Assembly: GCA_012960805.1 (NCBI GenBank)
Contig: DUAO01000016.1
Span: 1-37,393 of the forward strand
Direction of reading: 5' to 3'
Length of the DNA: 37,393 bases
From: Flavobacteriales bacterium
Lineage (GTDB): Bacteria > Bacteroidota > Bacteroidia > Flavobacteriales > BACL11
The notes under the pieces are model-generated. The model ran no database searches, had not been told where the DNA came from, and saw only the letters and a list, made by a program, of their open reading frames with translations. The position numbers were made by a program, and so were the translations under genes. Positions 1 through 37,393 of the stretch are shown here, piece after piece. Position 1 is the stretch's first letter; the number at the start of each line of letters is the position of its first letter.

Positions 1-1078
1 TTCCATCATCATATATATAAAATAATGTAGCATTGGTAGTGGCACTTGCATTTCTGCCAAGCATATCGGTAATACGAATAAGTTGCTTAGTGGTTATGTT
101 TTCTTCTGAAATTGCAGTAGGAGTATTACAGGGCAGTAAAGGGTATAGAAAATCTTTTGTAAAATCAAGTGCTTGCAAAAATAAAGGGTTACTATTTCCT
201 GATGCAAACCAAGTATGTCCCTCTCCTGGAAATGTTAATTTATCATTGAGCACTCCCGCTAAATCAGCTTGAGGATGCATTTCTCCAGAACCACATAAAG
301 TTAGGACACTTGGATTCCCTAACCCTGGTCCACAATTATAATTTACAGTTTGATCAGCATCTCCTTGGCAACTTACTAGAGGTTCGTCATTTGCATTAAT
401 CCAACTTAAGGTATTAATCCCTCCAGCAAAGCTAATTACTCCACTAACCTCTGAACTATAACCAATATTTCCAGCATCTCCTTCAAGCCCACCTAAACTA
501 GTTGCTACAGCCTGAATGTCTAATGGTGTTGTTGGTAGGTCGCTAATATTATCAATATATGCTAAATGAACTGCTGTAACTCCACCTGCCGAAGTCCCTC
601 CAGCAAAGATGGTGTTAGGGTCAATTCCGTAAGTATCGCCATTTGCAAAATCTTTTCTAAAATAACGAATAGCCGCTTTAATATCTACTGTTGCTTTTAA
701 CACTTCTTCATATTGCTCATCATGATTTGCTAAAAAACTTCCAATATTTATAAGGGAAACTAAACGATAATTAACAGAAGCAGTAACATATCCTTTTTTA
801 GCAAAAGTTTCACAAAAATCTTGACAGTCTACATTTGCTTTGTCGCCACCATAAAAAGATCCGCCATGTATAAATAGGATAAGCGGACGATTAATTTCAG
901 CATCACCATCAGGGGTATAGATATCCATTTCATGCGCATTGTCAGTATATACATCAGAATAATTTACTTCAGTAACGGTAACAGAGCTAAATATTTCAGT
1001 TTGATATCTGCCATTACACTGAGCATAAGTTATTGCACTAAATAATATTAGGACAAGGAGTGTAGTAATTTTTTTCAT
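1..1078 (-). CDS. Secreted carboxylesterase (alpha/beta hydrolase) with T9SS sorting domain, 3' end cut by window
   Basis: The reading frame is open from the ATG at 1078 to the left edge (359 codons), so the C-terminus is missing. It starts with a signal peptide (MKKITTLLVLILFSAITYAQ). It has the features of esterase/lipase alpha/beta hydrolases: an oxyanion-hole HGGSF motif, the nucleophile elbow GTSAGG (Ser), a late Asp in QGDADQTVNY and the catalytic His in GEGHTW. After the catalytic domain comes a segment containing RITDMLGRN and then LFYIYDDG. This is the pattern of flavobacterial type IX secretion C-terminal (type A) sorting domains, so the enzyme is probably exported by T9SS and either released or anchored outside the cell. 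The substrate cannot be told. It lies 36 bp downstream of metG on the same strand; a near-match promoter box (TATATTTA on the minus strand, about 1104-1111) suggests it may have its own transcript. Confidence 0.85.
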   Translation of the reverse strand, partial: MKKITTLLVLILFSAITYAQCNGRYQTEIFSSVTVTEVNYSDVYTDNAHEMDIYTPDGDAEINRPLILFIHGGSFYGGDKANVDCQDFCETFAKKGYVTASVNYRLVSLINIGSFLANHDEQYEEVLKATVDIKAAIRYFRKDFANGDTYGIDPNTIFAGGTSAGGVTAVHLAYIDNISDLPTTPLDIQAVATSLGGLEGDAGNIGYSSEVSGVISFAGGINTLSWINANDEPLVSCQGDADQTVNYNCGPGLGNPSVLTLCGSGEMHPQADLAGVLNDKLTFPGEGHTWFASGNSNPLFLQALDFTKDFLYPLLPCNTPTAISEENITTKQLIRITDMLGRNASATTNATLFYIYDDG

Positions 1079-1114
1079 TGTATTTTGTTTTTTAGATTGT
1101 AAATATACATTTTA

Positions 1115-2812
1115 TTATGCATGCTGTAATTTCTCCAGCTGTTCTTCAATTTTTTCATCTTCAATTTTATTGAATAAATGGATAGCAGGGTTTATTTTAT
1201 GATGATCACTTATAATTTTCCCTCCAGCATCACTCCAACTGATATTATTTATTGCTAATATCTCTTTTAGCTTATTAGATGAAAATGGCATAAACGGTTC
1301 TGATAAAATTGCTAATGATGCTGCAATTTGCATAGCGATATTGAGGATTGTTTCTGTTTTTTTTTCATCTGTATTTTTCAATTTCCAAGGCTCAGTATCG
1401 GCTAAGTATTTATTCCCTAATCGTGCTAGATTCATGAATTCTCCAAGCGCTTCCCGAAAACGGTATTTTTCAATTGAAGCTCCAATCTTCTCAGGAAAGA
1501 CTTTAAGTTTTGCTAAAACTTCCTTATCATAATCATCTAAATTATTGCAAGCAGGAACTACACCCTCCCAATATTTATGAGTAAGTACTACTACACGATT
1601 AATAAAATTTCCAAAGATGGCAACTAGCTCATTGTTGTTTCTTGCCTGGAAATCAGCCCAAGTAAAATCATTGTCTTTACTTTCGGGGGCAGTTGCGCAA
1701 AGAGCATAACGCAAGGAATCTTCTTGGCCTTTAAAATCTTCTAAATATTCGTGTAGCCAAATAGCCCAATTCTTTGAGGTTGATAGTTTTTCCCCTTCTA
1801 AATTTAAGAATGAGTTTGCAGGGACATTAGACGGCAAAACATATCCTCCATGCGCTTTTAGAATGATTGGAAAAATAATACAATGGAAAACAATATTGTC
1901 TTTCCCAATAAAATGGATAAGTTCAGTATCTTTATTTTTCCAATAATCTTCCCAATTTTTTCCTGAATCATTTGCCCATTGTTTTGTAGCTGATATGTAT
2001 CCAATTGGTGCGTCCAACCATACATAAAGCACCTTACCATCTGCATCTTTTACTGGCACTTTAACCCCCCAATCTAAATCTCTTGTCATTGCACGGGCTT
2101 TTAGTCCCCCCTCAATCCAAGATTTGCATTGACCCAAAACTTGACTTTTCCATGTTTTTGGATCATGATGATTCTCTCCTTCAAGATCCCCACTCTCTAT
2201 CCAATCTTTTAGCCATTTTTCATGGTTTTGCATTGGCAAATACCAATGTGAAGTTTCTTTTTTAATAGGAGCGCTCCCGCTTAATGTAGATGTAGGGTTT
2301 ATCAATTCATTAGGACTTAAAGTGCACCCACACTTCTCACACTGATCGCCATACGCCCCAGCAGCATTACATTTTGGACACTCGCCCGTTATATATCTGT
2401 CAGCTAAAAATTGTTTATTTTCTTCATCATAAAATTGCTCAGAAGTTTTTTTAGTAAAAACATCTTTTTTTTCTAAAGTTCTGAAAAAATCTTGTGCCGT
2501 CTCATGGTGTAGCTTATCAGAAGTACGGTGATAGATGCTAAAATCAATTCCAAAATCAGAAAATGCCTTTTTGTTGATATTATGATATTTATCTACAATT
2601 TCTTGAGGACTAATCCCTTCTTTTTTTGCTTGCAAAGTAATAGCAGCACCATGTTCGTCTGAACCACAAATAAAAGCAACATCATGCCCCTTTCCTTTTA
2701 AATACCGAACATAAATATCGGCTGGCAAATAGGCACCAGCAATATGCCCAATATGTAAAGAGCCATTTGCATAAAGCAGAGCTGAAGTAACAGTGTATCT
2801 TTTTTTAGTCAT
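1115..2812 (-). CDS. metG: Methionyl-tRNA synthetase, short form without C-terminal tRNA-binding domain
   Basis: Charges tRNA-Met with methionine in the cytoplasm. The 565-residue protein has the class I HIGH motif (residues 20-23), the zinc-knuckle cysteines C145/C148 and C158/C161 of the MetG1 type, and the KMSKS loop as KLSTS (342-346), followed by the anticodon-binding helical domain. It ends in a charged helix ([10 protein letters not shown]) exactly where flavobacterial homologues of about 690 residues continue into a linker and an EMAP/Trbp111-like OB-fold that binds tRNA and dimerises. Only 36 bp separate its stop from the esterase ATG, so the missing domain is not hidden behind a frameshift. 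A perfect TATCTTTG promoter box lies 26 bp upstream. The family call is certain; the lack of the OB domain is read from the length and the C-terminal sequence. Confidence 0.97.
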
Positions 2813-2838
2813 TTATTTTATAAAAAGATTTATTTTCG

Positions 2839-2846
2839 CAAAGATA
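2839..2846 (-). promoter_or_regulatory. Bacteroidota -7 box for metG
   Basis: The minus strand reads TATCTTTG, a perfect match to the Bacteroidota TAnnTTTG -7 element, 26 bp before the metG ATG. The plus strand immediately beside it (2831-2838, TATTTTCG) is a one-mismatch box for the divergent LD-carboxypeptidase gene, so the two promoters are nearly back to back. I see no clear -33 TTTG for either. Confidence 0.6.
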
Positions 2847-2862
2847 AGTTTAATTAGTAATA

Positions 2863-3759
2863 ATGATAATTCCTGAAAAATTAAAAATAGGCGATAAGAT
2901 TGGCATTGTTTCTACTGCTAGAAAAATTACTTTGGAAGAATTGAGTCCAGCAATTAAATTGTTGGAAAATTGGGGGTTTGAAGTGGTGTTTGGGGCTAAC
3001 TTATTTGAAGAAAATAATCAGTTTTCAGGAACGATTGGGCAAAGAACTGCTGATTTGCAAAGTATGATAGATAATGATGTAATTAAAGCAATTTTATGTG
3101 CACGGGGTGGTTATGGGACGGTTCAGATTATTGACAACATCAATTTTTCTAGCTTGAAAAAAAATCCGAAATGGATTATTGGCTACAGTGATGTTACGGT
3201 TTTACATTCTCATTTGAATAACTTGGGGACTGCAAGTTTGCACGCTACTATGCCGATTAATTTTGAAAATAATTCTAATGAATCCCTTCAAAGTTTAAAA
3301 AATTCCCTTTTAGGCAAATCAAACAGAATAGAATGCAAAAGTCATACCTTTAATCGCTTAGGGCAAGTAGATGCTGAAATAGTAGGAGGGAACCTTTCTA
3401 TTTTGTATAGTTTATTGGGGTCAAATTCGGATATTGATACAGAAGAAAAGATTTTATTTATTGAAGATTTGGATGAATACCTCTATCATGTTGACCGAAT
3501 GATGATGAATCTTAAACGCAATGGAAAACTAGCTAAATTAAAGGGATTAATAGTAGGAGCAATGAACGATATGAATGATAATGAAATATCTTTTGGCAAA
3601 TCAGCTGAAGAAATAATTTTGGAATATACTAAGGAATACGATTACCCCATTTGCTTTGGTTTTCCAGCAGGTCATATAAATGATAATAGATGCATAAGAT
3701 TAGGAGTGAAGTCAGTGTTGAAAATAACTGAAAATGACGTAAGTTTGTTTCAAGAATAA
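2863..3759 (+). CDS. LD-carboxypeptidase, peptidase family S66
   Basis: Cleaves the L,D peptide bond that releases the terminal D-Ala from murein tetrapeptides during peptidoglycan recycling; a related S66 role such as microcin C immunity is less likely. The Ser-Glu-His triad of the family is visible: Ser109 in IIGYSDVTVLH, Glu201 in FIEDLDEYLYHVDR and His271 in GFPAGHINDNR. The RGGYG loop that precedes the nucleophile is also present. The length of 298 residues is normal, and there is no signal peptide, as expected for cytoplasmic LdcA. It is divergent from metG. Its stop is followed after 7 bp by the relic of an aminotransferase gene. Confidence 0.92.
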   Translation: MIIPEKLKIGDKIGIVSTARKITLEELSPAIKLLENWGFEVVFGANLFEENNQFSGTIGQRTADLQSMIDNDVIKAILCARGGYGTVQIIDNINFSSLKKNPKWIIGYSDVTVLHSHLNNLGTASLHATMPINFENNSNESLQSLKNSLLGKSNRIECKSHTFNRLGQVDAEIVGGNLSILYSLLGSNSDIDTEEKILFIEDLDEYLYHVDRMMMNLKRNGKLAKLKGLIVGAMNDMNDNEISFGKSAEEIILEYTKEYDYPICFGFPAGHINDNRCIRLGVKSVLKITENDVSLFQE

Positions 3760-3766
3760 AAAGAAT

Positions 3767-3832
3767 ATGAGCTCAGAAAATTATTTTAAACCTTTCAGAG
3801 AAAATATAGTTGGTAGAGATCAAATCTTATAA
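3767..3832 (+). pseudogene. 5' relic of a class-V-fold PLP-dependent aminotransferase gene (21 codons)
   Basis: An ATG 7 bp after the LD-carboxypeptidase stop opens a 21-codon frame, MSSENYFKPFRENIVGRDQI plus Leu, then TAA. From memory of the family, flavobacterial aminotransferases/cysteine-desulfurase-like proteins begin with a pattern such as YFxPFRxNIVGxxQxF, followed by SPYG, KKIIYADW and TASGRLY. The frame here matches only this N-terminal stretch and stops where SPYG should begin. None of the three plus-strand frames after it continues the family sequence, because the convergent gatC starts at the next base. I infer a deletion that removed the rest of the gene. Alternatively the frame could still be translated as a short peptide. 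The identification rests on about 15 recognisable residues. Confidence 0.55.
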
Positions 3833-4123
3833 CTATTTTTTTAAAACAGTTGGCACTTTAAAATAATCAGAATCTTTTTGCGGAGCATTTTTAAGTGCAT
3901 TTACTTGTGAAACTTCATGCGCAATTTCATCTGCTCTTAAAACATTCACTTCATCACTAAGGTAGATAAGTGGCTCAACACCTTCAGTATCTATCTCAGA
4001 TAATTTATCTACAAAACCTATTATTTTATCTAGGTCTCCCTTCATCTTTTCGGCTGATTTTTCATCAAACTTCAGCTTTGCTAAGCGTGACAAATCCTCT
4101 ATGAGCTTGTTATTTACTTCCAT
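3833..4123 (-). CDS. gatC: Aspartyl/glutamyl-tRNA amidotransferase subunit C
   Basis: Small subunit of the GatCAB complex, which converts Glu-tRNA(Gln) and/or Asp-tRNA(Asn) to the amidated forms; GatC stabilises GatA. The protein shows the family signature: an N-terminal helix with LIEDLSRLAKLKFDE, then EKMKGDLDKII, the DTEGVEPLIY core and the C-terminal DYFKVPTVLKK that packs on GatA. The frame also opens two codons earlier at 4129, but MEVNNKLIEDL at 4123 fits family N-termini. It overlaps the end of the upstream acyltransferase gene by 14 bp, implying translational coupling. gatA and gatB are not in this window. It converges with the aminotransferase relic, with no spacer. Confidence 0.93.
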   Translation of the reverse strand: MEVNNKLIEDLSRLAKLKFDEKSAEKMKGDLDKIIGFVDKLSEIDTEGVEPLIYLSDEVNVLRADEIAHEVSQVNALKNAPQKDSDYFKVPTVLKK

Positions 4124-4850
4124 AAGCATTTAATTGTTCAAAAATAGTATTGTAAACTGAAGTATTCAAATTTTGAATTGTTTTTTCAGTTAAGGTTATT
4201 GGGTCGATTGCTTTATGCACTTTTACCCTAACAATCCCTGGGTAACCTTTAAAATATTCTTGAGGAAACATATTTTTATTATCGGGCATAGTAATGGGAA
4301 TAATGTTTATGTTTTGTTCAATAGCTAATCGGAAAGGACCGTTTCTAAACTGTTTTAAGAAAATATCTTGTTTAGGGATTCCTCCTTCTGGAAATAAGCA
4401 CATGCTTAAGCCACTTGTTAATTTTTTGCCAGCTTTTAAAAATGCGGCATAGGCATCACGCTTGTTTCCCCTGTCAACAATAACAGCATTGTTTTTATAA
4501 AAATAGCCAAATAATGGGATTTTTGCAATTTCTGATTTCCCCATAAATTGTAATGGCACAGGAAGAATTGCCAAAACAAATGGAATGTCTAAGGTAGAAA
4601 CATGGTTAGGACAAAAAATATAATGCCCCTTTCTATCTAATTTTTCTTCCCACTCAATCCTAGGATATATAAATGAGAAAAATAAAGTAAGCTTTGACCA
4701 ATAGCGAGTAAGGTGGCAGACAATTTTATTATTTTTATAAATAGCTGTAAAGAAAAATAGTGCAGGAATAAAGACTATAAAGGCCAAGATAAAAACGATT
4801 AAAAACCATATTCGCCAAAGTGAACTTAAAAGATAGCCTATCCATTTCAT
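4110..4850 (-). CDS. plsC: 1-acyl-sn-glycerol-3-phosphate acyltransferase (PlsC family)
   Basis: Transfers an acyl chain to lysophosphatidic acid to make phosphatidic acid at the inner membrane. Block I of the family is NHVSTLD (His83, Asp88, the HX4D catalytic pair) and block III is FPEG (153-156). An N-terminal hydrophobic stretch (about residues 6-37) anchors the protein. The length of 246 residues is typical. A perfect promoter box TATCTTTG lies just 4 bp before the ATG, so the transcript is probably leaderless or nearly so. It leads a two-gene unit with gatC. The assigned reaction is the family's usual one, but other lysophospholipid acceptors cannot be excluded. Confidence 0.93.
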   Translation of the reverse strand: MKWIGYLLSSLWRIWFLIVFILAFIVFIPALFFFTAIYKNNKIVCHLTRYWSKLTLFFSFIYPRIEWEEKLDRKGHYIFCPNHVSTLDIPFVLAILPVPLQFMGKSEIAKIPLFGYFYKNNAVIVDRGNKRDAYAAFLKAGKKLTSGLSMCLFPEGGIPKQDIFLKQFRNGPFRLAIEQNINIIPITMPDNKNMFPQEYFKGYPGIVRVKVHKAIDPITLTEKTIQNLNTSVYNTIFEQLNAYGSK

Positions 4851-4854
4851 GCTG

Positions 4855-4862
4855 CAAAGATA
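4855..4862 (-). promoter_or_regulatory. -7 box for plsC, 4 bp before the start codon
   Basis: The minus strand reads TATCTTTGCAGCATG, so the perfect TAnnTTTG box is followed by only four bases and then the start codon. With a start site a few bases after the box, the mRNA would begin at or next to the AUG. No -33 TTTG is obvious upstream. Confidence 0.55.
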
Positions 4863-4900
4863 AAAATCCTATTTTTACAAAATCAAAATTAGAAAATAGA

Positions 4901-5869
4901 ATGGCAAGAATATTAACAGGGATACAAAGCACAGGAACACCACATCTAGGAAATTTGTTAGGAGCAATTATTCCAGCAATTGAACTTTCGAAAGATGAAA
5001 AGAATGAAAGTTTATTTTTTATTGCTGATTTGCATTCTTTTACTGCCATTAGAGATGCGCAGAAGTTAAGAGAAAATACGTATGCTACTGCAGCAGCTTG
5101 GCTTGCTTTTGGTTTTGATACCGATAAAAATTTATTTTACCGTCAATCAGACGTAACAGAGGTTTGTGAACTGACATGGTATTTGAATTGTTTTACGCCA
5201 TTCCCAATGTTGGCCAACGCACATTCATTTAAGGATAAATCAAGCCGATTGTCAGAAGTAAATTCAGGCCTTTTTACTTATCCTGTGCTTATGGCAGCTG
5301 ATATTTTGCTTTATGATGCTGAGATTGTTCCTGTAGGGAAAGACCAAATGCAACATTTGGAAATGACAAGAGATATTGCTGGGACGTTCAATCATAAATA
5401 TCCAAATTCTTTTGTAATTCCGGAAACAAAAGTGGACAAAAGAATGATGATTATCCCAGGAACAGACGGACAGAAAATGAGTAAATCATATAATAATTGC
5501 ATTAATATTTTCTTATCTGATAAAAAATTAAGGGAGCAAATAATGGGAATTAAAACGGATTCCACTGCTATGGAAGAGAAAAAAGATGCTGATAATTGTA
5601 ATGTTTTCAAATTACATAAACTATTAGCAACGGATAAACAGTCAGCAGCATTAAAAGTAAAGTATGCTGCCGGAAATTATGGTTATGGCCAAGCCAAGCA
5701 AGAACTTTTTAATTTAATTTGTGATAAGTTCTCAGCTGAACGCACGGAGTTTAATCATTTAATGGAAAACAAAGAAATTATTGATGTAGCGCTTGAAAAA
5801 GGCGCTAAAAAAGCAAGAGTAATAGCATCTGCAGTATTACAAAGAGTTAGGACTAATATTGGCTATTAA
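4901..5869 (+). CDS. trpS: Tryptophanyl-tRNA synthetase
   Basis: Charges tRNA-Trp. The 322-residue protein has the class I HIGH-like motif as PHLGN (residues 14-18) and a perfect KMSKS (192-196), together with the family segments IADLHSFTA and PVGKDQMQHLEMTRDIA. An upstream in-frame ATG at 4820 would add 27 residues, but that extension is unlike any TrpS and lies inside the divergent plsC gene; MARILTGIQSTG at 4901 is the canonical N-terminus. The last base of its stop codon is the first base of the next gene's ATG, so the two are co-translated. Confidence 0.97.
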   Translation: MARILTGIQSTGTPHLGNLLGAIIPAIELSKDEKNESLFFIADLHSFTAIRDAQKLRENTYATAAAWLAFGFDTDKNLFYRQSDVTEVCELTWYLNCFTPFPMLANAHSFKDKSSRLSEVNSGLFTYPVLMAADILLYDAEIVPVGKDQMQHLEMTRDIAGTFNHKYPNSFVIPETKVDKRMMIIPGTDGQKMSKSYNNCINIFLSDKKLREQIMGIKTDSTAMEEKKDADNCNVFKLHKLLATDKQSAALKVKYAAGNYGYGQAKQELFNLICDKFSAERTEFNHLMENKEIIDVALEKGAKKARVIASAVLQRVRTNIGY

Positions 5870-6288
5870 TGCCAGATAAACGCATCATTGATTTTATAAA
5901 GAATCATCATCTATTAACACTTGCAACTAGTAAAGATGATGCACCGTATTGTTGCAATGTATTTTATGTATATAATGAGAAAAATAATTCTCTTATTTTT
6001 TCATCTGAAACCAAAACTAAACATGCTATAGATTTTATAGACAACCCAAATGTTGCGGCTAGTATTTCCTTAGAAACTAAAGATATTGATAAAATACAAG
6101 GGGTACAACTTTTAGGAAGAGTAATAGAACCTAAAGGAGAGGAAATTAACAATGCAACAAAGCTATATCTAAAGGGATTTCCTTATGCACAAAAGATGAA
6201 ACTATATCTTTGGGAAATGAAACTTACCTTTATAAAAATGACCCATAATAAATTGGGTTTTGGTAAGAAGTTGATTTGGGAAAAATAA
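5869..6288 (+). CDS. UPF0306 / YhbP-like protein, pyridoxamine-phosphate-oxidase fold
   Basis: A 139-residue protein with the split-barrel flavin-binding fold of the PNPOx-like superfamily. It resembles E. coli YhbP along its length: an N-terminal helix and strand with HHLLTLATS, then SSETKTKHAIDFIDNPNVAAS, the IQGVQLLGRV strand and the closing LGFGKKLIW that is characteristic of the UPF0306 family. The biochemical role of this family is not established, and flavin or heme binding is only suggested by the fold. It overlaps trpS by one base (TAATG), so it is translated from the same mRNA. It converges with the PKD lipoprotein gene after 5 bp. Confidence 0.8.
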   Translation: MPDKRIIDFIKNHHLLTLATSKDDAPYCCNVFYVYNEKNNSLIFSSETKTKHAIDFIDNPNVAASISLETKDIDKIQGVQLLGRVIEPKGEEINNATKLYLKGFPYAQKMKLYLWEMKLTFIKMTHNKLGFGKKLIWEK

Positions 6289-6293
6289 TTATC

Positions 6294-7040
6294 TTACTGA
6301 AGCCATTGAGCATCTAACGTCATATCTACACCGCTACTAATAATATTAATTTCTGTAGGATATTCATCACCTTCAGTAGAGACATAATCGTTTGGAGTAA
6401 AACTACACGAACCAATAAATTCATTTCCTCCGATTCCAGCCACCACATCATTATCCCAGAGTTCAATAGTATAATCTTGTGATAGATTATTTACGACATA
6501 GGGTAAATTTTCTGTAAATAATATTGGAAAGACCGATATATTGTCTTGAGAACTTGATGAAGCAACCTCAGTGCCGCCTTGTTTTAGTACATAAAAAACA
6601 TCTGGATCGCTTGTTAAGCCAGTGATATCCCAATCCCAATCAGATCCATTGTTAGTCATAGGCATTGCATCAATTTTAATACTAGATAATGTTAATCTAG
6701 AAGGTGCTGAGGAGACAGTGATAGTGTCTATTATTATATCCTCATGATCTAAGATGCTAGCAGTTAACGACACAGTATAATTTCCGCCTAATGTATAAAG
6801 ATGTGTTGGATTCTCTTCAGTTGAAAAATTTCCATCTCCAAAATCCCAATAATATGTATCTGAATTTGCTGAATAATTAGTGAAAACAAATAAAGTAGGG
6901 GCAAAATCATTACTAGCAGTATAGCTAAAGTTTGCAACAGGCAAATTAACATCATTAATAGCCGCAACAATATCATCTTCTTTTTTACAAGTTGTAAAAA
7001 GTAGTGGTAAGCAAAGTAATATGAGTAGTAGTTTTTTCAT
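6294..7040 (-). CDS. Surface lipoprotein with PKD domain and C2-like domain
   Basis: The N-terminus is a lipoprotein signal ending in LLFTTC (Cys18). The mature protein begins CKKEDD, which fits the Lys-plus-acidic export signal described for surface-exposed Bacteroidota lipoproteins. Residues about 34-110 form a PKD domain (core YYWDFGDG, 63-70). Residues about 115-225 look like a C2 domain: TSDPDVFY (Asp145, Asp147) and ELWDND (Asp196, Asp198) sit where C2 Ca-binding loops carry their aspartates, and FIGSCSF follows as in the C2 family. I infer a Ca-dependent adhesin or binding protein at the cell surface. The C2 assignment is by pattern only. A TATATTTG promoter box is 16 bp upstream, so the gene is probably monocistronic. 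Confidence 0.75.
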   Translation of the reverse strand: MKKLLLILLCLPLLFTTCKKEDDIVAAINDVNLPVANFSYTASNDFAPTLFVFTNYSANSDTYYWDFGDGNFSTEENPTHLYTLGGNYTVSLTASILDHEDIIIDTITVSSAPSRLTLSSIKIDAMPMTNNGSDWDWDITGLTSDPDVFYVLKQGGTEVASSSSQDNISVFPILFTENLPYVVNNLSQDYTIELWDNDVVAGIGGNEFIGSCSFTPNDYVSTEGDEYPTEINIISSGVDMTLDAQWLQ

Positions 7041-7056
7041 AACATTTAAATTTCCC

Positions 7057-7064
7057 CAAATATA
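7057..7064 (-). promoter_or_regulatory. -7 box for the PKD lipoprotein gene
   Basis: The minus strand reads TATATTTG (perfect TAnnTTTG) 16 bp before the ATG at 7040. It sits in the 36 bp between the amidohydrolase stop and the lipoprotein start. Confidence 0.5.
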
Positions 7065-7076
7065 TATATAAATAAA

Positions 7077-8342
7077 TTATCTGTTTTTATACTTCTTAAA
7101 AAGTTCCTTTTGGTGGTTGTTTAGGTCTACTGCTTTGCCTTTAATATAGGCTTTTTCTACATTGTTAGTACGCATATCCAAAGCATCTCCAGTGCTGATA
7201 AAAAAGCTAGCGTCTTTCCCTCTTTCGATAGAACCACAGTATTTATCAATTCCTAAAATTTTGGCGGTATTTAAAGTAATTGCAGAAATGGCATCTTCAT
7301 AATCCAGGCCATAAGCTACAGCAGTACCGGCAGAAAAAGGTAAGTTTCTGGCACCCATAGCTTCCATATCCCCCTCATAACTTAGGCAAAATAAAATCCC
7401 CGCTTCTTGTAATTTTGTTGCTTGTGTGAAAGGCTCATCTACCGGGCTATCTTCACTATTAGGCAGCCTATGCACCCTGTTAAGAATAAGCGAAATATTA
7501 TTTTCTTTTAATATATCAGTAATTTTAAGCGCATCTTCAGCGCCTACAATAACGCTTTTGGTAATTTCAAAATCATTAGTAAAAGCAATAGCGTCAAGCA
7601 TATCACTTGCATTATTAGCATGCATGTAAAGCGTTTTACTTCCATTAAATAAGCCCTTCATACTTTCCATTTGCAAATCCATTAAGCCGGAAGAGTTAGC
7701 GTAGGAATTTGCTTTTTTGAAAAAGATTTTTAGTTGAGCAATACTCTCATTATATTTTTCATTTTCATTAATAGTACCTGGTTCCGCCCACCAACCACTT
7801 TGGTGAAAGGAGGATGGCCAGTTAAGATGTATTCCATCATCCGATTTAAGGGAAGCATCTTCCCAATTCCAGCCATCTAAATGCATTACTGATGATTGAC
7901 CAGAAATCATTCCTCCTCTTGGCGTTACTTGGGCGATTAGCACACCATTACTCCTTACTGTTTTGGCTATTTTGGAATCTGTATTATAAGCAATCAAAGT
8001 ACGTACATTAGGGTTTATGGCGCCCGTTTCTCTGTAATCATGTGAAGCACGAACCTGATCAATTTCCGTAATTCCTAATGTAGTATTGGGCACAATAAAG
8101 CCAGGATAAAGGTGTTTTCCGTGCACACGATAAATGGTGTCAAAAGCAGTAGGGTCAATGCGAATTCTTGTTGCATCAGCAACCATTCCAATTTTTCCAT
8201 TAAGCATACTAATGGCAGCATTTTCTATCTTTTCCCCATTTCCTAAATGAGCAGTTGCTCCCATAAATAAGGTAGGTCTCTGAGCGTTTGCACCCACTGT
8301 AATCAGTAATGCAATTAGAAGGGGTAGGTATTTTTTATTCAT
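7077..8342 (-). CDS. Exported amidohydrolase-family protein, active-site HxH lost
   Basis: A 421-residue protein with a clear signal peptide (residues 1-20, ending GANA). It has the amidohydrolase/imidazolonepropionase layout: an N-terminal beta-sandwich, a TIM barrel, and the closing motif ILGIDKYCGSIERGKDASF. The first barrel strand, normally GFIDxHxH, reads GFIVPNTT: the Asp is Val84 and the two metal-binding His are Asn86 and Thr88. This makes hydrolase activity doubtful; a structural or binding role with the upstream protein is possible. The ATG at 8342 is preferred over 8357 because the signal peptide then starts with MNKK. It overlaps the upstream amidohydrolase gene by 8 bp. Relatives as pairs of about 1000 and 430 residues are, to my knowledge, common in Flavobacteriia. 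Confidence 0.8.
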   Translation of the reverse strand: MNKKYLPLLIALLITVGANAQRPTLFMGATAHLGNGEKIENAAISMLNGKIGMVADATRIRIDPTAFDTIYRVHGKHLYPGFIVPNTTLGITEIDQVRASHDYRETGAINPNVRTLIAYNTDSKIAKTVRSNGVLIAQVTPRGGMISGQSSVMHLDGWNWEDASLKSDDGIHLNWPSSFHQSGWWAEPGTINENEKYNESIAQLKIFFKKANSYANSSGLMDLQMESMKGLFNGSKTLYMHANNASDMLDAIAFTNDFEITKSVIVGAEDALKITDILKENNISLILNRVHRLPNSEDSPVDEPFTQATKLQEAGILFCLSYEGDMEAMGARNLPFSAGTAVAYGLDYEDAISAITLNTAKILGIDKYCGSIERGKDASFFISTGDALDMRTNNVEKAYIKGKAVDLNNHQKELFKKYKNR

Positions 8343-11322
8343 CATATTCAGTATCACAATGGTATAATTTATCGGTTATTGGTTGAGGTTTTTGTTTTTT
8401 GCCTGTATTTTTATCCTCACTCATTTTTTGAATGATGCGCATACGCTCAAGTCCATCCCTATCTCTTAGTTGCTTATCAATTTCAACATCAAACAGTAAT
8501 TTTCCGTCAACATAAGTTTGTATTACTTTAGCATAAACCGAAAGAGGATTGTCTGTCCACAATACAATATCAGCATCTTTTCCAATTTTTATACTTCCCA
8601 TTTTATCATCTATATGGAGTAGTTTGGCTGGGTTTAGTGTTACCATTTTCCAGGCATCTTCTTCTGAAGTTCCGCCATATTTTACAGCTTTAGCGGCTTC
8701 TTGGTTTAGTCTTCTTCCCATTTCAGCATCATCCGAATTAATTGCAGTAACTACTCCTGCATTATTAAGAAGTGTTGCATTGTAAGGAATTGCATCATTT
8801 ACTTCAAATTTATAAGCCCACCAATCAGAAAAAGTAGAGCCGCCAGCACCATGATTTTTCATTTTTTCAGCTACCTTATATCCCTCCAAAATATGGGTAA
8901 AAGTATTTATTGTAAAGCCCATAGAATCCCCAACATGCATTAGCATATTTATTTCTGATTGCATATAGGAATGGCAAGTAATAAAACGTTCTGAATTCAG
9001 AATTTCAACTAAAGCATTAAGTTCTAAATCCTCCCTTGGAGGAGTAGCATTTTTTTTGTCTTTTGTACTGAGATCGTTGAAATTTTGCCAAGCTTTTTGG
9101 TAAGCGTTTGCTCTGTAAAAAGCATCATAAAACACCTGCTCTACCCCCATACGGGTTTGCGGGAAGCGTATGCGTTCAAAATTGCCCCAATTACTTTGCT
9201 TTACATTCTCTCCTAGCGCAAATTTTATAAAGCCATCAGCATTTGCTACTTTCATTTGCTCAGCAGAGCTTCCCCATCTTAATTTTATCATTGCTGCTTG
9301 CCCCCCTATAGGATTTGCTGAACCGTGTAAAAGCTGTGACGCAACTGTACCTCCGGATAGCTGACGATAGATGTTATGATCATTTGGATTTATTACATCA
9401 CCAATTCTTACCTCTGCACTTACCGCTTGACTTCCCTCATTTACTCCTCTGCTAATTGCAATATGAGAGTGTTCGTCAATTATTCCGCAAGTAAGATGTT
9501 TTCTGGTAGCATTAATTTGTGTGATTTTAACTGTTTCAGGGAAGACCACTAATTCATCCAGTTTTTTTCCTATGGCAATAATTTTTCCTTCTTTAATAGC
9601 AACATCCGTATTTTTCAGAACCCCTACTTGTTCATTTGTCCATACAGTTGCGTTTCTGAAAATGATATTTTCAGCTTGAGGTAAACTTATAAACCCGTGT
9701 GCTTTATTTGGGAACCAAACTGACGGAATGACACTGTCAATTTCTAAAATAAATACTTTTTTGTCTTCATTAAAAAGAGAGTCTCTTAGCATGCTAAAAC
9801 TATGATAAAGACCAATACTATCCTGATATCTCCCGCTTATTCTCTCTTTATCAAATTTAGCAGCAGATCTGAATGTTCCATTAGCATTACTGATATTTAC
9901 ATTGTTGCCATCCAGCTTAGTGAGTAGTACAAGTGAATCCAATCCAAAAATAATTGCTTTTGGCTTATCTTTACTGCCTTTAATAGAAATCAATTTATTG
10001 CTAAATTCATCAGCATTGAGGGTATAATATCCCCGTATATCTATGTTTTGTTTTTTATTGATAATATGTTGCTCTCCTGCAGTCCAGTTTTCATAAATCT
10101 CTCCATTTTCAAAAATATCTTTGGATGCAATAAAGAAGTTAGCTAATTTTCCAGTTTCTATGCTTCCTATTTTGTCATCCATTTCTATAAGAGCGGCAGG
10201 AGTAGTTGTTAATGCGGCAAGAGCCGCTTGTTTGGGAAGCCCTTTTTTAATAGCCAATCGTAAGTTGCTAATAAAATTACTTTTTTTATCTAAACCTGAA
10301 GATGTAATACAAAATTCAATTTCATGATTAGCCAATATAGCCGGATTGTAAGGGGCTGTTTCCCAATCTTTTAATTTGCTTAAACTAATCCATTGGGCTG
10401 TTTCAGGATTACTAATGTCATATGCATTTGGAAAGTTTAACGGAATAATTACGGGAAATTCAGTATCAGCAACTTCATCAATTCTACTGTATTCTTTCCC
10501 ATTTCCTTTGATAATAAAATCAATTTCAAACTCGTCTGCTATCTTATAAATTCGGCTATAATCTAGCGCATCATTAGTTGTAAATATATGAGGTAATCTC
10601 CGTTGATTGTTAAATGCAGCATAGGAAAGATTGGTCTGATTATCTTGAGAGGCATACCATTCAGTATCCAAAAATGTTTGCCGCATGAGTGCAATGCTCC
10701 CCATTAATGAAGAAGGGTTTTTTTGACTTGACACTCCTTTGCTAAATGAAAAATAACTTGCAGCTTTTGGTTTTATAATATTTTCCTGCTCACTCTTTTC
10801 TGATAGTAGTACCAAACAACCGGTTCCTCTTAGTACCCCATCTTGTACATGAGAAAGCACAGTCCCAAAGCCATTTTTAAGATAAGTAGAAGCCGTTTTT
10901 TTATCAGCACTAAATACTGTGCTTGCTTCTATTTCAGGATGTATTGCCTGGTTCCAATGGTAAGCGCCTGCTTTAGTGCTTTCGTATTGAGGGCGATAGT
11001 TACGCTTCCCTTTTTTAGCTTTTAGTAATCCGTAATCAGTATATAAATCAATAAATGAAGGGTAGATAAAATCGCCAGCTAAATCATGAATAATAGCATC
11101 ATTTGGGATATTCATATTACTATCAATTCTAATAATTTTATCGCCTTGAATCAAAAGTATACCCTTATTAATTTCGGCAGTAGGGCTTAAAATAATATGT
11201 GCATTGATAAAGGCATGGATAGGTTCAAAATTTTGAGCCACTCCATTAACAGGAAAAGTTTCTTGCCCTAAAAGGGACTGAAAACTAAAAAGAGCAAAAA
11301 GGATAGTAAAGCGTAATCTCAT
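8335..11322 (-). CDS. Exported double-domain amidohydrolase (N domain degenerate, C domain intact)
   Basis: A 995-residue protein with a signal peptide (about 1-19, ending LLGQ). Residues about 30-430 are a first amidohydrolase domain, ending with DDKIGSIETGKLANF. Where the metal-binding GFIDxHxH should be, it reads SFIDLYTD (Tyr94, Asp96), so it probably lacks the metal centre. A connecting region (about 430-550) follows. Residues about 552-975 are a second domain with intact ligands: IIDEHSH (His618, His620), CHSY, FTHILEG and INSDDAE, closing with GSIKIGKDADI. The substrate is unknown; cyclic amides, imidazolones and dipeptides are all used by this superfamily. It probably acts in the periplasm. 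Translation is coupled to the next, also degenerate, amidohydrolase gene. Confidence 0.85.
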   Translation of the reverse strand: MRLRFTILFALFSFQSLLGQETFPVNGVAQNFEPIHAFINAHIILSPTAEINKGILLIQGDKIIRIDSNMNIPNDAIIHDLAGDFIYPSFIDLYTDYGLLKAKKGKRNYRPQYESTKAGAYHWNQAIHPEIEASTVFSADKKTASTYLKNGFGTVLSHVQDGVLRGTGCLVLLSEKSEQENIIKPKAASYFSFSKGVSSQKNPSSLMGSIALMRQTFLDTEWYASQDNQTNLSYAAFNNQRRLPHIFTTNDALDYSRIYKIADEFEIDFIIKGNGKEYSRIDEVADTEFPVIIPLNFPNAYDISNPETAQWISLSKLKDWETAPYNPAILANHEIEFCITSSGLDKKSNFISNLRLAIKKGLPKQAALAALTTTPAALIEMDDKIGSIETGKLANFFIASKDIFENGEIYENWTAGEQHIINKKQNIDIRGYYTLNADEFSNKLISIKGSKDKPKAIIFGLDSLVLLTKLDGNNVNISNANGTFRSAAKFDKERISGRYQDSIGLYHSFSMLRDSLFNEDKKVFILEIDSVIPSVWFPNKAHGFISLPQAENIIFRNATVWTNEQVGVLKNTDVAIKEGKIIAIGKKLDELVVFPETVKITQINATRKHLTCGIIDEHSHIAISRGVNEGSQAVSAEVRIGDVINPNDHNIYRQLSGGTVASQLLHGSANPIGGQAAMIKLRWGSSAEQMKVANADGFIKFALGENVKQSNWGNFERIRFPQTRMGVEQVFYDAFYRANAYQKAWQNFNDLSTKDKKNATPPREDLELNALVEILNSERFITCHSYMQSEINMLMHVGDSMGFTINTFTHILEGYKVAEKMKNHGAGGSTFSDWWAYKFEVNDAIPYNATLLNNAGVVTAINSDDAEMGRRLNQEAAKAVKYGGTSEEDAWKMVTLNPAKLLHIDDKMGSIKIGKDADIVLWTDNPLSVYAKVIQTYVDGKLLFDVEIDKQLRDRDGLERMRIIQKMSEDKNTGKKQKPQPITDKLYHCDTEYDE

Positions 11323-11411
11323 TTGATAGCGTGTAATAATAAAGCCGTGAAAATACCAAAATAAGTTGAGATTAATTCGTTTATTTGCTAAACTAACTAA
11401 AAACGGAGATT

Positions 11412-11813
11412 ATGTTAAAAATTATTCACGGAGTAATTCCATTTTTATTTCTTATTGCTTTACTTATTTCTATAGTACGCGCAGCATTAGATAAAATACC
11501 AAACACCAAAAAAGATATTTTTCTTACGATAACCTTAATCTTTGCGCATATACAATTATTAATCGGATTAGTTTTGCTTATCCCAATGGCAACTGTTGTT
11601 GATTGGAGCAGAGTAATGGGAAATGAAGCAAGTCGATTTTTATTGGTAGAACACCCATTAACTATGTTAATTGCAGTTGTATTAATTACTTTAGGAAAAG
11701 TAAAAGCTAAAAAAATAGAGGATAATGCAAAGGCAAATAAAACTGTTTTTGGGTATTTTGCAGTAGCGTTAATTTTAATAGTGTTAAGAACTCCCTGGGA
11801 GAAGCTTTTCTAA
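11412..11813 (+). CDS. Conserved four-helix membrane protein with membrane histidines
   Basis: A 133-residue protein with four hydrophobic segments (about 8-24, 37-58, 78-95 and 111-126). I recognise it as a Bacteroidota family often labelled cytochrome b-like, without proven function. Histidines lie in or near three of the helices: His6 (KIIHG), His46 (FAHIQLLIG) and His81 (VEHPLTM), and the last two blocks are the conserved parts of the family as I recall it. Heme binding is therefore plausible but not shown. It is divergent from the amidohydrolase gene and 9 bp upstream of hflX, so it is probably co-transcribed with it. The 89 bp upstream gap shows no perfect TAnnTTTG box on either strand. 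Confidence 0.7.
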   Translation: MLKIIHGVIPFLFLIALLISIVRAALDKIPNTKKDIFLTITLIFAHIQLLIGLVLLIPMATVVDWSRVMGNEASRFLLVEHPLTMLIAVVLITLGKVKAKKIEDNAKANKTVFGYFAVALILIVLRTPWEKLF

Positions 11814-11822
11814 AAGAAATAA

Positions 11823-12995
11823 ATGTCAGAAAAAGCGATATTAATTGGATTAATTACTCAAGATGTTACTCAAGATCAGGCTTATGAGTATCTAGATGAG
11901 TTGGCTTTTCTGGCGAAAACTGCCGGAGCAAATCCTGTCAGAAATTTTACACAAAAACTACCTCATCCTGATAATAAAACCTTTTTTGGAAAAGGGAAAA
12001 TTGAGGAAGTGCGCCTTTTTGCTGAGGAAAATGAGATTAAGCTCATCATTTTTGATGATGATTTAAATCCTTCACAAATAAGAAATATTGAGAAGATTTT
12101 TGGAGAAGAAACTAAAATACTGGATAGAAGCAATTTGATACTTGATATTTTTGCGAGTCGAGCACAAACAGCACAAGCCCGCACACAAGTTGAGCTTGCT
12201 CAATACCAATATCTATTACCAAGATTAACCCGTATGTGGACACACCTTGAAAGACAAAAAGGGGGGATTGGAATGAGAGGTCCTGGGGAGGCTCAAATTG
12301 AAACTGATAGAAGAATTATTAAAGATAAAATTGCGCTACTACAAAAGAAGTTAGAAAAAATTGACAAGCAAAGTTTTACGCGTAGAAAAGGAAGGCAGGG
12401 TATGATAAGAGTTGCCTTAGTAGGCTATACTAATGCTGGGAAATCTACTCTAATGAACACTTTAGCTAAGTCAGATATTTTTGCAGAAAATAAATTATTT
12501 GCCACTTTGGATACTACTGTACGTAAAGTAGTAATTGGTAATTTGCCTTTTTTACTGACTGATACGGTTGGGTTTATTCGCAAGCTTCCGCATCAGCTGG
12601 TAGAGAGCTTTAAATCTACTTTGGATGAAGTGCGTGAATCAGATTTATTAGTGCATGTAGTTGATATTGCTAATCCGAATTTTGAAGATCAGAGAGAGGT
12701 AGTGAATAAAACAATTGTTGAGCTTGGTATTACCGACAAGCCCACTTTAATTGTGTTTAATAAAATTGACGCTTATACTTTTACACCCAAGGAGGAAGAT
12801 GATTTAACCCCGATACTTCCTGAAAATATTTCATTGGAAGAATTGCAAAAAACTTGGATGGCAAAATTAGATGATGAAAGTATATTTATTTCAGCTTTAA
12901 ATAAAACTCATTTTAATGAGTTAAAGGATTTGCTCTATGCTAAGATTAAGCAACTACATGAAGTAAGGTATCCTTACAATAACTTCTTGTATTAA
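11823..12995 (+). CDS. hflX: GTPase HflX
   Basis: A ribosome-associated GTPase that splits stalled or heat-stressed 70S ribosomes. The 390-residue protein has the HflX N-terminal domain with the glycine-rich loop GGIGMRGPGEAQIETDRR (147-164), a coiled helix, and then the G domain: G1 GYTNAGKS (201-208), G3 DTVGF (247-251) and G4 NKID (313-316). The C-terminal extension is short, as is usual. The ATG at 11823 follows the membrane-protein stop by 9 bp. Its stop codon overlaps the end of the convergent ABC exporter gene by 4 bp. Confidence 0.96.
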   Translation: MSEKAILIGLITQDVTQDQAYEYLDELAFLAKTAGANPVRNFTQKLPHPDNKTFFGKGKIEEVRLFAEENEIKLIIFDDDLNPSQIRNIEKIFGEETKILDRSNLILDIFASRAQTAQARTQVELAQYQYLLPRLTRMWTHLERQKGGIGMRGPGEAQIETDRRIIKDKIALLQKKLEKIDKQSFTRRKGRQGMIRVALVGYTNAGKSTLMNTLAKSDIFAENKLFATLDTTVRKVVIGNLPFLLTDTVGFIRKLPHQLVESFKSTLDEVRESDLLVHVVDIANPNFEDQREVVNKTIVELGITDKPTLIVFNKIDAYTFTPKEEDDLTPILPENISLEELQKTWMAKLDDESIFISALNKTHFNELKDLLYAKIKQLHEVRYPYNNFLY

Positions 12996-14812
12996 AGAAA
13001 AGATTGCAAATCGGAAAGCTTTTTATAATGTCCGTTTTGGGCAATTAACTCCTGATGTGTGCCCCTTTCAATAATACAGCCCTTATCTAATACTAGGATC
13101 TCATCAGCATTTTGAATAGTTGAAAGGCGGTGAGCAATCACTAATGAAGTTCGAGAATACATTAGTTTGTCTAAAGCGTCTTGTACTAAGCGTTCGGATT
13201 CAGTGTCTAAGGCTGAGGTAGCTTCATCCAAAATTAATATTTCCGGATTTTTTAAGATAGCTCTGGCAATACTAAGTCTTTGTTTTTGCCCCCCCGAAAG
13301 TTTATTTCCTCTATCGCCAATATTGGTGTCGTATCCGTTTTCTGTTTCCAAAATAAAGTCGTGAGCATTGGCAATTTTTGCAGCTTCAATTACCTCTTGT
13401 TTGCTAGCAGTAATGTTTCCTAAGCGGATGTTATTGAAAATAGTGTCGTTAAACAAAATAGATTCTTGACTTACAATCCCCATTAATGCACGTAAATCAT
13501 GTAAAGCAATTTCCTTTATATTGCTATTATCAATTAAAATTTCTCCTTGATTGATATCGTAAAAGCGAGCTAATAAATCCGCTAAAGTTGATTTTCCGCT
13601 TCCTGATTGTCCAACTAAAGCAATCATTCTCCCTTTACTAATTGTAAAGTTAATATCCTTTAGTACTTGTTGTTTTTCGTACGAGAAGGATAAGTTTTTA
13701 AATTCAATTTGGTTGTTAAGTAACTTTATTTGTTTAGGATTTTCTACATCAGTAATTTCATTTTCAGCATCTAGTATTTCATATACTCTTTTGGCTGAAG
13801 CGCTTCCTTTTTGTATATAGTAATAGGAAGTAGTAAGAGTTTTTGCTGGTGGTATAATTTGAGAGAAGATAAGGATATAGCCGATAAATTCTTGAGCAGA
13901 CAATGTGCTGTTGTCACCGAGTACTAGTTGCCCTCCAAACCACATGACTACCACCAATACTATAGTGCTCAAAAACTCACTCATGGGGGATGCTAAATCT
14001 TTCTTTCTAAGCAAGGAACTCATAATGTTTTTGTAGGAGTTACTTTCTTTGTCAAAATTAGAGTTGATGTGAGCTTCTGCAGTAAAGGCTTTTATGATTC
14101 TTAGTCCTGAAATATTTTCGTCAATTATGGAAAGCAGACTCCCCATTTTTGCTTGTCCTTTATCGGATGATTTTTGGAGCGATTTCCCAATAAAACCAAT
14201 AATTAAACCTGTAATTGGAAATAGGATAATTACAAAAATTGTAAGCTGTGGGCTGATAAAACTTAAGGTTGCTAGGTAGATGATAATGCTTAAAGGGTCT
14301 TTAAATATCATTTCTAAGGAGCTCATAATTGACCATTCTATCTCTACTAAATCAGAGGTAAGCCTTGCGGTTAAATCTCCTTTTCTTTTTTCAGTGAAAA
14401 AAGGCATGGGTAAAGAAATTATTTTTCTATGCAGATCCATTCGTAAATCGTGTACTACTCCATTTCGAATTGGGGTTAAAAAATAAAGGGAAAGGTAACG
14501 AAACAAATTTCTGAAAAAGAATGTAATTAATACTAAAATGCAGATAAATAGGAGAGCTTCAACTTTTCCTTTTTCGTCAATTATTGAACTTATTAGTGCA
14601 TAAAAATTGTCTTTTATGGCAGTTGCATTTACGCTTAATGGCGGAGGACTATATACTTTTTCTTGGGTTTCAAAAAGTATACCTAAGAATGGAACCACCA
14701 TTGTTAAGGATACTAATGAAAATAAAACACTTAATATATTGAACAGAATATTAAGCAGTACAAATGGTAAATAAGGCTTTACGTATTTTAAAATTCGTAA
14801 GAAATAGTGCAT
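12992..14812 (-). CDS. ABC transporter, MsbA-like half exporter (ATPase and permease fused)
   Basis: A 606-residue type IV ABC exporter: six transmembrane helices in residues about 15-330, then an ATPase domain with Walker A GQSGSGKST (401-409), signature LSGGQ (505-509), Walker B ILILDE (525-530) and the switch His in VIAHRLST. It works as a homodimer in the inner membrane. MsbA-type lipid A-core or phospholipid flipping is the best guess for Bacteroidota proteins of this size, but drug or peptide export cannot be ruled out from sequence. It is transcribed divergently from rbfA. The perfect box TATCTTTG is 4 bp before the ATG, suggesting a leaderless mRNA. Confidence 0.9.
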   Translation of the reverse strand: MHYFLRILKYVKPYLPFVLLNILFNILSVLFSLVSLTMVVPFLGILFETQEKVYSPPPLSVNATAIKDNFYALISSIIDEKGKVEALLFICILVLITFFFRNLFRYLSLYFLTPIRNGVVHDLRMDLHRKIISLPMPFFTEKRKGDLTARLTSDLVEIEWSIMSSLEMIFKDPLSIIIYLATLSFISPQLTIFVIILFPITGLIIGFIGKSLQKSSDKGQAKMGSLLSIIDENISGLRIIKAFTAEAHINSNFDKESNSYKNIMSSLLRKKDLASPMSEFLSTIVLVVVMWFGGQLVLGDNSTLSAQEFIGYILIFSQIIPPAKTLTTSYYYIQKGSASAKRVYEILDAENEITDVENPKQIKLLNNQIEFKNLSFSYEKQQVLKDINFTISKGRMIALVGQSGSGKSTLADLLARFYDINQGEILIDNSNIKEIALHDLRALMGIVSQESILFNDTIFNNIRLGNITASKQEVIEAAKIANAHDFILETENGYDTNIGDRGNKLSGGQKQRLSIARAILKNPEILILDEATSALDTESERLVQDALDKLMYSRTSLVIAHRLSTIQNADEILVLDKGCIIERGTHQELIAQNGHYKKLSDLQSFL

Positions 14813-14816
14813 TTGG

Positions 14817-14824
14817 CAAAGATA
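14817..14824 (-). promoter_or_regulatory. -7 box for the MsbA-like exporter, 4 bp before the start codon
   Basis: The minus strand reads TATCTTTG followed by CCAA and the ATG at 14812. It lies 13 bp from the rbfA box on the other strand, so two polymerases could hardly occupy both at once. Confidence 0.55.
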
Positions 14825-14837
14825 AGAAAGGATTCCC

Positions 14838-14845
14838 TATTTTTG
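14838..14845 (+). promoter_or_regulatory. -7 box for rbfA, 5 bp before the start codon
   Basis: TATTTTTG is a perfect TAnnTTTG match, followed by CATTT and the ATG at 14851. A TTTG at 14812-14815, 22 bp upstream, is a candidate -33 element. This box is what decides the rbfA start, because an upstream in-frame ATG at 14764 would lie before the promoter. Confidence 0.6.
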
Positions 14846-14850
14846 CATTT

Positions 14851-15189
14851 ATGGAATCAACAAGACAAAAAAAGGTGTCTCGCTTAGTTCAGAAAGAACT
14901 TTCTGTAATTTTTCAACAGCTTACACAAGAGATGTTAGGGAATATTATGGTAAGCGTAACGATAGTGCGTATATCTCCTGATTTGGCAGATGCCAATATT
15001 TTTTTAAGTATTTTTCCTGTTGATGATCCTTTAGAAGCACTTAAAGTAGTGAAAAGTAGCACCATCATGATTCGTAAAAAACTGGGTGAAAGCGTAAGAA
15101 ATCAATTAAGAATAGTGCCAGCATTACAATTTCATTTGGACGATTCAGCAGCTTTTGCTGAAGAAATTGATAGATTGTTGAAAAAATAA
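14851..15189 (+). CDS. rbfA: Ribosome-binding factor A
   Basis: A late 30S maturation factor that acts on the 5' end of 16S rRNA. The 112-residue protein has the single KH-like domain of RbfA: the N-terminal helix STRQKKVSRLVQKELS, the strand VSVTIVRISPDLADANIF, the helix MIRKKLGESV and the strand RIVPALQFHLDDS. The start at 14851 (MESTRQKK) matches family N-termini and follows the promoter box by 5 bp; a longer frame from 14764 adds 29 residues that read back into the divergent ABC gene. The LolC/E-like permease gene follows after 6 bp. Confidence 0.95.
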   Translation: MESTRQKKVSRLVQKELSVIFQQLTQEMLGNIMVSVTIVRISPDLADANIFLSIFPVDDPLEALKVVKSSTIMIRKKLGESVRNQLRIVPALQFHLDDSAAFAEEIDRLLKK

Positions 15190-15195
15190 GAAATC

Positions 15196-16407
15196 GTGAA
15201 TTTCCCATTTTTTATTGCCAAACGCTATTTTTCTACTAAGAAGAATAGCAACTTTGTGCATATAATTTCTTGGGTTTCTTTATTAGGAGTAGCAACAGGA
15301 ACAGCCGCATTAATTTTAGTGCTTTCAGTGTTTAATGGTTTTGAAGATTTGGTTTTGAAGATGTATAATTCTTTTGACCCACATTTGAAAATTACAGCAG
15401 ATGAGGGAAAAGTATTTAATCCTGAAAAAATTTCAACTGTTTTGGATAATTCTGAATTTGAATCCTCCGCTTATATATTAGAGGAAAAAGTACTGTTAAA
15501 ATATCAACAAAAAGAATTTATCGCTACTGTGAAAGGGGTAAGTGAAACTTACCAAGAGCTCACCAATTTTAATAGTTTGTTAGTGGATGGAGAGTATATC
15601 AATTCCTATGAAAATAAGAATGTAGCCGTGGTAGGCATGGGAGTTGCTTATCATTTATCCATAGGGCTAGGTACTATGTTTGAGCAATTGCAAGTTTTTG
15701 TGCCAAACAGAAATTCAAAAACATTGCTCAACCCACAAACTGCTTTCAAGCAAGGAAGTGTTTTACCGGTTGGAATTTTTAGCATTCAAGCTGAGCTTGA
15801 CCAAGAATACATTATTACTCCTTTGGCTTTTATTCAGCAATTGGCAGCTAGAGATAATAACATTTCGGCAGTTGAAATAAAACTTAAAAATGAGCATAGA
15901 ATGCTTGCAATTCAAGAACAGTTAGCATCTGCCTTGGGTGATGATTTTATAGTAAAAAATCGCTTTGAACAACAAGAATTTTTATATAAAATATTAAATA
16001 CTGAAAAACTAGCGGTCTTTTTAATTTTGGCTTTTATTATGATTATAGCTACTTTTAATATCATTGGAGCCTTAAGTATGCTGATGTTGGATAAGCAGAA
16101 GGATATTACAACGCTTAAAAGTTTAGGCTGTACCGTTCAAGATATTCAATCTGTATTCTTCAGAAAGAGTATGCTTACTATACTATTAGGAATAGTTACT
16201 GGTCTTTTTATAGGATTAGGGCTTGCTTTTTTGCAACAAACTTTTGGTTTTATAGCAATGGGAGGCGGTAGTTTTGTCATTAACACTTATCCTATTGCTA
16301 TTGTGTTTACTGATATAATACTTGTAAGTTTTACAGTATTTGCAATAGGCTTGCTAGCTTCATGGTATCCTGCTAAGGTGCTAAGTAGCAAGTTGTTTAA
16401 AAACTAA
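15196..16407 (+). CDS. LolC/LolE-type ABC transporter permease
   Basis: A 403-residue inner-membrane permease with one N-terminal transmembrane helix (about 22-45), a large periplasmic MacB-type domain, and three C-terminal helices (about 268-295, 315-345 and 365-395) in the FtsX fold. This is the LolCDE layout that releases lipoproteins from the inner membrane for transport to the outer membrane. The opening FPFFIAKRYFSTKKNSNFVHIISWVS is split here as FPFFIAKRYF and NFVHIISWVS, both typical of the family. The cognate ATPase (lolD) is not adjacent. Translation starts at GTG (15196); no in-frame ATG lies between the rbfA stop and this codon. Its 3' end overlaps the convergent dusB by 11 bp. 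Confidence 0.88.
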   Translation: MNFPFFIAKRYFSTKKNSNFVHIISWVSLLGVATGTAALILVLSVFNGFEDLVLKMYNSFDPHLKITADEGKVFNPEKISTVLDNSEFESSAYILEEKVLLKYQQKEFIATVKGVSETYQELTNFNSLLVDGEYINSYENKNVAVVGMGVAYHLSIGLGTMFEQLQVFVPNRNSKTLLNPQTAFKQGSVLPVGIFSIQAELDQEYIITPLAFIQQLAARDNNISAVEIKLKNEHRMLAIQEQLASALGDDFIVKNRFEQQEFLYKILNTEKLAVFLILAFIMIIATFNIIGALSMLMLDKQKDITTLKSLGCTVQDIQSVFFRKSMLTILLGIVTGLFIGLGLAFLQQTFGFIAMGGGSFVINTYPIAIVFTDIILVSFTVFAIGLLASWYPAKVLSSKLFKN

Positions 16408-17389
16408 ACCCTGCAAACTCTTTCGCTACTGTGTCTAAAATTGCATGTACTTCTTCAGGGTTATCAGAAGTAACCATTTTTATTCGGTAATCTTTAAAAT
16501 ATGGAATTCCTTTAAAGTAGCTTGTGTAGTGGCGTTTCATTTCAGCTATTCCTAAAATTTTCCCTTTCCACTCAATAGAATGCTTTAAATGTTGTTTGCA
16601 CGCAATTACTCTATCGGCAATAGTTGGTGAGGCTAAATACTCCCCTGTTTTTAGGTAATGTTTTATCTCGTTAAAAATCCAAGGGTATCCAATTGCAGCT
16701 CTGCCCAACATAACTCCATCTACACCATATTTGTTTTTCAATTCCATCACTTTTTCAGGTGAGTTAACATCTCCATTTCCAAAGACAGGAATATGCATGT
16801 TAGGGTTATTTTTTACATCTCCTATAAGCGTCCAGTCAGCATCCCCTTTATACATTTGTTTACGGGTTCTCCCATGTATTGAAATAGCTTGAATGCCTAC
16901 ATCTTGTAAACGTTCAGCTACCTCAACTATGTATTTTGTATTTTCATCCCAACCCAATCTGGTTTTGACAGTTACAGGAATATTTGTAGCTTTTACAATT
17001 GCTTTTGTCATAGCTACCATTTTTGGAATATCCTGCAGTATACCAGCTCCAGCTCCTTTTCTAGCTACTTTTTTTACTGGGCAACCATAATTGATATCAA
17101 TGAATTCAGGCTTTGCTTTTTCACATATTTCAGCTGCTTGTCGCATTGAATTAATGTCATAGCCAAAAATTTGAATTCCAATAGGACGTTCAAAATCATA
17201 GATGTCAAGTTTCATAGTGCTCTTATCAGCATCCCGGATCAACCCCTCTGAAGAAATAAATTCCGTGTACATTACATCTGCTCCATGCTCCTTACATAAT
17301 GCTCTAAAAGGAGGGTCACTTACATCCTCCATTGGCGCTAAAAGTAAGGGGAATTCTCCAACATCAATATTTCCTATCTTTACACCCAT
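16397..17389 (-). CDS. dusB: tRNA-dihydrouridine synthase (DusB type)
   Basis: An FMN- and NADPH-dependent enzyme that reduces uridines in the tRNA D-loop. The 330-residue TIM-barrel protein has the FMN-binding start LLLAPMEDVSDPPFR, the catalytic Cys103 in INYGCPVKKVARKGAGAG, KTRLGW, IHGRTRKQMYKG and GNGDV, followed by the C-terminal helical tRNA-binding domain. The frame is open from 17407, but MGVKIGNIDVG at 17389 is the normal N-terminus and sits 5 bp behind a perfect promoter box, so I chose it. It is divergent from the CPBP protease gene (20 bp between the starts). Confidence 0.94.
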   Translation of the reverse strand: MGVKIGNIDVGEFPLLLAPMEDVSDPPFRALCKEHGADVMYTEFISSEGLIRDADKSTMKLDIYDFERPIGIQIFGYDINSMRQAAEICEKAKPEFIDINYGCPVKKVARKGAGAGILQDIPKMVAMTKAIVKATNIPVTVKTRLGWDENTKYIVEVAERLQDVGIQAISIHGRTRKQMYKGDADWTLIGDVKNNPNMHIPVFGNGDVNSPEKVMELKNKYGVDGVMLGRAAIGYPWIFNEIKHYLKTGEYLASPTIADRVIACKQHLKHSIEWKGKILGIAEMKRHYTSYFKGIPYFKDYRIKMVTSDNPEEVHAILDTVAKEFAGFSF

Positions 17390-17394
17390 AATTG

Positions 17395-17402
17395 CAAAAG
17401 TA
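17395..17402 (-). promoter_or_regulatory. -7 box for dusB, 5 bp before the start codon
   Basis: The minus strand reads TACTTTTG (perfect TAnnTTTG), then CAATT, then ATG at 17389. A start at 17407 would lie upstream of this box and could not be on the same transcript. Confidence 0.55.
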
Positions 17403-17409
17403 AACAATA

Positions 17410-18294
17410 ATGGGATTTAAAGGGATATATGCAAATAAGTCATCAACTTCAAAAGTTGGTATTTTATTTTTATTAATTTTTCTATCATTAATATTACATA
17501 CTTTAATAGCTGTAGCTTTGGTTGCTCTCTTTTCTGATAATGGCATGGCACTTATTCAAAATCAAGATTTGAGCAATCAAGCATCTGTAAATTATTTAAA
17601 ATTGATGCAACTTTTTAGTGGCGTAGGTCTTTTTATTACACCTACATTATTATATGCACACTTAACTAATTTTGATTTTAAGCTTTTTAAACTTAGTAGA
17701 CAAAACACCATTTTAGTTATTGCCATAATGATGATAATTACTCCATTTATAGGGTTACTTTTAGAATGGAATATGATGATTTCCTTTCCCGAATGGTTAC
17801 TGCAATTTGACATTAATTCAGAGGCTATTGTAACTGCATTTTTACAAATGGATACTATCTGGGATTTATTTTATACGATTTTAGTAATTGCTGTTGTTCC
17901 TGCAATAGGTGAAGAATTATTGTTTAGAGGATATTTACAACAAAAACTTGGGAATTGGCTAAGTAATCCACATTCTGCAATTTTGATAACAGCTTTTTTA
18001 TTTAGTACTATTCACTTTCATTTTCAAGGAATGATCCCAAGATTTGTTTTAGGAGTTTTATTAGGTTATTTATTCTATTGGAGCAATTCATTATGGTTGC
18101 CAATTTTAGCGCACTTTGTAAATAACGCGCAAGCAGTTATTCTTTCTTATCCTTTATTTAAAATAGATAGTGGTGCTTATTCAGTCTTTCCAGAAAGCCC
18201 TGTTGATCCTATGATAGCACTTTTTTCTTTAGCGTCTGTCGCACTTCTTTTGTATATCTTGCATCAAAATATAAGCATAAAAAAAGGCTGGTAA
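17410..18294 (+). CDS. CPBP (Abi/Rce1-like) intramembrane glutamic protease
   Basis: A 294-residue polytopic inner-membrane protein (about 7-8 helices). The CPBP motifs are all present: EELLFR (Glu168, Glu169, Arg173), the FxxxH motif as FSTIHFHF (His202), and HFVNN (His235, Asn239). These define the metal-independent glutamic prenyl-protease-like fold. In bacteria such proteins serve varied purposes (bacteriocin immunity, protein processing), and nothing here shows which. It is a single gene between dusB and the convergent exbD genes. Its last codons form the left arm of a bidirectional terminator hairpin. A one-mismatch box TATCTTTA lies at 17375-17382 within dusB. Confidence 0.88.
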   Translation: MGFKGIYANKSSTSKVGILFLLIFLSLILHTLIAVALVALFSDNGMALIQNQDLSNQASVNYLKLMQLFSGVGLFITPTLLYAHLTNFDFKLFKLSRQNTILVIAIMMIITPFIGLLLEWNMMISFPEWLLQFDINSEAIVTAFLQMDTIWDLFYTILVIAVVPAIGEELLFRGYLQQKLGNWLSNPHSAILITAFLFSTIHFHFQGMIPRFVLGVLLGYLFYWSNSLWLPILAHFVNNAQAVILSYPLFKIDSGAYSVFPESPVDPMIALFSLASVALLLYILHQNISIKKGW

Positions 18295-18305
18295 AATCAG
18301 CCTTT
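18283..18305. terminator. Bidirectional rho-independent terminator
   Basis: The inverted repeat AAAGGCTG (18283-18290) and CAGCCTTT (18298-18305) encloses a 7-base loop. Read on the minus strand it is followed by a run of T (seven A on the plus strand, 18279-18285), a good terminator for the exbB-exbD operon. On the plus strand the tail is the weaker TTTAAAAT, for the CPBP gene, whose stop codon lies in the loop region. Confidence 0.75.
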
Positions 18306-18325
18306 AAAATATCTGCTTGTATAAA

Positions 18326-18793
18326 TTAATAGTTTCCTTTTCGGGTCGAGTAATTAATTTTTAGTGCATTTGCCTTCCTAAGCTCTTGTTTAACATCAGT
18401 GATAATCCCCATCTTTACAGTTTCATCTGCTTTAATAGATGCTGTCATATAAGGGATTTCTTTTTCATCTCTTGATTCACGCTCAGTAGCAATAAATTCT
18501 TGTATTTCACTCACTTCAGCAAAAGCATCATTCAATTGAATACGAGCAGCACTACCATAAGATGCTTGCATTCTTTTAATTGGTGAGCCAATGTAAATAT
18601 AGCTTACTAAGGATTTTTTCCCCATCTTTTTTATTTCAGTGGCTTTTGGTGTAGTTACATCTACAAATAATGTGGTTTCACGCATTACAGTGGTTACCAT
18701 AAAAAAGAAAAGTAGCATAAATACAATATCCGGTAAGGATGCAGTTGATATAGCTGGCATTCCTTTTTCCCCTCCTTTTCTGAATTTACTCAT
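18326..18793 (-). CDS. ExbD/TolR biopolymer transport protein (second copy)
   Basis: A 155-residue subunit of an inner-membrane proton channel. It has a short cytoplasmic start, one transmembrane helix (about 21-38) with the essential-type Asp22 at its beginning (SLPDIVFMLLFFF), and a periplasmic domain containing EIPYMTASIKAD and the terminal ALKINYSTRKGNY. It is the last gene of the exbB-exbD operon, one base overlapping the previous exbD, and is followed by the terminator at 18283-18305. The two ExbD proteins differ strongly in the periplasmic part, so they are likely to form hetero-oligomers or serve different partners. Confidence 0.9.
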   Translation of the reverse strand: MSKFRKGGEKGMPAISTASLPDIVFMLLFFFMVTTVMRETTLFVDVTTPKATEIKKMGKKSLVSYIYIGSPIKRMQASYGSAARIQLNDAFAEVSEIQEFIATERESRDEKEIPYMTASIKADETVKMGIITDVKQELRKANALKINYSTRKGNY

Positions 18794-19341
18794 TATGAAT
18801 CTCCTCCAATGTTTTTTGGTTCCGCTTCAGATATTTTCTGAGGGTACATTTTTCTAATTTCCTTTTTTTGTGTTTTATTCAAATCAATATAACGCTCTCC
18901 AAATTTATTTAACGCTTCTTTATTTCTGAGTTCATTATAAGCAGCAGCTAGTTCGTTTTGTACACGAATATAAGTAACATACTGAGTCCCTCTGTCATTT
19001 TGTAATGAGATAATTGCTTTCTCAGGATTTTCAGATGAACTAGGATCTCTTCCATTGTTGTCAATAAAAGTTTTAGCTCCTTCTTTAAGCTGTGAGATGT
19101 CCATATATTCACCTTCAACTAATAATTGATTATGTGTATTAATTAATACTGTATAAATATTTTTTGCATGAATTTCTGGTGGCTTTTCTTGTTCTTCTTC
19201 TGGCATTGGAGGTAGTTTGCGAGCAATACCTGTATCTACATCCATAGTTGTGGTGACCAAGAAAAAGATAAGAAGCAAAAAGGCAATATCTGCCATTGAT
19301 CCTGCATTTATCTCGGGCAATCCTCTTCTTTTGCTTGCCAT
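18793..19341 (-). CDS. ExbD/TolR biopolymer transport protein (first copy)
   Basis: A 182-residue ExbD family protein. After the basic start come the transmembrane helix (about 17-34) with Asp18 in SMADIAFLLLIFF, and a periplasmic domain with a Pro/Glu-rich linker (PPMPEEEQEKPPEI) that can span the peptidoglycan. The C-terminal extension (RYIDLNKTQKKEIRKMYPQK) is longer than in the second copy. With ExbB it should couple the proton gradient to TonB or to another energised envelope machine. The start and stop codons overlap those of its neighbours by one base each. Confidence 0.9.
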   Translation of the reverse strand: MASKRRGLPEINAGSMADIAFLLLIFFLVTTTMDVDTGIARKLPPMPEEEQEKPPEIHAKNIYTVLINTHNQLLVEGEYMDISQLKEGAKTFIDNNGRDPSSSENPEKAIISLQNDRGTQYVTYIRVQNELAAAYNELRNKEALNKFGERYIDLNKTQKKEIRKMYPQKISEAEPKNIGGDS

Positions 19342-19670
19342 TATTTAGAAAATGCTTTTGATAATTCAGCATAGAGTACCGCACCAATTGCACCAATCCC
19401 TAACACATAGAATGTAGTAAGTCCCATTCCAACTTTTTTGGCTGTTGAAGCTGTAATTTCATATTTTTCATACGATCCTAAAACTTCATCAGAAGCAATT
19501 AGGTAGGAGAATATTAATATCACAACTAATCCTCCTATTGTATAGAGTGTCTTTTTAGTATTATTAGTTTTTTGCATCATTTTTTTAATGCCAAAACCAA
19601 TTGCTGTAAGTGTAGCAAATCCTACCATTAAATAAGTAAGAATGATACCTATATTAATTAAACTTTCCAT
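19341..19670 (-). CDS. Small membrane protein of the ExbB-ExbD operon, function unknown
   Basis: A 109-residue protein with three hydrophobic segments (about 7-25, 41-61 and 78-101) and basic residues between the first two (KKMMQKTNNTKK). It has no recognised domain. It lies between exbB (2 bp) and exbD (1 bp overlap), so it must be translated with them. As far as I recall, the same position is filled by a similar small protein in other Flavobacteriia. I infer an accessory subunit of the proton channel; this is from context only. Confidence 0.75.
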   Translation of the reverse strand: MESLINIGIILTYLMVGFATLTAIGFGIKKMMQKTNNTKKTLYTIGGLVVILIFSYLIASDEVLGSYEKYEITASTAKKVGMGLTTFYVLGIGAIGAVLYAELSKAFSK

Positions 19671-19672
19671 GA

Positions 19673-20467
19673 TTATTTGTTTTTTACTAATAAATCAACA
19701 AGTGAGATAGAAGCATCTTCCATTGAGTTTACAATTGAATCTACTTTTGCAATTAAATAATTGTAGAATATTTGCAAAATAATCGCGACAATAAGTCCAA
19801 ATACAGTAGTTAAAAGAGCAATTTTAATACCATGTGCAACCAATGAAGGAGAAATATCACCTGCAGCTTCAATTGCATCAAATGCATCAATCATTCCAAT
19901 TACTGTACCCATAAACCCAAGCATAGGTGCTAGTGCAATAAATAATGAAATCCAAGATAATCCTTTTTCCAAAAGTCCCATTTGAACCGAGCCATAAGCT
20001 ACAATAGATTTTTCTACCATATCAATTCCTTCATTGGAACGCTCTAATCCTTGATAGAAGATTGAAGCAACAGGGCCTTTTGTATTTCTACAAATTTCTT
20101 TTGCCGAATCAACACCACCCTTGTTTAAGGCAGATTCAACATCATTTAATAATTTATCAGTATCAGTAGTTGCCATATTTAAATAGATGATTCTTTCAAT
20201 TGCTAATGCTAATCCTAAGATTAAACATAACAATACAATCCCCATAAATCCAGGCCCTCCTTGAATAAATTTTTGTTTTATAATTTGATGAAAAGAAGCA
20301 GTCTCTTCAACTGGAACTTCTGCTACAGCAGGTGCTTCTTCAGCAACTACAGCAGTATCTACTACCTGTTCAGTTGCAAAAGTATCATTTGCATCTTGTG
20401 CATAAACAGTGTAAGTGCCAGCAAGGAATAATCCTAATAAAGTTAGTAAGGCAAATTTGTTTTTCAT
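19673..20467 (-). CDS. ExbB/TolQ/MotA-type proton channel protein
   Basis: A 264-residue MotA/TolQ/ExbB family protein. It begins with a signal-peptide-like segment (1-23, ending VYAQ), then an acidic Val/Glu/Ala linker (24-57) and three transmembrane helices (about 73-93, 165-188 and 210-235). The signature region GLSWISLFIALAPMLGFMGTVIGMI is present (here cut: LAPMLGFMGTVIGM). The extra N-terminal export signal is known in Bacteroidota ExbB proteins. It leads the operon exbB / small membrane protein / exbD / exbD. Its promoter box TAAATTTG lies 39 bp upstream, directly after the sod gene. Confidence 0.93.
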   Translation of the reverse strand: MKNKFALLTLLGLFLAGTYTVYAQDANDTFATEQVVDTAVVAEEAPAVAEVPVEETASFHQIIKQKFIQGGPGFMGIVLLCLILGLALAIERIIYLNMATTDTDKLLNDVESALNKGGVDSAKEICRNTKGPVASIFYQGLERSNEGIDMVEKSIVAYGSVQMGLLEKGLSWISLFIALAPMLGFMGTVIGMIDAFDAIEAAGDISPSLVAHGIKIALLTTVFGLIVAIILQIFYNYLIAKVDSIVNSMEDASISLVDLLVKNK

Positions 20468-20506
20468 TTTCTTTTTTATTTGTTTAGAAATTTAATTTAA
20501 GTGTGG

Positions 20507-20514
20507 CAAATTTA
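20507..20514 (-). promoter_or_regulatory. -7 box for the exbB-exbD operon
   Basis: The minus strand reads TAAATTTG (perfect TAnnTTTG) in the 55 bp between the sod stop and the exbB ATG, giving a leader of about 35 bases. I see no -33 TTTG. Confidence 0.55.
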
Positions 20515-20522
20515 TAAAAATA

Positions 20523-21122
20523 TTATAAAGTGGCCTGATATCTCTTATTAACTTCATTCCAGTTGATTACATTAAAAAATGCATTTATGTAATCAGGGCG
20601 TCTGTTTTGGTAGTTTAAATAATAAGCATGTTCCCAAACATCAAGAGCTAAAATAGGCGTTCTTCCGCAACCCCCTTCCATTAATGGATTATCTTGATTT
20701 GGTGTAGAACAAACGCATAATTTTCCTTCTTTTACACATAGCCATGCCCAACCTGAACCAAATCTTGTCCCAGCAGCTTTTGAAAATTCTGCTTTAAAAT
20801 TATCAAAGCTCTCAAAAGCAGAATCGATAGCACTAGCTAAATCTCCTGAAGGATTTCCTCCACCATTTGGGCTCATGATATTCCAGAATAAACAGTGATT
20901 GAAATATCCTCCACCATTGTTTCTTGCTGCTCCGCTTAAGCCTGGAGTAGCACAAATTTCTTCAATACTTTTTCCCTCCATATCAGTTCCGGTTATGGCG
21001 TTATTTAAGTTGTTGGTGTAGCCCTGATGGTGTTTGCTATGGTGAATTTCCATAGTTCTAGCATCAATATGTGGTTCTAACGCATCATAAGCGTAAGGTA
21101 AATCTGGTAATTCGAATGACAT
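20523..21122 (-). CDS. Superoxide dismutase, Fe/Mn family
   Basis: Converts superoxide to hydrogen peroxide and oxygen. The 199-residue cytoplasmic protein has all four metal ligands: His27, His76 ([10 protein letters not shown]), Asp161 and His165 (LDVWEHAYY). The second-sphere region GSGWAWL is present. The sequence does not settle whether iron or manganese is used. No signal peptide is seen. It is the last of three minus-strand genes (fumarylacetoacetase, flavin reductase, sod), 23 bp after the flavin reductase. Its position near homogentisate and 4-hydroxyphenylpyruvate dioxygenases and a thiol peroxidase suggests protection against oxidants, by context only. Confidence 0.95.
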
Positions 21123-21145
21123 AATATTTTGTTTTTGTTAATTTT

Positions 21146-21982
21146 TTATAATAAAATTTGCCAAGCATCTTCCAATTTTCCTTGGCTTAATAATTCTTTA
21201 GCTAAGATATGTTTTTCTGTTGTATTTTTTTCTTCTCTGAGCGTAAACTCTTTTTTTGCAGGAATATTTTCTTCAGAAGCTAAAATTGCTAAATCACTTC
21301 CACTTAAGGTTGAAGAGTTACGAATTTCTTCTGGCAAATTATCAAACCCCATCCCAATTATTCCAATTGGTTTTGCAAGTTGAAATAAACTATCTTTTGT
21401 GGCTTTCCCGTACCAATTTCCGCCAAGACGAGAAAGAGCATTTAGTTTTAAAGGATCAATGTTTTTTTCTGAATCCAAAATATCCTCATTAATATGAATT
21501 TTGAGTATTTCGCAGATTACTAAATTACCAGCCCCTCCTTCTTGACCTAGTGAAATAACCCGATTGACTTTACACTCAAAATTTACGGGGGATTCCTTCA
21601 CGCAAAAAGGTTTTACTTTTTCAGATTTTATTGGAGTAAATCCAGCTTTTTCAAATTCATTTACCCCTTTTGGAAAATCAGAACTACTAAGGGAAACTTG
21701 ATGTGCCATTTCAGTTGTTACTATGCTGATAACTACTTCTTTATTTTCCAAGACATTTTCTAAAGTATGTTTTATGGTATTTCCTCTTACCCTTCTGGCA
21801 GGAGAAAAAACCAAAATTGGAGGATTTGCAGAAAAGGCATTGAAAAAACTAAATGGGCTTAAATTAAGATTACCATCATTATCAATAGTGCTAGCAAAAG
21901 CAATTGGTCTTGGAGCAACAGCTCCTAAAATGTATTTGTGTACAGTTGATGTTTTTTCTATTTTTGGATCGATAGTCAGCAT
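21146..21982 (-). CDS. Flavin reductase / FMN-binding split-barrel protein
   Basis: A 278-residue protein of the flavin reductase-like domain family. The N-terminal half has the FMN-binding pattern: GAVAPRPIAFASTIDNDGN, NLSPFSFFNAFSANPPILVF and the phosphate-binding RGNTIKHT. The C-terminal part (about 215-278) is a family-specific extension with no recognised domain. It begins 4 bp after the fumarylacetoacetase stop, so the two are one transcript. It may reduce FMN for an oxygenase or act on an aromatic intermediate; the exact substrate is not visible. Confidence 0.85.
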   Translation of the reverse strand: MLTIDPKIEKTSTVHKYILGAVAPRPIAFASTIDNDGNLNLSPFSFFNAFSANPPILVFSPARRVRGNTIKHTLENVLENKEVVISIVTTEMAHQVSLSSSDFPKGVNEFEKAGFTPIKSEKVKPFCVKESPVNFECKVNRVISLGQEGGAGNLVICEILKIHINEDILDSEKNIDPLKLNALSRLGGNWYGKATKDSLFQLAKPIGIIGMGFDNLPEEIRNSSTLSGSDLAILASEENIPAKKEFTLREEKNTTEKHILAKELLSQGKLEDAWQILL

Positions 21983-21986
21983 CTAC

Positions 21987-22985
21987 TTACATATTTTTCT
22001 TTAGTGCAAATAAGGAATGAGAATCATTTTCTAAAACTACTTTGTTTTTTATTCTTCCCAATCCTTCAATTTCCATTTCTATTACATCTCCATCTTTTAG
22101 CCAGACAGGTTCGTAATCCGGATTTTTCAATTTATGCGATCCATTTAGTTCGAGCAAACAGCCCGTTCCTACTGTTCCGGAACCAATAACATCACCAGGT
22201 AAAATATCAGCACCATATGCGCATCTTTCTACAATTTCAGCAAAAGTCCAATTCATATCTTTCATATTTCCTTCAGACAATAACTCTCCATTTACCCAAC
22301 ACTTCATATTTAAACTATAAGTATCTCCTTCATGCCCATCTGCAGTGGCTACTTTTTTATCAGCCAATTCTTCTTTTGTTACCAAATAGGGGCCAATAAT
22401 TGTGCAGAAATCCTTCCCTTTTGCAGGACCTAAATTGAGTTTCATTTCCTCCATTTGAAGTGCTCTGGCACTCATATCATTCATTATTAAATACCCGGCA
22501 ATATAATTATCTGCATCTTTGGCTTTTATGTTTCTCCCTTTCTTGCCAATTACAATAGCAGCTTCCAATTCAAAGTCTAACTTCTGCATATGGTCGGGCA
22601 TACACAAAATATCCTCTGTTGGACCTAAAATAGCATTGTGATTGGTAAAATAAAAAATCGGAAACTGGTCAAATTCCGGAATCATATCTACCCCCCTATT
22701 TCTTCTGGCTGTAGCTACATGTTGCCTAAAAGCATAAGCATCTCTACATGATGGAGGGTTGGGTGCCGGAGCTAATAATGTGCTGTCAGAAAGTGAAATC
22801 CCTACTGAATTTGAATGGCCATTTTTTATACTTTCTTCCAATTCTTTTGCTTTTTGCATACCATCTTCTCCCATCTGCAAAAATTCATTCATTGTGGTTG
22901 CAATAGAGCTTAAGGAATGTATTTTTTCATTTACGATAAGTCCCAAATTGGAGGTTTCGTTATGCCGATAAGTTACAATTCTCAT
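21987..22985 (-). CDS. Fumarylacetoacetate hydrolase family protein (probable fumarylacetoacetase)
   Basis: Likely the last step of tyrosine breakdown: fumarylacetoacetate to fumarate and acetoacetate. The 332-residue protein has the FAH fold with metal ligands Glu139 and Glu141 (LDFELEAAIV) and Asp170 (MNDMSAR), the GKDFCTIIGPYLV segment and the closing GDVIGSGTVGTG. FAH-family enzymes also include acylpyruvases, but the divergent homogentisate dioxygenase and 4-hydroxyphenylpyruvate dioxygenase genes make fumarylacetoacetase the best call. A promoter box TACGTTTG is 17 bp upstream. It leads the three-gene minus-strand unit with the flavin reductase and sod. Confidence 0.9.
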   Translation of the reverse strand: MRIVTYRHNETSNLGLIVNEKIHSLSSIATTMNEFLQMGEDGMQKAKELEESIKNGHSNSVGISLSDSTLLAPAPNPPSCRDAYAFRQHVATARRNRGVDMIPEFDQFPIFYFTNHNAILGPTEDILCMPDHMQKLDFELEAAIVIGKKGRNIKAKDADNYIAGYLIMNDMSARALQMEEMKLNLGPAKGKDFCTIIGPYLVTKEELADKKVATADGHEGDTYSLNMKCWVNGELLSEGNMKDMNWTFAEIVERCAYGADILPGDVIGSGTVGTGCLLELNGSHKLKNPDYEPVWLKDGDVIEMEIEGLGRIKNKVVLENDSHSLFALKKNM

Positions 22986-23002
22986 TTTAGTTTTATTTTA
23001 TG

Positions 23003-23010
23003 CAAACGTA
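23003..23010 (-). promoter_or_regulatory. -7 box for the fumarylacetoacetase operon
   Basis: The minus strand reads TACGTTTG, a perfect TAnnTTTG, 17 bp before the ATG at 22985. It lies in the 99-bp divergent region shared with homogentisate dioxygenase. I could not find a perfect box for the plus-strand gene; a partial one (TAATTTG) occurs at about 23060. Confidence 0.55.
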
Positions 23011-23084
23011 TTAAAAAAAATGCGGTAGTATTTGTTTTTGAGCAATCAAAAAATATCCGTAATTTGCAAAAAAAATATATACAG

Positions 23085-24242
23085 ATGCCAAGATATCACA
23101 AATTAGGTAAATTCCCACACAAAAGACATACTACCTTCAGAAAAGAAGATGGAAATATCCACTATGAAGAGTTATTTGGAACCATTGGTTTTGACGGGAT
23201 GTCGTCTTTATTGTATCATTTACATAGGCCAACAATGGTAAAAGATATTGCTAAAGCTTATTCAGTTGCTCCTGAAATTTCTGTGGATAAAAACTTAAAA
23301 GCCTATTTACTAAAAGGCTTTGAAGCGCCAAAGGTTGCTGATCATTTAAAAAGTAGAATTTCAATAATGATTAATAATGATTTGAATATTTTGCTTTCCG
23401 CTCCAACTAATTTGGAAGAAGATTATTTTTATAAAAATACAGATGGTGATGAGGTTATTTTTGTTCATAAAGGAACAGGGACTTTACGCACTTTTGTGGG
23501 AAATATTAAATTTAAGGAAGGAGATTATTTAGTGATACCAAGAGGGATGATTTACACCATGAAATTTGATTCTACTGAAAATAGATTGTTTATTGTAGAG
23601 TCCTACACGCCTGTTTATACGCCCAAAAGATATCGTAACCATTTCGGTCAATTATTAGAGAACTCTCCTTATTGCGAAAGAGATTTAAGAGTCCCAGAGG
23701 GATTGGAAACACATGATGAAAAAGGGGAATTTATAATAAAAATAAAAAAGGAACAAATGATTCATGAGTATACTTACGCATCACATCCTTTTGATGTTGT
23801 AGGTTGGGATGGATATAATTTCCCGTATGCATTTTCAATTCATGATTTTGAACCTATTACAGGAAGAATACATCAGCCACCGCCGGTGCACCAAACTTTT
23901 GAAACAAGTAGATTTGTAATTTGTTCATTCTGCCCAAGAATGTATGATTATCATCCTGAATCTATTCCGGCACCTTATAATCATTCAAATATTGATTCTG
24001 ATGAGGTATTGTATTATGTAGCTGGAGATTTTATGAGCAGAAATCATGTAGAAGAAGGTTATATTTCATTGCATCCTGCAGGAATTCCTCACGGACCACA
24101 CCCTGGAGCTGCAGAAAAAAGTATAGGACAAACAAAAACAGATGAATTGGCAGTAATGATAGATACCTTTGCCCCTTTAAAATTAACAAAAGCAGCCATA
24201 GCACTTTCTGATGGAAAGTATCATAAATCATGGTTAGACTAA
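23085..24242 (+). CDS. hmgA: Homogentisate 1,2-dioxygenase
   Basis: Opens the aromatic ring of homogentisate to give maleylacetoacetate, using Fe(II) and oxygen. The 385-residue double-cupin protein has the iron-ligand region of the family: His300 and Glu307 in YNHSNIDSDEVLYYV, and His336 in AGIPHGPHPG. The PPPVHQTFE block (about 266-273) is also typical. It is the shorter bacterial type. An upstream in-frame ATG at 22917 lies inside the divergent FAH gene and its 56 extra residues are not family-like, so MPRYHKLGKFPHKRH at 23085 is chosen. The 4-hydroxyphenylpyruvate dioxygenase gene follows after 10 bp. Confidence 0.93.
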   Translation: MPRYHKLGKFPHKRHTTFRKEDGNIHYEELFGTIGFDGMSSLLYHLHRPTMVKDIAKAYSVAPEISVDKNLKAYLLKGFEAPKVADHLKSRISIMINNDLNILLSAPTNLEEDYFYKNTDGDEVIFVHKGTGTLRTFVGNIKFKEGDYLVIPRGMIYTMKFDSTENRLFIVESYTPVYTPKRYRNHFGQLLENSPYCERDLRVPEGLETHDEKGEFIIKIKKEQMIHEYTYASHPFDVVGWDGYNFPYAFSIHDFEPITGRIHQPPPVHQTFETSRFVICSFCPRMYDYHPESIPAPYNHSNIDSDEVLYYVAGDFMSRNHVEEGYISLHPAGIPHGPHPGAAEKSIGQTKTDELAVMIDTFAPLKLTKAAIALSDGKYHKSWLD

Positions 24243-24252
24243 AAAGAAAAAG

Positions 24253-25410
24253 ATGAGAGAAGATGTAACAAAAATCAACAATACTACTGATTCCCTAGAG
24301 AAAATTTTTCCTGAAGCTCAAGATTTTCTTCCTTTATTAGGAACGGATTATGTAGAATTTTATGTGGGAAATGCAAAACAGGCAGCTCATTTTTATAAAA
24401 CAGCTTTAGGATTTCAGTCGCTTGCTTATGCGGGGCTTGAAACGGGTGTTACCGATAGAACTTCTTATGTGGTGGTACAGGATAAAATCCGCTTGGTATT
24501 TACTACGCCAATGCCTTCAGAAAATAAAGAAATTTTTGATCACATTAAAAAACATGGAGATGGCGTGAAAGTAATTGCACTTTGGGTAGATGATGCAAAA
24601 TCTGCTTGGGAAGAAACAACAAGTAGAGGGGCTGAATCTTATTTTGAACCAAGAACAGAAAAAGATACAGATGGAGAGGTGGTAAAATCTGCCATTAAAA
24701 TTTATGGAGATACCGTTCATGTTTTTGTAGAGCGCAAAAACTACAATGGATGCTTTATGCCAGGATTTGAAAAGTGGGAATCGGAATATAATCCATCTTC
24801 TTGTGGGTTTAAATATATTGATCATATGGTAGCCAATGTAGGGTGGAATGAAATGAATATTTGGGAAAAATTCTATAATGAAACTATGGGATTTGCTAAC
24901 CTGATTACTTTTGATGATAAGGATATTTCCACTCAGTTTACCGCACTTATGAGTAAGGTAATGACTAATGGAAACGGGAGAATTAAGTTTCCGATTAATG
25001 AGCCGGCTGAAGGAAAAAAGAAATCGCAGATTGAGGAATATTTGGATTTTTATGATGGCCCTGGATGTCAGCATATTGCAATAGCTACTGATGATATTGT
25101 ATCCACTGTTGCTCAGATGGAAAAAAGAGGGGTAGAGTTTTTAAAAGTACCATCAACATATTATGATACTGTGCTTGATAGAGTTGGCAAAATAGATGAA
25201 GAAATTCTGACACTTAAAAAACATGGCGTTTTGGTGGATAGAGATGATGAAGGTTATTTATTACAGATTTTTACAAAGCCATTAACCGACAGACCAACTT
25301 TATTTTTTGAGATTATTCAAAGGAAAGGAGCAAAATCTTTTGGAAAAGGCAATTTTAAAGCCCTTTTTGAATGCATAGAAGCAGAACAAGAAAGAAGAGG
25401 AACGCTATAA
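24253..25410 (+). CDS. hppD: 4-hydroxyphenylpyruvate dioxygenase
   Basis: Converts 4-hydroxyphenylpyruvate, the transamination product of tyrosine, to homogentisate, the substrate of the enzyme encoded just upstream. The 385-residue protein has two vicinal-oxygen-chelate domains; the iron ligands are His191 (YIDHMVANVG), His274 (GCQHIAIATDD) and Glu353 (LFFEIIQRKG). The N-terminal domain starts at about residue 29 (LGTDYVEFYVGN). It is co-transcribed with hmgA (10 bp gap) and followed by the thiol peroxidase gene after 13 bp. Confidence 0.96.
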   Translation: MREDVTKINNTTDSLEKIFPEAQDFLPLLGTDYVEFYVGNAKQAAHFYKTALGFQSLAYAGLETGVTDRTSYVVVQDKIRLVFTTPMPSENKEIFDHIKKHGDGVKVIALWVDDAKSAWEETTSRGAESYFEPRTEKDTDGEVVKSAIKIYGDTVHVFVERKNYNGCFMPGFEKWESEYNPSSCGFKYIDHMVANVGWNEMNIWEKFYNETMGFANLITFDDKDISTQFTALMSKVMTNGNGRIKFPINEPAEGKKKSQIEEYLDFYDGPGCQHIAIATDDIVSTVAQMEKRGVEFLKVPSTYYDTVLDRVGKIDEEILTLKKHGVLVDRDDEGYLLQIFTKPLTDRPTLFFEIIQRKGAKSFGKGNFKALFECIEAEQERRGTL

Positions 25411-25423
25411 ATTAAATAAAATT

Positions 25424-25876
25424 ATGACACATTTAAAAATCGGAGATAACGCACCAGCAATTAATTCTGTAGATCAGAATGGAGACGCAATTACATTAGA
25501 ACAATTTAAAGGAAAAAAAGTTGTCCTTTATTTTTACCCTAAAGATATGACCCCTGGCTGTACGGTTCAATCTTGTAATTTGAGAGATAATTATAAAGTG
25601 CTTTTAGACAAAGGATATGTTGTGTTGGGCTGCTCGGTAGATAGCCCAGCAAGACATGTTAAATTTATAGAAAAATACGATTTACCATTTTCACTTATTT
25701 CAGATGAAGACAAAAAAGTAGTTGAGGATTATGGAGTTTGGGGGCTTAAGAAATTTATGGGTAAAGAGTATATGGGAATAAGCAGAACCACTTTTGTTAT
25801 TGATGAAAAAGGGTTGATTGAAGATATTATTACTAAGGTAGATACTAAAGATCATACTGCTCAGATATTAAAGTAA
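25424..25876 (+). CDS. bcp: Thioredoxin-dependent thiol peroxidase (BCP/PrxQ type)
   Basis: Reduces hydrogen and organic peroxides with electrons from thioredoxin. The 150-residue peroxiredoxin has the peroxidatic Cys46 in YPKDMTPGCTVQSCNLRDN and a resolving Cys51 five residues later, the alpha2-type PrxQ arrangement. The rest (KKVVLYFYPKD, FSLISDEDKKV, SRTTFVIDEKG) is canonical. Being 13 bp downstream of hppD, it is likely to be expressed with the tyrosine-degradation genes, whose dioxygenases use oxygen. Confidence 0.95.
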   Translation: MTHLKIGDNAPAINSVDQNGDAITLEQFKGKKVVLYFYPKDMTPGCTVQSCNLRDNYKVLLDKGYVVLGCSVDSPARHVKFIEKYDLPFSLISDEDKKVVEDYGVWGLKKFMGKEYMGISRTTFVIDEKGLIEDIITKVDTKDHTAQILK

Positions 25877-25887
25877 AGTTTAAGATT

Positions 25888-26235
25888 TTGAAAAAACTAC
25901 TACTCCTTTTAATTGCATTAACAACACTCTCAAGTGTGAGTTATGCTTCTTTTCCAATTACTTCAAACAATACTTCAGAAGCATCAACTACAATAAGTTT
26001 TCAAGACCCTGATGATGAGGAGGAAGATCCTTCATGGTGGATATTAATATATATTCTTAATTTTATTATTGTAGTTGGCGGCTTCTTGCTATTGCTAAGA
26101 ACATGGTGGAGGGCGTGGAGAGATGAAGTGAAATGGGTTAGAGTATTAACCTATATAGTATTAGGTTTTCTTGCATTAATTATAATATTAGGTATAATTT
26201 GTAGCAGTGTTGGGTGTATATACAATATGCAATAA
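25888..26235 (+). CDS. Small exported membrane protein, function unknown
   Basis: A 115-residue protein with a signal peptide (1-20, MKKLLLLLIALTTLSSVSYA), an acidic periplasmic stretch (DPDDEEEDPSWW, about 45-56) and two transmembrane helices (about 54-76 and 88-108) separated by a basic, Trp-rich loop (RTWWRAWRDEVKWVR). The C-terminus has two Cys (CSSVGC). Translation must start at TTG (25888): no in-frame ATG or GTG exists between the previous stop and the signal peptide. It is the last gene of the hmgA/hppD/bcp run, 11 bp after bcp. I recognise no family. Confidence 0.65.
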   Translation: MKKLLLLLIALTTLSSVSYASFPITSNNTSEASTTISFQDPDDEEEDPSWWILIYILNFIIVVGGFLLLLRTWWRAWRDEVKWVRVLTYIVLGFLALIIILGIICSSVGCIYNMQ

Positions 26236-26251
26236 AAATTATTTTATACCC

Positions 26252-27037
26252 TTAATCTACTAAAACTGTATACTCAAAATATTCAAAATCCTTTTTATAT
26301 AGTTCGTTTACTAATTGTGAAGCTTCTGGATAAATTCTATATAAATCTTTCCAATCAGTAATTGATTTTGTTTTATTAATATTCGTTAAAGAATTATACT
26401 CTAATCTATATTTTTCACAAAATTCTTTCCAATCATTATCTAATGATTCTCTTTTAAATATGAAATCTATTTTGTTAGCACCATCATCATCTACAAGATA
26501 ATCATACATAGGTATTAAATGTTGCTCAATGATTGCTCGAAAACCTACAAATTGAATTTCTGACAATAAAGACCCATCTTGTATTTTTTGTAAAAACTCT
26601 AGAAAGTTATAATGCTTGTCATAACCAAGAAAATAATAGGAAGAAACAATACGGTGCTGTGGATGGGTCACAACACTTACACAAATCGAATCTTCCCTAA
26701 TTTTATTTATTTTTTGCCATTGCTTATAGGTAAAATGCTGGATGCTTCCCTTTGCATATGTTAAACCATATTTATTTTTGCTAAATAAGTTTCTTAACGT
26801 AAAGTAAAAACAAACACAATAAAATAAGAGGTAAATAAAGCACACTACTAAATTTTTGGAATGAAAAATGAAATAAAAAAACCGTATGTTATTCTGAAAA
26901 AAACGATTAAAAGAGTAGCCGCTATAAAAAGCACAATCATTATCAGAAAAACCTCTTAGTTTAAATAGTCTTTCTGAGATAGTAGTCCCGGCACATTTTG
27001 TTGGGTGAATTAATATAATTTTATCTAACAGATCCAT
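26252..27037 (-). CDS. Sulfotransferase-like protein with an internal hydrophobic segment
   Basis: A 261-residue protein with the two PAPS-binding signatures of carbohydrate sulfotransferases: the 5'-phosphosulfate loop near the N-terminus (LIHPTKCAGTTIS, residues 9-21, like HxPKTGGTS) and the 3'-phosphate motif VVTHPQHRIVSSYY (122-135). Between them, residues about 52-83 form a strongly hydrophobic, Phe/Cys/Tyr-rich segment that could cross or touch the membrane, which is unusual for soluble bacterial members. The likely role is sulfating a surface glycan or lipid, by inference. It stands alone between bcp-side genes and radA (46 bp from radA) with no other glycan genes nearby, suggesting lateral acquisition. 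Confidence 0.65.
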   Translation of the reverse strand: MDLLDKIILIHPTKCAGTTISERLFKLRGFSDNDCAFYSGYSFNRFFQNNIRFFYFIFHSKNLVVCFIYLLFYCVCFYFTLRNLFSKNKYGLTYAKGSIQHFTYKQWQKINKIREDSICVSVVTHPQHRIVSSYYFLGYDKHYNFLEFLQKIQDGSLLSEIQFVGFRAIIEQHLIPMYDYLVDDDGANKIDFIFKRESLDNDWKEFCEKYRLEYNSLTNINKTKSITDWKDLYRIYPEASQLVNELYKKDFEYFEYTVLVD

Positions 27038-27083
27038 ATAATATTACAGAAAGTAAAGATTAAAACTGCTTAGGCTTACATTG

Positions 27084-28442
27084 TTAAAACAACAACTTAA
27101 ATACTTCCTCAATCTTCCCACATTGAACAATATCAATCTTAAAACCTTTAGGGCTGAACTTATTGTATTTGGAAATAATTATTTGCTTATAGCCTAGTTT
27201 CTCAGCTTCAGTAATTCTACTTTCAATTCGGTTTACAGCTCGTATTTCTCCTGAAAGACCGATCTCTCCCGCAAAGCAAGTAAGAGTATCTAAAGCAATA
27301 TCTTGATCAGATGATAGGATAGAACAAACTACTGCCAAATCAATTGCCGTATCGTCTATCTTAATTCCTCCAGTTATGTTAAGGAAAACATCTTTTGCTG
27401 CTAGTTTAAATCCACATCTTTTTTCTAGAACTGCCAAGAGCATGTTCATTCTTTTAGTATCAAACCCTGTTGCAGATCTTTGTGGATTACCATATACTGC
27501 TGAACTTACTAAGGATTGTATTTCAACCAATATTGGGCGAGCCCCCTCAATAGTTGCTGCAATACCCACGCCACTTGTCGCCTCATCTCGCTCTGATATT
27601 AATATTTCTGAAGGATTATTTACCTCTCTTAATCCTTCTTGATTCATTTCATAAACACCTAATTCTGACGCAGAGCCGAACCGATTTTTAACGGTTCTTA
27701 ATATTCGATATACATAATTTCTATCGCCTTCAAATTGCAGCACGGTATCTACCATGTGTTCCAGTATTTTTGGGCCTGCAATGGCACCATCTTTGTTAAT
27801 GTGACCAATGAGGAAAACAGCTGTCCCTGTTTCTTTGGCATATTTTATGAGTTCGGCTGTGCATTCTCTTATCTGTGAAACTGATCCTGGTGAGGAGTCA
27901 ATATGAGCAGTATGTAATGTTTGTATGGAGTCTACTACTAAAATATCAGGTTGCAATTGCTCTATTTGTTGAAAGATATTTTGAGTAGAAGTTTCAGTAA
28001 GGATGTAGCAATTTTCAGAGTTTTTATTGATGCGTTCAGCACGCATTTTTATTTGCTTTTCACTTTCCTCTCCTGAAACATAGAGTATCTTATTATTTTT
28101 TGAGCTCAATGCAAATTGTAATAACAAAGTTGATTTACCAATTCCTGGATCACCGCCCAATAGGATAAGTGAGCCAGGCACAATTCCCCCCCCTAATACT
28201 CGGTTAAGTTCTTTGTCATTGGTAACTATACGATCTTCATTACTGTAATCAATCTCATTTATTAGGGTAGGCTTGTTTACTTTGCTTGTTTTAAATCCTC
28301 CTTTTACATCACTTTCTTTGGATATTATTTCTTCAACAAAAGTATTCCACTCGTTACATTGCGGACATTTACCTAGCCATTTTGGCGACTGTGTTCCACA
28401 ACTTTGGCAGAAAAAAGCAGATTGAGTTTTCTTTTTTGCCAT
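27084..28442 (-). CDS. radA: DNA repair protein RadA (Sms)
   Basis: A RecA-like branch-migration helicase used in recombination. The 452-residue protein has the N-terminal zinc finger (Cys12, Cys15, Cys26, Cys29), Walker A GGDPGIGKST (96-105), the diagnostic RadA motif KNRFGS (252-257) and a C-terminal Lon-protease-like domain (about 280-450), which in RadA is a non-proteolytic DNA-binding scaffold. Its ATG overlaps the last base of rfaE2. It is the fourth gene of a minus-strand run from panC. Confidence 0.97.
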   Translation of the reverse strand: MAKKKTQSAFFCQSCGTQSPKWLGKCPQCNEWNTFVEEIISKESDVKGGFKTSKVNKPTLINEIDYSNEDRIVTNDKELNRVLGGGIVPGSLILLGGDPGIGKSTLLLQFALSSKNNKILYVSGEESEKQIKMRAERINKNSENCYILTETSTQNIFQQIEQLQPDILVVDSIQTLHTAHIDSSPGSVSQIRECTAELIKYAKETGTAVFLIGHINKDGAIAGPKILEHMVDTVLQFEGDRNYVYRILRTVKNRFGSASELGVYEMNQEGLREVNNPSEILISERDEATSGVGIAATIEGARPILVEIQSLVSSAVYGNPQRSATGFDTKRMNMLLAVLEKRCGFKLAAKDVFLNITGGIKIDDTAIDLAVVCSILSSDQDIALDTLTCFAGEIGLSGEIRAVNRIESRITEAEKLGYKQIIISKYNKFSPKGFKIDIVQCGKIEEVFKLLF

Positions 28443-28933
28443 TAATATTTTCTGATGTTTTCAATAATAGTGGTACTTGAAAAACCATCAACAAAAGGAA
28501 CAAGGATTACCTTTCCTCCATTTTTCTGAACAATTTCATGTCCAACTATAGTTTTAACTTTATAATCACCACCTTTTGCTAATACATCAGGTAATAAAGT
28601 ACTGATTAAATTGATTGGCGTATCCTCCGAAAACAAAATTACTGCATCAACAAATGAAAAACTCGCTAATAAAATTGCTCTGGATTGCTGCTGAATAATT
28701 GGGCGATTTTCACCTTTTAGTTTTTGGATGGAACTATCGGAATTAAGTCCGATAATCAATTTAGTTCCTAAATCAGCAGTACGTGCTAAAACCTCAATAT
28801 GTCCTTGATGTATTATATCAAAACAACCATTGGTAAACACTACTCGCTCACCACTTACTTTCCATTTATCAACTTGCAATTTTAAATTTTCAACTGAAAA
28901 AATTTTATTTTTTAGTGTGTTAAATTGTGACAT
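28442..28933 (-). CDS. rfaE2: D-glycero-beta-D-manno-heptose 1-phosphate adenylyltransferase (HldE C-domain type)
   Basis: Transfers AMP to heptose-1-phosphate to make ADP-heptose for the lipopolysaccharide inner core. The 163-residue nucleotidyltransferase has the class motif HQGH (42-45) in FTNGCFDIIHQGHIEVL, then GLNSDSSIQKLKG, PDVLAKGGDY and the terminal SSTTIIENIRK typical of the RfaE domain II. The kinase domain of HldE is absent, as in organisms with split genes. The frame opens at 28963, but MSQFNTLKNK at 28933 gives a normal length; it overlaps the flippase-like gene by 14 bp. Confidence 0.88.
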   Translation of the reverse strand: MSQFNTLKNKIFSVENLKLQVDKWKVSGERVVFTNGCFDIIHQGHIEVLARTADLGTKLIIGLNSDSSIQKLKGENRPIIQQQSRAILLASFSFVDAVILFSEDTPINLISTLLPDVLAKGGDYKVKTIVGHEIVQKNGGKVILVPFVDGFSSTTIIENIRKY

Positions 28934-29945
28934 TGTTTTTCTTTTTTGATAAAAATAAGACAATTAAGGAAAGTGACCCCATAATAATAGCAACTAATGT
29001 CTGAGCTACATGCACTATAGTGGGAAATATTAATGCTGGATTTGTAGGATCTCCTCCCTTCCCTAAATAGACAGTTCCTACTCCAAGTACTGATAAGCCA
29101 ATCATGACAATAGCATGATAAGACCCTATACCTCCAGGAGTTGGGATTACCATGCCTATACCTCCTAATACCAATAGGAAAAGCCCGTCTCCAGCAGTTA
29201 AGTGGGAAGTTTCTTGCATGCAGGAAAAACAAATATAGGTCATTAAAAAATACATAATCCAGATGCTAAAAGTATGAGCCCAAAAAGCTGATTTTCTTTT
29301 CATGTTTTTGATGCTTTTGAAGCCTTCTTTTAGTCCGTCAATAAAAGCTAATACTTTTTCATAGAATTTAGATTTTTTCAACCATTTTCTCAAAAATAAA
29401 AAAGTTATTACTCCAAAAGCTCCTATTCCTAATAGTATAAAAATTTTATTATTTCCAGCGTTTTCGGTTTGATGAGTCTGTAAGGTAGTGTAGAAATTAA
29501 AGATGTCATTGAATTTCAGCAGTATTGTTAGAAATATTAATAAGAATAAGAAAATAAAATCAATAACTCGCTCAATAAGTATGGTGCCAAATAATTTGTC
29601 AACTGGTATTTTTTCCACTTGGTTTAGCGCTGTGCATCTTGAAATTTCACCGGCTCTTGGAATGAACATATTGGTAAAATAACCTACAGAAACTGCCGCA
29701 ATACTATTTAGTTTTGAAGATTTGTAGCCTAAAGCATCAATTAACACTATCCATCTCAAACCTCTGCTTACATAAGCCCAGACTCCAAATATCATAGACA
29801 GAACAACCCATTTACTGTCTACTTTTTTTATTTCTGCTAGCAGTTGGACCGGATCTTGATTTTTAAAAAGAAAGAATAAAATGCCAAATGCAAATCCTAA
29901 GGAAGCAATGTATTTTAATATTTTAAAAAGAGTTTTCTTATTCAC
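28920..29945 (-). CDS. Flippase-like membrane protein (UPF0104 / YbhN, LPG synthase TM region)
   Basis: A 341-residue integral membrane protein with about eight helices. It has the features of the UPF0104 family, the transmembrane half of lysylphosphatidylglycerol synthases: FKNQDPVQLLAEIKKVD near the N-terminus, SRGLRWIVLID, the central FIPRAGEISRC and the late GGIGMVIPTPGGIGSYHA. It has no aminoacyl-transferase domain, so it is more likely a lipid or lipid-linked sugar transporter than a synthase; the substrate is unknown. It lies between panC (9 bp) and rfaE2 (overlap), which fits an envelope role. Confidence 0.85.
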   Translation of the reverse strand: MNKKTLFKILKYIASLGFAFGILFFLFKNQDPVQLLAEIKKVDSKWVVLSMIFGVWAYVSRGLRWIVLIDALGYKSSKLNSIAAVSVGYFTNMFIPRAGEISRCTALNQVEKIPVDKLFGTILIERVIDFIFLFLLIFLTILLKFNDIFNFYTTLQTHQTENAGNNKIFILLGIGAFGVITFLFLRKWLKKSKFYEKVLAFIDGLKEGFKSIKNMKRKSAFWAHTFSIWIMYFLMTYICFSCMQETSHLTAGDGLFLLVLGGIGMVIPTPGGIGSYHAIVMIGLSVLGVGTVYLGKGGDPTNPALIFPTIVHVAQTLVAIIMGSLSLIVLFLSKKKNNVTI

Positions 29946-29954
29946 TTTGTAAAA

Positions 29955-30791
29955 CTATAAAATTATATTGTCAATTAAGCGTACTCCTGAATGATAAGCC
30001 GCAATACAGATGGCATTTTCATTTTCTCTTTGCCAACCCTCTATTGGCTGCATAGTATTTAAGGCAACAATTTCAGCATATTCTAATTTCAGATTTTTAT
30101 GCTGTTCAAACTGATTTTGAATGTGATACTTTAATTCAGTAATTCCTTTTTTCTTATTGTTTTTGCAATAGTAAAGACAGCTGTAAATAAGAGCGGCTTC
30201 CTTTTTTGCACTTTCAGACAAGAGTTTATTTCTAGAACTTTTCGCCAAACCGTTTTTTTCTCTAATAGTGGGCATTCCTTCTATTTTAATAGTTGATTTC
30301 ATTTGCTTAACTAAAGCTTTCACAATCTGTAATTGTTGCAAATCTTTTTGCCCAAAAAAAGCTATTGTTGGCTGTATGATATTAAAGAGTTTCTCCACTA
30401 TAGTGGCCATTCCGATAAAATGCCCTGGTCGGAATTTACCCTCCATACTAGTTGTTAAAGAATTAAAATCAAATGTTTTTGCTGTTTCTTTATTTTCGTA
30501 CAAATCCTCTATTGCGGGGATGTACACGACATTACAAGATAATTCTTCAAGCTTTTCTAAATCAGCATTTATTGTATTTGGGTAATTTACTAAATCACGT
30601 TCATTATTAAATTGAGTGGGATTTACAAAAATACTACAGATAGTAATGTCACACTTTTCTTTGCTTTCTTCAATAAGGCTTAAATGCCCCTGGTGCAAGG
30701 CTCCCATTGTAGGAATAAATCCAATCGTTTTCTCCTTTGCTATTTTGCTTAAATAAGCAACAAGCTCAGTTTTAGTAGTGAAATCTTGCAT
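29955..30791 (-). CDS. panC: Pantothenate synthetase (pantoate-beta-alanine ligase)
   Basis: Joins pantoate to beta-alanine with ATP to make pantothenate, the coenzyme A precursor. The 278-residue protein has the HIGH-like loop TMGALHQGHLSLI (28-40, His33 and His36), the VNPTQFNNERDL block, FFGQKDLQQLQIV, and the KMSKS-like KSSRNKLLS. It heads the minus-strand run panC / flippase / rfaE2 / radA and is divergent from the GT5-like gene. The usual neighbour panD (aspartate decarboxylase, which supplies beta-alanine) is not here. Confidence 0.96.
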   Translation of the reverse strand: MQDFTTKTELVAYLSKIAKEKTIGFIPTMGALHQGHLSLIEESKEKCDITICSIFVNPTQFNNERDLVNYPNTINADLEKLEELSCNVVYIPAIEDLYENKETAKTFDFNSLTTSMEGKFRPGHFIGMATIVEKLFNIIQPTIAFFGQKDLQQLQIVKALVKQMKSTIKIEGMPTIREKNGLAKSSRNKLLSESAKKEAALIYSCLYYCKNNKKKGITELKYHIQNQFEQHKNLKLEYAEIVALNTMQPIEGWQRENENAICIAAYHSGVRLIDNIIL

Positions 30792-30866
30792 TTATTAATA
30801 AAAAATCGTATATTTATATATCGAACAAAATTAAAGGAAATGCATGATATATAGATTTTTTTTATA

Positions 30867-30874
30867 TATTTTTG
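30867..30874 (+). promoter_or_regulatory. -7 box for the GT5-like / DUF4270 / glmS operon
   Basis: TATTTTTG is a perfect TAnnTTTG match 18 bp before the ATG at 30893. The 101-bp region between this gene and panC (30792-30892) is very AT-rich (TATATA runs) and holds the promoters of both directions; no clear box is seen for panC. Confidence 0.6.
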
Positions 30875-30892
30875 CAACTTAAAATTATATCA

Positions 30893-31729
30893 ATGAGAAA
30901 GAAGAGAGTATTGTATGTTTCACAGGAGATAATCCCTTATACAGGGGAAACAACAATGGGAGAAGTAGCAAGTTCACTCCCACAAAAAACACAAGAAAAC
31001 GGAAAAGATATTAGAATGTTTCTGCCAAAATTTGGCAGCATAAACGAAAGAAAACATCAATTGCATGAGGTAATTCGTCTTTCAGGAATGAATTTAATTA
31101 TTGATGATTTTGATCATCAACTTATTATAAAAGTAGCTTCTATTCAAAAATTGAGATTGCAAGTTTATTTTATTGATAATGACGAGTACTTTCCAAGAAG
31201 ACAAATGTTTCATGAGGAGGATGGTAGTTTCATGAAAAACAATGATGAACGAATGATCTTCTACTGTAAAGGAGTGATAGAAACAGTGCGTAAATTAGGC
31301 TGGAAGCCTGATGTTATTCATTGTCAAGGATGGTTTACTTCATTAGTGCCAATGTATATTAAAAAACTATATGCTGGAAATCCGCTTTTTGAAGATGTAA
31401 AAATTATTTATTCTGTTTTTGATAATTCATTTGATGGAGTATTGAGCAATACATTGCCTGAAAAATTATTATTTGAGAATTTAGAAGAATCTGATGTAGC
31501 TCCTTTGAAAGCATCAAATATTACAAACCTGCATAAATTTGCAATAGACCATTCAGATGCAGTAGTACAAGCAAGTGCTGATATGAATAAAGACGTCTTA
31601 GAATATATTAAATCGTCAAAAAAGCCGTTCATGGAATATCCTGGGACTGAAGATTATATTGATGCTTACCAAGATTTTTATGAGCAGTTTATTGAAGAAG
31701 AGGAAGAGGTGGCGCTAATAGAGAATTAA
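30893..31729 (+). CDS. Half-length glycogen/starch synthase-like (GT5) protein
   Basis: A 278-residue protein that matches only the N-terminal Rossmann half of GT5 glycogen synthases (RVLYVSQEIIPY at the start, RMFLPKFGSINER, KPDVIHCQGWFTSLVPMYIK). The C-terminal, nucleotide-binding half is absent, and the ADP-glucose loop KxGGL is replaced by GETTMGEV. It is usually annotated as glycogen synthase in Bacteroidota, but it lacks what a working transferase needs, so its true role is unknown. The tail is very acidic (FIEEEEEVALIEN). The ATG at 30893 is chosen over a TTG at 30872, which lies inside the promoter. It is 3 bp from the DUF4270 gene. Confidence 0.8.
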   Translation: MRKKRVLYVSQEIIPYTGETTMGEVASSLPQKTQENGKDIRMFLPKFGSINERKHQLHEVIRLSGMNLIIDDFDHQLIIKVASIQKLRLQVYFIDNDEYFPRRQMFHEEDGSFMKNNDERMIFYCKGVIETVRKLGWKPDVIHCQGWFTSLVPMYIKKLYAGNPLFEDVKIIYSVFDNSFDGVLSNTLPEKLLFENLEESDVAPLKASNITNLHKFAIDHSDAVVQASADMNKDVLEYIKSSKKPFMEYPGTEDYIDAYQDFYEQFIEEEEEVALIEN

Positions 31730-31732
31730 CAC

Positions 31733-32947
31733 ATGAATAAAATCATATCATTAGGCCTGGTTGTTGGCTTAATTGCAGTATCCTGTACCGATCCAAATAC
31801 AATTGGATTAGAAATACAGCCAACATCTGACAATATAATAATTAGTAGTGCAAGTTTTGAAGGGATTACTTCTAATACAGAATCGGAAGATTCTTTACGA
31901 ACAGATGAGGCACTTAATTTAATTCTAGGGTCAATTGCTAGTGACCCTACTTTTACATCTAATTATGCTGGGGTTTACACTCAAATCCTTTTAACAGAAA
32001 ATAATACAGATTTAGGAGGTAACCCAACTGTTGATTCTGTTATCATGTCTTATACTTATTCTGGTTTTTATGGGGATTTAGCAGGTTTTAATGATCTGTT
32101 GATGATGGATCTTGAGGGACCTATTTATAAAGACTCAACTTATTATTCAACTTTCAGAAACCACAATACTGAATTTCCCTATAATCATATTGAATCGGTT
32201 AGTTTGAATATAGAGTTAGCCGAAATCCCTGTATTGAAAATGAATTTGTACAATACATTAGGGCAAAGAATACTTGATTTAGGAAATGATATTTTGAAAG
32301 ATAATGAAACTTTCTTAGAGAATTTTCATGGTTTTCAAATTGAAATGACTTCACAAAACACAATGTTATACTTAAACCCTAATGGTTCAAATTCATACCT
32401 AAAAATATATTATCATAATGATGAAGGTGGTACTGATACTTTGTCCTTGGACTTTGAACTAGGAGGTGATGCAGCAAGAATCAATTTATTTAACCCTAAA
32501 CCACTATCTAATTTAAATCAAGAGATTGATAAAAGATATATTCAGTCAATGGCTGGTTATAAGGCTAAAATTGCCGTAAACAATATCGATTCTATCAAGA
32601 AGATGTTAGAGGGAAAAGCCATAAATAAAGTAACTATGACTTTTGATGCGGAAGCAGGTTCACAAAGTGAATATGCGGCTCATGATAAATTCTTTTTAGT
32701 GCGAGTTGATCAGGAAGGTAGCAATGTATTTTTAACAGATCTTACAATTGAAGGAGAAACACATTTTGGCGGCAGATTAGAAAATGATAAATACGAATTT
32801 AATATAACAAGGTATTTTTATCAGCTGCTTAATAACGCTTCATATACTAATGATTTATATCTTTTGCCAGCAGGAGCAGCTGTAAATGCCAACCGAACAA
32901 TCTTAGATAAAGATATTAAATTAACTATTAACTATTCAGAACTATAA
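31733..32947 (+). CDS. DUF4270 lipoprotein
   Basis: A 404-residue protein with a lipoprotein signal (LIAVSC, Cys18) and the start CTDPNTIGLEIQP typical of the DUF4270 family of Bacteroidota. The rest is mostly beta-strand and has no catalytic signature. The function is unknown. It is separated from the GT5-like gene by 3 bp and from glmS by 3 bp, and this three-gene order is, as I recall, conserved across Bacteroidota, so an envelope or cell-wall link to amino sugar supply is a reasonable inference. It should be anchored in the outer membrane. Confidence 0.85.
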   Translation: MNKIISLGLVVGLIAVSCTDPNTIGLEIQPTSDNIIISSASFEGITSNTESEDSLRTDEALNLILGSIASDPTFTSNYAGVYTQILLTENNTDLGGNPTVDSVIMSYTYSGFYGDLAGFNDLLMMDLEGPIYKDSTYYSTFRNHNTEFPYNHIESVSLNIELAEIPVLKMNLYNTLGQRILDLGNDILKDNETFLENFHGFQIEMTSQNTMLYLNPNGSNSYLKIYYHNDEGGTDTLSLDFELGGDAARINLFNPKPLSNLNQEIDKRYIQSMAGYKAKIAVNNIDSIKKMLEGKAINKVTMTFDAEAGSQSEYAAHDKFFLVRVDQEGSNVFLTDLTIEGETHFGGRLENDKYEFNITRYFYQLLNNASYTNDLYLLPAGAAVNANRTILDKDIKLTINYSEL

Positions 32948-32950
32948 AAT

Positions 32951-34816
32951 ATGTGCGGAATTGTAGCGTATGTTGGAAATAGAAGGGCTTTCCCAATTTT
33001 AATTAAAGGTCTTCAGCGTTTAGAATATAGAGGTTATGATAGCGCTGGTGTTGGATTAATAAATAATAATAAAATAATAACTTATAAACAAGCCGGAAAG
33101 GTATCTGATCTCTTAGAACATGTTGGTGATAGAGATATATCTGGGTCTATTGGTATTGCTCATACAAGATGGGCTACACACGGGCCTCCTAATCAAATTA
33201 ATTCTCATCCTCACTCATCATCTGACGGACGCTTTTCATTAATTCATAATGGAATTATTGAAAATTATGCGTCATTAAAGAAAGTTTTAGAAAATAAAGG
33301 ACATCACTTTAAAAGTGATACTGATTCTGAGGTTTTAATGCACCTTATTGAAGATGTTTACAATAATTCATTAAATGGTGTTGAGGATAAAGAGGATAAT
33401 AGATTGTTCAAGGCAATCAGAATTGCCCTAAATGAGATCATTGGAGCTTACGCAATTATTGTTATAGAAGAAGGTAATAAAGATGAGTTTTACGCAGCAA
33501 GAAAAGGCTCTCCTCTAGTAATTGGTGTTGGTAATAATGAGTACTTTGTTGCTTCAGATGCGTCGCCAATTATTGAATATACAAATAAGGTGATTTATTT
33601 AAAAGATGGTGAAGTTGCTAGCCTAAATAAAAATAAAGATGTAGTTATTAAAACTATAGATAATAAAAAACAAAGCCCTTATATTGAAGAACTTGAGCAA
33701 TCTCTAGAGTCAATTGAAAAAGGGGGCTTTGATCACTTTATGCTAAAAGAAATTTTTGAACAGCCTAAAAGTATAGTAGATACTATGAGAGGAAGGATAA
33801 ACCCTAAAACAAATGAGATAATATTAGGAGGTATAAAAGATCATGAGTCTAGAATACTTGCTGCAGATAGAATAATAATTATTGCTTGCGGAACTTCTTG
33901 GCATGCAGCTTTAATAGGAGAATATCTTATAGAGGATTTAGCAAGAATAAACGTTGAAGTTGAGTATGCTTCAGAATTTCGTTATAAAAATCCTATTTTA
34001 ACAAATAATGACATTGTAATAGCTATTTCTCAATCAGGTGAAACTGCTGACACCTTGGCTGCTTTAGAAATAGCTAAAGAAAGCGGAGCTTTAACACTTG
34101 GAATTTGTAATGTTGCTGGATCATCTATAACTAGAGAAACATCTGGCGGAACCTACACACATGCTGGCCCGGAAATTGGAGTAGCTTCAACTAAAGCTTT
34201 TACAGCTCAAGTTACTGTTTTGACTCTATTTGCACTCCGTTTTTCCCAACTTAGAAAGACAGTGGAAAGAGAAAACTATAATTTTTTAATTAAAGAACTT
34301 ACTGCTGTACCAGGAAAAATAGAGAAATTACTAGCACTTAACGACAATATTGAGAAAATTGCAAAAGTATTTAAAGATGCAAGTAACTTCCTTTATCTAG
34401 GAAGAGGTTTTAATTTTCCTGTTGCATTAGAAGGTGCGCTAAAGCTAAAAGAAATATCATATATACATGCAGAAGGATATCCAGCTGCAGAAATGAAACA
34501 TGGTCCAATTGCACTTATTGATGATGAAATGCCAATTGTAGTAATCGCAACACGTAAAGAAAATTATGAGAAAATAGTAAGTAATATTCAGGAGGTAAAA
34601 GCAAGGGGAGGTAAATTAATTGCAATTGTTACAGAAGGTGACACTGAAGTTAAGGAAATTGCCGATTACTGCATTGAGATTCCAAAATGTTTTAGAGAAA
34701 TAGCACCATTACTTACCATTATCCCTCTCCAATTATTATCATACCATATTGCATTAATGAGAGGTTGTAATGTAGATCAGCCAAGAAATTTAGCCAAATC
34801 AGTTACGGTAGAGTAA
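32951..34816 (+). CDS. glmS: Glutamine-fructose-6-phosphate aminotransferase (isomerizing)
   Basis: Makes glucosamine-6-phosphate from fructose-6-phosphate and glutamine, the first step to UDP-GlcNAc for peptidoglycan and lipopolysaccharide. The 621-residue protein starts MCGIVAYVG, so after Met removal the N-terminal Cys is the glutaminase nucleophile; HTRWATHGPPNQINSHPH and HNGIIENY are canonical. Two SIS domains follow (ACGTSWHAAL, SQSGETADTLAAL, STKAFTAQ), and the C-terminus DQPRNLAKSVTVE is the conserved closing loop. It is the last gene of the operon started at 30893. I see no ribozyme or riboswitch upstream, only a 3-bp gap. Confidence 0.97.
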   Translation: MCGIVAYVGNRRAFPILIKGLQRLEYRGYDSAGVGLINNNKIITYKQAGKVSDLLEHVGDRDISGSIGIAHTRWATHGPPNQINSHPHSSSDGRFSLIHNGIIENYASLKKVLENKGHHFKSDTDSEVLMHLIEDVYNNSLNGVEDKEDNRLFKAIRIALNEIIGAYAIIVIEEGNKDEFYAARKGSPLVIGVGNNEYFVASDASPIIEYTNKVIYLKDGEVASLNKNKDVVIKTIDNKKQSPYIEELEQSLESIEKGGFDHFMLKEIFEQPKSIVDTMRGRINPKTNEIILGGIKDHESRILAADRIIIIACGTSWHAALIGEYLIEDLARINVEVEYASEFRYKNPILTNNDIVIAISQSGETADTLAALEIAKESGALTLGICNVAGSSITRETSGGTYTHAGPEIGVASTKAFTAQVTVLTLFALRFSQLRKTVERENYNFLIKELTAVPGKIEKLLALNDNIEKIAKVFKDASNFLYLGRGFNFPVALEGALKLKEISYIHAEGYPAAEMKHGPIALIDDEMPIVVIATRKENYEKIVSNIQEVKARGGKLIAIVTEGDTEVKEIADYCIEIPKCFREIAPLLTIIPLQLLSYHIALMRGCNVDQPRNLAKSVTVE

Positions 34817-34818
34817 GT

Positions 34819-34841
34819 AAAGGATTCTAGGTTGATCCTTT
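34819..34841. terminator. Possible weak bidirectional terminator hairpin
   Basis: AAAGGAT (34819-34825) and ATCCTTT (34835-34841) form a 7-bp stem with a 9-base loop right after the glmS stop, reaching into the 3' end of the convergent methyltransferase gene. There is no real T run on either strand, so it may be only a partial terminator. Confidence 0.4.
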
Positions 34842-35567
34842 AAAATTCTTATTTAAACACAAAAAATTTGTTGTGGTGAAATGCTCATAAATTTCTTTAT
34901 ATTTCTTTATTTCAATTAAGCCCAAAGGACTTATTCTGAAAATTTTAAAATTATGTTCATTAAAAAAATACCAAAAATCTTGAAAAAAAGATCTAGTATC
35001 TATATTGCAGCCACCAAATTCAAATTGAATTAATTTTATTTTGGAAATTCCACTTCCAATTCCATTCAAAACATCCATTTCATGTCCTTCAACATCAATT
35101 TTAAATAAATCTATAAATTCCGCATTGATATTTTTAGTCCAGTAATCTTTAAATTGAATTAATTTAATATTTTCCTCAATCTTAAAATCTATTCTAAAAT
35201 GATCTAATTTTCTTTTAGTTAAACTTCCTAATCTTGATCCACTTTCATTAGAAAACAGGATAGATTCAGAAGTTTTATTAGATAGCCCAACACCATTTAT
35301 CTTTATTTTATTGTTGTTGCTAAATCTTTTTTGTAGAATAGTTACATTCTTTGAGGATGGTTCAAAAATATGAATTTCAGGGTCATTAAAGCTCTTGATA
35401 ATTTCGTTTGAATAATTACCTATGTTACCTCCACAATCAATAAATATAGAACCATTCTTAATTATTGACTTAACACATTTAACTTCACTACTCACCGTGC
35501 CAAATCCCCATCCTACACCTATCAGCCTAAGCAGAATTTGTATTATTTTTTCAATAATGTTATTCAT
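34827..35567 (-). CDS. FkbM family methyltransferase
   Basis: A 246-residue SAM-dependent methyltransferase. Motif I is FIDCGGNIGNYSNEI (42-56), motif II has HIFEPSSKN (66-74), and FKIDVEGHEMDVLNGI (155-170) is the diagnostic FkbM segment. Members of this family usually O-methylate sugars of surface polysaccharides. The N-terminal hydrophobic stretch (about 4-22) is short and may be amphipathic. It stands alone between glmS and the ctpA gene (12 bp after ctpA), with no glycosyltransferases nearby, and its low G+C and orphan position resemble the sulfotransferase-like gene at 26252. The substrate is unknown. Confidence 0.85.
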   Translation of the reverse strand: MNNIIEKIIQILLRLIGVGWGFGTVSSEVKCVKSIIKNGSIFIDCGGNIGNYSNEIIKSFNDPEIHIFEPSSKNVTILQKRFSNNNKIKINGVGLSNKTSESILFSNESGSRLGSLTKRKLDHFRIDFKIEENIKLIQFKDYWTKNINAEFIDLFKIDVEGHEMDVLNGIGSGISKIKLIQFEFGGCNIDTRSFFQDFWYFFNEHNFKIFRISPLGLIEIKKYKEIYEHFTTTNFLCLNKNFKGST

Positions 35568-35579
35568 GACTCTAATTTC

Positions 35580-37106
35580 TTAAAATGAATTTATTGCTTT
35601 TTGAACAAACTCATCTTCTTGGCTCAAAATACTGTAATACACATCATTGCCCCATAGGTTGCGGGCAATACTGGCTTTGATTAAGTTTTTAAAGTAATGC
35701 AATTCAACATTACCTAATTTCATTTTGAAATCGGCATCTTTTTGCTGTACAAATGCCGTATACTTTAGGTAAATACTCTCCATATCTACCTGCTTATGAT
35801 TGCTGATGTTTTTCTTTTTCAAACTTTCGCTTTGCTTTAAGCAGAACTCACTTAACCAACCTTTACTTATCATTATATTGATTTTCAAATAACTAAGGGC
35901 AGTATCTCTTTTGATTATTATATCAGGGGTAATTCCTCCACCTCCATATACGGTTCTCCCTTTTTTTGTAGTGAATTTCAGGCTGTCAGGGAATTCAGTT
36001 GCTTCTTTTCTGGTGTATTGTTCTGAGTAATAATCTTGCTCATTTTCTCCATAACCTTTTTGTATACATCTTCCTGATGGAGTATAATACCTTTGGGTAG
36101 TTAAGCGAATTACCGAACCATCATTCAGGGGGATTTGTTCTTGTACAAGTCCTTTTCCGAATGAGCGCCTACCGATTATTAACCCTCTATCATTGTCTTG
36201 TAGGGCACCTGTTACAATCTCAGATGCTGATGCCGAGCCTTCATTAATTAAGGTAATTACTTTAATATTTTCAAGCTTTCCCTTTGAGGTAGCAAAAGTT
36301 TCTTCTTTACTTCTGTTGCGTCCTTCTGTGAATACTATTAGTTCTCCTTCTTTTAAGAATTCATCACACATTTGATTGGCTATGTGTAGGTATCCTCCTG
36401 GGTTTCCTCTTAGGTCAAGAATCAGTTTTTGCATTCCTTCTTCTTGCAGGGAATTTACTTTTTCCATCATTTCGGTATAGGTGGTAGCGGAAAATCGGTT
36501 TACTTTTATGTAGCCGATATGGTCTTCTAGCATGATTCCGGCATCTACACTATATAAAGGGATGTCATCACGAATAATTGCAAAGGGCATAAGTTCGTGT
36601 TGTCCTCTTCTTTTTATTGTAATATTTACGGTACTTCCTTTTTCCCCTCTGAGGAGTTTTATTACACCTTCATTTTTTATGCCTGTGCTAGCAACATCTT
36701 CTTTTTCTACTGCTACTATTCTATCGCCACTTTGTATGCCCAGTTTCTCTGAAGGACCTCCTGAAATAGCTGAAATCACTACTATACTATCATCAATAAT
36801 ATTGAATTGCACCCCAATTCCACTAAAGCTGCCTTGCATATCTTCTTCTACTGCTTGGTATTTTTTTACAGGTATATAAGCCGAATGTGGATCTAGTTCA
36901 TTCAGGATGGCATTGATAGTTTTATCTTCAAAATCGGCAATATTTAAGGGGTCAACATAATGGTTTTGGATAAGATAAAGTATGCCATTGATTTTGGTGT
37001 TTGCTGAGTTGCTATTAGTGGTGTTGCTATTGTTTATATTCCCTATTAATATCCCTGCAATGATAAGAAGGGCGTAGACAAGGGGTTGCAATTTTTTGTT
37101 TTGCAT
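35580..37106 (-). CDS. C-terminal processing peptidase, family S41 (CtpA type)
   Basis: A 508-residue periplasmic serine protease. It has an N-terminal signal anchor (about 7-24), an N-terminal helical domain, a PDZ domain (about 90-168, with FSGIGVQF and GIQSGDRIVAV), and the S41 catalytic core: DLRGNPGGYL (231-240), GSASASEI (290-297, nucleophile most likely Ser293) and Lys318 in SFGKGLVQEQ, 25 residues downstream, as in tail-specific proteases. A C-terminal helical domain of about 100 residues follows. It trims or degrades envelope proteins. Its ATG overlaps the stop of the dCMP deaminase gene by one base, so the two are coupled. Confidence 0.94.
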   Translation of the reverse strand: MQNKKLQPLVYALLIIAGILIGNINNSNTTNSNSANTKINGILYLIQNHYVDPLNIADFEDKTINAILNELDPHSAYIPVKKYQAVEEDMQGSFSGIGVQFNIIDDSIVVISAISGGPSEKLGIQSGDRIVAVEKEDVASTGIKNEGVIKLLRGEKGSTVNITIKRRGQHELMPFAIIRDDIPLYSVDAGIMLEDHIGYIKVNRFSATTYTEMMEKVNSLQEEGMQKLILDLRGNPGGYLHIANQMCDEFLKEGELIVFTEGRNRSKEETFATSKGKLENIKVITLINEGSASASEIVTGALQDNDRGLIIGRRSFGKGLVQEQIPLNDGSVIRLTTQRYYTPSGRCIQKGYGENEQDYYSEQYTRKEATEFPDSLKFTTKKGRTVYGGGGITPDIIIKRDTALSYLKINIMISKGWLSEFCLKQSESLKKKNISNHKQVDMESIYLKYTAFVQQKDADFKMKLGNVELHYFKNLIKASIARNLWGNDVYYSILSQEDEFVQKAINSF

Positions 37107-37393
37107 TATAAATTAGTTTTGTCAAATTCAACCACTTCTACTCCTGCCTCATTTAAAAAATCTATCCCGGAAGTGTCCTTGTATTTATTAATGTATACTA
37201 AGCGTTTTATGCCTGCTTGATGAACCAGTTTGCTACACTCTTTACAGGGGGATAAGGTTAGATATAGGGTTGCACCACTACAATCGTGCGTGGAGCTTGC
37301 TGTTTTTAGTATGGCATTGGCCTCAGCATGCAATACATACCAATGTGTTTTTTCGTTTTCATCTTCACAGCAATTTTCAAATCCTGATGGAGT
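37106..37393 (-). CDS. Deoxycytidylate (dCMP) deaminase, 5' end outside the window
   Basis: Converts dCMP to dUMP for thymidylate synthesis. The last 96 codons are present; the frame runs off the right edge without a start. The visible part has the cytidine-deaminase-fold active site: LHAEANAIL (zinc His and catalytic Glu) and LSPCKECSKL (two zinc Cys), preceded by TPSGFENCCED, as in bacterial dCMP deaminases. Apart from the missing N-terminus it looks intact. A free-standing cytidine deaminase of another type is less likely because of the PCxxC spacing and the GFEN segment. It is translationally coupled to the downstream ctpA gene. Confidence 0.88.
   Translation of the reverse strand, partial: TPSGFENCCEDENEKTHWYVLHAEANAILKTASSTHDCSGATLYLTLSPCKECSKLVHQAGIKRLVYINKYKDTSGIDFLNEAGVEVVEFDKTNL

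Follow-up and report, generated by a model that had tools for sequence, protein, structure and literature searches.

The open reading frame of 21 codons (66 nt; MSSENYFKPFRENIVGRDQIL followed by a stop codon) that occupies positions 3767..3832 (+) of the window, i.e. the whole stretch of 37,393 nucleotides analysed here, is most probably (we put the probability at about 95%) a deletion remnant of a gene for a class-V-fold PLP enzyme. The window is contig C16 of the genome G000, which comprises 1.57 Mb in 127 contigs and is 96.9% complete. The frame is situated, just as originally described, at the junction of two convergent genes and abuts the second of them. Its upstream neighbour is ldcA (2863..3759, +), encoding an LD-carboxypeptidase (Peptidase_S66) with both the N- and C-terminal domains recognised (Pfam PF02016, E 6.5e-35, and PF17676, E 1.3e-30), and the neighbour on the other side is gatC (3833..4129, -; Pfam PF02686, E 5.2e-22). 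The frame begins 7 nt past the ldcA stop codon, with this 7-nt leader (3760..3766, +) being similar in the related genomes G005, G010 and G013, and ends at the base preceding the gatC stop codon. The same arrangement, a TAA directly adjoining the gatC stop, occurs in G010 and G013, both of which possess the intact gene. The 21-residue peptide alone does not match any Pfam family. A structural RNA or a terminator at the site was considered and rejected, as the single Rfam hit (E 0.5) falls well short of its gathering score and does not exceed chance, and no site there resembles a terminator; eight promoter-like sites were observed versus 6.5 expected.

The origin of the frame is apparent from a comparison with related genomes. 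In a DNA search of 40 genomes, the matches of G013 and G010 to the window break inside the stub (at query bases 1425/1429), and ~1.4 kb of extra DNA is present at that break in both of them. The interval between ldcA and gatC was read in 18 genomes, seven of which contain an intact gene of 488–491 codons with a start matching the stub: G010, G013 and G011 from the same genus (488 aa each), and G019, G016, G015 and G014 from the same family. In the remaining 11 genomes the interval measures 3–100 nt. The original prediction had proposed an inspection of this interval in sister genomes, and the intact gene with the matching 5′ end in G010, G013 and G011 is what it anticipated. Protein searches retrieved an orthologue from three of the 14 genomes of the genus (six others gave only hits with 28–29% identity) and from 16 of the 52 genomes of the family; among 196 genomes sampled from the order, 57 yielded a match with an E-value of 1e-60 or lower.

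The position of the gene is highly consistent within the family. It sits beside gatC in all 16 carriers (at most 62 nt away in 15 of them, ~520 nt in G054) and directly downstream of ldcA in 13; no ldcA is present between metG and the enzyme gene in G023 and G048, and none in the stretch fetched for G022. In the genus the enzyme gene begins 7–8 nt past ldcA, so the lost gene was probably read together with ldcA, leaving the notion of a "promoter-proximal" stub unproven. Outside the family, 20 loci were drawn from the 47 genomes of the order that have a match, and with the window proteins as queries none of them was found to have another gene of the locus closer than ~1.5 kb to the enzyme gene; the ldcA/enzyme/gatC arrangement thus looks family-specific. 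The ancestor of the family would have had the gene order metG – ldcA – class-V-fold PLP enzyme gene – gatC – plsC – trpS. As a separate observation, ldcA is being lost as well: it is absent with the enzyme gene retained in G048 and G023, both genes are absent in G024 and G047, and ldcA of G004 has an internal piece (residues 155–255) that remains unmatched.

The stub and the N-terminus of the G013 enzyme (MSLEKYFTPFRNNVVGRDQTFSSPFGEQKIIYADWTASGRIY...) share 14 of 21 residues, with a BLOSUM62 score of 76, the best score among the 24,975 other stop-free 21-codon windows in the six frames of the whole window being 23. At the DNA level, the head remnant (3767..3824, +), corresponding to the first 58 nt of the gene (19 codons plus 1 nt), is identical to the G013 gene start at 52 of 58 bases (and 83% identical to that of G010), compared with 31 of 58 for the second-best site in the window. 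The original proposal that the frame matches the N-terminus of class-V-fold PLP enzymes is hence borne out far above chance expectation. The further claim that the frame stops exactly where the motif SPYG follows needs some adjustment: the nearest intact genes have SPFG, the break falls ~3 codons earlier, and SPYG or TPYG follows the stub region only in some more distant intact genes.

The enzyme encoded by the intact gene is a member of the class-V fold, with a match to PF00266 (Aminotran_5) at E 3.1e-43 and 148.6 bits versus the Pfam gathering score of 21.5. In the PDB, cysteine desulfurases match it best (E 2.2e-28), and the motifs SPHK and RGGCSCAG are found in all 16 copies from the family. 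The best NCBIfam match is to SufS (TIGR01979), with 129.7 bits versus a cut-off of 475.1. The lost gene accordingly shares the PF00266 fold with the SufS-like cysteine desulfurase superfamily but differs from it in falling far under the SufS cut-off, and its identification as a SufS cysteine desulfurase was rejected on this ground. The intact genes are under purifying selection, as dN/dS is ~0.07–0.08 in three pairs (dN/dS of 0.060/0.74 for G010/G013, 0.020/0.28 for G015/G058, and 0.046/0.70 for G014/G042).

A stretch of 1401 nt (467 codons) present in both G013 and G010 is absent from the window. Alignment of the junction with these two genomes identifies the last part of the frame (3825..3832, +; TCTTATAA) as the junction plus a remnant of the gene end, with the TAA occupying the position of the original stop codon and directly abutting gatC. 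The deletion is thus net in frame and leaves the original stop preceded by 19 codons and a short junction. The idea of a precise deletion that left a 5′ stub was therefore right as regards the deletion itself and inaccurate as regards its extent: rather than being truncated at codon 21, the gene lost everything from about codon 20 to its end apart from the closing few bases, TAA among them, which are original. A translocated copy of the gene was sought by a protein search of the whole G000 genome and rejected, no full-length orthologue being found elsewhere in the assembly (at 96.9% completeness a small gap remains); the only hit was a SufS-like protein with 29% identity. This, along with the intact genes in sister genomes, sustains the original interpretation of the stub as a relic marking a gene loss.

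The same deletion, further diverged, is present in G005, where the sequence preceding gatC reads ...GATTAAAGCTTGGAA. The fragmentation of the window genome into 127 contigs might invite the suspicion that the organism has the full gene and that it was merely collapsed in this metagenome-assembled genome, but the occurrence of the deletion in a more diverged form in G005, which comes from another data set, and the lack of any other copy in the whole G000 genome make such an assembly artefact scarcely credible. Judging from the sequences of the two genomes, the ancestral junction was probably GATCAAA joined to GCT, with AA common to both ends; this microhomology is too short to tell from chance, and one extra junction base is unexplained. 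On the favoured explanation, one internal deletion of ~1.4 kb in the G000/G005 lineage, probably through slippage or end-joining at the very short shared sequence AA, removed codons 20 to ~487 and joined the first 19 codons to the original stop and the few bases before it. Since then the stub has drifted, the window copy staying open by chance and the G005 copy becoming broken, and the gene was presumably dispensable in the lifestyle of these bacteria.

The original prediction allowed alternatively for a short peptide that has been kept, and one may indeed imagine that selection has preserved the 21 codons, either as a short peptide or as a leader translationally coupled to ldcA, after the rest of the gene was lost. 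The frame is open in the window, the net in-frame deletion of 467 codons preserves the original stop, and the distance of 7 nt from ldcA would make translational coupling possible. However, the G005 stub has suffered a 1-nt deletion and a CAA-to-TAA nonsense change, so that the frame from its ATG comprises 13 codons. Differences between G000 and G005 at the first, second and third codon positions number 5/3/2 in the stub, as compared with 21/13/51 in ldcA and 4/1/9 in gatC; the third-position share is 2 of 10 in the stub versus 60 of 99 in the two genes combined (Fisher P 0.019). The remaining codons thus show no constraint, as far as a test based on 10 differences between the only two genomes with this allele can tell. 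In addition, all five stub codons differing from G013 alter the amino acid (with the differences distributed 2/2/2 by codon position), the head is missing altogether in sister clades, and the 21-mer, as stated above, has no Pfam match. The frameshift and nonsense change in G005 and the lack of a third-position excess imply that the peptide is not being kept, and we regard its retention by selection as disfavoured and very unlikely.

The loss was originally thought to be recent. A loss it is, but not a very recent one: since G000 and G005 share the deletion, it is older than their split at this tract. The synonymous difference between the two genomes is 0.29 for ldcA and 0.16 for gatC (dS 0.37 and 0.18, respectively), as opposed to ~0.47–0.52 for metG, plsC and trpS (chi-square P < 2e-5 for each versus ldcA+gatC). 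The identity of the window to G005 is likewise mosaic, reaching 86–96% at positions 2801–4200, as compared with 73–76% at 2001–2400 and 74% at 4201–4600. The locally less diverged tract around the deletion suggests recombination. Elsewhere in the window, ~1 kb at 6001–7100, including an ORF at 6294–7040 (-), is without a counterpart in the aligned stretch of G005.

The gene has been disrupted in other ways in other members of the group. G004, G006, G008, G009 and G012 retain only the tail of the gene (~the last 15–29 nt), whereas G064 retains both a head and a long tail (nt 1–37 and 1221–1454 of the G021 gene, numbered from the first aligned codon), with 1194 nt missing and a 10-nt direct repeat (AAAAAATATT) at both ends of the deletion. 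G063 retains some head bases and nt 1317–1454, with ~1313 nt missing, and a mere 2–3 nt separate ldcA and gatC in G001, G002 and G007. A recognisable remnant is altogether present in nine of the 29 genomes that lack the intact gene, weak matches (E 0.009–0.05) in G045, G046, G020, G017, G059 and G060 being taken as chance. The differing structures of the remnants suggest that three or more distinct deletions occurred within the genus. The 184-nt interval between ldcA and gatC in G060 and G059 is alike between these two genomes, unrelated to the lost gene above chance, and might contain a separate small ORF.

To place these losses, a tree was inferred from MetG, GatC, PlsC and TrpS for 45 genomes; seven of the 52 genomes of the family had no gatC match and were left unplaced (G002 has a contig break inside gatC), and several deep nodes received support of only 64–81. 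Dollo parsimony counted 19 losses on the 45 taxa and 15 with G011 pruned, the corresponding numbers of Fitch changes being 11 and 10. As unpolarised parsimony needs only 10–11 changes and allows some gains, one might propose that the ancestor had only the short frame and that G010, G013 and others gained the full-length gene by a later insertion behind it. This scenario, which we consider exceedingly improbable, is at odds with the fact that G005 and G000 each preserve bases of the start as well as of the end of the full-length gene, that other genomes hold the tail only or the head and a long tail, and that the gene resides at a single site in 16 of 16 carriers in the family, including G021 of the rooting clade. 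A tree of ldcA+gatC groups G000 and G005 with the intact G010 and G013 with support of 100, with G007 and G001 apart. The history of the tail remnant is less straightforward. In the four-gene tree the intact G011 falls inside the tail-remnant clade, partly owing to metG of G008, which looks recombinant; the ldcA+gatC tree places G011 outside this clade with weak support (57), and the plsC tree puts G012 outside the group of G011 and the other four tail-remnant genomes (support 99). Given the conflicting placement of G011, the tail remnant may or may not have had a single origin. The metG gene of G008 is split into several pieces and resembles that of G011 (93%) more than that of G009 (90%), the region from ldcA to trpS being 99–100% identical to G009, and this mosaic likely reflects recombination or an assembly error.

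It is conceivable, albeit rather doubtful at present, that the slot between ldcA and gatC is a place where deletions recur, with ~15 losses of the enzyme gene by different deletions within the family on the four-gene tree, and that the resulting alleles may spread from one lineage to another when the flanks recombine homologously; if so, gene loss itself would be horizontally transferable at this slot. In any case, a single site in a small-genome lineage shows the gene intact in some genomes, reduced to various intermediate remnants in others and cleanly absent in still others, and a predicted PLP enzyme is marked as repeatedly dispensable in this family of Flavobacteriales. The case also illustrates that a very short open frame next to a conserved gene can be the end of another gene and not a new small protein, which comparison with sister genomes can detect.

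We did not find any paper on this locus in the open-licence PMC literature. As a new example of a well-known process, the formation of a deletion remnant in the course of parallel gene loss, the stub is clear but ordinary. In a study of intergenic spacers in the reduced genomes of Buchnera (PMC3164680), the same gene is described as inactivated independently across lineages by different mutations. The likeness to our case lies in this parallel inactivation by different mutations; here, however, internal deletions dominate rather than homopolymer frameshifts, and the hosts are small-genome Flavobacteriales that are, to judge in part from their genome size, probably free-living and marine. A study on the reductive evolution of Streptococcus agalactiae (PMC3637634) reports RecA-independent deletion between short direct repeats, and the 10-nt repeat at the deletion ends in G064 is similar in this respect, whereas the ends of the deletion in G000 share only AA.
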